From positions 613,946 to 677,945 of the forward strand of contig NC_008618.1 of the NCBI RefSeq assembly GCF_000010425.1: a stretch of 64,000 bases of DNA, written 5' to 3'. The position numbers and the translations under genes were made by a program. Within the stretch, counting starts at the first letter, position 1, and each line of letters begins with the position of its first letter. The notes below the pieces were generated by a model. The model did not search any database and had not been told where the DNA came from. It saw nothing but the letters and a program-made list of their open reading frames with translations. Of this stretch, positions 1 to 64,000 are shown one piece after another. This DNA is from Bifidobacterium adolescentis ATCC 15703 (lineage in GTDB: Bacteria; Actinomycetota; Actinomycetes; Actinomycetales; Bifidobacteriaceae).

Positions 1-47
1 AGCAGGCGTTCCGCCAGATCTGAATTCCCTATTTCCGATAGAAGCAT

Positions 48-86
48 GAAACGGCCGGCATGGGCAAGACCCGCGCCGGCCGTTTC
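48..86. terminator. Inverted repeat, probable terminator of an upstream gene
   Basis: A perfect 12-bp inverted repeat pairs 48-59 with 75-86. A smaller GGG/CCC pairing lies inside the loop. No T-run follows. It sits before recQ and overlaps a possible ATG at 60, which argues against that ATG being the recQ start. Confidence 0.45.
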
Positions 87-114
87 GCTCTCCGCGGTCA
101 ACGCACGGCATTGC

Positions 115-120
115 TACACT
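115..120 (+). promoter_or_regulatory. -10 hexamer of recQ (TACACT), leaderless arrangement
   Basis: TACACT ends 8 nt before the ATG at 129, so transcription would begin at or next to the start codon. No Shine-Dalgarno sequence precedes that ATG, which fits a leaderless mRNA. No clear -35 is visible. This is inferred from spacing only. Confidence 0.4.
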
Positions 121-128
121 TGGAAACC

Positions 129-2084
129 ATGACGCAAGCTGTTGATTCCGCCGATTCCGTAGACCCCCGCGCATTGGAGGCGCTGAACCGCTATTTCGGC
201 TACGATTCGTTCCGTCCTGGACAATCCGGCATCGTCTCGGCCATCCTCACCGGACACGACGTGCTTGGCGTCATGCCCACCGGCGCCGGCAAATCCATCT
301 GCTATCAGATTCCCGCAGCGATCCTGCCGGGCGTCGCCATCGTCATCTCGCCGCTGATCTCACTCATGCGCGACCAGGTCGACGCCCTGAACGACGTGGG
401 CCTTCCGGCCGCGTTCATCAACACCACTCAGACGCCGGACGAACAGGATCTCGTCTTCGCGCAGGCGCTCTCCGGCCAGATCAAACTGCTGTACGTGGCG
501 CCGGAACGTTTGGAAACCGAACGATTCCGCAACTTCGCCGTCCGTGTGCCGATCTCGCTCGTCGCCGTCGACGAAGCGCACTGCGTCTCCCAATGGGGGC
601 AGGACTTCCGTTCCTCATATCTTGGCATCGGCGAATTCATCGCCGGACTGCCCACACGTCCAACGGTCGCCGCGTTCACCGCCACCGCCACCGAACGCGT
701 GCGCCGCGACATCGTTTCGATTCTGGGCCTGCACACACCGTCCATCACCGTCACCGGTTTCGACCGGCCGAACCTGTATTTCGACGTCATCAGCATGCCA
801 CGCAAAGACAAAGCATCCTGGGTGGCGTCCTACATCGCCAGCCATCCGGACGAATCCGGCATCGTCTACTGCGCCACGCGCAAGGAAACGGAAGCGCTCG
901 CCGAATCGCTTAACAGCGCCGTCGCCGAATTGCGTGCCGCAGGGGGTGCGGATGTGTCGGATATCGGCACCATCGCCGTCGCCTACCATGGCGGTATGAG
1001 CGCCGACGCACGAGAGAAGGCGCAACGCGATTTCGTCACCGACCGTGTGCCCGTGGTCGTGGCCACCAACGCGTTCGGCATGGGCATCGACAAATCCAAC
1101 GTGCGGTTCGTCATCCACCACAACATGCCCGAATCCATCGAAGCGTACTACCAGGAGGCGGGTCGCGCCGGACGAGACGGCGAACCAAGCCGCTGCACGC
1201 TGTTGTGGAACGAATCGGACATCGTCACCCGCCGCCGGCTGCTCGATTCGGATTACGAAAACGAACGATTGACTCCCGAAGAGCAGGAGGCCGTACGCGC
1301 GTCGAAACGCCGGCTGCTCGACGCGATGGTCGGCTACTGCCGTACCACGGACTGCCTGCACGCGTACATGACCCGGTATTTCGGCGAAACCGCGGGCGCG
1401 GCGGCGAAAACGGACGGCAAATGCGTGGGCGGTTGCGCCAACTGCGAGCACACATTCGAAACCATCGACGTCACCGACATCGCCCGAGCCATCAGCCGTT
1501 GCGTGCACGATGTGAACCAGCATGTCGGCAGCGGCAAAATCGTCAAGGTGCTGCGCGGCTCGAAGGCACAGGATCTAAGCTATCTCAACCCCGAAAGCCT
1601 GCCGTCGTTCGGCATGCTCGACGAAGTGCCGGAAGCGCGCATCCGCGACGTGCTGAGCCAGATGGCCACCGACGGCTTCCTGACGATCGCGGAAGGACGC
1701 CTGCCGATCGTCGGCTTCGGACCCCGTGCGGCGGAAACGGTCGCACCCGAATTCCATTACGACATCAAGAAGATCAAACGTGCTGACGCCCGTGCGCGTC
1801 GAACGCCCGACGTGTCCACTCCCGCTGTCGGATCGTACGTGCCGGATGACGGCGACGAGGCGCTATTCCAGAAGCTGCGTGCGCTGCGACTGGACATCGC
1901 GCGCGAACTTGGCAAACCGCCGTACATCGTGTTCTCCGACAAGACGTTGCGTGACATGGTACGGGTCAAGCCGATTACTGACGACCAGTTCCTTGCCGTC
2001 AACGGTGTGGGGGAAAGCAAGCTCAAACAGTACGGCGAACGGTTCCTGGCCGCGATTCGGGAGGATTCCGGCGACGAGGCTTGA
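129..2084 (+). CDS. recQ: ATP-dependent DNA helicase RecQ
   Basis: RecQ is a 3'-5' DNA helicase that acts in recombination and fork repair. The product is 651 aa, close to the family norm. Visible features are the Walker A motif GVMPTGAGKS (around residues 47-56), the DEAH box (148-151) followed by CVSQWG, and the second RecA-like domain with a motif VI-like QEAGRAGRDG. A Cys-rich zinc-binding RQC region follows (CRTTDC and CVGGCANC, about residues 403-440), and then a C-terminal HRDC-like domain around 580-645. The frame is open from an ATG at 60, but 60-86 lies in an upstream hairpin and homology begins only after 129. A -10 box directly before 129 supports the later start and suggests leaderless translation. 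It appears to be monocistronic. Confidence 0.95.
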   Translation: MTQAVDSADSVDPRALEALNRYFGYDSFRPGQSGIVSAILTGHDVLGVMPTGAGKSICYQIPAAILPGVAIVISPLISLMRDQVDALNDVGLPAAFINTTQTPDEQDLVFAQALSGQIKLLYVAPERLETERFRNFAVRVPISLVAVDEAHCVSQWGQDFRSSYLGIGEFIAGLPTRPTVAAFTATATERVRRDIVSILGLHTPSITVTGFDRPNLYFDVISMPRKDKASWVASYIASHPDESGIVYCATRKETEALAESLNSAVAELRAAGGADVSDIGTIAVAYHGGMSADAREKAQRDFVTDRVPVVVATNAFGMGIDKSNVRFVIHHNMPESIEAYYQEAGRAGRDGEPSRCTLLWNESDIVTRRRLLDSDYENERLTPEEQEAVRASKRRLLDAMVGYCRTTDCLHAYMTRYFGETAGAAAKTDGKCVGGCANCEHTFETIDVTDIARAISRCVHDVNQHVGSGKIVKVLRGSKAQDLSYLNPESLPSFGMLDEVPEARIRDVLSQMATDGFLTIAEGRLPIVGFGPRAAETVAPEFHYDIKKIKRADARARRTPDVSTPAVGSYVPDDGDEALFQKLRALRLDIARELGKPPYIVFSDKTLRDMVRVKPITDDQFLAVNGVGESKLKQYGERFLAAIREDSGDEA

Positions 2085-2178
2085 ACCGGCCATAACCGAC
2101 ACGCATGGCACGACGGTTGACGTTGAGCCCGCGAACCGTGAATAGTGGAATGTGAACACAACAACGAAAGGACAGAAC

Positions 2179-2664
2179 ATGGCGGAAGACAAGCCGGTGG
2201 TGGAAAGCTTCCAATTGGACCACACCAAAGTAAAGGCGCCGTATGTGCGCTACATCGATACGGAAACCGGCCTCCACGGCGACGTGATCTCGAACTACGA
2301 CCTGCGATTGGTGCAGCCGAACGAGAACGCCATTCCGACCGGCGGGCTGCACACCATCGAACACACCATCGCGGTGCTGCTGCGCGAACGCATCCCCGGT
2401 TACATCGACTGCTCGCCGTTCGGGTGCCGCACAGGCTTCCACCTGCTGACGTGGGGCGAGCATTCCACCGAGGATGTGGCTCGCGCATTGAAGGAATCGT
2501 TGGAATTCATCGCCTACGAGGCCACATGGGACGACGTGCCGGCAACCACCATCGAAAGTTGCGGCAACTACCGCGACCACAGCCTGTTCACCGCCAAGGA
2601 ATGGTGCAAGGACATCCTCGCCAAGGGCATCAGCTCCGACCCGTTCGAACGCCGCCTTGTGTGA
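2179..2664 (+). CDS. luxS: S-ribosylhomocysteine lyase LuxS
   Basis: LuxS cleaves S-ribosylhomocysteine to homocysteine and DPD, the AI-2 precursor, in the activated methyl cycle in the cytosol. The 161-aa product has the usual family length. The metal ligands His58 and His62 (HTIEH) and Cys128 (ESCGN) are present, and Cys83 in FGCRTGFH corresponds to the catalytic cysteine. The start at 2179 is chosen because GAAAGGAC precedes it at good distance; an in-frame ATG at 2152 lacks such a site. A hairpin just after the stop suggests a single-gene transcript. The homocysteine could feed the MetB-like enzyme encoded at 19.5 kb. Confidence 0.96.
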
Positions 2665-2668
2665 GCGT

Positions 2669-2699
2669 TACCATGCCTGTGCGGTGGGCGTGGTAGTTT
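2669..2699 (+). terminator. Terminator after luxS
   Basis: A 9-bp stem with one G-U pair joins 2669-2677 to 2687-2695, with a 9-nt loop, followed by GTTTG. It starts 5 bp after the luxS stop. Confidence 0.55.
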
Positions 2700-2750
2700 G
2701 GACGGCTGGAATGCTTGAGAGAGGTACACAGTCGAATTGAGGTGAAAGGG

Positions 2751-3278
2751 TTGAGCGAAACCACTTCCGAACGTCGGTTCCGTCGTGCCACCATGGATGA
2801 TCTGCCTGTCATGCTGAAAATCTACCAGCATGCGCGTGAGCTTATGGCGGCCAACGGGAATCCCACGCAATGGGGAAACACGTTCCCACGTGAGGAAGTG
2901 ATCCTTGACGACATTCGCCAGCAGCGCACCATGCTGCTGGTGGACGAGGCTGACGGCAAGGAGCGTGTGCTCGCCCAGTTCGCCCTGTGCACGGGCGAGG
3001 ATCCCACCTACGCGCATATCGACGGCGCCTGGCTGGACGACGACTCGTATGTGACCATCCACCGCATCGCCTCGTCGGGAATCGTCAAAGGCGCGGCCAA
3101 GGACTGCATCAACTGGTGCATCGAACATTACGGCAACGTGCGCGCCGACACGCATCCGAACAACAAGGCCATGCAGCACGTGCTCGAATCGAACGGATTC
3201 GCCCGCTGCGGCCTGATCCAACTGCTTGACCGCCCCACCGATACCACGCGTATCGCCTACCAGCGTCACGAATGGTGA
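2751..3278 (+). CDS. GNAT-family N-acetyltransferase
   Basis: This is a predicted acetyl-CoA-dependent N-acetyltransferase of 175 aa with unknown substrate. The fold is indicated by an N-terminal RRATMDDLPVMLKIY segment, a central beta strand leading into IASSGIVKGAAKDCINW (the acetyl-CoA loop position, degenerate from Q/RxxGxG/A), then DTHPNNKAMQHVLESNGFARCG, the typical GNAT motif B. The TTG at 2751 is preferred because GAGGTG lies 6 nt upstream. The in-frame ATG at 2715 would add 12 residues but has no ribosome site and falls in the probable promoter region. It ends in a strong terminator shared with the convergent permease gene. Confidence 0.8.
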   Translation: MSETTSERRFRRATMDDLPVMLKIYQHARELMAANGNPTQWGNTFPREEVILDDIRQQRTMLLVDEADGKERVLAQFALCTGEDPTYAHIDGAWLDDDSYVTIHRIASSGIVKGAAKDCINWCIEHYGNVRADTHPNNKAMQHVLESNGFARCGLIQLLDRPTDTTRIAYQRHEW

Positions 3279-3302
3279 TTGCGCATACATAGAAACGTAG
3301 AA

Positions 3303-3342
3303 AAAAGGACGTCTCCCGTAAAACTGCGGGAGACGTCCTTTT
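3303..3342. terminator. Bidirectional rho-independent terminator
   Basis: A perfect 16-bp stem (3303-3318 with 3327-3342) has an 8-nt loop, an A-run on the left and a T-run on the right. It separates the convergent acetyltransferase and permease genes and can serve both strands. Confidence 0.9.
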
Positions 3343-3358
3343 CCATATGAAGGGATGA

Positions 3359-4786
3359 TTAGAACAGTCCCGGCTCGTTAAGCTGAGAATGCTTGCGGCT
3401 GTACGTGAAATACACGACCAGTCCAAGCGCGAACCACACGGCGAAACGCACCCACGTCTCCCAATTCAAACCGAAGATCAGAATCAGGCAGAAGATGATG
3501 GCGCAGATTGGCGTGAACGGCACGCCCGGCGCACGGAAGCCACGATGCGCGTCCGGCTGGGTCTTGCGCATCCACAGGATGCCGGCCGACACGATGATGA
3601 ACGCGGACAGCGTACCGATGTTCACCAGCTCGAACAGCACGTTGATGTTGATGAAACCGCCGGCGATGGCCGTCAGAATGCCGAAGAACCACGTGCCCTT
3701 GAACGGTGTGCGGTACTTCGGATGCACTTCGCCGAAGAACTTCGGGAACAGTCCGTCGCGGCTCATCGCATAGCAGATGCGGGACTGGCCGTACAGCTGC
3801 ACCAGCATGACGGTGGTCATGCCGATCAACGCGCCGAGGTTCACGATGAACGCCAGCCAGTTGAGGCCGGTCTCGAGAATCACGCCCGCCACCGGAGCGT
3901 CGATGAACTTCGCGAACTCCTTGTACGGCACCACGCCGGTCATGATGAGCGTCATGATGATGTACAGCACGGTGGACACGGCCAGCGAGATCAGGATGCC
4001 GCGCGGCAGCGTCTTGTTCGGATTGATGGTCTCCTCGGCGGAGGAGGAGACGGCGTCGAAGCCGATGAAGCTGAAGAACACAATCGACGCGGCCGGCACG
4101 ATGCCGTACGGCTGCGTCGAACCCGGCTGGAACGTGTAGATGCCATACGGGGAGAACGGTTTCCAGTTGGCGGGATTGATGTACCAGACGGTGCACACGA
4201 TGAACAGCACGATGATGGCCAGCTTGATCATCACCATGATGTCGTTGGTCTTCTTCGTCTGGTTGATGCCGATGGACAGCACCCACGTGATGATAAGCAC
4301 GATCACGAAGCCCGGCAGATTGAAATACGTGGTGACTCCCGGCGTGGTGCCGTACGCGGCGGTCAGTTCGACCGGCAGATGCAGGCCGAAGCCTTCCAAC
4401 AGCTTGTTGAAATAGCCCGACCAGCCGGCGGACACGGTCGCCGCCTGCAACGCGTATTCCAAAATCAAATCCCAACCGATCACGAAGGCGATCAACTCGC
4501 CGAACGCCAGATACGCGTACGAATAGGCGGAGCCGGAAACCGGTGCCATCGCGGCGAACTCCGCATAGCACAGGCCCGCAAAACCGCAGCAGACGGCGGC
4601 GAGCAGGAAGGACACGCACAATGCCGGTCCCGCGGTGAGCGCGCCCTTGCCGGTGAGCACGAAGATGCCGGTGCCGATGATGGCGCCGATGCCCAGCATG
4701 GTCAGGTCGAAGGTTTTCAGTGTTCGCTTCAGCGGAGTCGATTCGGAGACAAGTTGGTCCACCGACTTCTTGCGAAATAGATCCAT
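3359..4786 (-). CDS. APC-family amino-acid permease (CAT/YfnA-like)
   Basis: This is a cytoplasmic-membrane amino-acid permease of the APC superfamily, 475 aa with about 12 hydrophobic segments. The N-terminus KRTLKTFDLTMLGIGAIIGTGIF carries the GIG/GAIIGTGIF glycine-rich unwound helix that binds substrate, and AMAPVSGSAYSYAY is typical of the cationic amino-acid transporter branch. A conserved cytoplasmic SFIGFDAVSSSAEE segment follows mid-protein. Cationic amino acids are the default guess, but substrate cannot be read from sequence. It is transcribed divergently from alr across a 225-bp gap, in which no clear regulatory site was identified. Confidence 0.87.
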   Translation of the reverse strand: MDLFRKKSVDQLVSESTPLKRTLKTFDLTMLGIGAIIGTGIFVLTGKGALTAGPALCVSFLLAAVCCGFAGLCYAEFAAMAPVSGSAYSYAYLAFGELIAFVIGWDLILEYALQAATVSAGWSGYFNKLLEGFGLHLPVELTAAYGTTPGVTTYFNLPGFVIVLIITWVLSIGINQTKKTNDIMVMIKLAIIVLFIVCTVWYINPANWKPFSPYGIYTFQPGSTQPYGIVPAASIVFFSFIGFDAVSSSAEETINPNKTLPRGILISLAVSTVLYIIMTLIMTGVVPYKEFAKFIDAPVAGVILETGLNWLAFIVNLGALIGMTTVMLVQLYGQSRICYAMSRDGLFPKFFGEVHPKYRTPFKGTWFFGILTAIAGGFININVLFELVNIGTLSAFIIVSAGILWMRKTQPDAHRGFRAPGVPFTPICAIIFCLILIFGLNWETWVRFAVWFALGLVVYFTYSRKHSQLNEPGLF

Positions 4787-5011
4787 GGTCGTCAGATTCC
4801 CTGTGATTGTTTCAAAAATGGGCTGGACCGGACGGATTTCCGGGACTCTGGCACGCCTTAACGCCAGAAATCAGAAAGGCCGCGGCGATATGCGCAACAG
4901 CCTTGTGTATGGAAAGTGTAAAAAACACTGCCGGACAAAATCGTGAAAACATCGTGAATCGTCTCACCATATGTCCCTGATGTTCCATACCTGTCACATA
5001 GCGGCGCGACA

Positions 5012-6379
5012 ATGGGAGCCATGACTTTGAGCGCAACACGTGAATGGGATTTCTCCTCCGAACAAGGCAAAGCGAACTACAAGGCCGCCCAGCGGCGGTA
5101 TCCGGCGCAGGCCATCGTCGACCTCGCCGCACTGCGCGACAACATGCGCCATCTGGTGAGTGTCGTCGGCGGTCCGCATTCCGGCACCGCCGTCATGGGC
5201 ATCGTCAAAGCCGACGCGTACGGCCACGGTCTGGTTCCGGCCGCGCTCGCCGCGCTCGCGGGAGGCGCCACATGGCTCGGCACCGCGCAATCGCATGAGG
5301 CGCTGCTGCTGCGCAAAGCCGGCATCGGCCCCGATCGCTGCCATATTCTGACGTGGGTCTACAGCGGCGCCGAAGTGCCGTTCGACGAGCTGGTCGACAA
5401 CGACATCGACATTTCCGTCGGCTCGCTCGCCGGCATCGACGGCGTCGCCGCGGCCGCACGCAGGCTCGGCAAGACGGCGCGCGTGCATGTGAAGGTCGAT
5501 TCCGGCTTCGGCCGTAACGGCTTCACGCCCGCCGGTTTCGACGCGGCGCTCGCCAAACTGGTGCCGCTCGCCAAGGAAGGCGTGCTGCACATCGTCGGCC
5601 AGTGGAGCCATCTGGCGGTCGCCGACGCGCCGGACGTCCCGGAATTCGTGGCATCCACCGACATGCAGGTCGAAACGTTCAAGGACTTCACCCGTCGTAT
5701 GGAGGCGGCCGGCATTCCGCCGGAAATCCGCCACCTCGCCAACACCGCGGCGACGCTGTCCCGTCCGGAAATCCACTTCGAACTGACCCGTCCGGGCATC
5801 GGCCTGTACGGTTACGAAGCCGATCCGGCCATGGGCACGCCGTCCACGTATAGCCTGAAGCCCGCCATGACCCTGCAGGCGCAGCTCGGCACCGTCAAGG
5901 ATGTGGAGGCCGGACATGGCATTTCCTACGGCCGCACGTATCTGACCCCGTCCGACACCTCCACCGCGATCGTGCCGCTCGGCTATGCGGACGGCATCCA
6001 CCGCTCCGCCTCCGGATTCGACATGGAAGGCGCCAAGCATGTGACCAAGCCCGGCGGCCCGGTGCGCGTGATGACCTCGGAAGGCCCGCGCCTGTACCGT
6101 GTGTCCGGCCGCGTGTGCATGGACCAGTTCATCCTCGACCTGCACGGTTCCGCCGCCGAACTCGGCATCCACGAAGGCGACAATGTGGAACTGTTCGGTC
6201 CAGGCCGCGGCGAGGATTACGCCGAACCGACCGCGGACGATTGGGGTCATGCCGCCGACACCATCAGCTACGAGATCTTCACCTGCCTGCGCAACCGCAT
6301 TCCGCGCCTGTACGAGCATGCCACGGACGTATTGTCCGCCGAGGACCTCGCCAAGCTCGACCCGGCAAGCATCCTGTAA
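5012..6379 (+). CDS. alr: Alanine racemase
   Basis: This PLP enzyme interconverts L- and D-alanine for peptidoglycan. The PLP lysine is K66 in VKADAYGHG. The second catalytic base, Tyr, lies in ISYGRTYL, and the C-terminal domain carries RVCMDQF. At 455 aa it is longer than the common 360-390 aa, with an N-terminal extension of about 30 residues and short insertions. The start is uncertain between the ATGs at 5012 and 5021. Neither has a good ribosome site, since GGGAG lies only 2 nt before the second. dgt and dnaG follow in the same direction, an arrangement seen in other Actinobacteria. Confidence 0.93.
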   Translation: MGAMTLSATREWDFSSEQGKANYKAAQRRYPAQAIVDLAALRDNMRHLVSVVGGPHSGTAVMGIVKADAYGHGLVPAALAALAGGATWLGTAQSHEALLLRKAGIGPDRCHILTWVYSGAEVPFDELVDNDIDISVGSLAGIDGVAAAARRLGKTARVHVKVDSGFGRNGFTPAGFDAALAKLVPLAKEGVLHIVGQWSHLAVADAPDVPEFVASTDMQVETFKDFTRRMEAAGIPPEIRHLANTAATLSRPEIHFELTRPGIGLYGYEADPAMGTPSTYSLKPAMTLQAQLGTVKDVEAGHGISYGRTYLTPSDTSTAIVPLGYADGIHRSASGFDMEGAKHVTKPGGPVRVMTSEGPRLYRVSGRVCMDQFILDLHGSAAELGIHEGDNVELFGPGRGEDYAEPTADDWGHAADTISYEIFTCLRNRIPRLYEHATDVLSAEDLAKLDPASIL

Positions 6380-6429
6380 TCCCGTAAAAAGCGGCGGCAG
6401 CCGCCGCACCCATAGGAAGGCGGTGCATC

Positions 6430-7689
6430 ATGACGAGCGAAGGATACAGCGCGTTCGACGAGGAGCGTTGGGCTCCGGAACCACCCAAATCCAGCTCCCG
6501 CACCGCCTTCCAACGCGACCGCGCCCGACTCATCCACTCGTCCGCATTGCGCAGGCTCGGCGCGAAAACGCAGATTCTGGTAGCCGGCACGGACGATTTC
6601 GCACGTACACGGCTTACACACACGTTGGAGGTCGCGCAAATCGGTCGACAGATCGGCACTTCGCTCGGTTGCGATCCCGACGTGGTCGACTGCGCCTGCC
6701 TTGCGCACGACCTCGGCCACCCGCCGTTCGGCCATAATGGGGAACGTGCGCTTGCCGAAATCGCCGGCAATATCGGTGGTTTCGAAGGCAATGCGCAAAC
6801 CTTGCGATTATTGACGCGCCTCGAACCGAAAATACTGTTTCCCGACGGACGTTCCGCAGGCGTGAATCTGACGCGTGCCGCGCTCGATGCGGCCGTCAAA
6901 TACCCGTGGACGCTTGCCGAAGCCGCCGCGCATCCGAAAGGGGAGCGCAGCGCGAAATTCTGCGTCTATCCGGATGATACGGACGTGTTCGCCTGGCTCA
7001 AACAACACGCGCCCGACACCACCCGCCGTCCCGTCGAATGCCAGGTGATGGACCTGTCCGATGACATCGCCTACAGCGTGCATGATGTGGAGGACGCCAT
7101 CGCCACCGGCGCGTTCAATCCGGGCGTGCTGCATGAAAGCGGCGTGATCGACGCGGTCGTCGAGGACGCGCGCGCCTGGTACGGACCGCAATGGGACACA
7201 GACAAGCTGGTGGCCGCGTTCGCACGCATGCACCGGCGCGACACGTTCCCCGGCTATTTCGACGGTTCGCGACGCGCGCTCGCCGCATTGAAGAACATGA
7301 CCAGCAATCTGATCGGCCGATTCGCCGGTTCCGTGGAACAAGCCACGCGGGACACGTACGGCAACGAGCCGCTGACCCGATACAACGGCGATCTGGTGAT
7401 TCCCGAGGAAACCAGTTACGAAATCGTGGTGCTGAAAGGCATCGCCGTGCATTTCGTCATGGCGCCCGGCGAACGCGAGCCGATGCACGGCGAGGAACAG
7501 CGGATCGTCGGCGATCTGGTGGACGTGTTCATGGCGGACAATCCCAAACCGTCCAGCGCGTTGGAGAACGTGTTCCTCGACGATTGGCGCGAGGCCGGCA
7601 GCGACGGCGAACGCCTGCGCGTGGCCATAGACCAGGTGGCGAGCCTGACCGACACGTCCGCCCTGACCCTCCACTCCCTTCTCTGCTGA
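6430..7689 (+). CDS. dgt: dGTPase-like HD-domain triphosphohydrolase
   Basis: The product (419 aa) belongs to the deoxyguanosinetriphosphate triphosphohydrolase-like proteins, which split dNTPs to nucleoside and tripolyphosphate. The HD metal centre is visible as H64 (LTHTLEVAQ), H93-D94 (AHDLGHPPFGHNGE) and a later Asp in MDLSDDIAYSVHD. GGAAGGCGG precedes the ATG. It lies 50 bp after alr and 23 bp before dnaG, so co-transcription is likely. Proteins of this branch may accept dNTPs other than dGTP, so the exact substrate is open. Confidence 0.92.
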   Translation: MTSEGYSAFDEERWAPEPPKSSSRTAFQRDRARLIHSSALRRLGAKTQILVAGTDDFARTRLTHTLEVAQIGRQIGTSLGCDPDVVDCACLAHDLGHPPFGHNGERALAEIAGNIGGFEGNAQTLRLLTRLEPKILFPDGRSAGVNLTRAALDAAVKYPWTLAEAAAHPKGERSAKFCVYPDDTDVFAWLKQHAPDTTRRPVECQVMDLSDDIAYSVHDVEDAIATGAFNPGVLHESGVIDAVVEDARAWYGPQWDTDKLVAAFARMHRRDTFPGYFDGSRRALAALKNMTSNLIGRFAGSVEQATRDTYGNEPLTRYNGDLVIPEETSYEIVVLKGIAVHFVMAPGEREPMHGEEQRIVGDLVDVFMADNPKPSSALENVFLDDWREAGSDGERLRVAIDQVASLTDTSALTLHSLLC

Positions 7690-7712
7690 ACGGGGCTGGT
7701 AGGCTGGACCGT

Positions 7713-9800
7713 ATGCCGGGAATGATCAAGAAGGAAGACATAGAAAAGGTCCGCGCCACCGCCGACCTGTATGACATCGTATCCGCGACCGTCACGCTCA
7801 AACCCTCGGGAACCGGCACATACGTAGGCCTGTGCCCCTTCCATGACGAGAAAACGCCAAGTTTTTCCGTACGTCCCGCGCTTGGCGTGTGGCATTGCTT
7901 CGGCTGCGGTCTCGGCGGTGACGTGTTCGGCTACGTCGAACATCAGGAGAACATCGATTTCCGCGACGCGGTGGAGCTGCTCGCCGACAAATACCATATC
8001 GAACTGCATTACGACAAGGCCGACAACGTGCCCGCGCACACCGGTTCGAAACGCGCACGCCTACTCGAAGCCAACGAGGCGGCGCAGGAATACTTCGTCT
8101 CCCAGCTGATGACCAAGGAGGCGCTCGCCGCGCGCAAGCTGTTGGACGGTCGCAACTTCAGCCAGGCCGACTGCCAGCGGTTCGGCTGCGGATATGCCCC
8201 CCAAGGATGGGATAACCTGGTGCGGCACCTTGCCGGCAAAGGCTTCACCCAGCAGGAGATGCTCGACGCGGGACTCGCCCGTCAGGGCCAGCGTGGCGTA
8301 TACGACTATTTCCGTGGCCGCGTGACATGGCCGATTCGTGATTCGACCGGTCGTACGCTTGGCTTCGGCGCGCGCAAGCTGTACGAGGATGACACGATCA
8401 ATGCGAAATACATCAACACGCCCGACACGCAGCTGTACCGCAAAACACAGGTGCTGTACGGCATCGACCTTGCCAAATCGGCGATTGTGAAGAAACGCCA
8501 GGCGGTGATCGTCGAAGGCTATACCGATGTGATGGCCATGCATCTGGCCGGCATCGACACGGCGGTCGCCACGTGCGGCACCGCATTCGGCGCCGAGCAT
8601 GCGAAGATCATCCGCCGATTGATCGCGGACGATTCGTTGGGCGCCGTGCAGCTGGTTGGCCCCCTGAAGGTGGAGGGGCAGGCGTTGAGCTCGCGTGTCG
8701 TGTTCACATTCGACGGCGATGCGGCTGGGCAGAAGGCCGCGATCCACGCGTTCGGTTTGGACGCCGCGTTCTCGACGCAGGCGTTCGTCGCGGTCGCCGA
8801 AGACAACCTCGACCCGTGCGATCTGCGCATCAAACGCGGCAACGAGGCGGTGCGCGCGCTGATCGCCAATGCGCGGCCGCTGTACGATTTCGTGATCGAT
8901 TCGGCAATCGACCGTTTCGACACCACGTACGCGACAGGTCAGATGGGCGCGGTCAAGGCGGTCGCCCCGCTGATCGCGCAAATCCGAGACCGTTCGCTGC
9001 TCGACCTGTACTCACGCAAGGCGGTACGTCGCATCGGCGTCGATCTGGACATCATGCAACGCGAAGTGGCGTACCAGCGTCGCAAACTGAACATGCGTGA
9101 CGAGGACGCGTACGCGCCGAAACGTCGATTCCAAAACAATGCGGGGCCGTCGGCTGAACCAGCATATGCGGAACGTGGCGCGAATCCGTATGCGAATCCC
9201 GCCGCACGCAAGGCGTTGGAGCATCGCGACGCGGCCGAGCAAAGCTACTATCGCATCGACGACGCCGTGTTCATCTGCGAACAGCAGTTCATGGCCACGC
9301 TGATCCAGGTGCCGTTGGCCGTCGATCCGACGATGTTCGCCAGCCTGACCTTGTCGAGTTTCATGACGCCGGTGTTCCGCACGCTGTTCCAAGCGGTCGC
9401 CGCGGCGGGCGGGCTTCCAGGGGAAGACGTGCCGCAGGGACTGTGGATGCACAATCTGACGAAGGCGGGCGGTCCGATGCTTGAATCGGTCATCAACGAG
9501 CTGGCCGTCATGCCGCTGCCATTGCCGCCGAGCGAAGCGGACGCGAACCGCAATACAGGCGAGTCGCAGGAACAATCGGCGCAATTGCGCAAGCCGACGC
9601 AGGAGGAGCGGCGGTACGCGTCCGAACTGATTGTCAGACTGCTTGATACCGGCATCATGCGCAAAATCGGCGCGGCCCAGCGCCGCATGGCGCAACTGCC
9701 GGACGGTGCAGAGAAAATCGAACTGCTCGGACAGATCACCAAACTGGAAACGCTGCGCAAGGACCTGCAGTCGCGTGTTTTCGGCAACAACGTTGCGTGA
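7713..9800 (+). CDS. dnaG: DNA primase DnaG
   Basis: DnaG makes RNA primers at the replication fork together with the replicative helicase. The 695-aa product begins with a CHC2 zinc-binding domain (CPFHDEKTPSF and WHCFGCG, about residues 40-65). It continues with the primase core and the TOPRIM motif VIVEGYTDVMAMH, with the metal-binding TFDGDAAG segment after it. The last 200 residues form the variable helicase-interaction region. The frame is open upstream to 7191, but that part overlaps dgt in another frame and has no homology. ATG 7713 (or 7722) begins the conserved sequence. An insertion VQLVGPLKVEGQALSS lies between the two TOPRIM motifs. Confidence 0.95.
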   Translation: MPGMIKKEDIEKVRATADLYDIVSATVTLKPSGTGTYVGLCPFHDEKTPSFSVRPALGVWHCFGCGLGGDVFGYVEHQENIDFRDAVELLADKYHIELHYDKADNVPAHTGSKRARLLEANEAAQEYFVSQLMTKEALAARKLLDGRNFSQADCQRFGCGYAPQGWDNLVRHLAGKGFTQQEMLDAGLARQGQRGVYDYFRGRVTWPIRDSTGRTLGFGARKLYEDDTINAKYINTPDTQLYRKTQVLYGIDLAKSAIVKKRQAVIVEGYTDVMAMHLAGIDTAVATCGTAFGAEHAKIIRRLIADDSLGAVQLVGPLKVEGQALSSRVVFTFDGDAAGQKAAIHAFGLDAAFSTQAFVAVAEDNLDPCDLRIKRGNEAVRALIANARPLYDFVIDSAIDRFDTTYATGQMGAVKAVAPLIAQIRDRSLLDLYSRKAVRRIGVDLDIMQREVAYQRRKLNMRDEDAYAPKRRFQNNAGPSAEPAYAERGANPYANPAARKALEHRDAAEQSYYRIDDAVFICEQQFMATLIQVPLAVDPTMFASLTLSSFMTPVFRTLFQAVAAAGGLPGEDVPQGLWMHNLTKAGGPMLESVINELAVMPLPLPPSEADANRNTGESQEQSAQLRKPTQEERRYASELIVRLLDTGIMRKIGAAQRRMAQLPDGAEKIELLGQITKLETLRKDLQSRVFGNNVA

Positions 9801-9973
9801 CACGCCCATATGGTGAATCGAAGGCGAACGGAAGATGATTTTTAGACAAAATCTTGGCGCACGCGGGGTTAATTTGTGAAGATTTGCGGGCCTTGTTTTC
9901 GGTTTCGCCGGTTTGCAAAAGCATGCGGCAGTAAGCAATAGTGGATGAAAATCGTTGGAATGGTCGGAAAAGC

Positions 9974-10005
9974 AGCACGCCGAGGGTTCGTGCTAGTCGC
10001 ATTTT
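9974..10005 (+). terminator. Weak terminator candidate after dnaG
   Basis: A 6-bp stem AGCACG/CGTGCT (9974-9979 with 9989-9994) has a 9-nt loop, and a T5 run begins 8 nt later. It is the only terminator-like structure seen in the 295-bp gap after dnaG. Confidence 0.3.
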
Positions 10006-10024
10006 TGGGTAAAGTGGTCTAGGC

Positions 10025-10076
10025 GTTTGCATGAAAATCGCTTGGGTTTTGCAAGGTGTGCAAGGCGGTTGCAAAC
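10025..10076 (+). repeat. Inverted repeat GTTTGCA/TGCAAAC before the permease gene
   Basis: GTTTGCA at 10025-10031 pairs with TGCAAAC at 10070-10076. Two further TGCAA copies lie between them. The right arm ends 9 nt before the ribosome site of the next gene, so it could be an operator or an mRNA fold that affects translation. Confidence 0.35.
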
Positions 10077-10095
10077 GGGATTGACGGAGGAATGC

Positions 10096-11289
10096 ATGCG
10101 GCGATTGGTCGTCAAGGTCCTGAAGAACGAGACCATTCTCGTAGTCGCTTCCATACTCGCACTCATATCGTGCTTCATCGTGCCGCCAGACAAGGAATAC
10201 GCCGGCTACATCCACGCCAGCACCATCTCGCAGCTGATCTGTCTGATGCTTGTGGTGTGCGGCTTCCAGCGCATCGGCGTGTTCCGCATCATCGGCTCGC
10301 GCCTGCTGCATCACGTCAAAACCGCGCGTGGCCTGGTGCTCACGTTGATCGCATTGCCGTTTTTCTCCGGCATGCTCATCACCAATGATGTGGCGTTGGT
10401 CACCTTCGTGCCGTTCGCAATCGCGGTGTTGACGATGGCGCACATGGAAGAGCATGCGGTGCTTGTCGGCACGCTGATGACCATCGGCGCGAACGTGGGC
10501 AGCATGCTCACCCCGATCGGCAACGCGCACAACCTGTATCTGAAAGCGTTGACGGGCATGCCGACGTCCGAGATGATCGGCATCATGGCCCCGTATTCCG
10601 CTACCGCAGCCGTTCTGCTGATAATCATCACCTGCGTGATTTTCGGCAGCAAACCGGTTTCCGAATTTTCCGCGATCGATAGTTCCGGCATCGAACAGAA
10701 CGTACTCGCCCCGCATTCCGACCGGCCGCAGCCTGACGAGATTCGCGTGACCGGCTACGGTGCCGGTTATGGCGGCTGGCGTACGATTGTGTATTCGGTG
10801 CTGTTCGTGGTCTGCTTGCTGGCGGTGAGCGATTTCATTCCGCTGTGGTTGATGTGCGTCATCGTGTTCGTGGCGTTCCTGCTATGCGACCGCCGCGTGT
10901 TCCGCAACGTCGATTGGGGACTGCCGCTCACGTTCTGCATGTTCTTCATCTTCATCGGCAACATGAAACGCGTGCCGGAATTCTACGAGCTGGCCGCCTC
11001 GCTGGTGGGCGCGCATCCGCTGGAAGTGGCCGTGGTGTCCAGCCAGTTCATCTCCAACGTGCCGACCACGCTGCTGCTGTCCGGCTTCTGCGACCAGTGG
11101 CGTGAACTGATCATCGGCACCAACCTGGGCGGCTTGGGCACGCTGATCGCGTCCATGGCGTCGCTGATCGGCTACAAGAACGTGACGCGCGCCTACCCGG
11201 ACAAGAAAGGCCGTTATCTGGCCGTCTACACCGCGGTGAACGTGCTGTTCGTCATCGTGCTCGTCGGCCTGAGCTGGATTATCGAGTAG
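10096..11289 (+). CDS. ArsB/CitM-type (ion transporter superfamily) permease
   Basis: The product is a polytopic membrane protein of 397 aa with 10-11 hydrophobic segments. The paired signatures LITNDVALVTFVPF (first half) and FISNVPTTLLLSGF (second half) are the repeated re-entrant regions of the ArsB/NhaD/CitMHS/SLC13 superfamily. The soluble loop between the halves (about residues 185-235) is polar. The ATG at 10096 follows GGAGGA. The frame is open upstream to 10027, but that region has no homology. The substrate is unknown; arsenite, citrate or another anion are family options. No arsR or arsC is nearby, so an arsenic role is not supported. Confidence 0.82.
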   Translation: MRRLVVKVLKNETILVVASILALISCFIVPPDKEYAGYIHASTISQLICLMLVVCGFQRIGVFRIIGSRLLHHVKTARGLVLTLIALPFFSGMLITNDVALVTFVPFAIAVLTMAHMEEHAVLVGTLMTIGANVGSMLTPIGNAHNLYLKALTGMPTSEMIGIMAPYSATAAVLLIIITCVIFGSKPVSEFSAIDSSGIEQNVLAPHSDRPQPDEIRVTGYGAGYGGWRTIVYSVLFVVCLLAVSDFIPLWLMCVIVFVAFLLCDRRVFRNVDWGLPLTFCMFFIFIGNMKRVPEFYELAASLVGAHPLEVAVVSSQFISNVPTTLLLSGFCDQWRELIIGTNLGGLGTLIASMASLIGYKNVTRAYPDKKGRYLAVYTAVNVLFVIVLVGLSWIIE

Positions 11290-11314
11290 CGTTTGGCCGT
11301 CGACCGGTTTCCCT

Positions 11315-11342
11315 GACCGCTAATCTCAAGGTCGCCGGTTCG
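11315..11342 (+). repeat. Partial copy of tRNA-Arg(TCT), possible att-site remnant
   Basis: These 28 bases match positions 12551-12578 inside tRNA-Arg at 26 of 28 sites, with the last 23 identical. The copied part runs from the anticodon stem to the T-loop. GTTTGGCC at 11291 also resembles the sequence at the 5' end of the tRNA. It is a decayed tRNA copy or an attachment-site scar. Confidence 0.65.
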
Positions 11343-11365
11343 CACCTTTTGCTGGGATTGCATGA

Positions 11366-11400
11366 AAACCCTTGGAATCATTGGATTTCAAGGGTTTATT
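11366..11400 (+). terminator. Terminator after the ArsB/CitM-type permease
   Basis: A 14-bp stem with one G-U pair (11366-11379 with 11384-11397) has a 4-nt loop. It ends in TTT followed by ATTG. Confidence 0.7.
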
Positions 11401-11477
11401 GTTACGTCGGCTGATGGTCTGGTGCTGTGATAATCTGTGCCGGGAAGCGTGTGCCGAGAAACGTAGGAAGGCTGAAC

Positions 11478-12467
11478 ATGCTGCAAGGATTGCTGGGAAT
11501 TTTCTCCGGACTGATCACGCCGGTGCAGACCGCGGTGAACACGCGGCTCGGCCGTTCCATCGGCTCGCCGTTGCGCGCCTCGCTGGTGTCGTTCAGCATC
11601 GGCCTCATTGCGATGCTGACTTTGACGCTGCTGCTTGGCCCGTATCCGCTGATTCCCGCCACCGCGGCGAACGGCCCATGGTGGATGTGGTTCGCGGGCG
11701 TGTTCGGTGTCACTTTCCTGACCGGCAATGTGCTGCTGCTGCCGAAACTGGGCAGTCTCAAAACCGTGATCATGCCAGTCACCGGGCAGATCGTCATGGG
11801 CCTGCTGATCGACACTTTCGGCTGGTTCGGCACCACCGCGCAGCCGATTTCCCCGCTGCGCATCGCAGGCGCGGCGATCACGCTGGTCGGCTTCCTGCTT
11901 GCCGTCGCCGGACCGAATCTGCGATTGAGGCCTGCCATCGATCGTCCGGCTGGCGGTTCGGAAAATTCCGGCGATTCCGAAAAATCCGAAACTGACGGAA
12001 AAGCCGTACATGTGCCAGGTTCCGCGACCGTGCTGTGGAGTTGCGCAGGCATCGCGTTCGGCATGTGTTCGGCCGTGCAGACGGCGTTGTTGGGCAAGCT
12101 GGGCGTCGCGTTGGGATCGCCGGTGAAGGCATCACTCGCCTCGTTCGTGGTCGGTCTGATCTCGCTTGCGATCGTCGTCGCATTCGTCGACCGCACCTAC
12201 AGCCTCGGCGACGCGCTGAAGAAAGGCAATCCGTGGTGGATGTGGGTAGGCGGATTGCTGGGTGCGACGCTGGTGATGTGCAACGCGTACCTGTCCGCGC
12301 ATATCGGCACCGGCATGACGGTGATGCTGGTATTGCTCGGTCAGGTCGGCGGAGGATTGCTGGTCGACCGTTTCGGCCTGCTTGGCGTGCCACGCAAGCC
12401 CGTGGCCGGCATCCAATACGTCGGCGTGCTCGTAGCCATTGTCGGCATTGTGCTCAAGGCGATGTGA
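11478..12467 (+). CDS. DMT-superfamily transporter, duplicated YdcZ (DUF606) domains
   Basis: This is an integral membrane protein of 329 aa with about 10 hydrophobic segments in two homologous halves. Each half carries the same landmarks: VQTA near the start, a GSP-[LV]-[RK]-ASL segment, PWWMW, and a C-terminal G-x-L-[LV]-D-x-F-G helix. This is the tandem YdcZ/DUF606 pattern within the drug/metabolite transporter superfamily. The halves are joined by a polar linker of about 45 residues rich in Ser, Glu and Asp. ATG 11478 is preceded by AGGAAGG. The substrate is unknown. The gene lies between a tRNA-Arg fragment and the intact tRNA-Arg. Confidence 0.83.
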   Translation: MLQGLLGIFSGLITPVQTAVNTRLGRSIGSPLRASLVSFSIGLIAMLTLTLLLGPYPLIPATAANGPWWMWFAGVFGVTFLTGNVLLLPKLGSLKTVIMPVTGQIVMGLLIDTFGWFGTTAQPISPLRIAGAAITLVGFLLAVAGPNLRLRPAIDRPAGGSENSGDSEKSETDGKAVHVPGSATVLWSCAGIAFGMCSAVQTALLGKLGVALGSPVKASLASFVVGLISLAIVVAFVDRTYSLGDALKKGNPWWMWVGGLLGATLVMCNAYLSAHIGTGMTVMLVLLGQVGGGLLVDRFGLLGVPRKPVAGIQYVGVLVAIVGIVLKAM

Positions 12468-12520
12468 TTGCCGTGTCGAGTTGGCAACCGTGTGCGAACT
12501 GACTATACTGTGTTTAGTTT

Positions 12521-12597
12521 GGCCCTGTAGCTCAGCTGGATAGAGCATGTGACTTCTAATCTCAAGGTCGCCGGTTCGAGCCCGGCCGGGGTCACCA
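12521..12597 (+). tRNA. tRNA-Arg (anticodon TCT)
   Basis: A full cloverleaf can be drawn, with acceptor 12521-12527 pairing with 12587-12593, D-stem GCTC/GAGC, T-stem GCCGG/CCGGC and encoded CCA at 12595-12597. The anticodon TCT is at 12555-12557. The anticodon stem contains one T-T mismatch (12550 with 12562), and the acceptor has two G-T pairs. Confidence 0.93.
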
Positions 12598-12683
12598 TCA
12601 AGCCCTCGCGTCGTTTCATGCGGTGCGGGGGCTTTCCTGTCCATTGAACGGCAAGCCATTGGCTTGCGAAGATAGGGGAGACC

Positions 12684-14672
12684 ATGAAGCGAATCGTCGC
12701 GGGCATTCTGGCGCATGTGGACGCGGGCAAGACCACGTTGTCGGAGGCGCTGCTGTACGCTACCGGCCAAGTACGCAAACTCGGCCGCGTCGACCACGGC
12801 GACGCCTTCCTCGACACGGACGCCATGGAACGGCAGCGCGGCATCACCATCTTCACCGAGCCGGCCGTCATCGCCACGCCCGACCTCACCATCACCCTGC
12901 TCGATACTCCTGGCCACGTCGACTTCTCCGCCGAAACGGAACGTACGCTCGCCGTGCTCGACTACGCCATCCTCGTCATCTCCGGCGCGGACGGCATCCA
13001 AGGCCATACCGAAACGTTGTGGCGACTGCTCAATCGCTATCAGGTGCCCACATTCGTCTTCGTCAACAAAATGGACGCGCCTGGCGCCGACAAAACGCAA
13101 CTGCTCGCCCAACTCAAGAAACGCTTCTCGGACGGCTGCGTCGACTTCACCGAGCCGATTGACGGCGAACGCATGGAGGAGATCGCCATGCAAAACGAAA
13201 CGGCCATGGACGCGTATCTCGACACCGAAACCGTGCCGGACGAAACCATTCGCGCCATGATCGCCCGCCGTGAGCTGTTCCCCTGCTATTTCGGATCAGC
13301 GCTGAAAATGGACGGTATAGAACAGTTCGTCGCAGGTTTCGAACGGTTCGCGCAAGAGCCGCAATACAATGGCGAATTCGGCGCACGCATATATAAGGTG
13401 TCTCATGACGCGCAAGGCAACCGTCTGACCTGGCTCAAGGTGACCGGCGGCGAACTGAAGGCCAAGATGATGCTAAGCGGCACCGCGCACGCCGGCGACG
13501 CGGATGCGGTTGCCGAAGACGGCCAATGGCATGAGAAAGCCGACCAGGTGCGCGTCTATTCCGGCGCGAAATCCACCACCGTCGACACGGTCCCCGCAGG
13601 CACCATCTGCGCCGTCACGGGTCTGACGCAGACATTCCCCGGCGAAGGCCTCGGCATGGAGCGGGACGCCGGCAGTCCGGTCCTCCAGCCGGTGCTCACG
13701 TACACGCTGGAACCGGGGGAGTGCGACATTCACAAATGTCTCGTCGCCCTACGCGAACTGGAGGACGAGGATCCGCTGCTGCACGTCGTCTGGCAGTCTC
13801 GCCTAGAGGAAGTGCACCTGCAGTTGATGGGCGCGGTGCAGCTGGAGATCATCCAGCAGATCATGCACGACCGTTTCGGCCTGGACGTCACGTTCGGACC
13901 GGGCAGCATCCTGTACAAGGAGACGATCGCCGCTCCGATCGAAGGCATCGGCCATTTCGAGCCGTTGCGACACTACGCCGAAACGCATGTGCTGCTCGAA
14001 CCGCTGCCGCAGGGCTCGGGCATGGCATACGCCACCGTGTGCAGCGAGGACGTGCTCGACCGCAACTGGCAGCGCCTCATCATGCAGCATTTCCAGGAAC
14101 GCGAGCATCTGGGCGTGCTCACCGGCTCGCCGATCACCGATATGAGAATCACGCTGCTGACGGGCCGTGCGCATCTGAAGCACACGGAAGGCGGCGATTT
14201 CCGCCAAGCCACCTACCGTGCGATACGCCAGGGCCTGATGGAAGCGAAGAAGAAGGGCGATTGCCGTCTGCTTGAACCTTGGTACGGCTTCCGTCTGGAA
14301 GTGCCGCAGGACATGGTCGGACATGCGATGGCCGACATCCAGCGCATGTCGGGCACGTTCGACACGCCTACCGGCGACGGCGAATATATGGTGTTGAACG
14401 GCACGGCGCCGGTATCCGAAATGCGTGACTATGCGATGGACGTGAACGCGTACACGCACGGCCGTGGCCATTTAAGCTGCGTGTTCGCCGGCTACCAGCC
14501 GTGCCACAATGCCGACGAGGTGATCGAGAACATGGCTTACGATCCGGAATCCGACCTGGAGAACACGCCGGATTCGGTGTTCTGCGCGCATGGCGCCGGC
14601 TATCCGGTCAAATGGTACAAGGTGCCCGAATTCATGCATCTCGACTACGCGTGGGATGGCATGCGCGAATAG
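12684..14672 (+). CDS. Tet(M)-like translation factor GTPase (ribosomal-protection family)
   Basis: The product is an EF-G-like GTPase of 662 aa in the family of tetracycline ribosomal-protection proteins. G-domain motifs are G1 AHVDAGKTT, G2 RQRGIT, G3 DTPGH, G4 NKMD and G5 GSAL. Domains II-V follow and resemble Tet(M), including LLEPWYGFRLEVPQ in domain IV-V. The domain IV loop that carries YSPVS in Tet(M) is replaced here by a KHTEGG-containing segment at about residue 500. The C-terminus carries an NTPDSVFCAHGAGYPVKWY tail not found in classical Tet(M). Composition matches its neighbours and no mobile element is near, so it looks like a resident gene. A true resistance role is doubtful. 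GGGGAG precedes the ATG. Confidence 0.85.
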   Translation: MKRIVAGILAHVDAGKTTLSEALLYATGQVRKLGRVDHGDAFLDTDAMERQRGITIFTEPAVIATPDLTITLLDTPGHVDFSAETERTLAVLDYAILVISGADGIQGHTETLWRLLNRYQVPTFVFVNKMDAPGADKTQLLAQLKKRFSDGCVDFTEPIDGERMEEIAMQNETAMDAYLDTETVPDETIRAMIARRELFPCYFGSALKMDGIEQFVAGFERFAQEPQYNGEFGARIYKVSHDAQGNRLTWLKVTGGELKAKMMLSGTAHAGDADAVAEDGQWHEKADQVRVYSGAKSTTVDTVPAGTICAVTGLTQTFPGEGLGMERDAGSPVLQPVLTYTLEPGECDIHKCLVALRELEDEDPLLHVVWQSRLEEVHLQLMGAVQLEIIQQIMHDRFGLDVTFGPGSILYKETIAAPIEGIGHFEPLRHYAETHVLLEPLPQGSGMAYATVCSEDVLDRNWQRLIMQHFQEREHLGVLTGSPITDMRITLLTGRAHLKHTEGGDFRQATYRAIRQGLMEAKKKGDCRLLEPWYGFRLEVPQDMVGHAMADIQRMSGTFDTPTGDGEYMVLNGTAPVSEMRDYAMDVNAYTHGRGHLSCVFAGYQPCHNADEVIENMAYDPESDLENTPDSVFCAHGAGYPVKWYKVPEFMHLDYAWDGMRE

Positions 14673-14686
14673 AACCGAAAGACAGA

Positions 14687-14717
14687 CGGGTGGGAAGCGC
14701 CGATTGCTTCCCACCCG
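14687..14717. terminator. Hairpin after the Tet(M)-like gene
   Basis: A perfect 12-bp stem (14687-14698 with 14706-14717) has a 7-nt loop and begins 14 bp after the stop. It lacks a T-run. Confidence 0.55.
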
Positions 14718-14749
14718 AGGCCTGTTGTCGGATACCGACAAACGGATAA

Positions 14750-14779
14750 ACGAAAAGCCCCACCGAATCGGTGAGGCTT
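14750..14779 (-). terminator. Terminator of the Val-Val-Gly tRNA transcript
   Basis: Read on the minus strand, an 11-bp stem with one G-U pair (14779-14769 with 14765-14755) is followed by TTCGTTT. It lies just beyond the 3' end of tRNA-Gly. Confidence 0.75.
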
Positions 14780-14784
14780 CATGC

Positions 14785-14860
14785 TGGAGCGGACAACGGG
14801 ACTCGGACCCGCGGTCTCAACCTTGGCAAGGTTGCGCTTTACCAACTAAGCTATGTCCGC
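14785..14860 (-). tRNA. tRNA-Gly (anticodon GCC)
   Basis: The minus strand folds as a cloverleaf with acceptor GCGGACA/TGTCCGC, anticodon stem CAACC/GGTTG around TTGCCAA, and an encoded CCA end at 14787-14785. It is the last of three tRNA genes in one direction. Confidence 0.95.
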
Positions 14861-14893
14861 AAAGGATTCCTGCCGTGAGAAGCAGGCATCCAG

Positions 14894-14966
14894 TGGGTGA
14901 TATAGGAATCGAACCTATGACCCCTTCCGTGTGAAGGAAGTGCGCTAGCCGCTGCGCCAATCACCC
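14894..14966 (-). tRNA. tRNA-Val (anticodon CAC)
   Basis: The minus strand gives acceptor GGGTGAT/ATCACCC and anticodon arm CTTCC-TTCACAC-GGAAG. The 3' CCA is not encoded. It is 33 bp upstream of tRNA-Gly and 45 bp downstream of the other tRNA-Val. Confidence 0.95.
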
Positions 14967-15011
14967 GTGGGATGTCTCCACCGGTTTCCCGGCTTCGTCA
15001 TCCGCTTCGCG

Positions 15012-15083
15012 TGGGCGATACAAGATTCGAACTTGTGACCCCTTCCGTGTCAGGGAAGTGCGCTACCTCTGCGCCAACCGCCC
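15012..15083 (-). tRNA. tRNA-Val (anticodon GAC)
   Basis: The minus strand gives acceptor GGGCGGT/ATCGCCC with one G-T pair and anticodon arm CTTCC-CTGACAC-GGAAG. CCA is not encoded. It is the first gene of the tRNA cluster. Confidence 0.95.
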
Positions 15084-15170
15084 GAAGCGAGTGCTAACTT
15101 ACGTGGATTCTCGGCGGAATGCAAATCGTCGGCGTGTCGCGATGTTCACGTGAAGTTCGCCGGCCGTTCT

Positions 15171-15842
15171 TCACGCGGTGGGTTCAACCTGCGGAAACTC
15201 CAAGGTTTCCGTGTCGTGGTCCACGCCGCTCATGGCGGTCGTATCCGCATCATTGGTTCGCTCCGCGGTCTTGGCGGAGCCGTTCGCAGTAGGGTTTCCC
15301 GTGCCGACGGCGTGCGTCAGCGCGAGCCTCATCTGATGCCAGACCACGTTGCCATGCGTCGACTCGGACAGTCCTTCGTCCACGAATCCCAGCCGTGCGT
15401 AAAAATCGACCAGCCGTTCCTTGCAGGTGAGCACGAGGCCCTTGCGTCCGGCCTGTGCCGTGTCGAGAATCACCTGGCGCAGCAGATAGCTGGCGCAGCC
15501 GCGATGCTGGTAGACGGGTGCCACATCCACGCCGAAAATCATCTGCCAATCGCCATGCTCGTCATGCATATCGGCGTCGTCATACATGGCATCGGCAAGA
15601 TTCGGCTCGTTTGTGGCCATGCCATCGACGAAACCAACCAACGTGCCGTCCTCTACACGCGAGGGGAACGGGGTATCGTCGTCATCGGTGTTGACCAACA
15701 GCCAGAAATGGTCCGGATAAGCGGCCACGCGTGCGGTAAGGCTTTCGTTGCTTGCGGCCTCCGCAGGTGGGAAGCAGGCGGCCTCCACAGCCTCGATCGC
15801 GTCCAGATCCTCCATCGTTGCATGTCGAATGAGCATGTGCAT
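15171..15842 (-). CDS. GNAT acetyltransferase, AANAT-like
   Basis: This predicted acetyltransferase of 223 aa begins MHMLIRHATMEDLDAIEAVE. The acetyl-CoA site is VDVAPVYQHRGCASYLLRQV. The following LTCKERLVDFYARLGF and SESTHGNVVWHQM resemble bacterial proteins related to arylalkylamine N-acetyltransferases, so an amine substrate is possible but unproven. The last 40 residues are polar and probably disordered. The frame stays open for 90 codons upstream, but GAGAGAG before 15842 (or the next ATG at 15836) and the family N-terminus fix the start here. It is divergent from the ABC transporter operon and runs toward the tRNA cluster. Confidence 0.8.
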   Translation of the reverse strand: MHMLIRHATMEDLDAIEAVEAACFPPAEAASNESLTARVAAYPDHFWLLVNTDDDDTPFPSRVEDGTLVGFVDGMATNEPNLADAMYDDADMHDEHGDWQMIFGVDVAPVYQHRGCASYLLRQVILDTAQAGRKGLVLTCKERLVDFYARLGFVDEGLSESTHGNVVWHQMRLALTHAVGTGNPTANGSAKTAERTNDADTTAMSGVDHDTETLEFPQVEPTA

Positions 15843-16085
15843 ACTCTCTCGCAAGGCATACCCAATCTTCACATTTCGATATGCGCCGACGGCGCAATCC
15901 GCCAACATGCCATACTGTAGAAGAACCTTGGAGGGATCGCAGGACGACTGTTTCGCGATACCTGATAAGTCCTTATACGAAAAACCGATAACGAAACTGG
16001 CTCGTAGTGGCGAATAAAGCGATAGTATGAGCCGCGTTCGCCGGAACAAATACGAAAAATCCGTTGAGAAGAGAAGGAGGCGCGC

Positions 16086-16742
16086 GTGTTCGACTGGACG
16101 TTCATCTCGCACTACGCGCCGTTCTTCGTCAGCGGTGCCGAAATGACGCTGTTCATTTCCGTCTTCGGCATCATCCTGGCGATCGTGGTCGGCTTGGTCT
16201 GCGCCGGCATCGAGATCGCGCGCATCCCCGTCCTGCGGCAGGTCGTGCGCGTCTACATCGAGCTGAGCCGTAACACGCCGTTGCTGGTGCAGCTATACTT
16301 CCTGTATTTTGGCCTGCCGAAACTCGGACTCGTCTGGTCCGCGGAACTGTGCGCCATCGTCGGACTCGGCTTCCTCGGCGGCTCCTATATGGCCGAAGCG
16401 ATGCGCGGCGGCCTGGAGACCATTCCGGAAGTGCAGCGCGAATCCGCATACGTGCTGGGCTTGAGCAAATGGCAGACATTAAGCCGCGTGGTCATTCCAC
16501 AGGCCATCAGCACCTCCATTCCAGGCGTCGTGGCCAATGTGATCTTCCTCATCAAGGAATCGTCCGTGGTGTCCGCCATCGCGCTCGCCGACGTGATGTA
16601 CATGGCCAAGGACCTGATCGGCATGTACTACGACACCTATGAGTCGCTGTTCCTGCTGATTGTGGCGTATCTGGTGATTCTGCTGCCGATCTCGCTGTTC
16701 GGCACTTGGCTGGAACGGAGGTTCGACTATGAGCGGCGCTGA
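16086..16742 (+). CDS. Polar amino-acid ABC transporter permease 1
   Basis: This inner-membrane permease of 218 aa is of the HisM/GlnP type. It has about five membrane helices, and the ATPase-contact EAA loop is seen as ESAYVLGLSKWQTLSRVVIPQA. The GTG start at 16086 has a strong AGAAGGAGG site 5 nt upstream. It overlaps the next permease gene by 14 bp, which implies translational coupling. It forms a heterodimer with the next product. A possible -10 TAGTAT lies at 16023-16028. Confidence 0.93.
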   Translation: MFDWTFISHYAPFFVSGAEMTLFISVFGIILAIVVGLVCAGIEIARIPVLRQVVRVYIELSRNTPLLVQLYFLYFGLPKLGLVWSAELCAIVGLGFLGGSYMAEAMRGGLETIPEVQRESAYVLGLSKWQTLSRVVIPQAISTSIPGVVANVIFLIKESSVVSAIALADVMYMAKDLIGMYYDTYESLFLLIVAYLVILLPISLFGTWLERRFDYERR

Positions 16743-17403
16743 GATTCTGCTCGAGCCGGGCGTGATTCCGCGCCTGCTACAGGGCCTGTGGGTCACGGTG
16801 TGGATCGCCGGTGTGTCCGTGGCGTTGTCCGTGCCCGTCGGCCTGATTGTCGGCTGGCTGATGACGATGAAAAATCCCGTTGTGCGAGTGCTGACCAGGA
16901 TTTATCTGGATTTCATCCGCATCATGCCACAGCTGGCGCTGCTGTTCATCGCCTTCTACGGTTTCGCGCAGGCATGGAATTGGAATTTGGATGCGACCGG
17001 CGCATGCGTGTTCGTCTTCGTTTTGTGGGGCGGCGCTGAACTGGGCGATCTGGTGCGTGGTGCGCTCGAATCGATTCCGAAGGCGCAGTACGAGTCGTCG
17101 TACGTTTTGGGATTGAGCGGCTGGCAGACGTTCACGAAAGTGATTCTGCCGCAGGCGTTGCGCCGGCTGCTGCCGGCTTCCGTGAACCTTGCCACGCGCA
17201 TCGTGAAGACCACGTCATTGGCCGTGCTGCTCGGCGTGGTGGAAGTCATCAAGGTGGGCCAGCAGATCATCGACGCGAACCGTTTCCAGTATCCGACGGG
17301 CACTTTGTGGATTTACGGAACGATTTTCTTCATGTACTTCATCGTGTGCTGGCCGCTGTCCATCGTGGCCCGCAGGTTGGAAAAGAGGTGGAAGCATGAC
17401 TGA
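16729..17403 (+). CDS. Polar amino-acid ABC transporter permease 2
   Basis: This is the second HisM/GlnP-type permease, 224 aa, with five or so membrane helices and the EAA loop ESSYVLGLSGWQTFTKVILPQA. It overlaps the first permease by 14 bp and the ATPase gene by 8 bp, so the operon is tightly coupled. Two distinct permeases imply a heterodimeric channel. The substrate is inferred from the binding protein encoded last in the operon. Confidence 0.93.
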   Translation: MSGAEILLEPGVIPRLLQGLWVTVWIAGVSVALSVPVGLIVGWLMTMKNPVVRVLTRIYLDFIRIMPQLALLFIAFYGFAQAWNWNLDATGACVFVFVLWGGAELGDLVRGALESIPKAQYESSYVLGLSGWQTFTKVILPQALRRLLPASVNLATRIVKTTSLAVLLGVVEVIKVGQQIIDANRFQYPTGTLWIYGTIFFMYFIVCWPLSIVARRLEKRWKHD

Positions 17404-18274
17404 GCAGGCTGAACAGGTTACGCAGACCGCGCAAAACAGCGGGAAATCGCAGACAAGCCTTGAAATCAGGCATCTGGTCAAGCGGTACGCCAATGCCGAC
17501 AAGCCAGTGCTGGACGACATCTCCTTCGACGTGCCCCATGGCAAGGTGTTCGTCATCGTCGGCCCGTCCGGATCGGGCAAGTCGACGTTGCTGCGCACCA
17601 TCGCAGGTCTTGAGCCGATTCAGGGCGGCACCATCGCGCTGAACGGCGAGATTATCGAAACCGGCAAGCCGGGCACCGAATCGGCCGGCCGCAGCAAGCG
17701 CGGCAGCGAGCTGCGCACGCGTGTCGGCATGGTGTTCCAAAGCTACGACCTGTTCCCCAACAAAACTGTGCTCGGCAACATCACGCTCGCTCCGACGCTC
17801 GTGCAGAAGCGCGACAAGGCGGAGGTCGAGAAGGAAGCCATCGCTCTGCTGGAACGCGTCGGACTCGCCGACCGCAAGGATGCCTGGCCGCATGAGCTGT
17901 CCGGAGGCCAACGCCAGCGCGTGGCCATCTGCCGTGCGCTGATCCTGCATCCGGAAGTGCTGCTGTTCGACGAGGTCACCGCCGCGCTTGATCCGGAAAT
18001 GGTGCGCGAGGTGCTTGACGTGATGCTGGAACTCGCCGATTCCGGCCAGACCATGCTCATCGTGACGCACGAGATGCAATTCGCACGAGCCATCGCCGAC
18101 CAGGTGATCATGCTGGAGGACGGCGGCATCGTTGAACAATCCGACGACGCCGAAGCGTTCTTCACCAATCCGAAAACCGAGCGTGCCAAGCGTTTCTTGC
18201 ACACGTTCGAATTCGACAGGCATCGCAGGCCGGCGGAAACGCCGACGGAACCGACGGGAACTTCCGCCGAGTAA
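17396..18274 (+). CDS. Polar amino-acid ABC transporter ATP-binding protein
   Basis: This GlnQ/HisP-type ATPase of 292 aa powers the import system. Walker A is GPSGSGKST, the Q-loop lies in MVFQSYDLFPN, the signature is LSGGQRQRVA and Walker B is VLLFDEVTAALDPE, with the H-loop in VTHEM. The first 20 residues and the last 25 (rich in Pro, Thr and Glu) extend beyond the core fold. A short insertion around residues 90-100 (ESAGRSKRGSE) is unusual for GlnQ. The gene overlaps the preceding permease by 8 bp and is 44 bp from the binding-protein gene. Confidence 0.94.
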   Translation: MTEQAEQVTQTAQNSGKSQTSLEIRHLVKRYANADKPVLDDISFDVPHGKVFVIVGPSGSGKSTLLRTIAGLEPIQGGTIALNGEIIETGKPGTESAGRSKRGSELRTRVGMVFQSYDLFPNKTVLGNITLAPTLVQKRDKAEVEKEAIALLERVGLADRKDAWPHELSGGQRQRVAICRALILHPEVLLFDEVTAALDPEMVREVLDVMLELADSGQTMLIVTHEMQFARAIADQVIMLEDGGIVEQSDDAEAFFTNPKTERAKRFLHTFEFDRHRRPAETPTEPTGTSAE

Positions 18275-18318
18275 TCGCAAGTTTTGATAGCAGTCATCCG
18301 TACAAGAGAGGAGTAACC

Positions 18319-19224
18319 ATGACCGCATCAATCATCAACAAGACAATCAAGAGCATCGTGGCCGCATCGGCCGCGTTGATCATGGCCGCCTCCGTGGCTG
18401 CCTGCGGTCCCAACGCCGCCACCCCGAGCGAGGAGAACAACGCCTCCAACGGCGGCGTCACCACGTCCAAGGTGACCGCCCGCTCCCTGGACGAGATCAA
18501 GAAGTCCGGCGTGCTCAAAGTGGCCGTCTTCTCCGACAAGGCCCCGTTCGGCTACATCGACAAGGACGGCAAGAACGCCGGCTACGACATCGTCTTCGCC
18601 GAGCGTCTCGCCAAAGATCTGGGCGTGAAGGTCAAGTACACGTCCGTCGATCCGGCCGCCCGTGTGGATGTGCTCACGTCCAACAAGGTGGACATCACGC
18701 TGGCCAACTTCACCGTCACCGACGAGCGCAAGGAGAAGGTCGACTTCGCCAAGCCGTACATGAAGGTCGCGCTCGGCGTGGTCTCCCCGGAGAACGCCGA
18801 AATCACCGACGTGAGCCAGCTCAAGGGCAAGACGCTGATCATCGCCAAGGGCACCACCGCCGAAAGCTATTTCGAGAAGAACGAACCCGACGTCAAGCTG
18901 CAGAAGTACGACCAGTACGCCGACGCCTACAACGCGCTGCTCGACGGCCGTGGCGACGCCTTCTCCACCGACAACACCGAGGTGCTGGCCTGGGCCAAGA
19001 CCAACAAGGGCTTCAAGGTGGGCATCACCAAGCTCGGTGACGAAGACACCATCGCGCCGGCCGTGCAGAAGGGCAACAAGGAGCTGCTCAACTGGATCAA
19101 CGACGAGATCGTGAAGCTCGGCAAGGAGAACTTCTTCCACAAGGATTACGAGGAGACTTTGAAGCCGGTGTACGGCTCCGACGTCAACCCGGATGACATT
19201 GTGGTCGAAGGCGGCCAGCTTTGA
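18319..19224 (+). CDS. Amino-acid-binding lipoprotein (probably cysteine) of the ABC transporter
   Basis: This family 3 extracellular solute-binding protein of 301 aa captures substrate outside the membrane. The signal peptide ends in the lipobox SVAAC at residues 26-30, so it is a lipoprotein. The mature protein has VAVFSDKAPFGYIDKDGKNA and ANFTVTDERKEKVDFAKPYM. These segments, together with KGTTAESYF and IAPAVQKGN, resemble the cysteine-binding CjaA group. Cysteine uptake is therefore the best guess, and the MetB-like gene that follows fits sulfur metabolism. GAGAGGAG precedes the ATG, and a strong terminator closes the operon. Confidence 0.88.
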   Translation: MTASIINKTIKSIVAASAALIMAASVAACGPNAATPSEENNASNGGVTTSKVTARSLDEIKKSGVLKVAVFSDKAPFGYIDKDGKNAGYDIVFAERLAKDLGVKVKYTSVDPAARVDVLTSNKVDITLANFTVTDERKEKVDFAKPYMKVALGVVSPENAEITDVSQLKGKTLIIAKGTTAESYFEKNEPDVKLQKYDQYADAYNALLDGRGDAFSTDNTEVLAWAKTNKGFKVGITKLGDEDTIAPAVQKGNKELLNWINDEIVKLGKENFFHKDYEETLKPVYGSDVNPDDIVVEGGQL

Positions 19225-19274
19225 TTCTTACCTGACCTGACGGCGGCCTGCCGTCCGTCAATCCTGTTTCCAAG

Positions 19275-19306
19275 CCTTCCGTGGCACACGCCGCGGAAGG
19301 TTTTTT
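19275..19306 (+). terminator. Rho-independent terminator of the ABC operon
   Basis: A 10-bp stem with one G-U pair (19275-19284 with 19291-19300) and a 6-nt loop is followed by six T. Confidence 0.92.
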
Positions 19307-19552
19307 CATGCCGATTCCGGGCCGGTTATGTCACATCCTTCGAAACCGTTTACAGTCCACGCGGGTGTATGTTTCCGGAGGTTTCGTACCATCCGATAAC
19401 CCCTCATAAATAAACGCTATGGCGATTCGCACGTTGTATAAGCAACGTCGATAATCTCCGGCGCGTGGCGCTTTCCAAGACACGGTTAAGTAGGAACCAG
19501 CGATCGCGTGAACGGCACGCGGCAGGGAAACCACACCGAGGGGGTGCGCACC
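19307..19552 (+). promoter_or_regulatory. Upstream region of the MetB-like gene with two inverted repeats
   Basis: This gap holds no gene. A 7-bp repeat CGAAACC/GGTTTCG pairs 19341-19347 with 19380-19386. A second repeat, ACGTTG-TATAAG-CAACGT, spans 19431-19448 and has the size of a regulator operator. I do not recognise a SAM riboswitch or T-box here. Function is inference. Confidence 0.35.
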
Positions 19553-20788
19553 ATGACCAGATTCAACACTCAGCTCGTCCACGGACTGCCGGTCAACGAC
19601 AACAACACCGGAGCCGTGAACCCGCCGATCTACAACTCGTCCACCTATGCTTTCGAATCGGTCGGGACCATGCCCCGCTGGGATTATGCCCGCAGTGGCA
19701 ATCCGACGCGCGAGTTCCTGGAGAAGCAGATCGCGCAGCTGGAGCATGGCACGCGCGGTTTCGCGTTCGGTTCCGGCCTGGCCGCCATCCACGCGGTGCT
19801 GTCGATCTTCCAACCCGGCGACCGTATCATCGTCGGCAAGAACATCTACGGCGGCACCTACTCGCTGTTCCACGAGTATTTCGAACGCTGGGGCGTCATC
19901 GTAGAGGAAGTGGGCACCACCGATTACAAGGCGCTCGATGCGGCGGTGTCCGGCGAATCCGCCAAGGGCAATGCGCATGGATGTCCGGCCAAGGCCGTGT
20001 ACTTCGAAGTGCTCACCAACCCGCTTCTGCAAGTCAACAACGTGACGGCCATTGCCGGAATCGCCCACCGTCATGGCGCGATCGCCATCGTCGACAACAC
20101 ATTCGTCACCCCGTATCTGCAGCAGCCGCTCGACCAAGGCGCCGACATCGTCATCCATTCCGCCACCAAGTATCTGGCCGGCCATTCCGAAGTCAACGCC
20201 GGCCTCGTGGTGGTCAAGGACGATGAGCTGGGCAAGCGCGTCTACTTCGCGCAGAACCGTTTGGGTGGCGTGCTCGCGCCGAACGAATGCGATTCGGTGC
20301 GTCGCGGCATCCAGACGCTTGCCTTGCGCATGGACCGTCAGCAGGAGAACGCGCGTGCGATTTCCAGCTATCTGCTGCTGCACCCGTTGGTCAAGTCCGT
20401 GCATTATCCGGGACTGCCCGGTCACGAATACGAGCTGGCCTCCAACGGTCTCAAGGGCGGTGGTGCCGTACTGAGCTTCGAAGTGGTGCCGGGCGTCGAC
20501 CCTGCGGACGTGCTCGACAACCTGCATATCTTCCGTCTGGCGGTTTCGCTCGGCGCGGTGGAATCGCTTGCCGAACTGCCGTGCCGCATGACGCATTTCG
20601 AACTGCCGCGCGAGGAGCGTCTGAAGGTCGGCATCACCGACGAACTGGTGCGTCTCGCAGTCGGCATCGAAGACAAGCAGGACCTCATTGAGGATCTCGG
20701 CCAAGCCTTCGACATCGCGTACGAGAACTATCTCAAGCGTCACGCCGGCGAGAGTCTGTTCACCTTCGCGCAACACGTATATGCCTGA
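19553..20788 (+). CDS. metB: Cystathionine gamma-synthase/lyase-type PLP enzyme
   Basis: This is a Cys/Met-metabolism PLP enzyme of 411 aa. The PLP lysine is in SATKYLAGHSEV, the cofactor-phosphate Tyr and Arg are in YARSGNPTRE, and the substrate-carboxylate region is SLGAVESLAELPCRMTH. Family members either make cystathionine from O-acyl-homoserine and cysteine (MetB) or split it (lyase), and sequence alone does not decide. A start upstream at 19508 is open, but GAGGGGG lies 8 nt before the ATG at 19553, where homology begins. An insertion ESAKGNAHGCPAK around residue 140 is not common in the family. It follows the cysteine-type ABC operon but has its own upstream region. Confidence 0.86.
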   Translation: MTRFNTQLVHGLPVNDNNTGAVNPPIYNSSTYAFESVGTMPRWDYARSGNPTREFLEKQIAQLEHGTRGFAFGSGLAAIHAVLSIFQPGDRIIVGKNIYGGTYSLFHEYFERWGVIVEEVGTTDYKALDAAVSGESAKGNAHGCPAKAVYFEVLTNPLLQVNNVTAIAGIAHRHGAIAIVDNTFVTPYLQQPLDQGADIVIHSATKYLAGHSEVNAGLVVVKDDELGKRVYFAQNRLGGVLAPNECDSVRRGIQTLALRMDRQQENARAISSYLLLHPLVKSVHYPGLPGHEYELASNGLKGGGAVLSFEVVPGVDPADVLDNLHIFRLAVSLGAVESLAELPCRMTHFELPREERLKVGITDELVRLAVGIEDKQDLIEDLGQAFDIAYENYLKRHAGESLFTFAQHVYA

Positions 20789-20835
20789 AAGTTTTGCTAT
20801 CGGTAGGGATTTGAATATTAACTGGCACGCTATCT

Positions 20836-20877
20836 CACGAACCGGACAGGGGAAAGCGCCCCTCTGTCCGGCTCGTG
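20836..20877 (+). terminator. Long hairpin after the MetB-like gene
   Basis: CACGA pairs with TCGTG, and inside it CCGGACAG (20842-20849) pairs with CTGTCCGG (20864-20871), with GGG/CCC above. The apical loop is AAAGCG. There is no T-run, so it may be a factor-dependent terminator or an RNA element. Confidence 0.5.
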
Positions 20878-21067
20878 GGCGTATGTGGGTCAGCTCCTGG
20901 ACAGGCGATGGTTGGTTCGTGGACGGCCCTTGCCCAGCTCGCGGACATTGTCTGCATACGATTGCATTCTTTGGTAAATTTTTACTCGGGTTCGGCAATG
21001 GTTGCAGAACCTACGAAAGGTCATGCGACAAGACCTTTAAAGAGAAACCAAAGAAGGGAGTAATGCC

Positions 21068-22021
21068 ATGCCGTTCCTTGTAGCGCTCCTTGTCATTGCG
21101 CTGATCATCGCGTTCCTGTTCCTGTCCACGTTGTTCATCGTGCCGCAGCAGCAGGCATACATCATCGAACGTTTCGGCAAGTTCAACAAGGTCCAGTTCG
21201 CGGGCATCCACATCCGTATCCCGTTCGTGGACCGTATCGCCATGAAAACCAACATGCGCGTCAACCAGCTCAACGTGCAGCTGGAAACCAAAACCCTCGA
21301 CAACGTGTTCGTCACGGTCGTCGCCTCCACCCAGTTCCGTGTGAACCCGGAAAACGTGGCCACCGCCTACTACGAGCTGCGCGACCCGGCCGGGCAGCTG
21401 CGCTCCTACATGGAGGATGCCCTGCGTTCCGCCATTCCGGCGTTGAGCCTCGATGACGCCTTCGCCCGCAAGGACGACGTGGCCTTCGACGTGCAGAAGA
21501 CCGTCGGCAACGAAATGTCCCGTTTCGGTTTCACCGTTGTCAAAACGCTGATCACCGCCATCGACCCGAGCCCGCAGGTCAAGAACGCCATGGACTCCAT
21601 CAACGCCGCCCAGCGTGAGAAGGAAGCCACCCGCAACCGCGCCGAAGCCCAGCGCATCCAGATCGAGACCCAGGCCGCTGCCGAGGCGGAGAAGACCCGT
21701 CTTCAAGGCGAGGGCCAGGCCAACTACCGTCGCGAGATCGCCAACGGTATCGTCGACCAGATCAAGAGCTTGCAGGCTGTCGGCATGAACATCGGCGATG
21801 TGAACAATGTGGTGCTGTTTAACCAGTACCTCGACGTGCTGCGCTCCTTGAGCGAATCCAACAACGCCAAGACCGTCGTGCTGCCCGCATCCACCCCTGG
21901 CGGCTACCAGGACATGTACAGCCAGATCACGCAGGCCATGGTGACAGCCAACGAAACCGTCGGCCAGCACTCGACTGTGCCGACACCGCCGCACGTCGCT
22001 CCGACGACGCCGCGTATCTGA
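21068..22021 (+). CDS. SPFH/Band 7 (stomatin-like, QmcA-type) membrane protein
   Basis: This is a membrane-anchored SPFH protein of 317 aa, likely to oligomerise in membrane microdomains. Residues 1-25 form the only strong hydrophobic helix. The Band 7 domain runs from VPQQQAYIIERFGKF to about residue 200, with ETKTLDNVFVTV typical of the stomatin/paraslipin group. A long Ala/Glu/Arg-rich helix (about 175-235) would form a coiled coil. The C-terminal 40 residues are Pro/Thr-rich. GAAGGGAG precedes the ATG. No NfeD partner gene is adjacent, unlike in many bacteria. The role is otherwise unknown. Confidence 0.88.
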   Translation: MPFLVALLVIALIIAFLFLSTLFIVPQQQAYIIERFGKFNKVQFAGIHIRIPFVDRIAMKTNMRVNQLNVQLETKTLDNVFVTVVASTQFRVNPENVATAYYELRDPAGQLRSYMEDALRSAIPALSLDDAFARKDDVAFDVQKTVGNEMSRFGFTVVKTLITAIDPSPQVKNAMDSINAAQREKEATRNRAEAQRIQIETQAAAEAEKTRLQGEGQANYRREIANGIVDQIKSLQAVGMNIGDVNNVVLFNQYLDVLRSLSESNNAKTVVLPASTPGGYQDMYSQITQAMVTANETVGQHSTVPTPPHVAPTTPRI

Positions 22022-22107
22022 CACATGTTTGGTGATGCCTGCAGTCGTCGGGCATACGTTGATTGGCCGCAGGCATGTGAATCGCAGGAAAGCGAAAACG
22101 AAAAAAA

Positions 22108-22177
22108 GAATCCCTTCTTTCGTCGGGGAGCCACGTAGATGTGACGGAGAGTGCGGAAACGATGAAAGAAGGGATTC
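22108..22177. repeat. Long inverted repeat between convergent genes
   Basis: 18 bp with one G-U pair match 22108-22125 to 22160-22177, enclosing 34 nt. The outer 14 bp are perfect. It lies between the SPFH gene and the convergent HTH gene. It could be a terminator with an enlarged loop or a stable RNA. Confidence 0.55.
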
Positions 22178-22240
22178 GTGTTGCAAGTGCGCCGTCGTAC
22201 CACGACACACGTCTGTTATACGGAAGGCTTCGCTCGGACG

Positions 22241-22672
22241 TCAGGCCAGAGTGACAAGCTTCCCGGGAGAAGGTGCGTTGAGACATTCAGCAGCATGCGC
22301 TTCCATGGAACGGAGCTGGTCTTGCAGATCCATGACTTTCTTTTCCAACCATGCGATGGTCATGGATTGGGAGATGACGAGCAGGTCGCGCTGGTCAGCT
22401 GCGGCTTCGTTGGCAAACGATTGTGCTTCGGTCATGATTTGCGGATCTGCTTTCCACCGTGCGATGGCGCGTTCGATACGTTTACTGCCAACGATTTTCG
22501 GGTTAAGACCTGCGCTGGCGAAGATGCTGGTCGGCCCGTTGCCCCGTAAGTATTGCGCCATGCAACGCACTTGGAATTCCCTTGAATAGGTGATACGGTC
22601 CATTGATGCCCTTTCTACCGCGGGCAAGGTGTTGAGATAGTAGACTTCCGCCTGGGTGAAATGACGTTTCAT
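22241..22672 (-). CDS. Small HTH/coiled-coil protein, IS3 OrfA-like
   Basis: The product is 143 aa. It has a helix-turn-helix-like segment (FQVRCMAQYLRGNGPTSIFASAG, followed by GSKRIERAIARWK) and a C-terminal helix WLEKKVMDLQDQLRSMEAH suited to a coiled coil. The layout of N-terminal HTH plus leucine-zipper-like helix recalls OrfA of IS3-family elements. No OrfB, terminal repeats or target duplication were seen here, so it may be a domesticated or stand-alone protein. AGGGGAAC precedes the ATG at 22672. An in-frame upstream ATG at 22705 lacks a ribosome site. Function unknown. Confidence 0.65.
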   Translation of the reverse strand: MKRHFTQAEVYYLNTLPAVERASMDRITYSREFQVRCMAQYLRGNGPTSIFASAGLNPKIVGSKRIERAIARWKADPQIMTEAQSFANEAAADQRDLLVISQSMTIAWLEKKVMDLQDQLRSMEAHAAECLNAPSPGKLVTLA

Positions 22673-22772
22673 ATTGTTCCCCTTTGGTGTGAAACCGTTT
22701 GACATTCCACAATCTGAAGATTATTGCTGATGGTTTCATTTTATTTTTGACATTTTGGTCGAAAAGGTCATT

Positions 22773-22805
22773 TGGCACGAAACAAGGGTTTCTGGCACGA
22801 AACAA
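22773..22805 (+). repeat. Two 13-bp direct repeats, 20 bp apart
   Basis: TGGCACGAAACAA occurs at 22773-22785 and 22793-22805. The start-to-start distance is exactly 20 bp, about two helical turns. A degenerate third copy (TGGTCGAAAA) lies at 22756-22765. They sit in the 296-bp gap between the HTH gene and the ABC exporter operon and look like an operator. Confidence 0.6.
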
Positions 22806-22968
22806 CATGTTCCATATCGTTCAGGCGGGGTTTCTTGAACGGTTTTCGAGTTTCAGGCACGCGCGGACCGTGGCTTCAGGGTGTTCCCTTAAGGGTGGCG
22901 AAGCGCGGTGAAACACTTTAGACTTAGGAGCAATTATCAACATATTCCCAGAAAACGAGGAGGTGAAT

Positions 22969-23694
22969 GTGCCGGTAGGTATCACATCCAACGTTGGGAA
23001 AACCGGTCGCGGTCCCATTATCGAGGTTAAAAACCTACGCAAGGAATATCCAGTGCTCGATGAGACCGTCGTAGCGCTGGAACGTGTCAATCTCGCCATT
23101 CCGCAAGGGCAGATTTGCTGTATCTATGGTGAGTCCGGATCCGGTAAATCCACCCTGCTCAATCAGCTTGCCGGCATGGAAAAACCAACTAAAGGTGGTG
23201 TACGTATTGCAGGTGTGCCCATCAGCAGGCTTGACGAACGGCAGCTGGCCGAATTCAGGCAGAAGCACCTTGGCTTCGTGTTCCAGTCGTACAATCTGCT
23301 GCCCAATCTCAATGCCATCGAGAATGTGGCCATGCCACTGATGTTCCGAGGCGTGCCGAAGCGTAAACGCGAGATGATCGCGCGTGCCATGCTCAAGCGG
23401 GTCGGCCTTGGCAAACGCATGAACCATTATCCGGCCCAGATGTCTGGCGGTCAGCAGCAGCGCGTCGGCATCGCCCGCGCTTTCGCGGCACGTCCGCAAG
23501 TGGTATTCGCCGACGAGCCGACCGGCAATCTCGATTCCAAAACCAAAACCGAAGTGATGGATATGATTTGCTCGTTCGCACGCGATTTCAACCAGACCAT
23601 CGTGCTCGTCACACATGACGACAATATGGCGCAATACGCCGATCGCATCGTCACACTTCTTGACGGCCGCATCATCGGCGACCGGCTTACGTAA
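22969..23694 (+). CDS. MacB/LolD-type ABC transporter ATP-binding protein
   Basis: The ATPase (about 241 aa) is of the LolD/MacB class. It has Walker A YGESGSGKST, the Q-loop in FVFQSYNLLPN, signature MSGGQQQRV, Walker B VVFADEPTGNLDSKT and the H-loop in LVTHDD. Two GTG codons (22963 and 22969) are possible. The second lies 5 nt after GAGGAGG, so it is preferred. It is the first gene of a three-gene operon with a CARDB-like surface protein and an FtsX/MacB-like permease, and would drive substrate release or periplasm-like mechanical work rather than import. Confidence 0.9.
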   Translation: MPVGITSNVGKTGRGPIIEVKNLRKEYPVLDETVVALERVNLAIPQGQICCIYGESGSGKSTLLNQLAGMEKPTKGGVRIAGVPISRLDERQLAEFRQKHLGFVFQSYNLLPNLNAIENVAMPLMFRGVPKRKREMIARAMLKRVGLGKRMNHYPAQMSGGQQQRVGIARAFAARPQVVFADEPTGNLDSKTKTEVMDMICSFARDFNQTIVLVTHDDNMAQYADRIVTLLDGRIIGDRLT

Positions 23695-23745
23695 CATTCA
23701 CGACAACGCATATCGACAACTATGACGACAACAGAAGGGCCTTCC

Positions 23746-24918
23746 ATGGGCAACAACACAAGAATCGCAACACTGCTCAACGGGGCAATCTCACTATTGG
23801 CGGTGGTCGCCATCACGTTGGTATGCATCGTGCCGACGGCGTTCGCCGAAGATGGCGCCAATACTTCCGATGCTCCGGGTGCGGGAGCGGACAACAGTGT
23901 TGAGCAGATTGCTGGGCCGGTGCCGAACATCATTATCACCAATTTCACCTATGGCGACGGGTCGGTGGCGGTCGGCAGCACCTTCAACCTCGGTTTCACC
24001 TTCCAAAACATGGGCAAAGTGGCGGTGAGCAACATGGTGGTCACCGTGGACGGCGGTGAGAATTTTGCCATCTCCGGCGGTACGAACACGTTCTACTACG
24101 ATGCGCTGAATGCGGGAGCTGCGTTGACGCAGACCGTGCCGATGCAGACACTGGCCAGTGCGAAAAACGGCGCGCAGGGCATCGACATCAGCTTCAAATA
24201 CGAGTACGTGGACGGTGCCGCACGCAGCTCCAACACTTCCGACATCAAAATTTCCGTACCCGTTTCGCAGCCTGATCGTTTTGAATTGAACGATCCAGTG
24301 GTGCCCAATATCGTCAACGCAGGTGAGGAAACTACTATCACCATGGATTACGTGAACAAGGGCAAGGGCGACGTTTCCAATGTCGAGGCGAGCGTTGAAG
24401 GCGACGGTATCACCGCCACGCAGGCCAAGCAGTACGTCGGCAATGTGGCGTCCGGCGCGTCCGGCTCCATTGGATTCGCATTCACTGCGGACAAGCCCGG
24501 CGAAACCGAGGCGAAACTGACGGTGACGTATGAGAATTCCGATGGACAGCCGCAGACCAAGGAATTTCCGGTGAAAATCAATGCCGTTGAAGCTCCTGTT
24601 CCGGATGATTCCGATACGGATGTTGACGTCCAGGATCAGAGCATGCCGGTCTGGGTGTGGATAGTGGCGGCGGCCGTTGCACTCGTCGTGATTGTATTGA
24701 CGGTCGTATTGGTGGTCCGTCGCCGCCGTAAGAAGGCAAAGCAGGTGGCCGATGATGACGATTGGGATTGGGAGACTGCCGATCTTGGAGCCGATAAGCA
24801 GGGTAAATCTACTGCCATGGCTGCCGATGCGCCGACGCAGGTAATCGCCACGGCAGGTGGCACATCGGCCGCCTCCGTATCCGCAACGTCATCTTCCACT
24901 CCATCCGTCAAGGAGTAG
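23746..24918 (+). CDS. Membrane-anchored CARDB-like extracellular protein of the exporter
   Basis: This predicted surface protein of 390 aa is probably a partner of the adjacent ABC proteins. A signal peptide ends near residue 34 (TAFA, then EDG). Two beta-rich repeats follow, at about residues 65-165 and 180-280. Each begins with a motif about gaps in function (NFTYGDGSVAVGSTFNLGF; NIVNAGEETTITMDYVNKG) typical of CARDB/adhesion folds. One membrane helix (about 300-325), a basic RRRRKKAK stop, and an acidic then Thr/Ser/Ala-rich cytoplasmic tail complete it. It takes the position of MacA in MacAB systems but is not a MacA homologue. AGAAGGG supports the ATG at 23746; one at 23722 is also in frame. 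Confidence 0.75.
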   Translation: MGNNTRIATLLNGAISLLAVVAITLVCIVPTAFAEDGANTSDAPGAGADNSVEQIAGPVPNIIITNFTYGDGSVAVGSTFNLGFTFQNMGKVAVSNMVVTVDGGENFAISGGTNTFYYDALNAGAALTQTVPMQTLASAKNGAQGIDISFKYEYVDGAARSSNTSDIKISVPVSQPDRFELNDPVVPNIVNAGEETTITMDYVNKGKGDVSNVEASVEGDGITATQAKQYVGNVASGASGSIGFAFTADKPGETEAKLTVTYENSDGQPQTKEFPVKINAVEAPVPDDSDTDVDVQDQSMPVWVWIVAAAVALVVIVLTVVLVVRRRRKKAKQVADDDDWDWETADLGADKQGKSTAMAADAPTQVIATAGGTSAASVSATSSSTPSVKE

Positions 24919-24920
24919 GC

Positions 24921-26432
24921 ATGCGATTTTCGGATATCGCACATACTTGCGCGCAGAATTTGCTGCGGCGCAAATCGCGTACGATTTTGACGGTGCTCGG
25001 CGTGATCGTCGGCTGCTGCTCCATCGTCCTGATGATTTCGATTGGACAAGGCATCAGCGAGCAGAATGAGCAGATGCTCAAGAGCATGGGCAATCTCAAC
25101 GACATTACCGTCACAGCTGCCGGCGGCTCGGGCGCGTACGACAGCTCTGGCGTCGGTATGTCGAGTTTGTCTTCGTCGGACATGACATCATCGGATCAGC
25201 AGGCCAAGCTTGACGATGCTGCGGTACAGACGTTCCGTGGCATTTCAGGCGTCGCAGCCGTGATGCCACAGCGGTCGGCGCAGAGCACCGTGGATCTCAC
25301 TGCGGGAGCCGGATCCCGATACGTGGCTCAATATGCTTCTGTGATGGGTACGGATATGACCCAGCTTGAAGCATCGGGATACAAGCTCGTTCAAGGGCGT
25401 ATGCCGAGGCGTGCCGGAGAAGTATTGCTCGGCAAATACGCGGCATACCAGTTTATGGATAAGTATCGTTCCGATGATGACTCCAGGCGTATCGCTCCCG
25501 GTGATTATGAGTGCGATGAGAACGGTTGCAAGGAGAGCGAGGGGGAGAAGCCGTTCTTCGACGTACTGACCACGAAACTCAATTTGATTACCGGAGCCGA
25601 TTATCAAAGCCCTGACGATTACCGCAAAATAGGCAGCACTTCGATGAGTTCCACCGATTCAGGCGACGGCGATGGTATTGCCAGTTCGCAGAATCCTGTG
25701 GTTTCCATGCCTCTCACCGTGGTCGGTGTGTTGGACGCTGCAACCAATAATTACGATGCATTCAGCTCCGGTGTAGTCATGTCGCTGGAGGATATGGACA
25801 CATTGCAGGCCAAAATCGACGGCAAAACCAATACCACCAGCCGGACCAAAACAAACTACGACCAAGTGGTGGTGCACGCTCAAAATATCAAGGATGTGCC
25901 GGGTATCGAAGCGCAGATCAAAATGTCTGGCTACCAAACCACGTCCTTCGAACAGACCCGCAAGGAGATTGAAAAGCAGAGTCGTGGCATCCAGCTCGCA
26001 TTGGGAGGCATTGGCGCGGTGTCATTCCTGGTGGCGGCCATCGGCATCGCCAACACCATGATTATGTCCGTGTCGGAACGCACTCGGGAAATCGGCATTA
26101 TGAAGGCGCTCGGCTGCTATGTGAATGATATTCGCACGATGTTCCTATGTGAAGCAGGTGCCATCGGTCTGGTCGGTGGACTTATCGCCTGTCTGATTTC
26201 CGCCTTGGGGTCGCTGAGCATCAATCTGCTGTCGTTTGGTGGATTCAGTATGGAAAACGTAGGCAAAGCGATTATGGGCGGTGACGACGTGAACCGAATC
26301 TCCGTGATTCCATGGTGGCTGTTTGTCGTGGCCGTGTTGTTTTCGATTCTGGTGGGCATACTCGCCGGTTTTGGGCCAGCTAATAAGGCTGTGAAGATTC
26401 CTGCGTTGGACGCCATCAAGAACGAGCAATAG
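24921..26432 (+). CDS. MacB/FtsX-type ABC transporter permease
   Basis: The permease is 503 aa with the four-helix MacB plan. TM1 is at about residues 20-42 after NLLRRKSRTILTVLGV. A large extracellular domain spans about 45-350, and TM2-TM4 occupy the last 150 residues with SERTREIGIMKALGC between TM2 and TM3. The extracellular part has Ser/Asp-rich linkers and a CDENGCKES pair of cysteines. The gene begins 3 bp after the CARDB-like gene, so they are co-translated. Such permeases export peptides, lipoproteins or drugs, or transmit force to cell-wall enzymes. The substrate is unknown here. Confidence 0.88.
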   Translation: MRFSDIAHTCAQNLLRRKSRTILTVLGVIVGCCSIVLMISIGQGISEQNEQMLKSMGNLNDITVTAAGGSGAYDSSGVGMSSLSSSDMTSSDQQAKLDDAAVQTFRGISGVAAVMPQRSAQSTVDLTAGAGSRYVAQYASVMGTDMTQLEASGYKLVQGRMPRRAGEVLLGKYAAYQFMDKYRSDDDSRRIAPGDYECDENGCKESEGEKPFFDVLTTKLNLITGADYQSPDDYRKIGSTSMSSTDSGDGDGIASSQNPVVSMPLTVVGVLDAATNNYDAFSSGVVMSLEDMDTLQAKIDGKTNTTSRTKTNYDQVVVHAQNIKDVPGIEAQIKMSGYQTTSFEQTRKEIEKQSRGIQLALGGIGAVSFLVAAIGIANTMIMSVSERTREIGIMKALGCYVNDIRTMFLCEAGAIGLVGGLIACLISALGSLSINLLSFGGFSMENVGKAIMGGDDVNRISVIPWWLFVVAVLFSILVGILAGFGPANKAVKIPALDAIKNEQ

Positions 26433-26548
26433 CGATTGCGATTGACAATAATGCTTATGGTCGGCCATGTGCTGTTCAGCGTGGGCCGGCATTTCGCGAT
26501 TGTTCAACGTTCCCTGTCGATTTTTGACGGTGCCGGCTAGTTGCGTGA

Positions 26549-28453
26549 TTAACGGGCCAAGACGCGGCGAATGCGATCAGCCACCGCTTCCACAGTCAGC
26601 CCGTAACGTTCGTCAAGCTCGGCAAGGGGCACACGATCGGTGAATTCTTTCGATGCGCCGAAATTGAGCGCATGCACAGTGGCTGCTTTCGGATTAGTGG
26701 AATTCGCGTAGAACGCGGTCACTTTCTCACCCCAGCCGCCTTCCAGCTGGCCATCCTCCAAGGTGACGACCACACGATGGCCGTCGGCAAGCACGTCCAG
26801 CAGCTCGCCATCCATCGCGGAATACTGCTGCGCGTCGATAAGCGTCGCATTGATATCGTCGTCGTTTTCGAGCGTTGCCGCCACCTCGGCCGCCAACGGC
26901 AGTGTATTGCCCAAGCCGAGAATCGCCACTTCACGTCCCGGACGCACAATCTGGTACCGCGTGAAAGGGCAATCGCCGGTAATATCGATCGTCGTCTCGT
27001 GCGTGTCGGCACGTTCGGCCGGGTCGAACGCCATATCGGCGGAACGCTCCATGGCAAGAATCTGCTCGCCGGGCATGCGGATAGCCGTCACACCATGATC
27101 AGACGGCCCCGTGGCCCATGCAAGCATGTCCAGCATCTGCTCTCCGCTGGTCGGTGCCAGACAGGTCACATCAGGCGTGTTGGCGAACATCGTCATATCG
27201 AACGTGCCGGAATGTGTATTGTCCGCGCCGGAAATGCCCGCTCCGAAAATCAGCAGCGTCGCCGGAACATGATTCAACGCCAGCTCCTGCTGCAACTGGT
27301 CGTAAATACGCTGGAAGAACGTGGCGGAAGTCGCCAGAACCGGCCGGCCTCCAGCCTTCGCGATGCCTGCGGCGAACGCGGCCGCATGCTCCTCGGTAAT
27401 GCCGGTGTCCACATAATGCGATCCGGCACGTTCACGGAAATCACGGGTGATGCCATTCGAACCAGGGGTGGCGGGGGAGATGACCACCAGTCCCGGCTCG
27501 TTTTCGAAACGGGACTCCAACGAAGCCATGGCCATCTGACCGTAGTATTTGCGCGCGTCAAGCGGCTTGCCGAGCGCGCTGTCCGGATCCTGCCAATGAT
27601 TCGCCTCGCATTGGCCGGCATGCGGCTGCGGATTGGTCTGGTTGCATCCGTCGGAACCATCCTGCGCCTCGGTCTCATCGCTGAAACCCAAGCCCTTGGT
27701 GGTGTGGATATGCAGCACGACGGGATGGTCGATATCCTTCAAGTCTTCAAGCGCCGCGACCAGCGTGTCCACATCGTTGCCCTGCTCCACATAACGGTAG
27801 TCAAGTCCGAACGCCTTGAACAGATTCAGCTCCGCGGTTCCGTTCGACGCGCGCAGACGGGCAAGATTGCCGTACATGCCACCGAAATCCTCGGCGATCG
27901 ACATCTCATTGTCGTTGACGACGATGATGAGATTACCGCCCTGTTCGGCAGCGTTGTTCAGTCCTTCGAAAGCGATCGCCGAGCTCAACGAACCGTCGCC
28001 GATGATGGCGATGACGTTGCCGATTTCGCTTGCTCCCGCAGCGGTATGTTGCATATCACGTGTTTTGGCAAGACCGCAGGCAAGGGAGATGGACGTGCCG
28101 GTATGGCCCAGCACGAAGGAATCATGCTCGCTTTCCAACGGATTGGTGAAACCCGTCACCTCGCCGAACCGCGACTCGTCCAGATACGCCTCGGCGCGCC
28201 CGGTAAGCATCTTGTGCACGTAGCTCTGGTGGGAGACATCGAAAACGAAACGGTCACGTGGAGAACCGAACACGCGGTGCAACGCCACGGTAAGCTCCAC
28301 CACGCCAAGATTCGAACCGATGTGGCCACCATGCTTCCGGCCGTAATCCAACAGCGTGGAACGAATCTCCAGACACAGATCACGCAACTGTTGCGAAGAA
28401 AGGGCATGCACATCCGCCGGAGAATGAATCGAACCCAGTATGCCAGCGGTCAT
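26549..28453 (-). CDS. DXS-like thiamine-diphosphate enzyme with altered substrate residues
   Basis: The 634-aa protein aligns along its length with 1-deoxy-D-xylulose-5-phosphate synthase. Matching features are DVSHQSYVHKMLTGR, the ThDP motif GDGSLSSA ending in VVNDNEMSI (about 150-185), and GITEEHA with the catalytic Glu near 350. The canonical DRAG and YPRG motifs, whose arginines bind the phosphate of glyceraldehyde-3-phosphate, are FGAG (Gly at 404) and RMPGE (Gly at 462) here. The conserved His of the THxG motif remains (NTHSG). It may be the genus's DXS or a paralogue with another acceptor. The ATG at 28453 begins the homology. It is divergent from the MDR oxidoreductase gene. Confidence 0.78.
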   Translation of the reverse strand: MTAGILGSIHSPADVHALSSQQLRDLCLEIRSTLLDYGRKHGGHIGSNLGVVELTVALHRVFGSPRDRFVFDVSHQSYVHKMLTGRAEAYLDESRFGEVTGFTNPLESEHDSFVLGHTGTSISLACGLAKTRDMQHTAAGASEIGNVIAIIGDGSLSSAIAFEGLNNAAEQGGNLIIVVNDNEMSIAEDFGGMYGNLARLRASNGTAELNLFKAFGLDYRYVEQGNDVDTLVAALEDLKDIDHPVVLHIHTTKGLGFSDETEAQDGSDGCNQTNPQPHAGQCEANHWQDPDSALGKPLDARKYYGQMAMASLESRFENEPGLVVISPATPGSNGITRDFRERAGSHYVDTGITEEHAAAFAAGIAKAGGRPVLATSATFFQRIYDQLQQELALNHVPATLLIFGAGISGADNTHSGTFDMTMFANTPDVTCLAPTSGEQMLDMLAWATGPSDHGVTAIRMPGEQILAMERSADMAFDPAERADTHETTIDITGDCPFTRYQIVRPGREVAILGLGNTLPLAAEVAATLENDDDINATLIDAQQYSAMDGELLDVLADGHRVVVTLEDGQLEGGWGEKVTAFYANSTNPKAATVHALNFGASKEFTDRVPLAELDERYGLTVEAVADRIRRVLAR

Positions 28454-28627
28454 TATGCGCAACTGTCCTTCCCTGAACCTGTCTTCTTTACCGCGGAAAA
28501 TCCTATCCCACTGTATGCCTCTGCCGGGGTGTCGGTTGTGAAATACCTGCAAAGTCTTCTCAACTGCGGCACAATGGAAACGATGAAATGAATCGAACCA
28601 CCGAAAAACCGCGAAGGAGCGCTGACC

Positions 28628-29629
28628 ATGAAAGCCGTATACGTAGCAGGAACCGATTATGACAATCCGCTGTCGCAACTCAAGGTGGGGGAGCTGGACA
28701 CGCCCGAAACCAAGCCGTTCTGGAGTACCATCCACGTGGCCGCAGCCAGCGTGAACCACCACGACATCTGGAGCCTGCAGGGCGTGGGACTCTCCGCCGA
28801 ACAGACGCCGATGATTCTCGGCACCGACGCGTCAGGCGTGCTCGACGAGGACATTCCTGTTCGCAAAGGGCTGAAAGCCGGAGCCGAAGTGGTGCTCTAC
28901 ACCTTCGTCGGCACCGACGGCGCCGGCGTCATGCCGGGGGAGCGGCGCACCATCCTATCCGAAAAATACGCGGGCACCATGGCCGAAACCACCCAAGTGC
29001 CCAGCGCCAACGTGTTCGCCAAACCCGCCAACCTGACCCTCGATGAGGCTGCTGCGCTCGGCACCAGCTGGCTGACCGCCTACTCACTGCTGTTCACATC
29101 GGCCAACGTGAAACCGGGAGACACCGTGCTCGTCCAAGGCGCGGGCGGCGGCGTGTCCACAGCGGCCATCCAACTCGCCCATGCGGCAGGACTGGAAGTG
29201 TTCGTCACGTCACGCAGCGAAGAGAAACGAGACCGCGCGATCGCCATCGGAGCCGACGCCGCCTTCGAAACCGGCGCGCGACTGCCGCATAAGGTCGACG
29301 CCGTCATCGAATCGGTCGGCGCGGCCACCTGGAGCCATTCCGTCAAATCCGTACGCCCCGGCGGCACCATCGCCATCTGCGGAGCCACCACAGGAGACCA
29401 GCCTGGAGCCGAACTGACCCGCATCTTCTTCCAGGACATTCGCGTGCAAGGCAACACCATGGGTTCGCGTGACGACTTCGCACGACTGCTCAAATTCGTG
29501 GAACACGCCGACCTGCACCCCGTCATCGACTCCACCTACGCGCTTGCCGACGCGCCCGCGGCGTTCCGCAAAGTGGTCGACGGCGACGTTTTCGGAAAGG
29601 TCGTGCTGCACATCGAGCCGAGTAAGTAA
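28628..29629 (+). CDS. MDR-family zinc-independent alcohol dehydrogenase/quinone oxidoreductase
   Basis: This medium-chain dehydrogenase/reductase of 333 aa is probably NAD(P)H-dependent and cytosolic. The N-terminal GroES-like half has ASVNHHDIWSLQG and GTDASGVLDE. The cofactor half has the nucleotide-binding motif VLVQGAGGGVSTAAIQLA. The structural-zinc cysteines of zinc alcohol dehydrogenases are absent, so it falls near quinone oxidoreductases. Substrate unknown. CGAAGGAG precedes the ATG. It ends 53 bp before purE, which may or may not share its transcript. Confidence 0.85.
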   Translation: MKAVYVAGTDYDNPLSQLKVGELDTPETKPFWSTIHVAAASVNHHDIWSLQGVGLSAEQTPMILGTDASGVLDEDIPVRKGLKAGAEVVLYTFVGTDGAGVMPGERRTILSEKYAGTMAETTQVPSANVFAKPANLTLDEAAALGTSWLTAYSLLFTSANVKPGDTVLVQGAGGGVSTAAIQLAHAAGLEVFVTSRSEEKRDRAIAIGADAAFETGARLPHKVDAVIESVGAATWSHSVKSVRPGGTIAICGATTGDQPGAELTRIFFQDIRVQGNTMGSRDDFARLLKFVEHADLHPVIDSTYALADAPAAFRKVVDGDVFGKVVLHIEPSK

Positions 29630-29682
29630 AGTAGGCGGTGTTCTGGAACACATAAGTCTACGTAAATCCTTCGGAGGTTTTG

Positions 29683-30180
29683 ATGGCAGACAACAAGCCT
29701 GAAGTCGCGGTGATCATGGGATCGGCAAGCGATTGGGAGACCATGAAGCACGCATGCGAGATGCTCGACCAGTTCGAGGTGCCGTACATGAAGCAGGTGA
29801 TTTCCGCGCACCGCACCCCGGAACTGATGGGTGAGTTCGCGCACAACGCCCGTGCCAACGGGCTGAAGGTCATCATCGCCGGCGCGGGCGGCGCGGCCCA
29901 CCTGCCGGGCATGGTCGCGGCGCAGACCACACTGCCGGTCATCGGCGTACCGGTACGCTCCCACGCGCTGTCCGGCTGGGATTCGCTGCTGTCCATCGTG
30001 CAGATGCCGGGCGGCATTCCGGTGGCCACCACCGCCGTCGGCAACTCCGGCGCAACCAACGCCGGCCTGCTCGCGGTGAGCATTCTGAGCGCCACCGACG
30101 AGCGACTGGCCAAGGCGCTGCAGGACTATCGTGACTCCCTGAAGGAAAAGGTGGCTGAATCCAATGCCCAGCTTGTCTGA
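29683..30180 (+). CDS. purE: N5-carboxyaminoimidazole ribonucleotide mutase PurE
   Basis: PurE converts N5-CAIR to CAIR in purine synthesis. At 165 aa it has the class I size. It carries the signature MGSASDW near the N-terminus, SAHRTP with the active-site His, and [18 protein letters not shown] precedes the ATG. purK, its partner that makes N5-CAIR, begins 17 bp before the purE stop, so the two are coupled. Confidence 0.97.
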
Positions 30181-31339
30181 GGAAACCAACGGCCGTATCG
30201 AACGACTGATGCCCGGCGCGACCATCGGCATCATCGGTGGCGGCCAGCTCGGCCGCATGATGGCGCTGTCCGCACGCTACATGGGCTTCCGCATCGGCGT
30301 GCTCGACCCGACATCCGACTGTCCGGCCGCTCAGGTCGCGGATTTCCAAGTGACCGCCGAATACGACGACATCGCCGCCATCCGCGAACTGGCTGAAAAG
30401 TCCGACGTGCTCACCTACGAGTTTGAGAACGTGGACGCCGACGCCATCGACCAAGTGCGTTCCCTCGCGGCGGCCCCGCAAGGCACCGATCTGCTGCGCG
30501 TCACGCAGGACCGTGTCAACGAGAAGCGGTTCATCAACGACCATGGCACGCCCACCGCGCCGTGGAAGGCCGTCAACAGCGTCGAGGAACTTGAAGCGGC
30601 ACTTGATGAGATCCACTATCCGGCTGTGCTCAAAACCCGTTCCGGCGGTTACGACGGCCACGGCCAGACCGTGCTCAAGTCCGAAGCCGACTTGGAGCAG
30701 GTGCGCGCCCGCGCCGACCATGACGGCAGCTTCCCGCCAAGCATTCTGGAAGGCTTCGTCGATTTCGCGTTCGAAGCGAGCATCCTCGTCGCCGGCAACG
30801 GCAAGAATTACGTGACCTTCCCGATCGTGCGCAACGAGCATCGCAACAACATCCTGCACATGACCATCGCGCCGGCCGAAGTGGACGAAACCGTGGCCAA
30901 GGAGGCGCACGAGCTGGCGTTGCGACTGGCCAAAGGCTTCGAACTCGCCGGTATTCTGGCCATCGAACTGTTCATCACCAAAGACAACAAGGTCATCGTC
31001 AACGAACTGGCCCCACGTCCGCACAATTCCGGCCACTACACCATCGAGGCCTGCTCGTTCGATCAGTTCGACGCGCACATTCGCGGCATCGCCGGCTGGC
31101 CGCTCGAACAGCCGCAGCTGCTCAAGCCCGCCGTCATGGTCAACGTGCTCGGCCAGCATGTGGCGCCGACCCGTGCGCTCATCGCCGACCATCCCGAATG
31201 GAACGTGCACGACTACTGCAAGGCGGAAGTGCGCCACGACCGTAAGATGGGGCACATCACCGTGCTGACCGACGACACCGCCAAAACCGTGGCCGACCTT
31301 GAGGCCACCGGCTGCTGGGACGACTTGAAGAAAGCCTGA
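30164..31339 (+). CDS. purK: N5-carboxyaminoimidazole ribonucleotide synthase PurK
   Basis: PurK is an ATP-grasp enzyme that makes N5-CAIR from AIR, bicarbonate and ATP. The 391-aa product has [14 protein letters not shown] at residues 14-28, [22 protein letters not shown] and the metal-binding [15 protein letters not shown]. The gene overlaps purE by 17 bp. The first 12 residues precede the usual N-terminus, so a start at the ATG of MPGATIG (codon 16) is also possible. A Fur-family gene follows after 11 bp. Confidence 0.96.
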
Positions 31340-31350
31340 CATCATAGGTA

Positions 31351-31749
31351 ATGAGTGAACATATCGTGCGGCAGACCCGCCAGAAAGACGCCATCCGCGA
31401 CGCGCTGAACGGCTGCGACGAATTCATCTCCGCGCAGGAGCTGCACCGCAAGCTGGAAGACCGTGGCGAACATATCGGACTCGCCACGGTCTACCGGCAG
31501 CTCAACGCCCTGGCTGAAGCCGGCCGCGCCGACACGGTCCGTCTCGACGGGCAGCAGCTGTTCCGCCTGTGCGGCGATGACGGGCACCATCATCACCTCG
31601 TCTGTACGAACTGCGGCAAAACCGTGGAAATTGAATCGCCTTCCGAAAGCTGGCTGAAAGGCATCTCCGACAAGTACGGCTTCACCATCGAACGGCACAC
31701 GCTGGAGGTGTTCGGCCTGTGCGAGGACTGCCGGAAGGCGGACAAGTAG
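31351..31749 (+). CDS. Fur-family metalloregulator (Zur/PerR-like)
   Basis: This Fur-superfamily repressor of 132 aa has a winged-helix DNA-binding half with IGLATVYRQLNAL, then HHHHLVCTNCGKTVEIE and a C-terminal CEDC pair. The two CxxC pairs form the structural zinc site. The metal sensed (Zn, Fe or peroxide via Fe) cannot be fixed from sequence; Zur is a reasonable first guess. The gene starts 11 bp after purK and may be read from the purEK transcript. No matching operator was located in the window. Confidence 0.85.
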   Translation: MSEHIVRQTRQKDAIRDALNGCDEFISAQELHRKLEDRGEHIGLATVYRQLNALAEAGRADTVRLDGQQLFRLCGDDGHHHHLVCTNCGKTVEIESPSESWLKGISDKYGFTIERHTLEVFGLCEDCRKADK

Positions 31750-31895
31750 CGGCTGTCTGCCGTATTTCCGTTGGAATCGTATCGCCATCGGCGCAATCCA
31801 ATCGTAAAAATCGTAAAGAAAAAACGTTGGACGTTGTCTTTTTCAGACGCATATATGACAATAGGGCATTGCAAACGAACTAAGTGGGGTTATGC

Positions 31896-33968
31896 GTGAC
31901 CAAAGCAACATCGAAAAACGAGCCGATTGAGGAGCTCGACATCGCTACCGTGGACCCGATGGCCAAGAAAGCGGGCAAGGAGTTCCCCGGCTGGCTCTAC
32001 GGCGTGCTATTCGTGCTGTTCGATGCGGTGGGCGTTGCCGCCCTGCAGATCGGTGTCAGCGAATCCGCCACTCGAGTCCAACTATCGAACAACATGTGGC
32101 TCACCGGTTGGGGATTCGTCGGCAAGATGTTCACCAGCGCCAATTTCGTGGCGGTGCTGAACCTCATCCTATGGGGCGTCCTGTATGTCATTCTGCTGAT
32201 GCTCACCAATCGTTTCTGGGTGGCCACGCCGGTTTTTCTGGCAGTCACGTTCATCATCGCCGTGATTGAGCATTTCAAGGTTTCAATACGATACGAGGCG
32301 ATTCTGCCAAGTGATTTGAACTTTCTGAAGGCCGACGCCGGCAATCTGATGAGTTTCATGCCGTCCGGCGCGCAATGGACCATTCTGATCGCGGTGGCGG
32401 CGTTTGCCGCGTTCGTGGCGCTGTTCGTCTTCCTGAACCGCCTCGACGCGCGTCACGGCAGACTGTTTCGCGGCTCCGATAAGCGATCCCGCTCCGTGAA
32501 CGCGATCGCAAGACTGCTGCTGATCCTGCTTCCAGGCCTGTTCTTCACGCTGTATTCGATGCAGGTGAGCACCGTCGGCTCGTGGGCCAAAGGCTTCGCC
32601 ACCGTCATGGGGGACAAGCCCTCCATGTGGGACTCCGTATACGACGCCCAGCGCAACGGGCCGCTGGTGGCGTTCACCCGTCAGCTCAACCCGAAAGTCA
32701 TGGTCAAGCCGGACGACTATTCCGAAGAGACCATGAAGCAGGTCGCGGCCCGCTATGAGAAGGCCGCGAAGAAGATCAACGCGAAACGTTCCGCGAACAT
32801 GACCGACAGCACCGTCATCTACGTGCTGTCCGAATCCTTCTCCGACCCGTCCCGCGTGCCGGGACTCAAAGTCAACAAGGATTCCATACCGAACATCCGC
32901 AAGATTAAGCAGAATACCACGTCCGGCCTGATGCTGTCCTCCGGATACGGCGGCGGCACCGCCAATCTGGAATACATGGGACTGTCCGGCCTGAGCATGG
33001 CGAATTTCGATTCCTCCCTGACCAGCCCATACCAGCAGCTGGTGCCGAGCGAGCATTGGACGCCGACCATCAACCAGATGTGGGGCGCGTCCAAGAACTC
33101 CATCGGACTGCACCCGTACGAGTCGTCCATGTATTCGCGCGCCACCAACTACAAGAAGTTCGGCTTCTCGCATTTCTACACGCTGACCGGGCCGGACGTC
33201 ATCTCGCATCAGGACAAGATCGACGATTCGCCGTACGTCTCCGACGAGGCCACCTACCAAAGCACGCTGGAGGAAGTCAGGAAAACCAAGTCGAACCAGT
33301 TCCTGCAGGTCATCACCATGCAGAACCACATGCCCTACCATGACTGGTACAAGCACAACGACTTCAAAGCCTCCTCCACCACGGGAAAGCCGTTGAAGGA
33401 CGACGAGAAGGAATCCATCGAAACCTACCAAAAGGGCGCGTCCCTGACGGATGGGGCGACCGCCGGATTCCTCAGCGAACTCGACAAGCTCGACAAGCCG
33501 GTCACCGTGGTCTTCTACGGCGACCATCTGCCGGGCATCTACTCGTCGGCTTCCGCTGATGACGGCAACTCGCTGGCGTTACATCAGACGGACTACTTCA
33601 TCTGGTCCAACAAAGCCTCCGGCACGCAAGGCAACAAGATCGACAACGCCGAATACTCGTCGCCGAACTTCTTCGTGGCCCAGGCGGCCGAGCACATGGA
33701 TGCCAAAGTTTCCCCATACCTGGCGTTCCTCACCGAAATGCATTCCAAGATCTCCGCCATGGAACCGCCGGTCGTGAACAACATCCAAGGCTGGGACCGC
33801 ATCCCCGAAGGACAGAACATCTATCTGGACTCCAAGGGCGAGCCCATGGCCGAAGACGATTTCGACGCCGAAACCAGACAGCTGCTGGCCGATTACCGGC
33901 TCATCCAATACGACATCACCACGGGGAAGAATTATCTGAAAAACACCTCGTTCATGACCCTGCCGTAA
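31896..33968 (+). CDS. LTA synthase-family membrane sulfatase-like phosphotransferase
   Basis: This membrane enzyme of 690 aa probably transfers glycerol phosphate onto a lipoteichoic-acid-type polymer, from phosphatidylglycerol, at the outer face. Five hydrophobic helices occupy about residues 25-230. An extracellular sulfatase-fold domain follows. Its catalytic Thr is at about 355 (GGGTANLEYMG), and metal ligands include YGDHLPG at about 541-547. QNHMPYHDWY is typical of the family. A GTG at 31896 is chosen because GGGG lies 6 nt upstream; another GTG at 31884 is in frame but less well placed. Two hairpins follow the gene. Confidence 0.88.
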   Translation: MTKATSKNEPIEELDIATVDPMAKKAGKEFPGWLYGVLFVLFDAVGVAALQIGVSESATRVQLSNNMWLTGWGFVGKMFTSANFVAVLNLILWGVLYVILLMLTNRFWVATPVFLAVTFIIAVIEHFKVSIRYEAILPSDLNFLKADAGNLMSFMPSGAQWTILIAVAAFAAFVALFVFLNRLDARHGRLFRGSDKRSRSVNAIARLLLILLPGLFFTLYSMQVSTVGSWAKGFATVMGDKPSMWDSVYDAQRNGPLVAFTRQLNPKVMVKPDDYSEETMKQVAARYEKAAKKINAKRSANMTDSTVIYVLSESFSDPSRVPGLKVNKDSIPNIRKIKQNTTSGLMLSSGYGGGTANLEYMGLSGLSMANFDSSLTSPYQQLVPSEHWTPTINQMWGASKNSIGLHPYESSMYSRATNYKKFGFSHFYTLTGPDVISHQDKIDDSPYVSDEATYQSTLEEVRKTKSNQFLQVITMQNHMPYHDWYKHNDFKASSTTGKPLKDDEKESIETYQKGASLTDGATAGFLSELDKLDKPVTVVFYGDHLPGIYSSASADDGNSLALHQTDYFIWSNKASGTQGNKIDNAEYSSPNFFVAQAAEHMDAKVSPYLAFLTEMHSKISAMEPPVVNNIQGWDRIPEGQNIYLDSKGEPMAEDDFDAETRQLLADYRLIQYDITTGKNYLKNTSFMTLP

Positions 33969-33990
33969 CGAGGACGGCGCGCCTTCCGCA

Positions 33991-34035
33991 CGGCACTACA
34001 CTCGACGTACCTTTGTACGCCTTCGTGTCGTGCCG
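33991..34035 (+). terminator. Imperfect hairpin after the LTA-synthase-like gene
   Basis: CGGCAC pairs with GTGCCG at the base, ACAC with GTGT, and CGTAC with GTACG around a CTTT loop. There is no T-run. It begins 22 bp after the stop. Confidence 0.45.
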
Positions 34036-34065
34036 CGTGGAATTCGCGCGCGTCTGAGAATACGC

Positions 34066-34101
34066 TAAGGGGCTTGTTCCAATTATGGAACAAGCCCCTT
34101 A
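34066..34101. terminator. Hairpin between convergent LTA-synthase-like gene and purD
   Basis: A perfect 15-bp stem (34066-34080 with 34087-34101) has a 6-nt loop. Only A residues follow on the plus strand, and no T-run follows on either strand. Confidence 0.7.
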
Positions 34102-34132
34102 AAACGTTTCACGGCGTCAGCATGACGTCACA

Positions 34133-35395
34133 TCATGCGTTCAACGCCTTGAAACCGATGTCGTGACGGTAGAACATTCCCGTCGTGTCAAGCTTGTCGA
34201 TGATGCCGTAGACCTTGTCCTGCGCGGTTTTGATATCGGCCGCGGAGGTCTCCACGAAAAGCACGCGGCCGGAATTCGCCACCAGGCCATGCTCGCCACG
34301 CGTCACGCCGGCATAGTAGACGTGGGAATCGTCGTCGACCTTGATCTCAGGAATCGCGGCACCCTTGACCACATTGGTCGGATAGCCGTCGGAAGCGAGC
34401 ACCACGCCGAGAGTGGCATTGTCCTCATCCCAAGTGAATTCCGGGGTCTCATCGTTCAGAATGGCGTTGATGCCGGCACCGAGATCGGACGTGAGCTTCG
34501 GCAGCACCACTTCGGTCTCTGGATCGCCGAAACGCGCGTTGAATTCAATGACCTTCGGTCCGTCGGCGGTGGCGATGAGGCCGGCGTACAGAATGCCGGT
34601 GAACGGCGTGCCCTCGTCGGCCATGGCCTGAACGGTCGGCTTGACGATGGTTTCGATGGCGGTGTCGATCACATCCTGACCGATCTGCGGAACCGGGCTG
34701 TAAGCGCCCATGCCGCCGGTGTTCGGCCCCTTGTCGCCATCGTAGGCACGCTTATGATCCTGCGAAATCGGCATCGGCCAGAAATCGGTGCCGTTCACAA
34801 AGCTCATCAGAGAGAATTCCTGACCCTCAAGGAAATCCTCGATAACCACCTTCGCGCCGGCGTTGCCGAAGCGGTGGTCCACGAAAATGTCCTCCAAAGC
34901 GGCGATGGCGGTCTCCTCATCCATCGCCACGGTCACGCCCTTGCCTGCGGCCAGGCCATCGGCCTTGATGACGATCGGCGCGCCATGCTCGCGCACATAA
35001 GCGGTGGAACGCTCCAAATCGTCGAACGTCTGGTACTTCGCGGTCGGAATGTCGTGACGTTCCATAAGCTGCTTGGCGAAGTCCTTGGAACCCTCGATCT
35101 GCGCGGCGGCCTTGTTCGGGCCGAACGCCTTGATGCCGGCGGCCGCGAAATCGTCGACGATGCCTTCGATAAGCGGCACTTCCGGTCCGACGAACACCCA
35201 ATCGTAACCATTGTTCTTCACGAAATCGATGAGCGCCGCATGATTGGACGGGTTGAGCTGCGTGGTGCGGATGCCGTCAAGTTCCATGCCCGGATTGCCT
35301 GGAGCCACAGTGACCTCGCTGACGCTGTCGCCACGCATGAGCGCGTGGGCGATGGCGTGTTCACGCGCACCGGAACCAATGACCAGAACCTTCAT
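34133..35395 (-). CDS. purD: Phosphoribosylamine-glycine ligase PurD
   Basis: PurD joins phosphoribosylamine and glycine with ATP to give GAR. The 420-aa ATP-grasp protein starts MKVLVIGSGAREHAIA and contains GPEVPLIEGIVDDF, KADGLAAGKGV, EEFL-like DFLEGQEFSLMSFV, GMGAYSP and FNARFGDPE. CAGGAGGAAAT precedes the ATG at 35395. It follows purM in the same direction, but a hairpin of about 25 nt lies in the 90-bp gap, so expression may be partly uncoupled. Confidence 0.97.
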   Translation of the reverse strand: MKVLVIGSGAREHAIAHALMRGDSVSEVTVAPGNPGMELDGIRTTQLNPSNHAALIDFVKNNGYDWVFVGPEVPLIEGIVDDFAAAGIKAFGPNKAAAQIEGSKDFAKQLMERHDIPTAKYQTFDDLERSTAYVREHGAPIVIKADGLAAGKGVTVAMDEETAIAALEDIFVDHRFGNAGAKVVIEDFLEGQEFSLMSFVNGTDFWPMPISQDHKRAYDGDKGPNTGGMGAYSPVPQIGQDVIDTAIETIVKPTVQAMADEGTPFTGILYAGLIATADGPKVIEFNARFGDPETEVVLPKLTSDLGAGINAILNDETPEFTWDEDNATLGVVLASDGYPTNVVKGAAIPEIKVDDDSHVYYAGVTRGEHGLVANSGRVLFVETSAADIKTAQDKVYGIIDKLDTTGMFYRHDIGFKALNA

Positions 35396-35439
35396 ATTTC
35401 CTCCTGTTGTATCCCTTATGGGGAAGAGTGCCAATCTCA

Positions 35440-35476
35440 AGAAATAATATCGGGGGTGCCTGTTCGGCTACCCCCG
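35440..35476 (-). terminator. Intercistronic terminator or attenuator between purM and purD
   Basis: On the minus strand CGGGGGT pairs with ACCCCCG (35476-35470 with 35457-35451), with GCC/GGC inside. The tail is ATATTATTT. It could end most purF-purM transcripts before purD. Confidence 0.6.
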
Positions 35477-35485
35477 TATGTTCGT

Positions 35486-36520
35486 TTACTGCAGTTCGAC
35501 GTCCTCGCCGGTCTTCTTGACGATATTGCCCAGCACATAGCCGGCCTCGCCATTGGACTTCAGCAGTTCCATGGTCTTATCGGCATCTTCGGCGCTGACC
35601 GCCAGCACCATGCCGATACCCATGTTGAAGATGTTGAACATTTCCATATGGTCGATTTCGCCGGCCTTCTCCAGCACGTCGAAGATCGGCAGAACCGGCC
35701 AAGAGCCGAGGTTGATATGCGCCGCGAGACCATCGGGGATCATACGCGGGATGTTCTCGATGAAGCCACCGCCGGTGATGTGCGCGACGCCCTTGACCAC
35801 GCCGGCCTTGAACAGCGGGGACAGCGTCTTGACATAGATCTTGGTGGGGGTGAGCAGCACGTCGCCGAGCTTCTCACCGCCGAGCTCATCCAGCTGGGTG
35901 TCGACGGTGTATCCGGCCTGTTCGAACAGGGCCTTGCGCACCAGGGAGAAGCCATTGGAATGCACGCCGGTGGAGGGAAGGCCGATCAGCACGTCGCCTT
36001 CGACAATCGAGGAACCATCGACTATGGCGGACTTCTCGGCCACGCCCACGGCGAAACCGGCCAAATCGTACTCGTCCTCGTCGTACATGCCCGGCATCTC
36101 GGCGGTCTCGCCGCCGATCAGGCCGCAATCGGCCTGCACGCAGCCGTCGGCCACACCGGATACGACCTGCTCAAGCAGGGCAGGATCGTTCTTGCCGCAG
36201 GCGATGTAATCCAGGAAGAACAGCGGTTCCGCGCCCTGGGCCGCGATATCGTTGACGCACATGGCCACGCAGTCGATGCCGATGGTGCTGTGTTTGCCCG
36301 CCATCTTGGCGACGACCAGCTTGGTGCCCACGCCGTCGGTGCCGGAAATCAGCACCGGCTCCTTGTAACCCAGGGAGGCGAGATCGAACAGGCCGCCGAA
36401 TCCGCCGATGCCGCCGACCACGCCCGGACGATTGGTGCGCGCCACATGCGACTTGATGCGCTTGACGACTTCGTAACCGGCTTCGACGCTTACGCCGGCT
36501 TCTTCATATGCTTTTGGCAT
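35486..36520 (-). CDS. purM: Phosphoribosylformylglycinamidine cyclo-ligase PurM
   Basis: PurM closes the imidazole ring, turning FGAM into AIR with ATP. The 344-aa product starts [17 protein letters not shown] and shows [54 protein letters not shown] and [20 protein letters not shown] supports the ATG at 36520. The gene starts 19 bp after the purF stop, so purF and purM form an operon. Confidence 0.97.
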
Positions 36521-36539
36521 ATCAAACCTTTCTTGGGTC

Positions 36540-38054
36540 TCAGTGTTCTTCTTGGGGTGAAGTGGTGGTGTACTCGTTGCCTTCGTACTTGCTCTTGTAC
36601 AGGGCGAATTCGGGTAGTCGGACACGATCCTCCGGAGTGAGCGACTTCAGGAAGTCGGCTTCGTAATCGTCCAACGCGGTCGGGTAATCGCCATTGAAGT
36701 AGGCCACGCACAGGCCGCCATACGGTGCGTCCGCACCCAGACCGATGGATTCGACCAAACCGTCGAGGGAAAGGAACGCCAGGGAATCGGCGCCGATGTA
36801 TTCGCGGATCTCCTCAACGGACTTCTTCGCGGCGATGAGCTCTTTGGTGGTGGAGATATCGATGCCGTAGAAGCACGGGTATTTCAGCGGCGGCGAGCTG
36901 ATACGCATATGCACTTCGGCCGCGCCGGCCTCCTTGAGCAGCTGCACGATGCGCTTGGACGTGGTGCCACGCACGATGGAATCGTCGATGACGATCACAC
37001 GCTTGCCCTTGACCACGCCACGAACGGCGGACAGCTTCATGCGCACGCCCTGCTCGCGCAGTTCCTGCGTCGGCTGGATGAAGGTTCGCGCCACATACTG
37101 GTTCTTGATCAGACCCATTTCGTTGGGCAGGCCGGCCTCTTCCGCATAGCCGGAGGCTGCGGACAATGAGGAATTCGGCACGCCGATCACCATATCGGCG
37201 TCGACCGGCGACTCCTGCGCCAGACGTGCGCCCATACGCTTGCGGGCGGAATGCACGTTCACGCCGTAGATATCGGAATCCGGGCGGGCGAAGTAGATGA
37301 ATTCCATCGAGCAGATGGCCAGCTGCGTCTGATTCGTGTACTGCACGATCTTATAGCCGTGGTCGTCCACCACCACGATCTCACCCGGACGGATGTTACG
37401 TACCAATTCAGCGCCGACGACGTCGAGCGCGCAGGTTTCGGAAGCGAGCACATACGCGCCGTTCTTCATCTTGCCAAGGGAGAGCGGACGGAAACCGTTC
37501 GGATCGAGTGCGCCGATCATGGCGTTCTCGGTCATAATCAGATAGGCGAAACCGCCATGCACGATGTTCAGCGCTTCCTTGAGCTTGTCCATAAACGTGC
37601 GTTGCGTGGAGCGGCGGATGAGGTGCATCAGCACTTCAGTGTCGGAATTGGAATGGAAGATCGCACCCTCATCTTCCAGCTTGCGGCGCAGGGACAGGCA
37701 ATTCGTGAGATTGCCGTTATGACACAGCGCCATATCGCCGTCATGGAAACGGAAGATGAACGGCTGGATGTTGTCGGTGCCGCCGGAGCCGGCAGTGGCA
37801 TAGCGCACATGGCCGATCGCCCTGTCGCCTTTGAGTCGTTTGATTTCACGCTCGTCGCTGAATACCTGGGTCAGCAGACCCGTTCCGCGATGACCGATGA
37901 GATGACCGTTATCGTTGGAGACAATGCCGGCACCCTCCTGACCACGATGCTGCAGCGCGTGCAGACCGAAGTAAGTGAGTCGGGCGGCGTCCGAGTGGCC
38001 CCAAACGCCGAAAATACCGCATTCCTCGTGGATGTCTTCGAGTTCAGCTGACAA
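36540..38054 (-). CDS. purF: Amidophosphoribosyltransferase PurF
   Basis: PurF is the first committed purine enzyme and makes phosphoribosylamine from PRPP and glutamine. The 504-aa product begins with an 11-residue propeptide before CGIFGVWGH. Cys12 is the glutaminase nucleophile and should be exposed by cleavage. [13 protein letters not shown] follows, and the PRPP loop is [15 protein letters not shown]. The start is TTG at 38054, with GGAAGGAG 7 nt upstream and no better candidate in frame. It is divergent from the SOS-boxed polymerase gene. Confidence 0.96.
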
Positions 38055-38177
38055 GCCAAAGCTCCTTCCAAAACCATGGAGACAAGGGGTTCGCTACCGT
38101 CCAACAGTATCAATGGGCGGCTACAAGAGTCGGGTTTTGTCCAGTTCTCAGACGGTATATGGAACCGGACATGCAAT

Positions 38178-38191
38178 CGAACAGCCGTTCG
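38178..38191 (+). promoter_or_regulatory. LexA (SOS) operator
   Basis: CGAAC-AGCC-GTTCG is a perfect 5-bp palindrome with a 4-bp centre. It matches the CGAAC-N4-GTTCG operator of Gram-positive/Actinobacterial LexA. It overlaps the -35 position of the promoter at 38202-38207 and lies 96 bp before the Y-family polymerase start. Confidence 0.8.
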
Positions 38192-38201
38192 AAAAAGCTG
38201 T

Positions 38202-38207
38202 TATGAT
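38202..38207 (+). promoter_or_regulatory. -10 hexamer (TATGAT) of the polymerase gene
   Basis: TATGAT is placed so that a 17-bp spacer puts the -35 (GAACAG) inside the SOS box. LexA binding would therefore block RNA polymerase. Confidence 0.55.
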
Positions 38208-38286
38208 GGAAGACGTTGAAAACGCGAATCACGGTCGTCGGGGTGCGGGAAGTCCCCCGTATGAGCCATTGCATGGAAGGAGCATC

Positions 38287-39921
38287 ATGGCCGGACGGAT
38301 ATACGTGGCAATCGACCTCAAATCCTTCTATGCGTCCTCGGAATGCGTGGAACATGGATTCCCTCCGCTATCCACACACTTGGTGGTGGCGGACCAGGAG
38401 AGGACCGACAAAACCATCTGCCTTGCGATCTCGCCGTCGTTGAAGGCATACGGTCTGCCCGGACGCGCCCGCCTATTCGAAGTCAAAGCGAAACTGAAGG
38501 AAATCAACGCGGTCCGTCGCGCCGCGGCTCCAGGCGGTGTGCTGACGGGGAAATCGTATGATGCGAAGGCGCTCGCGGCCAATCCGAATCTGGCCGCTGA
38601 CGTGTTCATCGCCAAACCGCGCATGTCTCATTACTTGGCGATGAGTGCGAAAATCTACGGTATTTATCTGAAATACGTTTCGGCTGAGGATATCCACGTC
38701 TATTCGGTGGACGAGGTGTTCATGGACGTCACCGGCTATCTGCGCGCCTATGGCAAAGGGGTGGAGGAGATGACCCGTGACATCATCCGTGATATCCACA
38801 CCCAGACCGGCATCACCGCCACCGCGGGCATCGGCACGAACATGTATCTGGCCAAAGTGGCTATGGATATCGTGGCCAAACACATCCAGGCGGGGGAGGA
38901 CGGCATTCGCATCGCCCGGCTTGACGAGATGTCGTACCGGAAATTGTTGTGGAATCACCGGCCGCTTACCGATTTCTGGCGTGTGGGGCGTGGGTATGCA
39001 AGGAAGCTCGAAGCGCACGGACTGGCGACCATGGGGGATATCGCGCGCTGCTCCATCGGGCGTGCCGACGAATACTACAACGAAGATCTACTGTACAAGA
39101 TGTTCGGTGTGAACGCCGAACTGCTCATCGACCATGCGTGGGGTTGGGAACCGTGCACCATCGCGGACATCAAAGCGTACAAGCCGGCGGGGCACAGCTT
39201 GAGTTCCGGACAAGTGCTGACGGGACCGGTGGGTTTTGATGCCGCCCGGCTTATCGTGCGTGAAATGGCGGATACGCTGTCTCTGGATTTGGTGGCGAAG
39301 GGCGTGAAAGCCGGCAGAGTGGGATTGATGGTCGGCTACGACACGGCAAGTCTTGATCCGAAACGGCTTGGCAAGGATGTTTCCGCTGATTTGAAGGCGA
39401 TTGCCGAACATGCCGCGGCAACATACGACGGCCCTGTTTCGATCGACAGGTATGGCCGCCGCGTACCCAAGCCGGCCACCGGGTCGATCGCATTGCCGGA
39501 GCCGACGTCGGCTACGTCGCGTATTTGCGACGCGGTCGATAAGCTTTTCCTTTCGATTGTCGACAGGCGTTTGCTGGTCCGTCGGGTGAATGTGGTCGCC
39601 GCCGATGTACTGACCGACGAGCAACTTGAGGAACGGCGGCAGGCGGCCGCGTCCGAATATACGCAGCCTGATTTGTTCGCCACGATGGAAGCGCCGGTGG
39701 ATTCCGCTTCCGCTGATGCGGCCGAATGCGAGGCTATGCGTTCCGCCGCCGATGGTGGTTCCAAGGATTCGCCGCAAGGGGACGCCGAACTGCATATGCA
39801 GCAAACGCTTCTGGACATCAAACGCAAATTCGGCAGAAATTCCATCATCAAGGCCATGGATATGTTCGATGACGCCACAGGCCAGCAGCGCAACAAGCAG
39901 ATAGGAGGTCATGCGGCATGA
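38287..39921 (+). CDS. Y-family (UmuC-like) error-prone DNA polymerase
   Basis: This translesion polymerase of 544 aa is expected to act in SOS mutagenesis. The catalytic acidic residues are D10 (YVAIDLKSFYAS) and D142-E143 (YSVDEVFMDV). GIGTNMYLAKVAMD, RVGRGYARKLEAHGL (helix-hairpin-helix) and SLSSGQVL follow, and a beta-clamp motif QPDLF sits at residues 460-464. This is the UmuC-like subgroup common in Gram-positives, not the DinB type. GGAAGGAGC precedes the ATG at 38287. An upstream SOS box indicates LexA control. Its stop overlaps the start of the next small gene (ATGA). No umuD-like gene is adjacent. Confidence 0.93.
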   Translation: MAGRIYVAIDLKSFYASSECVEHGFPPLSTHLVVADQERTDKTICLAISPSLKAYGLPGRARLFEVKAKLKEINAVRRAAAPGGVLTGKSYDAKALAANPNLAADVFIAKPRMSHYLAMSAKIYGIYLKYVSAEDIHVYSVDEVFMDVTGYLRAYGKGVEEMTRDIIRDIHTQTGITATAGIGTNMYLAKVAMDIVAKHIQAGEDGIRIARLDEMSYRKLLWNHRPLTDFWRVGRGYARKLEAHGLATMGDIARCSIGRADEYYNEDLLYKMFGVNAELLIDHAWGWEPCTIADIKAYKPAGHSLSSGQVLTGPVGFDAARLIVREMADTLSLDLVAKGVKAGRVGLMVGYDTASLDPKRLGKDVSADLKAIAEHAAATYDGPVSIDRYGRRVPKPATGSIALPEPTSATSRICDAVDKLFLSIVDRRLLVRRVNVVAADVLTDEQLEERRQAAASEYTQPDLFATMEAPVDSASADAAECEAMRSAADGGSKDSPQGDAELHMQQTLLDIKRKFGRNSIIKAMDMFDDATGQQRNKQIGGHAA

Positions 39922-40145
39922 GCCTTACGGAAACCCATCGCTACGACGACATCATCGATCTGCCGCATCACCAATCGCAGACGCATGCCCATATGAGCAT
40001 GCATAACCGTGCCGCCCAATTCATGCCTTTCGCCGCCCTGACCGGTTACGACGACATCATCAGACAAACCGCGCAATCCAGCGATGATGCGGTGGAACGC
40101 GCCAACAGGCCCGTCGATCTCGCCGAGGGTTACCTTTCCGCCTGA
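39918..40145 (+). CDS. Small conserved partner of the Y-family polymerase
   Basis: This 75-aa protein overlaps the polymerase stop by 4 bp (ATGA), so its translation is coupled and it shares the SOS promoter. The central part, HAHMSMHNRAAQFMPFAALTGY, resembles small proteins encoded beside UmuC-like polymerases in Firmicutes. Their function is not established; a polymerase accessory or regulator is a guess. It is His-rich near the N-terminus and has no membrane segment. Confidence 0.75.
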   Translation: MSLTETHRYDDIIDLPHHQSQTHAHMSMHNRAAQFMPFAALTGYDDIIRQTAQSSDDAVERANRPVDLAEGYLSA

Positions 40146-40184
40146 AGCGGCTGCTATGACGAATGTCGCGGATTGCTGTATATG

Positions 40185-40226
40185 AAAGGGTGGGTTCGGA
40201 ATCATGAGATTTCGAACCCACCCTTG
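40185..40226. terminator. Bidirectional terminator between the polymerase operon and purL
   Basis: A 17-bp stem with one G-U pair (40186-40202 with 40209-40225) and a short loop has A residues to the left and TT to the right. It separates the convergent genes. Confidence 0.85.
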
Positions 40227-40256
40227 ATTATGTGAGCGTGAAAAGAGTCTTGATGC

Positions 40257-43200
40257 TCAGGCGGTGAAGTACTCCACGCCGGCTGCGAACAGCGGCTGAT
40301 CCTTCTCGCCGGGCACGTTCACGAACGTGCCGTTGCTGTAGCGCTCGGAGTGGCCCATCTTGCCGAACACGCGGCCGTCCGGGCTGGTGATGCCTTCGAT
40401 GGCCAGCAGCGAACCGTTCGGGTTCACGTCCAGATCCATGCCCGGCACACCGTTCTCGTCCACGTACTGCGTGGCGATCTGGCCATTGGCCTTGAGCTGG
40501 GCGAGCACGTCGTCGGAAGCCACGAAACGGCCTTCGCCATGGGAGATGGCGATGGTGTGCATGTCGCCCACCTCGGTCTTCGCAAGCCACGGGGAGAGGT
40601 TCGATGCCACGCGGGTGCGCACCAGACGGCTCTGGTGGCGGCCGATGGTGTTGAACGTCAGCGTCGGGCATTCGGCGGTCATCGGCACGATGTCGCCGTA
40701 CGGCACCAGGCCAAGCTTGATAAGCGCCTGGAAACCGTTGCAGATGCCGAGCATCAGGCCATCACGGTTGTTCAGCAGGTCGCGCACGGCCTCGGTCACG
40801 GCCGGAGCGCGGAAGAACGCGGTGATGAACTTGGCGGAGCCGTCCGGTTCGTCGCCGCCGGAGAAGCCGCCAGGAATCATGATGATCTGGCTCTTCTTGA
40901 TCTCCTCGACCAAAGCGGCGGTGGACTCGGCCACGGCAGCCGGAGTGAGGTTGTTCACGATAAGCGTGCTCACGTCGGCGCCCGCGCGTTCGAAGGCGGC
41001 TGCGGAATCGTATTCACAATTGTTGCCTGGGAACACAGGGATGATCACGTGCGGCTTGGCCACACCGGTGCCGGTGTACACGGTCTTCTTCGGAGCGTCG
41101 AAGGACACGGTTTCAACGGTCTTGCCCTTCTCGTCGCCATTGGAACGGTACGGGAACACGGATTCGATGCCGCCCTCCCACGCGTCCTGCAGTTCGGCCA
41201 GATCCAGCGTCTCACCGGCTGCCGCGAACTGGTAGGCCTCGGTGGTCTCGCCGACCTCACTGACCTCAACCAGGTTGGATACGGCCGGAACCTTCGCGTT
41301 GTCGGCAAGTTCGATGATGAAGGAACCATAGGCCGGGGCGAACAGGTCGTCCACGCTGATGCCATCGGCCAGCTTCACGCCGATCTGGTTGCCGACCGTC
41401 ATCTTGAAGATAGCCTCGGCGGTGGCACCGTAGCCAGGCGTGGACACGGCCAGCGCATCGCCGAAATCGGTGAGCTCCTCGACCGCGGAGAACACCTCCA
41501 GCAGCGCGTCCTTATCCGGCGTGAGACCATCGGCGTTATAGCGCGGGGCGATGCGGACCACACGGTGACCGGCACCCTTGAACTCCGGGGATGTGGCGCG
41601 CTTCATATTGCCCACGGCTACAGCGAAGGAGATCAGGGTCGGCGGAACGTCAAGCTGTTCGAAGGTGCCGGACATGGAATCCTTGCCGCCGATTGCGCCA
41701 GCGCCCAGATCCACCTGGGCCATCAAAGCACCCAGCACGGCGGCCATCGGCTTGCCCCAGCGTTCCGGCTCGTCGCGCAGCTTCTCGAAGTACTCCTGGA
41801 AGCTCAGGTATGCCTTCTCATGCTCAAAACCGGCAGCGACCAGCTTCGAGAGCGACTCGACCACGGACAGGTAGGCGCCCGTGAACTGGTTCTGCTCCAT
41901 GATGTACGGGTTGAAGCCCCAAGCCATCGCGGAGGCGGTGGTGGTCTCGCCAAACACCGGCAGCTTGGCCACCATGGCCATGTTCGGGGTCAGCTGCTTA
42001 CGCCCGCCGAACGGCATGAGCACGGTGCCTGCGCCGATGGTGGAGTCGAAGCGTTCGGAAAGTCCCTTGTTGGAGGCCACGTTCAGATCGGTGAGCATGG
42101 TGTGCATGCGTTCGGCGAGCGTGCCGGTCTTCCACGGGGTGGCGTAGCCGTGCTGCGCCTCGACATGCACCACCTGATGCTTCGGAGCGCCATTGGAGGC
42201 GAGGAACTCGCGGGACAGATCCACGATCGTGTCGCCGTTCCACACCATCGTCATGCGCGGCTCTTCGGTCACGGTCGCGATGACCTCGGCCTCGAGGTTC
42301 TCCTCCTTGGCGTAGCCCAGGAACTCGTCCACATCTTCGGCGGCCACGTCCACGGCCATGCGTTCCTGCGATTCGGAGATCGCCAGTTCGGTGCCGTCAA
42401 GACCCTCGTACTTCTTGGACACCTTGTTGAGGTCCACATACAGGCCGTCGGCAAGCTCGCCGACCGCCACGGACACGCCGCCCGCGCCGAAATCGTTGCA
42501 ACGCTTGATCAGACGGCACGCGTCACCACGGCGGAACAGACGCTGCAGCTTGCGCTCGACCGGCGCGTTGCCTTTCTGCACTTCGGCACCGTCAAGCTCC
42601 AGCGATTCGACGTTATGCGCCTTGGAAGCGCCGGTGGCGCCACCGATGCCGTCACGACCGGTACGGCCGCCGAGCAGGATGACCTTGTCTCCCGGAGCCG
42701 GGGTCTCGCGGCGCACATGATCGGCCGGAGTCGCGGCCACGACCGCGCCGACCTCCATGCGCTTGGCCACATAGCCCGGATGGTAGATCTCATCCACCTG
42801 GCCGGTGGCCAGACCGATCTGGTTGCCGTAGGAGGAGTAGCCAGCCGCGGCGGTGGTGACGAGCTTACGCTGGGGGAGCTTGCCCTCAAGCGTTTCGGAA
42901 ACCGGCACGGTCGGATCGGCGGCACCGGTCACACGCATCGCCTGATACACGTAGGAACGGCCCGACAGGGGGTCGCGGATGCAGCCACCGATGCAGGTGG
43001 CCGCGCCACCGAACGGTTCGATCTCGGTCGGGTGGTTGTGCGTCTCGTTCTTGAACAGGAACAGCCAATCCTCGTCGTGGCCGTTCACATCCACCTTCAC
43101 CTTGACGGTGCAGGCGTTGATTTCCTCGGATTCGTCGAGGTTCTTCAGAATGCCGTTCTTCTTGAGCCACTTCGCGCCGATCGTGCCCATATCCATCAGG

Positions 43201-43991
43201 CATACCGGCTTGGCGTCGCGGCCCAGCTCGTGACGCATCTCAAGATACTTGTCGAACGCGGCCTTGACGGTGGCATCGTCGATCGAAACCTCGTCGAGCT
43301 GCGTGCCGAACGTGGTGTGACGGCAATGGTCGGACCAATACGTGTCGATCACCTTGATCTCGGTGATCGTCGGGTCGCGCTGCTCCTCGGTGAAATGCTC
43401 GCGGCAGAACTGCAGGTCGGCCAGATCCATGGCGAGACCACGGTCTTCGATGAACTGCTCAAGCTCGGCGTCGCTCATAGAACGGAAGCCGTTGATGACC
43501 TCCACCTTGCCTGGCACCGGCACCTGGGCCTTCAGCGTGGTCTTGACATCCAGAGAGGCTTCACGGGCTTCCACCGGATTGATCACGTAATGCTTGATGG
43601 CCTCGACGTCGGCTTCGGAAAGCTCGCCTTCCAGCGCATACACCTTGGCGGAACGAACCGTCGGACGCTCGCCTTGGGAGATCAGCTGGATGCACTCGCT
43701 GGCGGAATCCGCGCGCTGGTCGAACTGGCCGGGCAGATACTCCACCGCGAACACGGTGTCGGAACCGAAATCAGGCAGGTCGGCGTAGACGTTGTCCACC
43801 TGCGGCTCGCTGAACACGGTCGGCGTGGCCTGGGCGAACAGCTCCTCGCTGATGCCTTCCACGTCGTACCGGTTGACGAGACGGACGTTCTTCAAAGCTC
43901 CGATGCCGAGAATGGTGTGCAACTCGTTGGCGAGCTGCTGGGCCGCGACGTCAAAGCCCGGCTTCTTTTCCACGTACACGCGAAAAACCAT
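40257..43991 (-). CDS. purL: Phosphoribosylformylglycinamidine synthase PurL (single-chain with glutaminase)
   Basis: PurL turns FGAR, glutamine and ATP into FGAM. The protein is 1244 aa and carries the PurS-like N-terminus, the two PurL ATP-binding halves and a C-terminal PurQ-type glutaminase in one chain. Landmarks are DTYWSDHCRHTTF, KNETHNHPTEIEPFGGAAT, GGRTGRDGIGGATGAS, GGKDSMSGTF, and the glutaminase Cys in LGICNGFQALI. ATG 43991 follows AAGGAG by 6 nt; a TTG two codons earlier is less likely. It lies downstream of purC, with a hairpin in the gap. Confidence 0.97.
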   Translation of the reverse strand: MVFRVYVEKKPGFDVAAQQLANELHTILGIGALKNVRLVNRYDVEGISEELFAQATPTVFSEPQVDNVYADLPDFGSDTVFAVEYLPGQFDQRADSASECIQLISQGERPTVRSAKVYALEGELSEADVEAIKHYVINPVEAREASLDVKTTLKAQVPVPGKVEVINGFRSMSDAELEQFIEDRGLAMDLADLQFCREHFTEEQRDPTITEIKVIDTYWSDHCRHTTFGTQLDEVSIDDATVKAAFDKYLEMRHELGRDAKPVCLMDMGTIGAKWLKKNGILKNLDESEEINACTVKVKVDVNGHDEDWLFLFKNETHNHPTEIEPFGGAATCIGGCIRDPLSGRSYVYQAMRVTGAADPTVPVSETLEGKLPQRKLVTTAAAGYSSYGNQIGLATGQVDEIYHPGYVAKRMEVGAVVAATPADHVRRETPAPGDKVILLGGRTGRDGIGGATGASKAHNVESLELDGAEVQKGNAPVERKLQRLFRRGDACRLIKRCNDFGAGGVSVAVGELADGLYVDLNKVSKKYEGLDGTELAISESQERMAVDVAAEDVDEFLGYAKEENLEAEVIATVTEEPRMTMVWNGDTIVDLSREFLASNGAPKHQVVHVEAQHGYATPWKTGTLAERMHTMLTDLNVASNKGLSERFDSTIGAGTVLMPFGGRKQLTPNMAMVAKLPVFGETTTASAMAWGFNPYIMEQNQFTGAYLSVVESLSKLVAAGFEHEKAYLSFQEYFEKLRDEPERWGKPMAAVLGALMAQVDLGAGAIGGKDSMSGTFEQLDVPPTLISFAVAVGNMKRATSPEFKGAGHRVVRIAPRYNADGLTPDKDALLEVFSAVEELTDFGDALAVSTPGYGATAEAIFKMTVGNQIGVKLADGISVDDLFAPAYGSFIIELADNAKVPAVSNLVEVSEVGETTEAYQFAAAGETLDLAELQDAWEGGIESVFPYRSNGDEKGKTVETVSFDAPKKTVYTGTGVAKPHVIIPVFPGNNCEYDSAAAFERAGADVSTLIVNNLTPAAVAESTAALVEEIKKSQIIMIPGGFSGGDEPDGSAKFITAFFRAPAVTEAVRDLLNNRDGLMLGICNGFQALIKLGLVPYGDIVPMTAECPTLTFNTIGRHQSRLVRTRVASNLSPWLAKTEVGDMHTIAISHGEGRFVASDDVLAQLKANGQIATQYVDENGVPGMDLDVNPNGSLLAIEGITSPDGRVFGKMGHSERYSNGTFVNVPGEKDQPLFAAGVEYFTA

Positions 43992-44064
43992 GGTCAACTC
44001 CTTGAAAAAGAGGGGTTATTGGATTTGGATTGACAAAAGAATGAAGGATTGCGATATAACAAGG

Positions 44065-44100
44065 AAGCCCGCATCCGGCTTTCGCTTCAGATGCGGGCTT
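44065..44100 (-). terminator. Intercistronic hairpin between purC and purL
   Basis: A perfect 11-bp stem (44065-44075 with 44090-44100) encloses 14 nt. On the minus strand it is followed by CCTTGTT. It may reduce read-through from purC into purL. Confidence 0.6.
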
Positions 44101-44109
44101 GCAAACGCA

Positions 44110-44862
44110 TTACTCTGCGACTTCGATGCCCTCGGACTTGGCGAGCTCGGCCAAGCGGCTTTCGATCTCCTCGTATGCCGGGATGATGTCGCCCAGGTCG
44201 CGGCGGAACAGGTCCTTATCAAGATGCTCCACCTTGCCGGAGTGGTCGCGCTGATCCCACAGGCGGCAGGAATCCGGGGTGATCTCGTCGGCGAGCAGCA
44301 GCGTGCCGTCGGAGGTGCGGCCCATCTCGATCTTGAAATCGACCAGCTTGACGTCGATCTTGGCGAAGATTTCGATCAGGGCTTCGTTGATGCGACGGGC
44401 GAGCGGCGCGATTTCGGCCAGATCCTCGCGGGTGCACACATCGAGCGCCACCAGATCGTCGTCGTTCACGAACGGGTCGTGCAGTTCGTCGTTCTTCAGG
44501 AAGTACTCCAGCACCGGTTCCTTGAGCTCGATGCCCTCTTCGACGCCCAGGCGGGAGCAGAAGTGGCCGGCCGCGGTGTTACGCAGCACGATCTCGAGCG
44601 GGAACATCGTGACCTTCTTGACCAGCTGGGAGGTCTCGCCCACGCGTGCCACCAGGTGGCTGTCGATGCCGCGCTTCTTGAGCAGATCGAAGATCAGCGT
44701 GGTGATGAGGTTGTTCAGCCTGCCCTTGCCGGCGAAGTCTTCCTTCTTTTCGCCGTCACCTGCGGTAGCGGAGTTCTTGTATTCGACCCAGAGGACCTCC
44801 GGATCGTCAGTTGCGTACAGTTGCTTGGCCTTGCCCTCGTAGAGCTTTTCCAACTTCTCCAT
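44110..44862 (-). CDS. purC: Phosphoribosylaminoimidazole-succinocarboxamide synthase PurC
   Basis: PurC makes SAICAR from CAIR, aspartate and ATP. The 250-aa product begins [20 protein letters not shown] and has [16 protein letters not shown], a TFLT-equivalent region [23 protein letters not shown] and [14 protein letters not shown], and ends in the family-typical [12 protein letters not shown] segment. AGGAAAGGCGAG precedes the ATG. The 135-bp gap to purT contains GTTAAC within a near-palindrome at 44909-44924, which could be an operator. Confidence 0.97.
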
Positions 44863-44997
44863 TACTCGCCTTTCCTGGTGTTTGGGAGGTAGATAGTTTG
44901 GTGAACTTGACAGTTAACAAGATACCAACGGGAGGCTACAATCGCGCGACTTTTGGGCGCGTTCCGGCAGCCTCGTCTCAGCATCCGGCGATAGCCG

Positions 44998-46251
44998 TCA
45001 AACGATTGCGATGTCGAGCGATTCGGCCACGTTCCCGGCTTTGGCGCGCGCGTCCGCCTCGTCGCCGCCGACGGCCAGCGCGACCGCCATGCGTCGGTGC
45101 CCATGCACTTCCGGCTTCGCGAAGACACGCAGGTCGGTACCCGGTTCGGCGAGCGCGGCGGCGACGTTGCGGAATTCCGCTTCGCCATCGCCTTGGACGA
45201 CGATCGCATGGCTTGCCGCGACGGTGCCTTCCGGAATCGACAGGGCGACATGTTCCTGTGTGATCGGCAGGCCGAGGATCGCGCGCGCGTGCAATGCGAA
45301 TTCGCTCAACCGCTGGGAAGCCATGGTGACCATGCCGGTATCGTGCGGACGAGGGGAGACCTCGTTGAACAGCACGTTTCCGTCGGTCAGCACGAACAGT
45401 TCGACGCCGAACACGCCCCAGCCTTTTTCGCCGGAAGCCTGGGCCTTCGCCACCAGACCTTCCACGGCGGTTCGTGCGATGTGCTGCGCCTGTTCGAGCA
45501 CGTCCGGCGTGAAGGTGGCCGGCTGCCAGGATTCGCGGTAGTCGCCGCTTTCCTGACGCTGTCCGATCGGAGCGCAGGTCACGATGCCGGCGCTGGAGCT
45601 GACGGTCAGTACGGTCAGCTCGTAGTCGAGCGGGGCGAGCGCCTCCACGATCACGCGTGACACGTCGCCTTCGTCGTGTGCGCGGCGGCCTTCCTGCGCT
45701 TCCGTCCATGCGGCGTCGATCGCATCCGCGGAACGTACCACGGACTGTCCGTGGCCGGAGGAGCTCATGATCGGCTTGACCACGCATGGATAGCCGACGA
45801 TTTGCGCGCCCTCACGTAGTTCTTCCAGAGAGCCGGCGAAACGGTACGGGGTGGTCGGCAGTCCCAGTTCCTCGTGTGCGAGCACGCGCAGGCGCTCGCG
45901 ATCCATGCAGATCGCCGCGATTTCGGCGCTTGGCACCACCTGCGCGCCACGTGCTGCGGCGGCCGCGAGTTCGGAGGTGGCGATCGCCTCGACTTCCGGC
46001 ACGATGATGTCCGGCTGGATTTCGTCGAACAGCGCGCGCAGCTGGTCCGCGTTGGCCATGTCGAGCACGCGGTATTCGTGCGCCACCTGTTGTGCCGGCG
46101 CGCCGGCGTAGGAATCGGCCGCGCACACCCATGCGCCGAGTCTCATCAGTTCGATGGTGACTTCCTTGCCCAGCTCGCCGGAGCCAAGGAACAGAACACG
46201 GGTCGGATGCTTGCCAAGCGGAGTGCCGAGGGCACGATTCTCTTCAGTCAT
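44998..46251 (-). CDS. purT: Formate-dependent phosphoribosylglycinamide formyltransferase PurT
   Basis: PurT is an ATP-grasp enzyme that formylates GAR with formate and ATP, without folate. The 417-aa product has VLFLGSGELGKEV at the nucleotide site, DSYAGAPAQQVAHE, VEAIATSEL, KPIMSSSGHGQS, and the metal-binding FNEVSPRPHDTGMVT. Its presence suggests formate from central metabolism feeds purine synthesis. It overlaps nothing and is followed by purC in the same direction. Only 35 bp separate its start from the divergent glycosyltransferase. Confidence 0.96.
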   Translation of the reverse strand: MTEENRALGTPLGKHPTRVLFLGSGELGKEVTIELMRLGAWVCAADSYAGAPAQQVAHEYRVLDMANADQLRALFDEIQPDIIVPEVEAIATSELAAAAARGAQVVPSAEIAAICMDRERLRVLAHEELGLPTTPYRFAGSLEELREGAQIVGYPCVVKPIMSSSGHGQSVVRSADAIDAAWTEAQEGRRAHDEGDVSRVIVEALAPLDYELTVLTVSSSAGIVTCAPIGQRQESGDYRESWQPATFTPDVLEQAQHIARTAVEGLVAKAQASGEKGWGVFGVELFVLTDGNVLFNEVSPRPHDTGMVTMASQRLSEFALHARAILGLPITQEHVALSIPEGTVAASHAIVVQGDGEAEFRNVAAALAEPGTDLRVFAKPEVHGHRRMAVALAVGGDEADARAKAGNVAESLDIAIV

Positions 46252-46286
46252 GACTTCTATTGTGCCATCGGCGTAGGATGGAACGC

Positions 46287-47453
46287 ATGTCCGAGAATGA
46301 AAAGAATGAAACGCAGCGCCCCCTGACCATTGCCATGGTGGTCGACACGTCGGGGAATCGGGGCAATGGCACCTCGAATTCGGCGTTGCAGTGGGCGCAG
46401 GAGCTGGAGCGCCAGGGGCATCATGTCCGTTTGGTGGGCATCGGCGCGCCCGAATATCCCGCGCGCGTCAATCATGTGCCGTTGGTCAGCTGGGTGGCGA
46501 AGAAGCAGCAGATGCAGTTCGCCGAGCCGAGCGACACGCTGTTTCGCAAGGCGTTCGATGGTGTGGACGTGGTGCATATCTACACGCCGTTCCGTTTCGG
46601 CCAGCATGCCTGCAAGGTCGCCAAACAGATGGGCATCGCCGTTACGGCCGGCTACCACGTGCAGCCGGAGAACGTCACGTATTCCGCGGGGCCTTTGAAA
46701 TATGTGCCCGGCATCGACTCGTTCATCTACTGGCTGTTCGACATATGGCTGTACCGCAAGATCGACCATGTGCATGTGCCGACCGAATTGGGTGCGAGCC
46801 TGCTGCGCTCGCATGGATACAAGTCGAAGCTGCATGTCATCTCCAACGGCTACGAATCGCGGTTCACGCCGAAGCGGCAGCGCAAGGCGGACGAGCCGTC
46901 GCCGGTGCCGTTCCGTATCGTCGCGTCGGGACGACTGACCAATGAGAAGAACCATGTCGCGTTGATCCGGGCGATCGCCCGCTGCCGTCACGCGCAGGAC
47001 ATCGAATTGGTGATCGCCGGCACCGGGCCGCTTAAGAAGAGGTTGCAGCGTATGGCCGGACGGCTGTTGTCTCGTCCGGCTTCGATCGGATTCCACCGGA
47101 ATGCCGACATGCCGGCGTTGCTGCGTTCCGGCGATCTGCTGGTGCATCCGTCGATCGCCGATCTCGAATCGGTGAGTGTCATCGAAGGCATGGCCGCCGG
47201 TCTGGTGCCGGTGATCGCCTCGTCGTCGCTGAGCGCGGCCGGCCAGTTCGCGCTGCTGGACGAATCGTTGTTCCCCGTGGACGATGTGGACGCGCTGGCC
47301 CGTCGTATCGACTGGTGGATCGACCATCCGGCGCAGCTCGCCAAGTGGGGCGGCACCTACGCCGAACATACGAAAACCAATTATTCGGTGGAATCGTCCG
47401 TACGTAAGTTCGTCGCGATGGAACGTGAGGCGATCGCCGATAACCGTCGCTGA
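46287..47453 (+). CDS. GT4-family glycosyltransferase
   Basis: This is a predicted retaining glycosyltransferase of 388 aa with two Rossmann domains. The N-terminal half has VVDTSGNRGNGTSNSALQWA and VVHIYTPFRFGQ. The C-terminal half has VASGRLTNEKNHVALIRA, VIAGTGPLKKRL and the donor-binding HPSIADLESVSVIEGMAAGLVPV, with the EX7E glutamates in the last. The acceptor is unknown; glycolipid or cell-wall polymer are common for such enzymes. Candidate starts are at 46287 (chosen) and 46278. The promoter must lie within the 35-bp divergent gap or inside purT. Confidence 0.85.
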   Translation: MSENEKNETQRPLTIAMVVDTSGNRGNGTSNSALQWAQELERQGHHVRLVGIGAPEYPARVNHVPLVSWVAKKQQMQFAEPSDTLFRKAFDGVDVVHIYTPFRFGQHACKVAKQMGIAVTAGYHVQPENVTYSAGPLKYVPGIDSFIYWLFDIWLYRKIDHVHVPTELGASLLRSHGYKSKLHVISNGYESRFTPKRQRKADEPSPVPFRIVASGRLTNEKNHVALIRAIARCRHAQDIELVIAGTGPLKKRLQRMAGRLLSRPASIGFHRNADMPALLRSGDLLVHPSIADLESVSVIEGMAAGLVPVIASSSLSAAGQFALLDESLFPVDDVDALARRIDWWIDHPAQLAKWGGTYAEHTKTNYSVESSVRKFVAMEREAIADNRR

Positions 47454-47495
47454 ATGGCGCCTGCCGCAATCGCAATACAATCGTTATACATAAGC

Positions 47496-47532
47496 GGAAA
47501 GCCGGGAGCGATTTCCCGGCTTTCCTTGTTTT
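47496..47532. terminator. Terminator between the glycosyltransferase and threonine aldolase genes
   Basis: A perfect 12-bp stem (47496-47507 with 47514-47525) has a 6-nt loop and is followed by TTGTTTT. Confidence 0.88.
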
Positions 47533-47544
47533 GCGGACTGTCTT

Positions 47545-48570
47545 TTACAGCAGTGCGACCAGCTCGTCCACCTGCTCGTCGGTCGTGGCCCAGCTGGTGC
47601 AGATGCGCATCACGGTATGCGCGTCGTCCGCCTTTTCCGTGAAGCCGAGACGGACGTCGCGTTGCAGACGTTCGGAGGTCTCGTTGTCGAGCGTGACGAA
47701 GATCTGGTTGGTCGGCGCATCGAAAGTCAGCGTGTAGCCACGTTCCACCAGCACCTTGCGGATACGGTCCGCGGCATCGTTGGCGTGGCGGGCGATGCGC
47801 AGGTACAGGCCGTCGGTGAACAACGTGTCGAACTGCAGTCCCAGCAGCCATCCCTTGGCCAGTAGCGCGCCATGCTGCTTGACGATCGTCACGAAATGCT
47901 TTGGCATGTTGCCGTGCGTGAACACCACGGCCTCGCCGAACATCGCGCCCACCTTGGTGCCGCCGATATAGAACACGTCGGCGAGACGCGCGATGTCCTC
48001 GATCGTCACGTCGTTGCCGGTGGCGGTCAGCGCGTAGCCGAGACGCGCGCCGTCGATGAACAACGGCATGTCGTACTTCGTGCAGACCTTGCGGATCGCC
48101 TCGAGTTCGGCCAGCGTGTACAGCGTGCCGTATTCGGTGGCCTGCGAAATGTACACGCAGCCGGGGAACACCATATGCGTGTAGTTGCCGTCCGCGTAGA
48201 ACGTGGCGCAGTATTCGTCGAGTTCATCCGCGTTGATTTTGCCGTCATGGTGGGGGAGCGTGAGCACCTTGTGGCCGGTGAATTCGATAGCGCCCGCCTC
48301 ATGCACGTTCACATGTCCGGTGGTGGCCGCCACCACGCCCGCATACGGCGGGGTGATGGCGTCGATGACGACCTGGTTGGTCTGAGTGCCGCCGACGAGG
48401 AAGAAGATTTCGGCGTCCGGGCATGCGCAGGCCTCGCGGATTTTGGCTTTGGCGCTTTCGCAGACGTCGTCGGTGCCGTAGCCGGGATACTGGTTGGGCG
48501 CGGTTTCGGCGAGACGGGCGATGATTTCCGGCGTCGCGGCGCAGGAGTAGTCGTTTTCGAAAGACAGCAT
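47545..48570 (-). CDS. ltaE: Low-specificity threonine aldolase-type PLP enzyme
   Basis: This beta-eliminating-lyase-fold aldolase of 341 aa is expected to cleave L-threonine or allo-threonine to glycine and acetaldehyde. It begins MLSFENDYSCAATPEI and shows YPGYGTDDVCE, FLVGGTQTNQ, GHVNVHEAGAIE, FIDGARLGYAL and the PLP lysine in YIGGTKVGAMFG. AAAAGGAA precedes the ATG at 48570; the frame stays open upstream without homology. The stop is shared with a terminator hairpin. Substrate range is inferred from family only. Confidence 0.9.
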   Translation of the reverse strand: MLSFENDYSCAATPEIIARLAETAPNQYPGYGTDDVCESAKAKIREACACPDAEIFFLVGGTQTNQVVIDAITPPYAGVVAATTGHVNVHEAGAIEFTGHKVLTLPHHDGKINADELDEYCATFYADGNYTHMVFPGCVYISQATEYGTLYTLAELEAIRKVCTKYDMPLFIDGARLGYALTATGNDVTIEDIARLADVFYIGGTKVGAMFGEAVVFTHGNMPKHFVTIVKQHGALLAKGWLLGLQFDTLFTDGLYLRIARHANDAADRIRKVLVERGYTLTFDAPTNQIFVTLDNETSERLQRDVRLGFTEKADDAHTVMRICTSWATTDEQVDELVALL

Positions 48571-48640
48571 GGTCGTTCCTTTTGTTGTGGGTTGCTTGCG
48601 ATCGGGAAAGTCTGGTTCCGCGCGTTCGGCCTCCGCGGAT

Positions 48641-48672
48641 AGCAAAAAACCTCGGAATTTCTTCCGAGGTTT
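48641..48672 (-). terminator. Terminator of tRNA-His
   Basis: On the minus strand an 11-bp stem (48672-48662 with 48657-48647) with loop GAAA is followed by TTT. It ends 7 bp from the tRNA 3' end. Confidence 0.88.
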
Positions 48673-48678
48673 CACCGG

Positions 48679-48752
48679 GGTGGCTAACGCGGCTCGAACG
48701 CGCGACCTTCTGAACCACAATCAGATGCTCTACCAACTGAGCTATAGCCACC
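48679..48752 (-). tRNA. tRNA-His (anticodon GTG)
   Basis: The minus strand folds with acceptor GTGGCTA/TAGCCAC, anticodon arm TCTGA-TTGTGGT-TCAGA, and the extra 5' G (48752) opposite C73 (48679), the hallmark of tRNA-His. The 3' CCA is not encoded. Confidence 0.96.
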
Positions 48753-48789
48753 ATGTTCTCACTTCCATGCGGAAGCGCAACGAATGGAT

Positions 48790-48795
48790 ACTATA
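48790..48795 (-). promoter_or_regulatory. -10 hexamer of tRNA-His (TATAGT)
   Basis: TATAGT on the minus strand lies about 38 bp before the mature 5' end. The plus strand at 48789-48794 reads TACTAT, a possible -10 for the BASS gene, so the two promoters may overlap. Confidence 0.5.
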
Positions 48796-48892
48796 CACGA
48801 TTTTTTGGATGCGCGCGCGTCGGCGTGTTGCGCTTTCGGCTGCCATGTGATGTGCATTATGTGAACGGAATGTTACGCACTTGATGGATGGG

Positions 48893-48965
48893 TGCCTAAT
48901 TTGTAGGCAATTCCAACGGAAGATGTCACGACGGGGTCGGCAGAAAGCCGGTCCCGTTTTGTTTT
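48893..48965 (+). promoter_or_regulatory. Leader with tandem hairpins ending in a terminator, before the BASS gene
   Basis: TGCCTA/TAGGCA forms a small hairpin at 48893-48909. It is followed by an 11-bp G-U-containing stem (48931-48941 with 48947-48957) and TTT-G-TTTT. The terminator ends 50 bp before the start codon and no plus-strand gene precedes it for 1.4 kb. It therefore looks like a leader attenuator. No known riboswitch class was recognised. Confidence 0.55.
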
Positions 48966-49015
48966 CCTCGGAAATGACTTCCATGGAAACGTGATTGAGA
49001 AAAGAGGAAACGATA

Positions 49016-50077
49016 ATGCAGAAGATCAAGGCGTTTGGTGATTGGCTCACCAAATGGTTCACCGTGATCGTGATCGTATGGGCCGTGTTCAACTACTTCG
49101 TGCCGCAAACCAGCCTGTGGGGCAAGTCCTACACCGGATACTTCCTGGGCATCGTGCTGTTCGGCATGGGCCTGACGCTGACGCTCGACGATTTCAAACG
49201 TATCCTCACCCAGCCGCTGATGGTCGTCGTCGGCACGGTGGCCCACTTCGTGATCATGCCGTTGGTGGCCGTGCTGCTGTGCTGGATCTTCCGTCTCGAC
49301 GGCCCGCTTGCCGTGGGTGTGATTCTGGTCGGCTGCTGCCCGTCCGGCACCTCATCCAACGTGATGAGCTATCTGAGCCGTGGCGACGTGGCGCTCGACG
49401 TGTCCATCGGCATCCTGTCCACGCTGTGCGCGCCGTTCATGATTCCTCTGCTGATGCAGTGGCTCGCCTCCCAGTATGTGACCGTGCCGGTCGAGTCCCT
49501 GTTCCTCAACGCGGTCAAGGTGGTGCTGTTCCCGATCGCGCTCGGTGTGATCTGCCACGCCATCTTCAAGGAGAAGATCGAGAAGGTCACGGTGGCGCTG
49601 CCGATCGTGTCCCAGGTCGCCATCCTGCTCATCATCGGCGTCGTGGTCGCAGCCAATGGTCCGAAGCTGTTCGTGGCATCCTCGCTGCTTGCCATCCCGG
49701 TGGTCATCCTGCACAACCTGTGCGGTTACGCGCTGGGCTTCGGTTTCTCCAAGCTCATGTACAAGGTGTATCCGAAGGGCTTCCGCTACGCGCAGCAGAA
49801 GGCCATCACCTTCGAGGTCGGAATGCAGGATTCCGCTTTGGGCGCCACGTTGGCCTTGAGCTCCTTCGCGTCCAACCCGCTTGCCGCCGTGCCGTCCACC
49901 TTCTTCAGCGTATGGCACAACATCTCCGGTTCGGTGCTGTCCAGCTGGTGGCGCGAGCACGATGACAAGCATCAGATCCACCCGGATTCCGACAATGGCG
50001 AGAAGGGTTCCGCGGCCAAGGCTTCGGAAGCCGGGGACGCCGTCAAGGATGAGTCCGAGGAAACGGTCAACGCCTGA
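49016..50077 (+). CDS. Bile acid:sodium symporter (BASS)-family transporter
   Basis: The product is a membrane protein of 353 aa with 9-10 hydrophobic segments. FGMGLTLTLDDFKRI, GCCPSGTSSNVMSYLSRGD and a second crossover region with FEVGMQDSALGATLA are BASS-family (PanS/YocS branch) landmarks. Substrates in this branch include organic acids such as pantothenate-related compounds as well as bile salts, so the name is not a functional claim. The C-terminal 35 residues are polar and acidic. GAGGAAACG precedes the ATG. A leader with a terminator-like hairpin lies upstream, and a strong terminator follows. Confidence 0.88.
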   Translation: MQKIKAFGDWLTKWFTVIVIVWAVFNYFVPQTSLWGKSYTGYFLGIVLFGMGLTLTLDDFKRILTQPLMVVVGTVAHFVIMPLVAVLLCWIFRLDGPLAVGVILVGCCPSGTSSNVMSYLSRGDVALDVSIGILSTLCAPFMIPLLMQWLASQYVTVPVESLFLNAVKVVLFPIALGVICHAIFKEKIEKVTVALPIVSQVAILLIIGVVVAANGPKLFVASSLLAIPVVILHNLCGYALGFGFSKLMYKVYPKGFRYAQQKAITFEVGMQDSALGATLALSSFASNPLAAVPSTFFSVWHNISGSVLSSWWREHDDKHQIHPDSDNGEKGSAAKASEAGDAVKDESEETVNA

Positions 50078-50101
50078 ATGTGATTCGTGGCATCGGCCAG
50101 G

Positions 50102-50145
50102 CAGCCTCTGAACCGTACAGAACGGTTCAGAGGCTGTTCTGTTTT
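50102..50145 (+). terminator. Terminator of the BASS gene
   Basis: A perfect 14-bp stem (50102-50115 with 50123-50136) with a 7-nt loop is followed by TTCTGTTTT. Confidence 0.93.
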
Positions 50146-50260
50146 GACCTGTTTTTCCATGGCGATGTTAGATTGTGTTGCTTTGCGCTGAAGTTCGGTT
50201 AAGTATTGAAAATATTGGGATTTAGGGGTGTTTTGCCCCGTGTCATATGTTCGTTTGCGG

Positions 50261-50266
50261 TATACT
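50261..50266 (+). promoter_or_regulatory. -10 hexamer (TATACT) of the RNA upstream of rpsL
   Basis: TATACT preceded by TTTGCGG fits a strong -10. No convincing -35 is seen at the normal distance. It lies just before the structured segment at 50274-50529. Confidence 0.5.
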
Positions 50267-50272
50267 AAAGGT

Positions 50273-50531
50273 GAAGGCCGGAGTTGCGGATCGGTCGAGA
50301 ATTCGTCAGGTCGCAATGAAGCGCCGATGGCCGTGAGGCCCATGCGCAACGCCTTCAAGATATAACTGAAGAACAACCGAATATAGCGATTCGAGATGGC
50401 GGCATAGGCAGTACGGCGAGGACGCCGGGCCGCATGGGGTTATGAAAAGACTCAGAGGTTTGAAGCGATGCGCGCAAGGTGGCGCGTGGGAGAGTGGCTC
50501 CGATGCCAGGATGGCGTCGGAGCCACTCTTC
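50273..50531 (+). ncRNA. Candidate structured RNA (about 260 nt) upstream of rpsL
   Basis: The 736 bp between the BASS gene and rpsL hold no convincing gene. This part begins after a good -10 and ends in a 17-bp hairpin (50491-50507 with 50513-50529). Near its 5' end GTTGCG (50283-50288) pairs with CGCAAC (50345-50350). Inside, ATCGG (50290-50294) pairs with CCGAT (50324-50328), followed by a GGCC-GTGA-GGCC hairpin with a GNRA loop (50329-50340). This looks like a folded RNA or long leader. I do not recognise RNase P, tmRNA, SRP or T-box motifs. Confidence 0.45.
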
Positions 50532-50586
50532 GTATAACGGCCGTTGCTGTCGCGACACGATTATCCAGCATTGTCCGGCAGACCTG

Positions 50587-50592
50587 TATACT
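50587..50592 (+). promoter_or_regulatory. -10 hexamer (TATACT) of the str operon
   Basis: TATACT lies 222 bp before rpsL, downstream of the 17-bp hairpin, and would give a leader of about 215 nt. The -35 is not clear. The leader from 50600 to 50813 contains no gene that I can support. Confidence 0.5.
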
Positions 50593-50813
50593 GGTAATTC
50601 GTGTGTGCCAACGGCATGCCTTATGTAACAGGCGTGCGGGTTGGGATATCCCGGAACTCGATTGCATCACGCGCAGCAATGCGGCGGTGAGAGAGGGACG
50701 GGCCATCGGGCCGGTGGACTGTGGCTATCTTTACGACTTCAGTGTCGTGGAGTGTGGGTGCAGTGCGGCGGTCACGCGAAACCAAGAGAAACCACTGAAT
50801 CGGAGAATTCAAG

Positions 50814-51185
50814 TTGCCTACTATTGAACAGCTCGTCCGTAAGGGACGTCAGGCAAAGCCGAAGAAGTCCAAGACTTTGGCACTGAAGGGAAGCCCGCTG
50901 CGTCGTGGCGTGTGCACCCGTGTTTACACCACCACCCCGAAGAAGCCGAACTCGGCACTGCGTAAGGTCGCCCGTGTGCGCCTGAGCTCCGGTGTGGAAG
51001 TCACCGCATACATCCCGGGCGAAGGCCACAACCTGCAGGAGCACTCCATCGTGCTCGTTCGCGGCGGCCGTGTCAAGGATCTGCCGGGTGTTCGTTACCA
51101 CATCGTTCGTGGCGCCCTCGATACCCAGGGTGTGAAGGATCGCAAGCAGGGTCGTTCCCTGTACGGAGCAAAGAAGGCGAAGTAA
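50814..51185 (+). CDS. rpsL: 30S ribosomal protein S12
   Basis: S12 lies at the decoding centre of the 30S subunit. The 123-aa product has [16 protein letters not shown] and [13 protein letters not shown]. Lys43 is present, the streptomycin-sensitive form by family knowledge. The start is TTG at 50814, with GGAG 8 nt upstream; the next residues [11 protein letters not shown] match the family N-terminus. It heads the str operon and is followed by rpsG after 5 bp. Confidence 0.98.
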
Positions 51186-51190
51186 GAGAT

Positions 51191-51661
51191 ATGTCACGTA
51201 AAGGACCTTCCAAGAAGCATCAGCTGCTGCCGGATCCGATCTACGGTTCCACCGTTGTGGCACAGCTCATCAACAAGATTCTGCTTGACGGCAAGAAGTC
51301 GATCGCCGAGGACATCGTCTACAGCGCTCTCGACATGGTCAAGGAGAAGACCGACCAGGAGCCGGTCGCCGTTCTCAAGCGCGCTCTGGACAACATCCGT
51401 CCGTCCCTCGAGGTTCGCTCCCGCCGTGTCGGTGGCGCTACCTACCAGGTCCCGGTCGAAGTGAAGCCGGGCCGCGCCAACACGCTGTCCCTGCGCTGGC
51501 TCACCGACTTCTCCCGCGCCCGTCGCGAGAAGACCATGGCTGAGCGTCTGGCCAACGAAATCCTCGATGCCTCCAACGGCCTCGGTGCTTCTGTCAAGCG
51601 CCGCGAGGATACTCATAAGATGGCAGAGGCCAACAAGGCCTTCGCTCATTACCGCTGGTAA
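51191..51661 (+). CDS. rpsG: 30S ribosomal protein S7
   Basis: S7 is a primary 16S rRNA-binding protein that starts assembly of the 30S head and contacts the E site. The 156-aa product is of normal length and carries VELKPGR-type [26 protein letters not shown] and the C-terminal [19 protein letters not shown]. In other bacteria S7 represses this operon by binding its mRNA; no such site was identified here. fusA starts 30 bp downstream. Confidence 0.98.
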
Positions 51662-51691
51662 TTAGTCGAGAACGAGAGTTAAGGAACAATC

Positions 51692-53821
51692 ATGGCACTA
51701 GACGTGCTCAATGATCTCAACCAGATCCGTAACATCGGCATCATGGCTCACATCGATGCCGGTAAGACCACTACCACCGAGCGTATTCTGTTCTACACCG
51801 GTAAGAACTACAAGATCGGCGAGACCCACGATGGCGCCTCGACGATGGACTTCATGGCTCAGGAGCAGGAGCGCGGCATCACCATTCAGTCCGCTGCTAC
51901 CACCTGCTTCTGGAACCGTCAGACCCATGACGAGAAGCAGAAGTTCCAGATCAACATCATCGATACCCCTGGCCACGTGGACTTCACGGCCGAGGTGGAG
52001 CGCTCCCTGCGTGTGCTCGATGGTGCTGTCGCCGTGTTCGATGGCAAGGAAGGCGTGGAGCCGCAGTCCGAGACCGTGTGGCGTCAGGCTGACAAGTACG
52101 GCGTTCCGCGTATCTGCTTCATCAACAAGATGGATAAGCTCGGCGCTGACTTCTACTACTCCGTCGACACCATCAAGACCAAGCTGGGCGCGACCCCGCT
52201 GGTCGTCCAGCTGCCGATCGGCGCTGAGAACGACTTCGCCGGCGTCGTCGACCTGATCCGCATGAAGGCCTACGTCTGGAACGACGTTTCCGGCGATCTG
52301 GGTGCCCACTACGACACCACCGACATCCCGGCCGACCTGCAGGACAAGGCTGAGCAGTATCGTTCCGAGCTGCTCGACCAGGTCGCCGAGTCCGACGAGG
52401 AGCTGCTCGAGAAGTACCTCGAGTCCGGCGAACTGACCGAGGACGAGATCCGCGCCGGCATCCGCAAGCTCACCATCAACCGTGAGGCCTACCCGGTGCT
52501 CTGCGGCTCCGCCTTCAAGGACAAGGGTGTGCAGCCGATGCTGGACGCCGTCGTCGACTACCTGCCGAGCCCGGAGGACGTTCCGTCCATCGTCGGCTTC
52601 GACCCGCAGGACGAGTCCATCGAGATCGACCGCAAGCCGACCACCGATGATCCGTTCTCCGCACTGGTCTTCAAGATCTCCACCCACCCGTTCTACGGCA
52701 AGCTCGTGTTCGTGCGCGTGTACTCCGGTTCCGTCAAGCCGGGCGACACCGTCCTCGACTCCACCAAGGAGAAGAAGGAACGCGTCGGCAAGATCTTCCA
52801 GATGCACGCCGACAAGGAGAACCCGGTGGATGCCGCCGAAGCCGGCAACATCTACACCTTCGTGGGTCTGAAGAACGTCACCACCGGTGATACCCTGTGC
52901 GACGAGAAGTCCCCGATTTCCCTCGAATCCATGACCTTCCCGGATCCTGTGATCGAGGTGGCCGTGGAGCCGAAGACCAAGGCCGACCAGGAGAAGATGA
53001 GCATCGCTCTGGCGAAGCTGTCCGACGAGGATCCGACCTTCCAGGTGAAGACCGACGAAGAGTCCGGCCAGACCCTGATCTCCGGCATGGGCGAGCTGCA
53101 GCTCGACATCATCGTCGACCGTATGCGTCGTGAATTCAAGGTGGAGTGCAACGTCGGTAACCCGCAGGTTGCATACCGCGAGACGATCCGCAAGGCCGTC
53201 ATGAACCAGGAATACACGCACAAGAAGCAGACCGGTGGTTCCGGCCAGTTCGCAAAGGTCCTGATGAACTTCGAGCCGCTCGACACCGAGAACGGCGAGA
53301 CCTACGAGTTCGTCAACGAAGTCACCGGCGGCCACATCACCAAGGAATTCATTCCTTCCATCGATGCTGGCGTGCAGGAAGCCATGGAATCCGGCATCCT
53401 CGCCGGCTTCCCGGTGGTTGGCGTCAAGGCTACCGTCACCGACGGCCAGGTCCACGACGTCGATTCCTCCGAAATGGCCTTCAAGATCGCAGGTTCCATG
53501 TGCTTCAAGGAAGCTGCCCCGAAGGCCAAGCCGGTCATCCTCGAGCCGATCATGGCCGTGGAAGTGCGTACTCCGGAAGAGTACATGGGCGATGTGATGG
53601 GCGACATCAACGCACGTCGTGGTTCCATCCAGTCCATGACCGACTCCACCGGTGTCAAGGTCATCGATGCCAAGGTCCCGCTGTCCGAGATGTTCGGCTA
53701 CATCGGCGATCTTCGCTCCAAGACCCAGGGCCGCGCAATGTTCACCATGCAGATGGACTCCTACGCTGAGGTTCCGAAGAACGTCTCCGAGGAGATCATC
53801 AAGGCCCAGCGCGGCGAGTGA
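51692..53821 (+). CDS. fusA: Elongation factor G
   Basis: EF-G is the GTPase that translocates tRNA and mRNA and helps recycle ribosomes. The 709-aa product has G-domain motifs [24 protein letters not shown] and [10 protein letters not shown], followed by domains II to V, with the domain IV tip in [14 protein letters not shown]. It is longer than E. coli EF-G by only a few residues. TTAAGGAAC precedes the ATG. It is distinct from the Tet(M)-like GTPase at 12.7 kb. A large hairpin and a likely promoter separate it from tuf. Confidence 0.98.
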
Positions 53822-53851
53822 CACGCGCTGCCACTGAAGTGGAAACTGTCT

Positions 53852-53885
53852 CCAGTCAGCGCTAGTATTTTGTAGCGCTGACTGG
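53852..53885 (+). terminator. Hairpin between fusA and tuf
   Basis: A perfect 13-bp stem (53852-53864 with 53873-53885) has an 8-nt loop and no T-run. It lies 31 bp after the fusA stop. A possible -10 TAAAAT for tuf is at 53924-53929. It could partly stop transcription or stabilise the fusA mRNA end. Confidence 0.6.
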
Positions 53886-53989
53886 GTTCGGGCTCCAAAG
53901 TGGCACAAACCCGTCAAACCCAGTAAAATGTAGCGAGTGCCTTGAAGTGAGTTCAAGGCTTACTACGAGACGTCCAGGAGGACAAACAC

Positions 53990-55189
<1,200 letters not shown>

Positions 55190-55230
55190 TTTCTACCCGA
55201 CATCAAGACACGCTTGAATTAGCGTTTTAA

Positions 55231-55271
55231 AGAAACCTCCCAAGGATGCGAATCCGAGGGAGGTTTCTTTA
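55231..55271 (+). terminator. Terminator of tuf
   Basis: An 11-bp stem (55231-55241 with 55258-55268), with an inner GGAT/ATCC pairing, is followed by TTTAT. Confidence 0.88.
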
Positions 55272-55369
55272 TATATGGAAGGGCAATGCTCCAAAGTATG
55301 CACGCCGTGGCATAATGAGCAAGGCTTTTTGTAAGCTTTTCCGTCAGATGAAGAAATAGGTGAGTTAAT

Positions 55370-55933
55370 TTGGCACAGACTACCAATGACATCAAGAACG
55401 GTTCTGTTCTGAACCTCGATGGCCAGCTGTGGACCGTCATCAAGTTCCAGCACGTCAAGCCGGGCAAGGGCCCCGCCTTCGTGCGCACCACCATCAAGAA
55501 CGTGCTTTCCGGCAAGATCGTCGACAAGACCTTCAACGCGGGCATGAAGATGGAATTCGAAACCGTCGACAACCGCAACCTCCAGTACTCCTATGAAGAC
55601 GGCGACAACTTCGTCTTCATGGACATGACCACCTACGACCAGATCTTCATTCCGAAGACCCTGGTCGGCGACCAGGCCAAGTTCCTGCTCGAAGGCACCG
55701 ACTGCGTCGTGTCCTTCCACGACGGCACCCCGCTGTCCGTCGAGCTGCCGGCTTCCGTCGTCCTGACCGTCACCCACACCGAGCCGGGCCTGCAGGGCAA
55801 CCGTTCCAACGCCGGCACCAAGCCGGCCACCGTCGAAACCGGCGCCGAGATCCAGGTGCCGCTGTTCATCGGCGAAGGCGAGAAGGTCAAGGTGAACACC
55901 ACCGACGGCTCCTACCTCGGCCGCGAGAACTGA
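55370..55933 (+). CDS. efp: Elongation factor P
   Basis: EF-P relieves ribosomes stalled at polyproline. The 187-aa product has three OB-like domains. The tip loop is [10 protein letters not shown] with Lys33, the site modified in some bacteria. In Actinobacteria this loop is usually used unmodified because of the prolines flanking it, and no epmA/epmB-type modifier is nearby. The start is TTG at 55370, with AGGTGAG 5 nt upstream. It opens the efp-nusB-carA-carB-pyrF-gmk gene run. Confidence 0.97.
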
Positions 55934-55954
55934 GAGTAAGGACAGCGAAGTTTC

Positions 55955-56398
55955 ATGGCACGTTCCACCGCTCGCAAGAGGGCTCTGAACACGTTGTATG
56001 AAGCGGATGAGAAGGGACAGGACATCCTGTCCCTTCTTGCTGAGCGCATCGAGCAGCCCGGCGCTCAGACCCCGCTGCCCGACTACGCCATCGAAATCGT
56101 CCGTGGCGTGGCGGAGCATATCGCCGCCATCGACGCCATGCTTGACGAACATTCCACCGGTTGGAAGGTCAAGCGCATGGGCGTCGTCGACCGCAATATC
56201 CTGCGCATCGCCGCATGGGAGATCATGTTCAACGATGATGTTCCCAACATGGTGGCCATCGATGAGGCGTTGAGCCTTGCCAAAACGCTGTGCGACGACG
56301 ATTCGCCGGCGTTCATCCATGGTCTGCTCAGCGCGGTGAGCGCCGATGCGGAAGCCACTGAAGTGGCCGAACAACCGACCGAACCTTCGGCTGAATAA
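55955..56398 (+). CDS. nusB: Transcription antitermination factor NusB
   Basis: NusB binds boxA RNA with S10 and prevents premature termination in rRNA operons. The 147-aa product starts ARSTARKRALNTLYEAD and has DRNILRIAAWEIMF and PNMVAIDEALSLAKTLCDD, all family landmarks. The C-terminal 20 residues are an acidic Glu/Ala/Thr-rich tail. It lies 21 bp after efp and 87 bp before carA, where a 7-bp hairpin (56418-56424 with 56439-56445) is seen. Confidence 0.95.
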   Translation: MARSTARKRALNTLYEADEKGQDILSLLAERIEQPGAQTPLPDYAIEIVRGVAEHIAAIDAMLDEHSTGWKVKRMGVVDRNILRIAAWEIMFNDDVPNMVAIDEALSLAKTLCDDDSPAFIHGLLSAVSADAEATEVAEQPTEPSAE

Positions 56399-56485
56399 AG
56401 CCGAAAGTTAAGCGATTCGGCCGGGTCGCGAGTCCTAACCGGCCGCTATCCTTGGTACGAATACCTTGACTATAAGGGGGTTTTG

Positions 56486-57695
56486 GTGAACCAGTATGAT
56501 TCCGAAGCCGTGATGTTTGACCCTCAGGATGCCGTTCTTGTTCTCGAAGACGGACAGGTGTATGTGGGCGAGCCATACGGCGCGATCGGCACGACCAGCG
56601 GGGAGATCGTTTTCGCGACCGGCATGACCGGCTACCAGGAAACGCTTACCGATCCCAGCTACGACCGTCAGATCGTGGTACAGACGTTCCCGCACATCGG
56701 GGACACGGGAATCAACGGGGAGGATCCGGAATCCTCCAGAATCTGGGTCGCAGGCTATGTGGTGCGCGATCCCAGCCCGAATGTGAGCAACTGGCGCGCC
56801 ACCGGCAGCCTTGACGACGATCTCGAATCCAACCACATCGTCGGCATCAGCCATATCGACACGCGCAAGCTGGTACGCCACCTGCGTTCCGCCGGTGTGA
56901 TGCGCGCGGCCATCTTCTCAGGCGACGCGCTGCTCGACGGTGACGGCAAACTGCGCACCATCGACTCCATGCTCGACGAGGTCAAGGCCACTCCGCAGAT
57001 GAAGGGCATGAGCCTCTACGACGAGGTCAGCACCAAGGAAGCCTATACCATCGAACCCTGCGGCGAATTCGAAGGCAAGGAACCGCTGTTTACCGTGGCG
57101 GCCGTCGATCTGGGCATCAAGTCCATGACCCCGCATCGCATGGCCGAACGCGGCTGCCGCGTGCATGTGGTGCCGTCCACCATCACCTTCGACGAGCTCC
57201 AGTCCCTTAATCCCGACGGCGTCTTTTTCTCCAACGGTCCGGGCGACCCGGAACAGGCCGATTCTGAAGTGAATCTGCTGCGTCAGGTGCTCGACGCCGG
57301 ATATCCGTTCTTCGGCATCTGCTTCGGCAACCAGCTGCTGGGCCGCGCGCTCGGCTTCGGCACGTACAAGCTCAAATTCGGCCACCGCGGCATCAACCAG
57401 CCGGTCAAGGATATGACCACCGGCAAAATCGAAATCACCGCGCACAACCATGGCTTCGCCGTGGATGCGCCAATCGGCGAAACCGTCGACGCGCCATTCG
57501 AGAACGGCAAATACGGCAAGGTGTTCGTCAGCCATATCGATTTGAACGATAACGTGGTCGAAGGCCTGCAGTGCGTCGATATCCCGGCGTTCTCCGTGCA
57601 ATATCACCCGGAAGCCGCCGCCGGCCCGCACGATGCCGCATACCTGTTCGATCGTTTCGTTGATCTCATGCGTTCCGTCAAGGAGGGAACCCGCA

Positions 57696-57703
<8 letters not shown>
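56486..57703 (+). CDS. carA: Carbamoyl-phosphate synthase small subunit
   Basis: CarA is the glutaminase subunit that passes ammonia to CarB for carbamoyl phosphate. The 405-aa product has [19 protein letters not shown], the ATSGVAR-equivalent region, [13 protein letters not shown], the nucleophile Cys in [13 protein letters not shown], and the His/Glu dyad in [12 protein letters not shown]. The start is GTG at 56486, with AAGGGGG 5 nt upstream. carB starts 8 bp before the carA stop, so the subunits are translationally coupled. Confidence 0.96.
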
Positions 57704-61075
<3,372 letters not shown>

Positions 61076-61076
<1 letters not shown>

Positions 61077-62017
61077 TGATGAGTAGCCCCAGCAGTGAGG
61101 AAGTGAATGCCCAGCGTTCGGATTTCGGTCTGCGACTGAGCAATTCAATGGCCAAATACGGCCCGTTGTGCGTCGGCATCGACCCGCATCGGCAGCTCCT
61201 CACTGACTGGGGCTATAACGTCGACGCGTTGGGGGCGGAGCTGTATTCCATGCGCATGCTGCAGGCGGCCAATGGCCGTGCCGCAGCTGTCAAATTCCAG
61301 TCCTCCATGTTCGAGCGGTACGGTTCCAAAGGCATCGCCGCGCTTGAACGCGTGCTCTATGCGGCACGGCAGATGGGTGTCATCACCATCGTCGACTGCC
61401 TGCATGGCGGCCTGCCGACCACGATTTCCGCGTTCGCGGACGCCTATTTCAAGCCGGGCGCGCCATTGCTGGCAGACGCCATCACCCTGCTGCCGTATTA
61501 CGGCGCACGGTCATTGGGAGGCGTCATCAATGACGCGCTCAACAACGGCAGGGGCGTGTTCATCGCATCGTTGACGTCCAACCAGGAAGGCGCCAGCCTG
61601 CAGACGGCGATTCGTCAGGCAGGCGAATACAAGGGCAAAACAGTGGCGTACGGCATCGCCAGCACTGCTCAGAAATTCAATAAGGGCAATGATGGAATGG
61701 GTTCCGTCGGCCTTATCATCGGCGCCACCATCGGGCAGTGGATCAACGATTCGGGCGTCGACCCGGCCAAGTTCACCGGACCGATTCTTTCCCCAGGCTA
61801 CGGATGGCAGGGAGCGGAGACACGCGATCTGAAGACCGTGTTCAAAGGCACCAAGGGCAATGTGCTGGTCACGGTATCTCGTTCCATCGCCACGCACGGT
61901 CCCGACATCGCAAAATTGACCGAAGCCACCGCGTCGGTCGCCAGGGATATTCGGCAGGCATTGACCGAGGCTCAAAACGAAAGCGCCGATGATGCGGCTG
62001 ATGGAGACGTCGAATAA
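61076..62017 (+). CDS. PyrF-like (OMP decarboxylase fold) protein lacking catalytic residues
   Basis: The 313-aa product aligns along its length with type 2 orotidine-5'-phosphate decarboxylase. It keeps GIDPH (Asp36), VKFQSSMFERYG (Lys73), SNQEGASLQ, a phosphate-loop GPILSPGYGWQG and VTVSRSI. The catalytic DxKxxD loop, DAKRGD in Mycobacterium, reads DCLHGG at 107-112: Asp107 stays, the Lys is Leu109 and the second Asp is Gly112. A normal decarboxylase would be inactive without them. The frame is intact, so it is not a plain pseudogene. It follows carB with a one-base overlap. Confidence 0.75.
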
Positions 62018-62077
62018 ATTCTTTTTCTGAATAGCTTCCTTTTTGGAAAACAAGACATAACCAAGAGTGGGGATGGA

Positions 62078-62665
62078 ATGGCTGATTCTCAACATGGACG
62101 TTTGATTGTGCTCTGCGGACCCGCCGGAGTGGGCAAAGGCACTGTTCTGGGGCGCGTACGCGAACAGCACCCCGAAATCTGGCTGTCGGTGTCCGCCACG
62201 ACACGCCAGCCTCGTCCGGGCGAAGTGAACGGCGTGAACTATTTCTTCATGACCGAACCTGAATTCCTGGCCAAAGAAAAGGCGGGGGAGTTTCTCGAAA
62301 CCGCCGACGTGTTCGGCCTCGCCCACTACGGCACACCCGTGAAACCAGTCGTGGAACATCTGGAACGCAATATCCCCGTGGTCTTGGAAATCGACCTACA
62401 GGGAGCCCGGACGGTCAAACGGCGCGCGAAGGAACTCGGCCTCGAAGTGCTTACCGTGTTCATTGAGCCGCCGTCCTTCGAAGAACTGAAACGTCGTCTG
62501 ATCGGCCGTGGCACCGAAACCCCTCAGCAGCAGGCCAAAAGGCTTGAGACCGCCAAGGTCGAGTTGGCCGCTGCGCCGGAATTCGACAAACGCATCGTCA
62601 ATAACGTGGTCGACGAGGCCGCAGACGAGCTTTGGCATATCATCGCCGAAGAGTTCGGCCTGTAA
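62078..62665 (+). CDS. gmk: Guanylate kinase
   Basis: Guanylate kinase phosphorylates GMP to GDP. The 195-aa product has the P-loop GPAGVGKGT at residues 14-22, SATTRQPRPGEVNGVNYFF with GMP contacts, and VLEIDLQGARTVKR, all typical. Its position after carB and the PyrF homologue places a purine-nucleotide enzyme at the end of a pyrimidine-linked gene run. A purine-rich GGGGATGG precedes the ATG. A strong terminator follows. Confidence 0.96.
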   Translation: MADSQHGRLIVLCGPAGVGKGTVLGRVREQHPEIWLSVSATTRQPRPGEVNGVNYFFMTEPEFLAKEKAGEFLETADVFGLAHYGTPVKPVVEHLERNIPVVLEIDLQGARTVKRRAKELGLEVLTVFIEPPSFEELKRRLIGRGTETPQQQAKRLETAKVELAAAPEFDKRIVNNVVDEAADELWHIIAEEFGL

Positions 62666-62700
62666 TCCGTCAATCCGACTATCCAGCCAATAAAAACCGG

Positions 62701-62750
62701 CATACGAAAAGGGCCTGCACGATTTCGCGCAGGCCCTTTTCGTATGTTTG
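62701..62750. terminator. Bidirectional terminator between gmk and ilvD
   Basis: A perfect 18-bp stem (62701-62718 with 62729-62746), with AAAA/TTTT inside it, has a 10-nt loop and is followed by TTTG. Confidence 0.93.
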
Positions 62751-62752
62751 AA

Positions 62753-64000
62753 TCAGGCGAGACCGGACAGCTTGTCAATCAGCTCCGGATCACGGGTCGC
62801 TCCCTTGTCAGCGGAGCGGGCGAAGGCGGCGTAAGCCTTCAGAGCCTGAGAAACCTTGCGATCACGATGGGCGACATAGCCATCGCCGGCCTCCAGCTCG
62901 GCGCGGCGCTGAGCCAGCTCCTCGTCGGAAAGCTCGACGTTCACCGTACGGTTCGGAATGTCGATGTTGATGATGTCGCCGTTCTTGATCAGAGCGATCG
63001 GGCCCTTGTTCGCGGCCTCAGGCGCGATGTGTCCGATCGCCAGACCGGAAGAACCTCCGGAATAGCGGCCGTCGGTGAGCATGGCCACCTGCTTGCCGAT
63101 GCCCTTGCCCTTCACGAAGGAGGTCGGGTACAGCATCTCCTGCATGCCCGGACCGCCCTTCGGGCCTTCGTAACGGATGACCAGAGCCATGCCCGGCTTC
63201 AACGTGTCGTTGAGGATGACCTCGATGGCCTGCTCCTGGGATTCGACGACCAGCGCCGGTCCGCGGAACGTCCAGATCTCCTTCGGCACGCCTGCGGTCT
63301 TCACCACGCAGCCGTCAGGCGCGAGGTTGCCGCGCAGCACGGCCAGACCGCCTTCGGTGACCGCCGGATGGTCGATATCGTGGATGGCGCCGTTGACACG
63401 GTCACGATCGAGCGAATCGAACAGCGTGGTGTGCGTCCACGGTTCAGGGGAGACGATGTGGCCCGGAGCGGCCAGATACATCTGCTTGGCTTCCTCGGTG
63501 CAGGTGTCGCGCATGATGTCCCAGTCGTTAAGCTTGTCTTCCAACGACTTGTAATCAATGGAATGCACGTCGCGGTGCAGCTTGCCGGCACGGTCAAGCT
63601 CGCCGAGGATGCCGGTGATGCCGCCGGCGCGGTGCACGTCGGAAATCTCCCATTCGCCGGACGGCGACGCCTTGCAGATGCACGGCACGGTGTGGGAGAT
63701 ACGCTCGATGTCATCCAGTGTGAAGTCCACGTCGGCGGACTGCGCCATGGCGAGGATATGCAGCACGGTGTTGGTGGAACCGCCCATGGCCACATCCATG
63801 GTCATGGCGTTCTCGAAAGCCTTCTTGGTGGCAATGGAACGCGGCAGCACGGAATCGTCGTCATCGTCGTAATACTGCTTGGCGATCTTCACCACCTGCT
63901 CGGCGGCGCGCTTGAACAGGTCCTTGCGGTAGGAATGGGAGGCCAGAATGGTGCCGTTGCCCGGCAGAGCCAGACCGATGGCCTCGGTCAGGCAGTTCAT
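62753..64000 (-). CDS. ilvD: Dihydroxy-acid dehydratase IlvD, C-terminal two thirds
   Basis: IlvD dehydrates dihydroxy acids to the keto acids of valine and isoleucine with an iron-sulfur cluster. Only the last 415 codons lie in the window. The 5' part, about 200 codons with the first cluster cysteines, is beyond 64000. Visible landmarks are AMGGSTNTVLHILA, VPCICKASPSG with a cluster Cys, GCVVKTAG, VVIRYEGPKGGPGMQEML and TDGRYSGGSSGLAIGH. The Met codon at 64000 is internal to the gene. It converges on gmk. Confidence 0.96.
   Translation of the reverse strand: MNCLTEAIGLALPGNGTILASHSYRKDLFKRAAEQVVKIAKQYYDDDDDSVLPRSIATKKAFENAMTMDVAMGGSTNTVLHILAMAQSADVDFTLDDIERISHTVPCICKASPSGEWEISDVHRAGGITGILGELDRAGKLHRDVHSIDYKSLEDKLNDWDIMRDTCTEEAKQMYLAAPGHIVSPEPWTHTTLFDSLDRDRVNGAIHDIDHPAVTEGGLAVLRGNLAPDGCVVKTAGVPKEIWTFRGPALVVESQEQAIEVILNDTLKPGMALVIRYEGPKGGPGMQEMLYPTSFVKGKGIGKQVAMLTDGRYSGGSSGLAIGHIAPEAANKGPIALIKNGDIINIDIPNRTVNVELSDEELAQRRAELEAGDGYVAHRDRKVSQALKAYAAFARSADKGATRDPELIDKLSGLA

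Follow-up and report, generated by a model that had tools for sequence, protein, structure and literature searches.

The closest described relatives of the operon reported here are the Gram-positive translesion systems built from a UvrX-like/YqjW polymerase, a YolD/YqjX partner and RecA. PMC6511836 (2019) describes RecA-like motifs and conserved tails for such polymerases and proposes YolD-type proteins as UmuD counterparts. A UvrX-like group is named there by the PolY of Bifidobacterium bifidum, and the polymerase type is therefore already on record. PMC12926913 (2026) distinguishes three types of subunit: full YqjX/YolD, "just the N-terminal region", and the arm joined to another domain. AlphaFold models of all three types are presented in that paper, with the arm inside the polymerase. 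For the UvrX-like/YqjW members of B. subtilis and S. aureus, SOS control is reported.

The operon resembles these systems (PMC6511836, PMC12926913) in its clamp motif, RecA-like motif, C-terminal tail and adjoining YolD-type gene. It differs from them in that the SH3-like domain of YolD is missing, although PMC12926913 lists an N-terminal-only subunit as its second variant. Escherichia coli Pol V (UmuD'2C-RecA) is alike in SOS-type control, in a RecA motif, and in a small subunit that is linked to the polymerase by gene order and is modelled with its arm within the polymerase (PMC12926913). Unlike Pol V, the operon has neither UmuD nor a self-cleaving subunit, and the folded part of the partner is unrelated. 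Lastly, the ImuA-ImuB-DnaE2 system of other Actinomycetota is likewise a damage-inducible mutagenesis module and belongs to the same phylum (PMC6511836). Here the difference is that the operon's genome has one Pol III alpha match and that the polymerase keeps its putative catalytic motifs.

The operon lies in the window, the whole stretch of 64,000 nucleotides from Bifidobacterium adolescentis ATCC 15703 that was analysed, and its features are collected in Table 1. It is surrounded (34133-44862) by minus-strand neighbours which we take to be purine-synthesis-like genes (purD, purM, purF, purL, purC). The sequence features observed initially are confirmed. The first coordinate of the region as initially annotated, 38178, is that of the operator and not of a gene start.

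Table 1. Positions of the operon's features in the window
Feature	Positions	Strand	Basis
SOS (LexA-type) operator CGAACAGCCGTTCG inside TCGAAC-N4-GTTCGA	38178..38191	+	at most one mismatch at 58 of 63 orthologous loci
Extended -10 TGTTATGAT; -35 position within operator	38199..38207	+	sequence; similar element at 36 of 58 loci
Y-family (UvrX-like) translesion DNA polymerase, 544 aa	38287..39921	+	Pfam IMS 6.9e-25, IMS_C 2.1e-8
QPDLF, beta-clamp-type motif, residues 460-464	39664..39678	+	sequence
RecA-N-terminus-like motif, residues 503-525	39793..39861	+	best-scoring segment against the genome's own RecA N-terminus
Conserved polymerase C-terminal tail IGGHAA	39901..39918	+	sequence
75-aa small protein, YolD-type N-terminal arm without SH3-like domain	39918..40145	+	sequence comparison
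Arm proper, residues 8-48, RYDDIIDLPHH...RAAQFMPFAALTGYDDII	39939..40061	+	invariant residues
Strong hairpin between operon and convergent gene, possible transcription end	40180..40233		-33.7 kcal/mol, z -8.0

The first gene runs from an ATG at 38287 to a stop codon at 39919-39921. Both of its Pfam matches exceed the curated cut-off, which places the product in the Y family by its domains. Its best PHROG is DNA polymerase (2.3e-54), and the PHROG search gave a further weak match (E = 0.013). The protein contains AIDLKSF and YSVDEVF, which we take to be the catalytic motifs of a Y-family polymerase, with the catalytic carboxylates in place. In addition, a Foldseek search with a fused relative of 631 aa, described below, returned Y-family polymerases as the closest solved structures.

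Three further elements characterise the YqjW/UvrX(-like) polymerases, namely a clamp motif, a RecA-N-terminus-like motif and a conserved C-terminal tail, and all three are found here. The beta-clamp motif QPDLF is present, as had been claimed, and a Q-x-x-[LIMV]-F stretch is present after residue 380 in 93 of the 93 polymerases examined. The score of the RecA-like motif was reached by 21 of 2000 shuffles, which is of modest significance for this protein alone. In 81 of the 93 polymerases the best RecA-like segment sits at a distance of exactly 19 residues from the cut end, and in the other 12 it is found elsewhere. The tail IGGHAA ends 45 of the 93 rows, which were cut behind the GGH motif, where found, before the end sextets were counted; the other 11 end sextets listed also carry GGH.

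Relatives of the polymerase in three plasmid records (L038:2177-3685, L039:2478-3977 and L041:2433-3953) are misnamed, as "DNA methylase" (Vescimonas, Selenomonas) or "LytTR family transcriptional regulator" (Limosilactobacillus). L038 and L041, the two that were scanned, have strong Pfam IMS matches despite these annotations, and the polymerase family is therefore easily missed by name.

A perfect CGAAC-N4-GTTCG operator overlapping the -35 of a TATGAT promoter had been described at the start of the operon, and both parts of this description hold. The TATGAT lies at 38202-38207 as part of the extended -10, and a spacing of 17 nt puts the -35 at 38179-38184, within the box. As a rule, extended -10 promoters do not need a good -35. 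The automatic promoter scan found no sigma-70 promoter on the operon strand, and its single match is on the opposite strand. At the other end of the operon, the hairpin has no clear T-run, and the terminator scan gave no flag there.

The operator is the sole zero-mismatch copy of the box in the window. At up to two mismatches the window holds 80 copies against 53.8 expected, so that loose copies mean little, and because two-mismatch palindromes are common, the conservation of the box across orthologous loci was examined. The region searched began 300 nt before the polymerase start and reached 10 nt into the gene, with starts guessed by script. Upstream of the 63 orthologous loci of the Bifidobacteriaceae, the best box has no mismatch in 46, one in 12, two in 4 and three in 1. 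Each of eight control palindromes was perfect at 0 of 63 loci and was found with one mismatch at 3 of 63 at most, which rules out a chance operator. At 17 loci the box lies within 25 nt of the guessed polymerase start or overlaps it; therefore, some of the starts may be misplaced, or some leaders may be very short. At 36 of the 58 loci whose box has at most one mismatch, an extended -10 (TGnTAnnnT) follows 5-8 nt downstream of the box, versus 5 of 1451 control windows. A conserved LexA-type box at the promoter, the mark of a LexA regulon, is thus present by sequence.

Outside the family the picture differs. Among the best 80 of 446 named loci, the 21 from Bifidobacterium hold all 16 perfect boxes, and upstream of the 59 non-bifidobacterial loci of this set no perfect box was found, four having one mismatch and the others two to four. 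Conservation therefore supports SOS control via this box for the Bifidobacteriaceae only. Either such control is a bifidobacterial trait, or the LexA box of the non-bifidobacterial species differs.

The genome (2,089,645 bases) contains 23 perfect boxes in all, versus 12 for a reversed control pattern. One perfect box (1272885-1272898) is about 290 nt before the start of the RecA domain match, that is, upstream of recA. Three boxes with one mismatch are located ahead of the putative lexA ORF or at its start. Together with the conservation of box and promoter, these boxes support the SOS-type control that had been suggested for the operon. The absence of a umuD-like gene is also borne out: the genome has a single S24 peptidase match, which is read from its sequence as a putative LexA, and a UmuD-type partner was rejected, as the S24-type self-cleaving subunit of Pol V was not found in the genome. 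The ImuA-ImuB-DnaE2 system, which is defined by a second DnaE and a catalytically dead ImuB, was likewise rejected. The search for a second DnaE gave one Pol III alpha match in the genome, and the operon's polymerase has intact putative catalytic motifs. One other IMS protein is present in the genome and is read as a putative DinB.

The small gene is joined to the polymerase gene as had been noted, the stop codon of the first overlapping the start of the second in an ATGA with four bases shared. Coupling of the two genes is supported by a 4-nt overlap in 35 of 58 unfused pairs. The 75-aa product has no match in Pfam or NCBIfam, and none in Pfam even at E ≤ 1. It lacks the SH3-like domain that lies under the Pfam YolD model (PF08863) and shares its N-terminal arm with full-length YolD-type proteins. 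Over the first 60 residues it has 68% identity to a bifidobacterial relative of 154 aa. That relative in turn shares 47% identity with a clostridial protein over 130 residues (BLAST), and the clostridial protein matches Pfam YolD at 4.6e-5, under the curated cut-off. PF08863 matches 6 of the 22 full-length relatives scanned (22 of 57 listed; best 1.9e-6) and 1 of the 7 bifidobacterial ones (E = 0.077). As the model is weak on the bifidobacterial full-length proteins, the link to YolD rests on this chain of homology and on a comparison between the profiles of arm-only and full-length proteins (E = 2.3e-38). Sequence comparison thus identifies the 75-aa protein as a YolD-type N-terminal arm from which the SH3-like domain is missing, and its reading as an unknown family is rejected. 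The view that no role is established for such small proteins is outdated, given the UmuD-counterpart proposal in PMC6511836 and the arm-only subunit in PMC12926913.

Residues Y9, D11, P16, M26, RAAQF (31-35), P37, F38, A40, L41 and G43 are invariant in this protein and in 11 other arm-only proteins. Measured against seven relatives, the dN/dS of the small gene is 0.10-0.23 (by Nei-Gojobori counting in a simple form; dS approaches saturation in several of the pairs), and the ORF therefore behaves as a real, constrained gene. Behind the arm (40073-40142 in the window), many of the arm-only proteins of L045-L094 have a shared end of their own, of the type D-x-DFGA, GY-x-x-A or GW[VI]PA, and two fusions end alike (DTDWGS, DCDFGA). 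This common end is possibly a second contact site.

The arm and the polymerase are linked in the Bifidobacteriaceae. The small protein was found in 63 of 151 genomes of the family and a strong polymerase match in 62 of 151 (weakest E 2.1e-161), one genome having two copies, which makes 63 loci. Weak polymerase matches only (best E 2e-12) occur in 70 of the 151, as a DinB-type paralogue would be expected to give, and the remaining 19 show no match. At 63 of 63 loci the arm is adjacent to the polymerase or fused with it. The partner is arm-only at 40 loci (60-80 aa) and full-length at 18 (131-182 aa), and at the remaining 5 the arm lies in the same open frame as the polymerase. In two genomes (G063 and G007) a TGA falls inside the matched stretch, and the proteins end there at 60 aa. 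In one draft member of the family (G024), 2500 nt were read of a contig of 3434 nt; they contain a YolD-type gene (L107:895-1308, minus strand), which adjoins a 112-aa ORF, and no polymerase.

Among the best 80 of 446 named loci, the fusion occurs in seven named species, B. hapali, B. amazonense, B. biavatii, B. miconis, B. simiiventris, B. moraviense and B. avesanii, five of which were taken to be the same as the five fused family loci. It occurs in none of the 59 non-bifidobacterial loci of that set. At three non-bifidobacterial loci (L146, L183 and L193) no arm was found in the stretch of DNA examined. The linkers of the fusions are 43-95 residues long, and S, P or G replaces the start Met of the arm. 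Independent translation of the arm inside the fusions was considered and rejected: start codons lie within 12 codons of it in three of the seven (B. hapali, B. amazonense and B. avesanii), none of them Shine-Dalgarno-like, and by the pattern used no such start is found within 70 codons of the arm. The sole Shine-Dalgarno-like start in the fusions is 74 codons upstream of the arm, in B. moraviense. In B. ramosum (L132) the contig stops within the linker with the frame still open, and this locus was left out of the fusion count.

As far as our searches reach, a single bacterial family with arm-only, full-length and fused partners side by side is new. The main texts of PMC12926913 and PMC6511836, in the parts available, make no mention of a polymerase-YolD-arm fusion, and none was found among the matches listed in the literature on YolD/YqjX or Bifidobacterium translesion polymerases.

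A tree of the polymerases was built from 93 rows (63 family loci, 6 further bifidobacterial and 24 other named ones) by a quick search with no bootstrap. On it, the fused label needs three changes, at least two of them forced by starred branches, which is compatible with two gains or with one gain and some losses. The arm-only label needs nine changes, at least four of them forced by starred branches, and the arm-only group that holds the window's polymerase has 37 rows (support 85, not starred). These changes bear on the idea that the 75-aa protein is a decaying YolD gene, its lost SH3-like domain marking loss of function. The missing part under Pfam's YolD model and the two matches cut short by an internal TGA would agree with decay. 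Against it stand the occurrence of the short form at so many loci, its narrow range of lengths, purifying selection and the several changes that it needs on the tree; on the strength of dN/dS and length range in particular, decay is disfavoured and we regard it as very improbable.

The arm profile matched 30 of 396 genomes of the phylum. One is that of the window, and the other 29 are spread over three further families; the window's class and order are not represented among the 29, at least 20 genomes of the class having been examined. This distribution, taken with the many gut Bacillota relatives among the named loci (best 80 of 446), suggests horizontal entry of the system into bifidobacteria.

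Relatives are also seen on mobile elements and in other phyla. Among 18 loci from a viral collection, the arm is preceded by a polymerase match in 15, and two others are truncated by a contig end; the remaining one (L219:3001-3156) has an arm/YolD-type gene and no polymerase in the stretch read, and a search with P0001 in viral_contigs found no relative. A conjugative plasmid of Campylobacter jejuni encodes a 55-aa arm-only relative (L040:5004-5171) and a 328-aa polymerase ORF (3556-4542) with no IMS_C match. The small protein has matches in 28 Campylobacter plasmid records, one of which was looked at. Arm-only partners in draft genomes labelled Bacteroidia or Bacteroidales (L168, L194 and L196) lie outside the Gram-positive groups.

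How the arm might engage the polymerase was addressed by structure prediction. The natural fusion of B. simiiventris (631 aa) was used as a stand-in for the complex. Its AlphaFold model has a mean pLDDT of 84.9, from an alignment of 71 rows that comprised 7 fusions, 54 of 71 unfused polymerases and 10 of 12 arm-only proteins. The pLDDT stays below 50 in the linker (504-562), reaches block means of 91-93 in the arm at 571-590, and falls to 73-89 over residues 591-620. Residues 571-586 have no secondary structure. Predicted alone, the window's arm protein has a mean pLDDT of 69.8, a pTM of 0.30 and no residue at or above 90, in a contrast that compares alignments of unlike depth (71 versus 12 rows). 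Docking on the polymerase is the best explanation of a confidently predicted coil past a disordered linker, and the model thus suggests that the arm docks there; the site would be that of the published models. A search of solved structures with the arm profile gave no match.

An arm lying in the polymerase, as predicted in PMC12926913 and by the pLDDT pattern of the fusion, could also act as a brake: it would occupy a cleft close to the active site and keep the polymerase inactive until displaced by RecA or the clamp, and coupled translation suits an inhibitor as well as a subunit. We find this improbable, since a fused arm cannot leave the chain and can only be displaced, and since its relative in Pol V, the UmuD' arm, is part of the active complex (PMC12926913).

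The operon is real, conserved and of SOS type, and the kind of system to which it belongs has already been predicted in print and is disputed. What is new is the fusions and the series of partner forms within one family. The operon is probably a LexA-repressed, damage-inducible translesion synthesis module in which the arm subunit tunes or activates the polymerase. Here, LexA on the box would block the extended -10 promoter, and cleavage of LexA driven by RecA would open it. The first gene would then yield an active Y-family polymerase, which the beta clamp may recruit via QPDLF and RecA may recruit via the piece that imitates its own N-terminus. The second gene would be translated in step through the ATGA overlap, giving a peptide-like subunit that consists of the YolD-type N-terminal arm only. 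This arm is predicted to insert into the polymerase and would tune or activate it, as modelled for the UmuD' arm in Pol V. The SH3-like domain of YolD would be dispensable in this lineage, the arm being built into the polymerase chain in some species. The initial annotation had proposed a two-gene mutasome that does not rely on UmuD. The second half of this proposal is supported by the absence of a UmuD-like gene; for the putative mutasome, "two-gene" is probably incomplete, the RecA-N-terminus-like motif making RecA the expected third part.

A bolder reading is that nothing beyond the arm is needed for a functional accessory subunit. Threading a peptide of some 45 residues into the polymerase would then suffice for a Pol V-like mutasome, and in the bifidobacterial fusions this peptide would have been tethered to the C-terminus of the polymerase by a disordered linker of 43-95 residues, perhaps on two occasions. 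Work on B. subtilis bears on both readings and is in conflict. UV mutagenesis drops 1.5-fold without yqjX (quoted in PMC6511836), whereas PMC13335488 reports no significant change in mutagenesis upon loss of YqjX, a full-length relative of the arm protein, gap filling by PolY2 alone, as a single chain, and no detectable PolY2-YqjX interaction (unpublished data in that paper). Because of these conflicting results, the mechanism of the tuned or activated polymerase is held with reasonable rather than full confidence, and the sufficiency of the arm is offered as a tentative idea that may well fail. The partner could be needed only for some lesions, a prophage YolD could stand in for it, or the arm could be a minor factor.

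The last of these possibilities would mean that the polymerase works alone or with RecA and the clamp only, the arm protein being a minor or conditional factor. It draws on the reports of B. subtilis PolY2 as a single chain (PMC13335488, PMC13220808) and on the lack of a significant YqjX effect (PMC13335488). It is unlikely to apply here, given the presence of the arm beside or in the polymerase at every bifidobacterial locus examined, its invariant residues, the low dN/dS of the small gene and the occurrence of fusions at two points in the tree.

It is disputed whether the UmuC-like polymerases of Gram-positive bacteria require a YolD-type partner: modelling says yes, and the B. subtilis work says perhaps not. 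With full partners, arm-only partners and fused arms, the bifidobacterial family is a natural domain-deletion series. The fusions turn the question of whether the arm matters into a one-protein question in commensal gut bacteria. If the arm is indeed sufficient, the fusion would be a mutasome that nature has packed into one chain, and what the arm does could be tested there without a partner protein.
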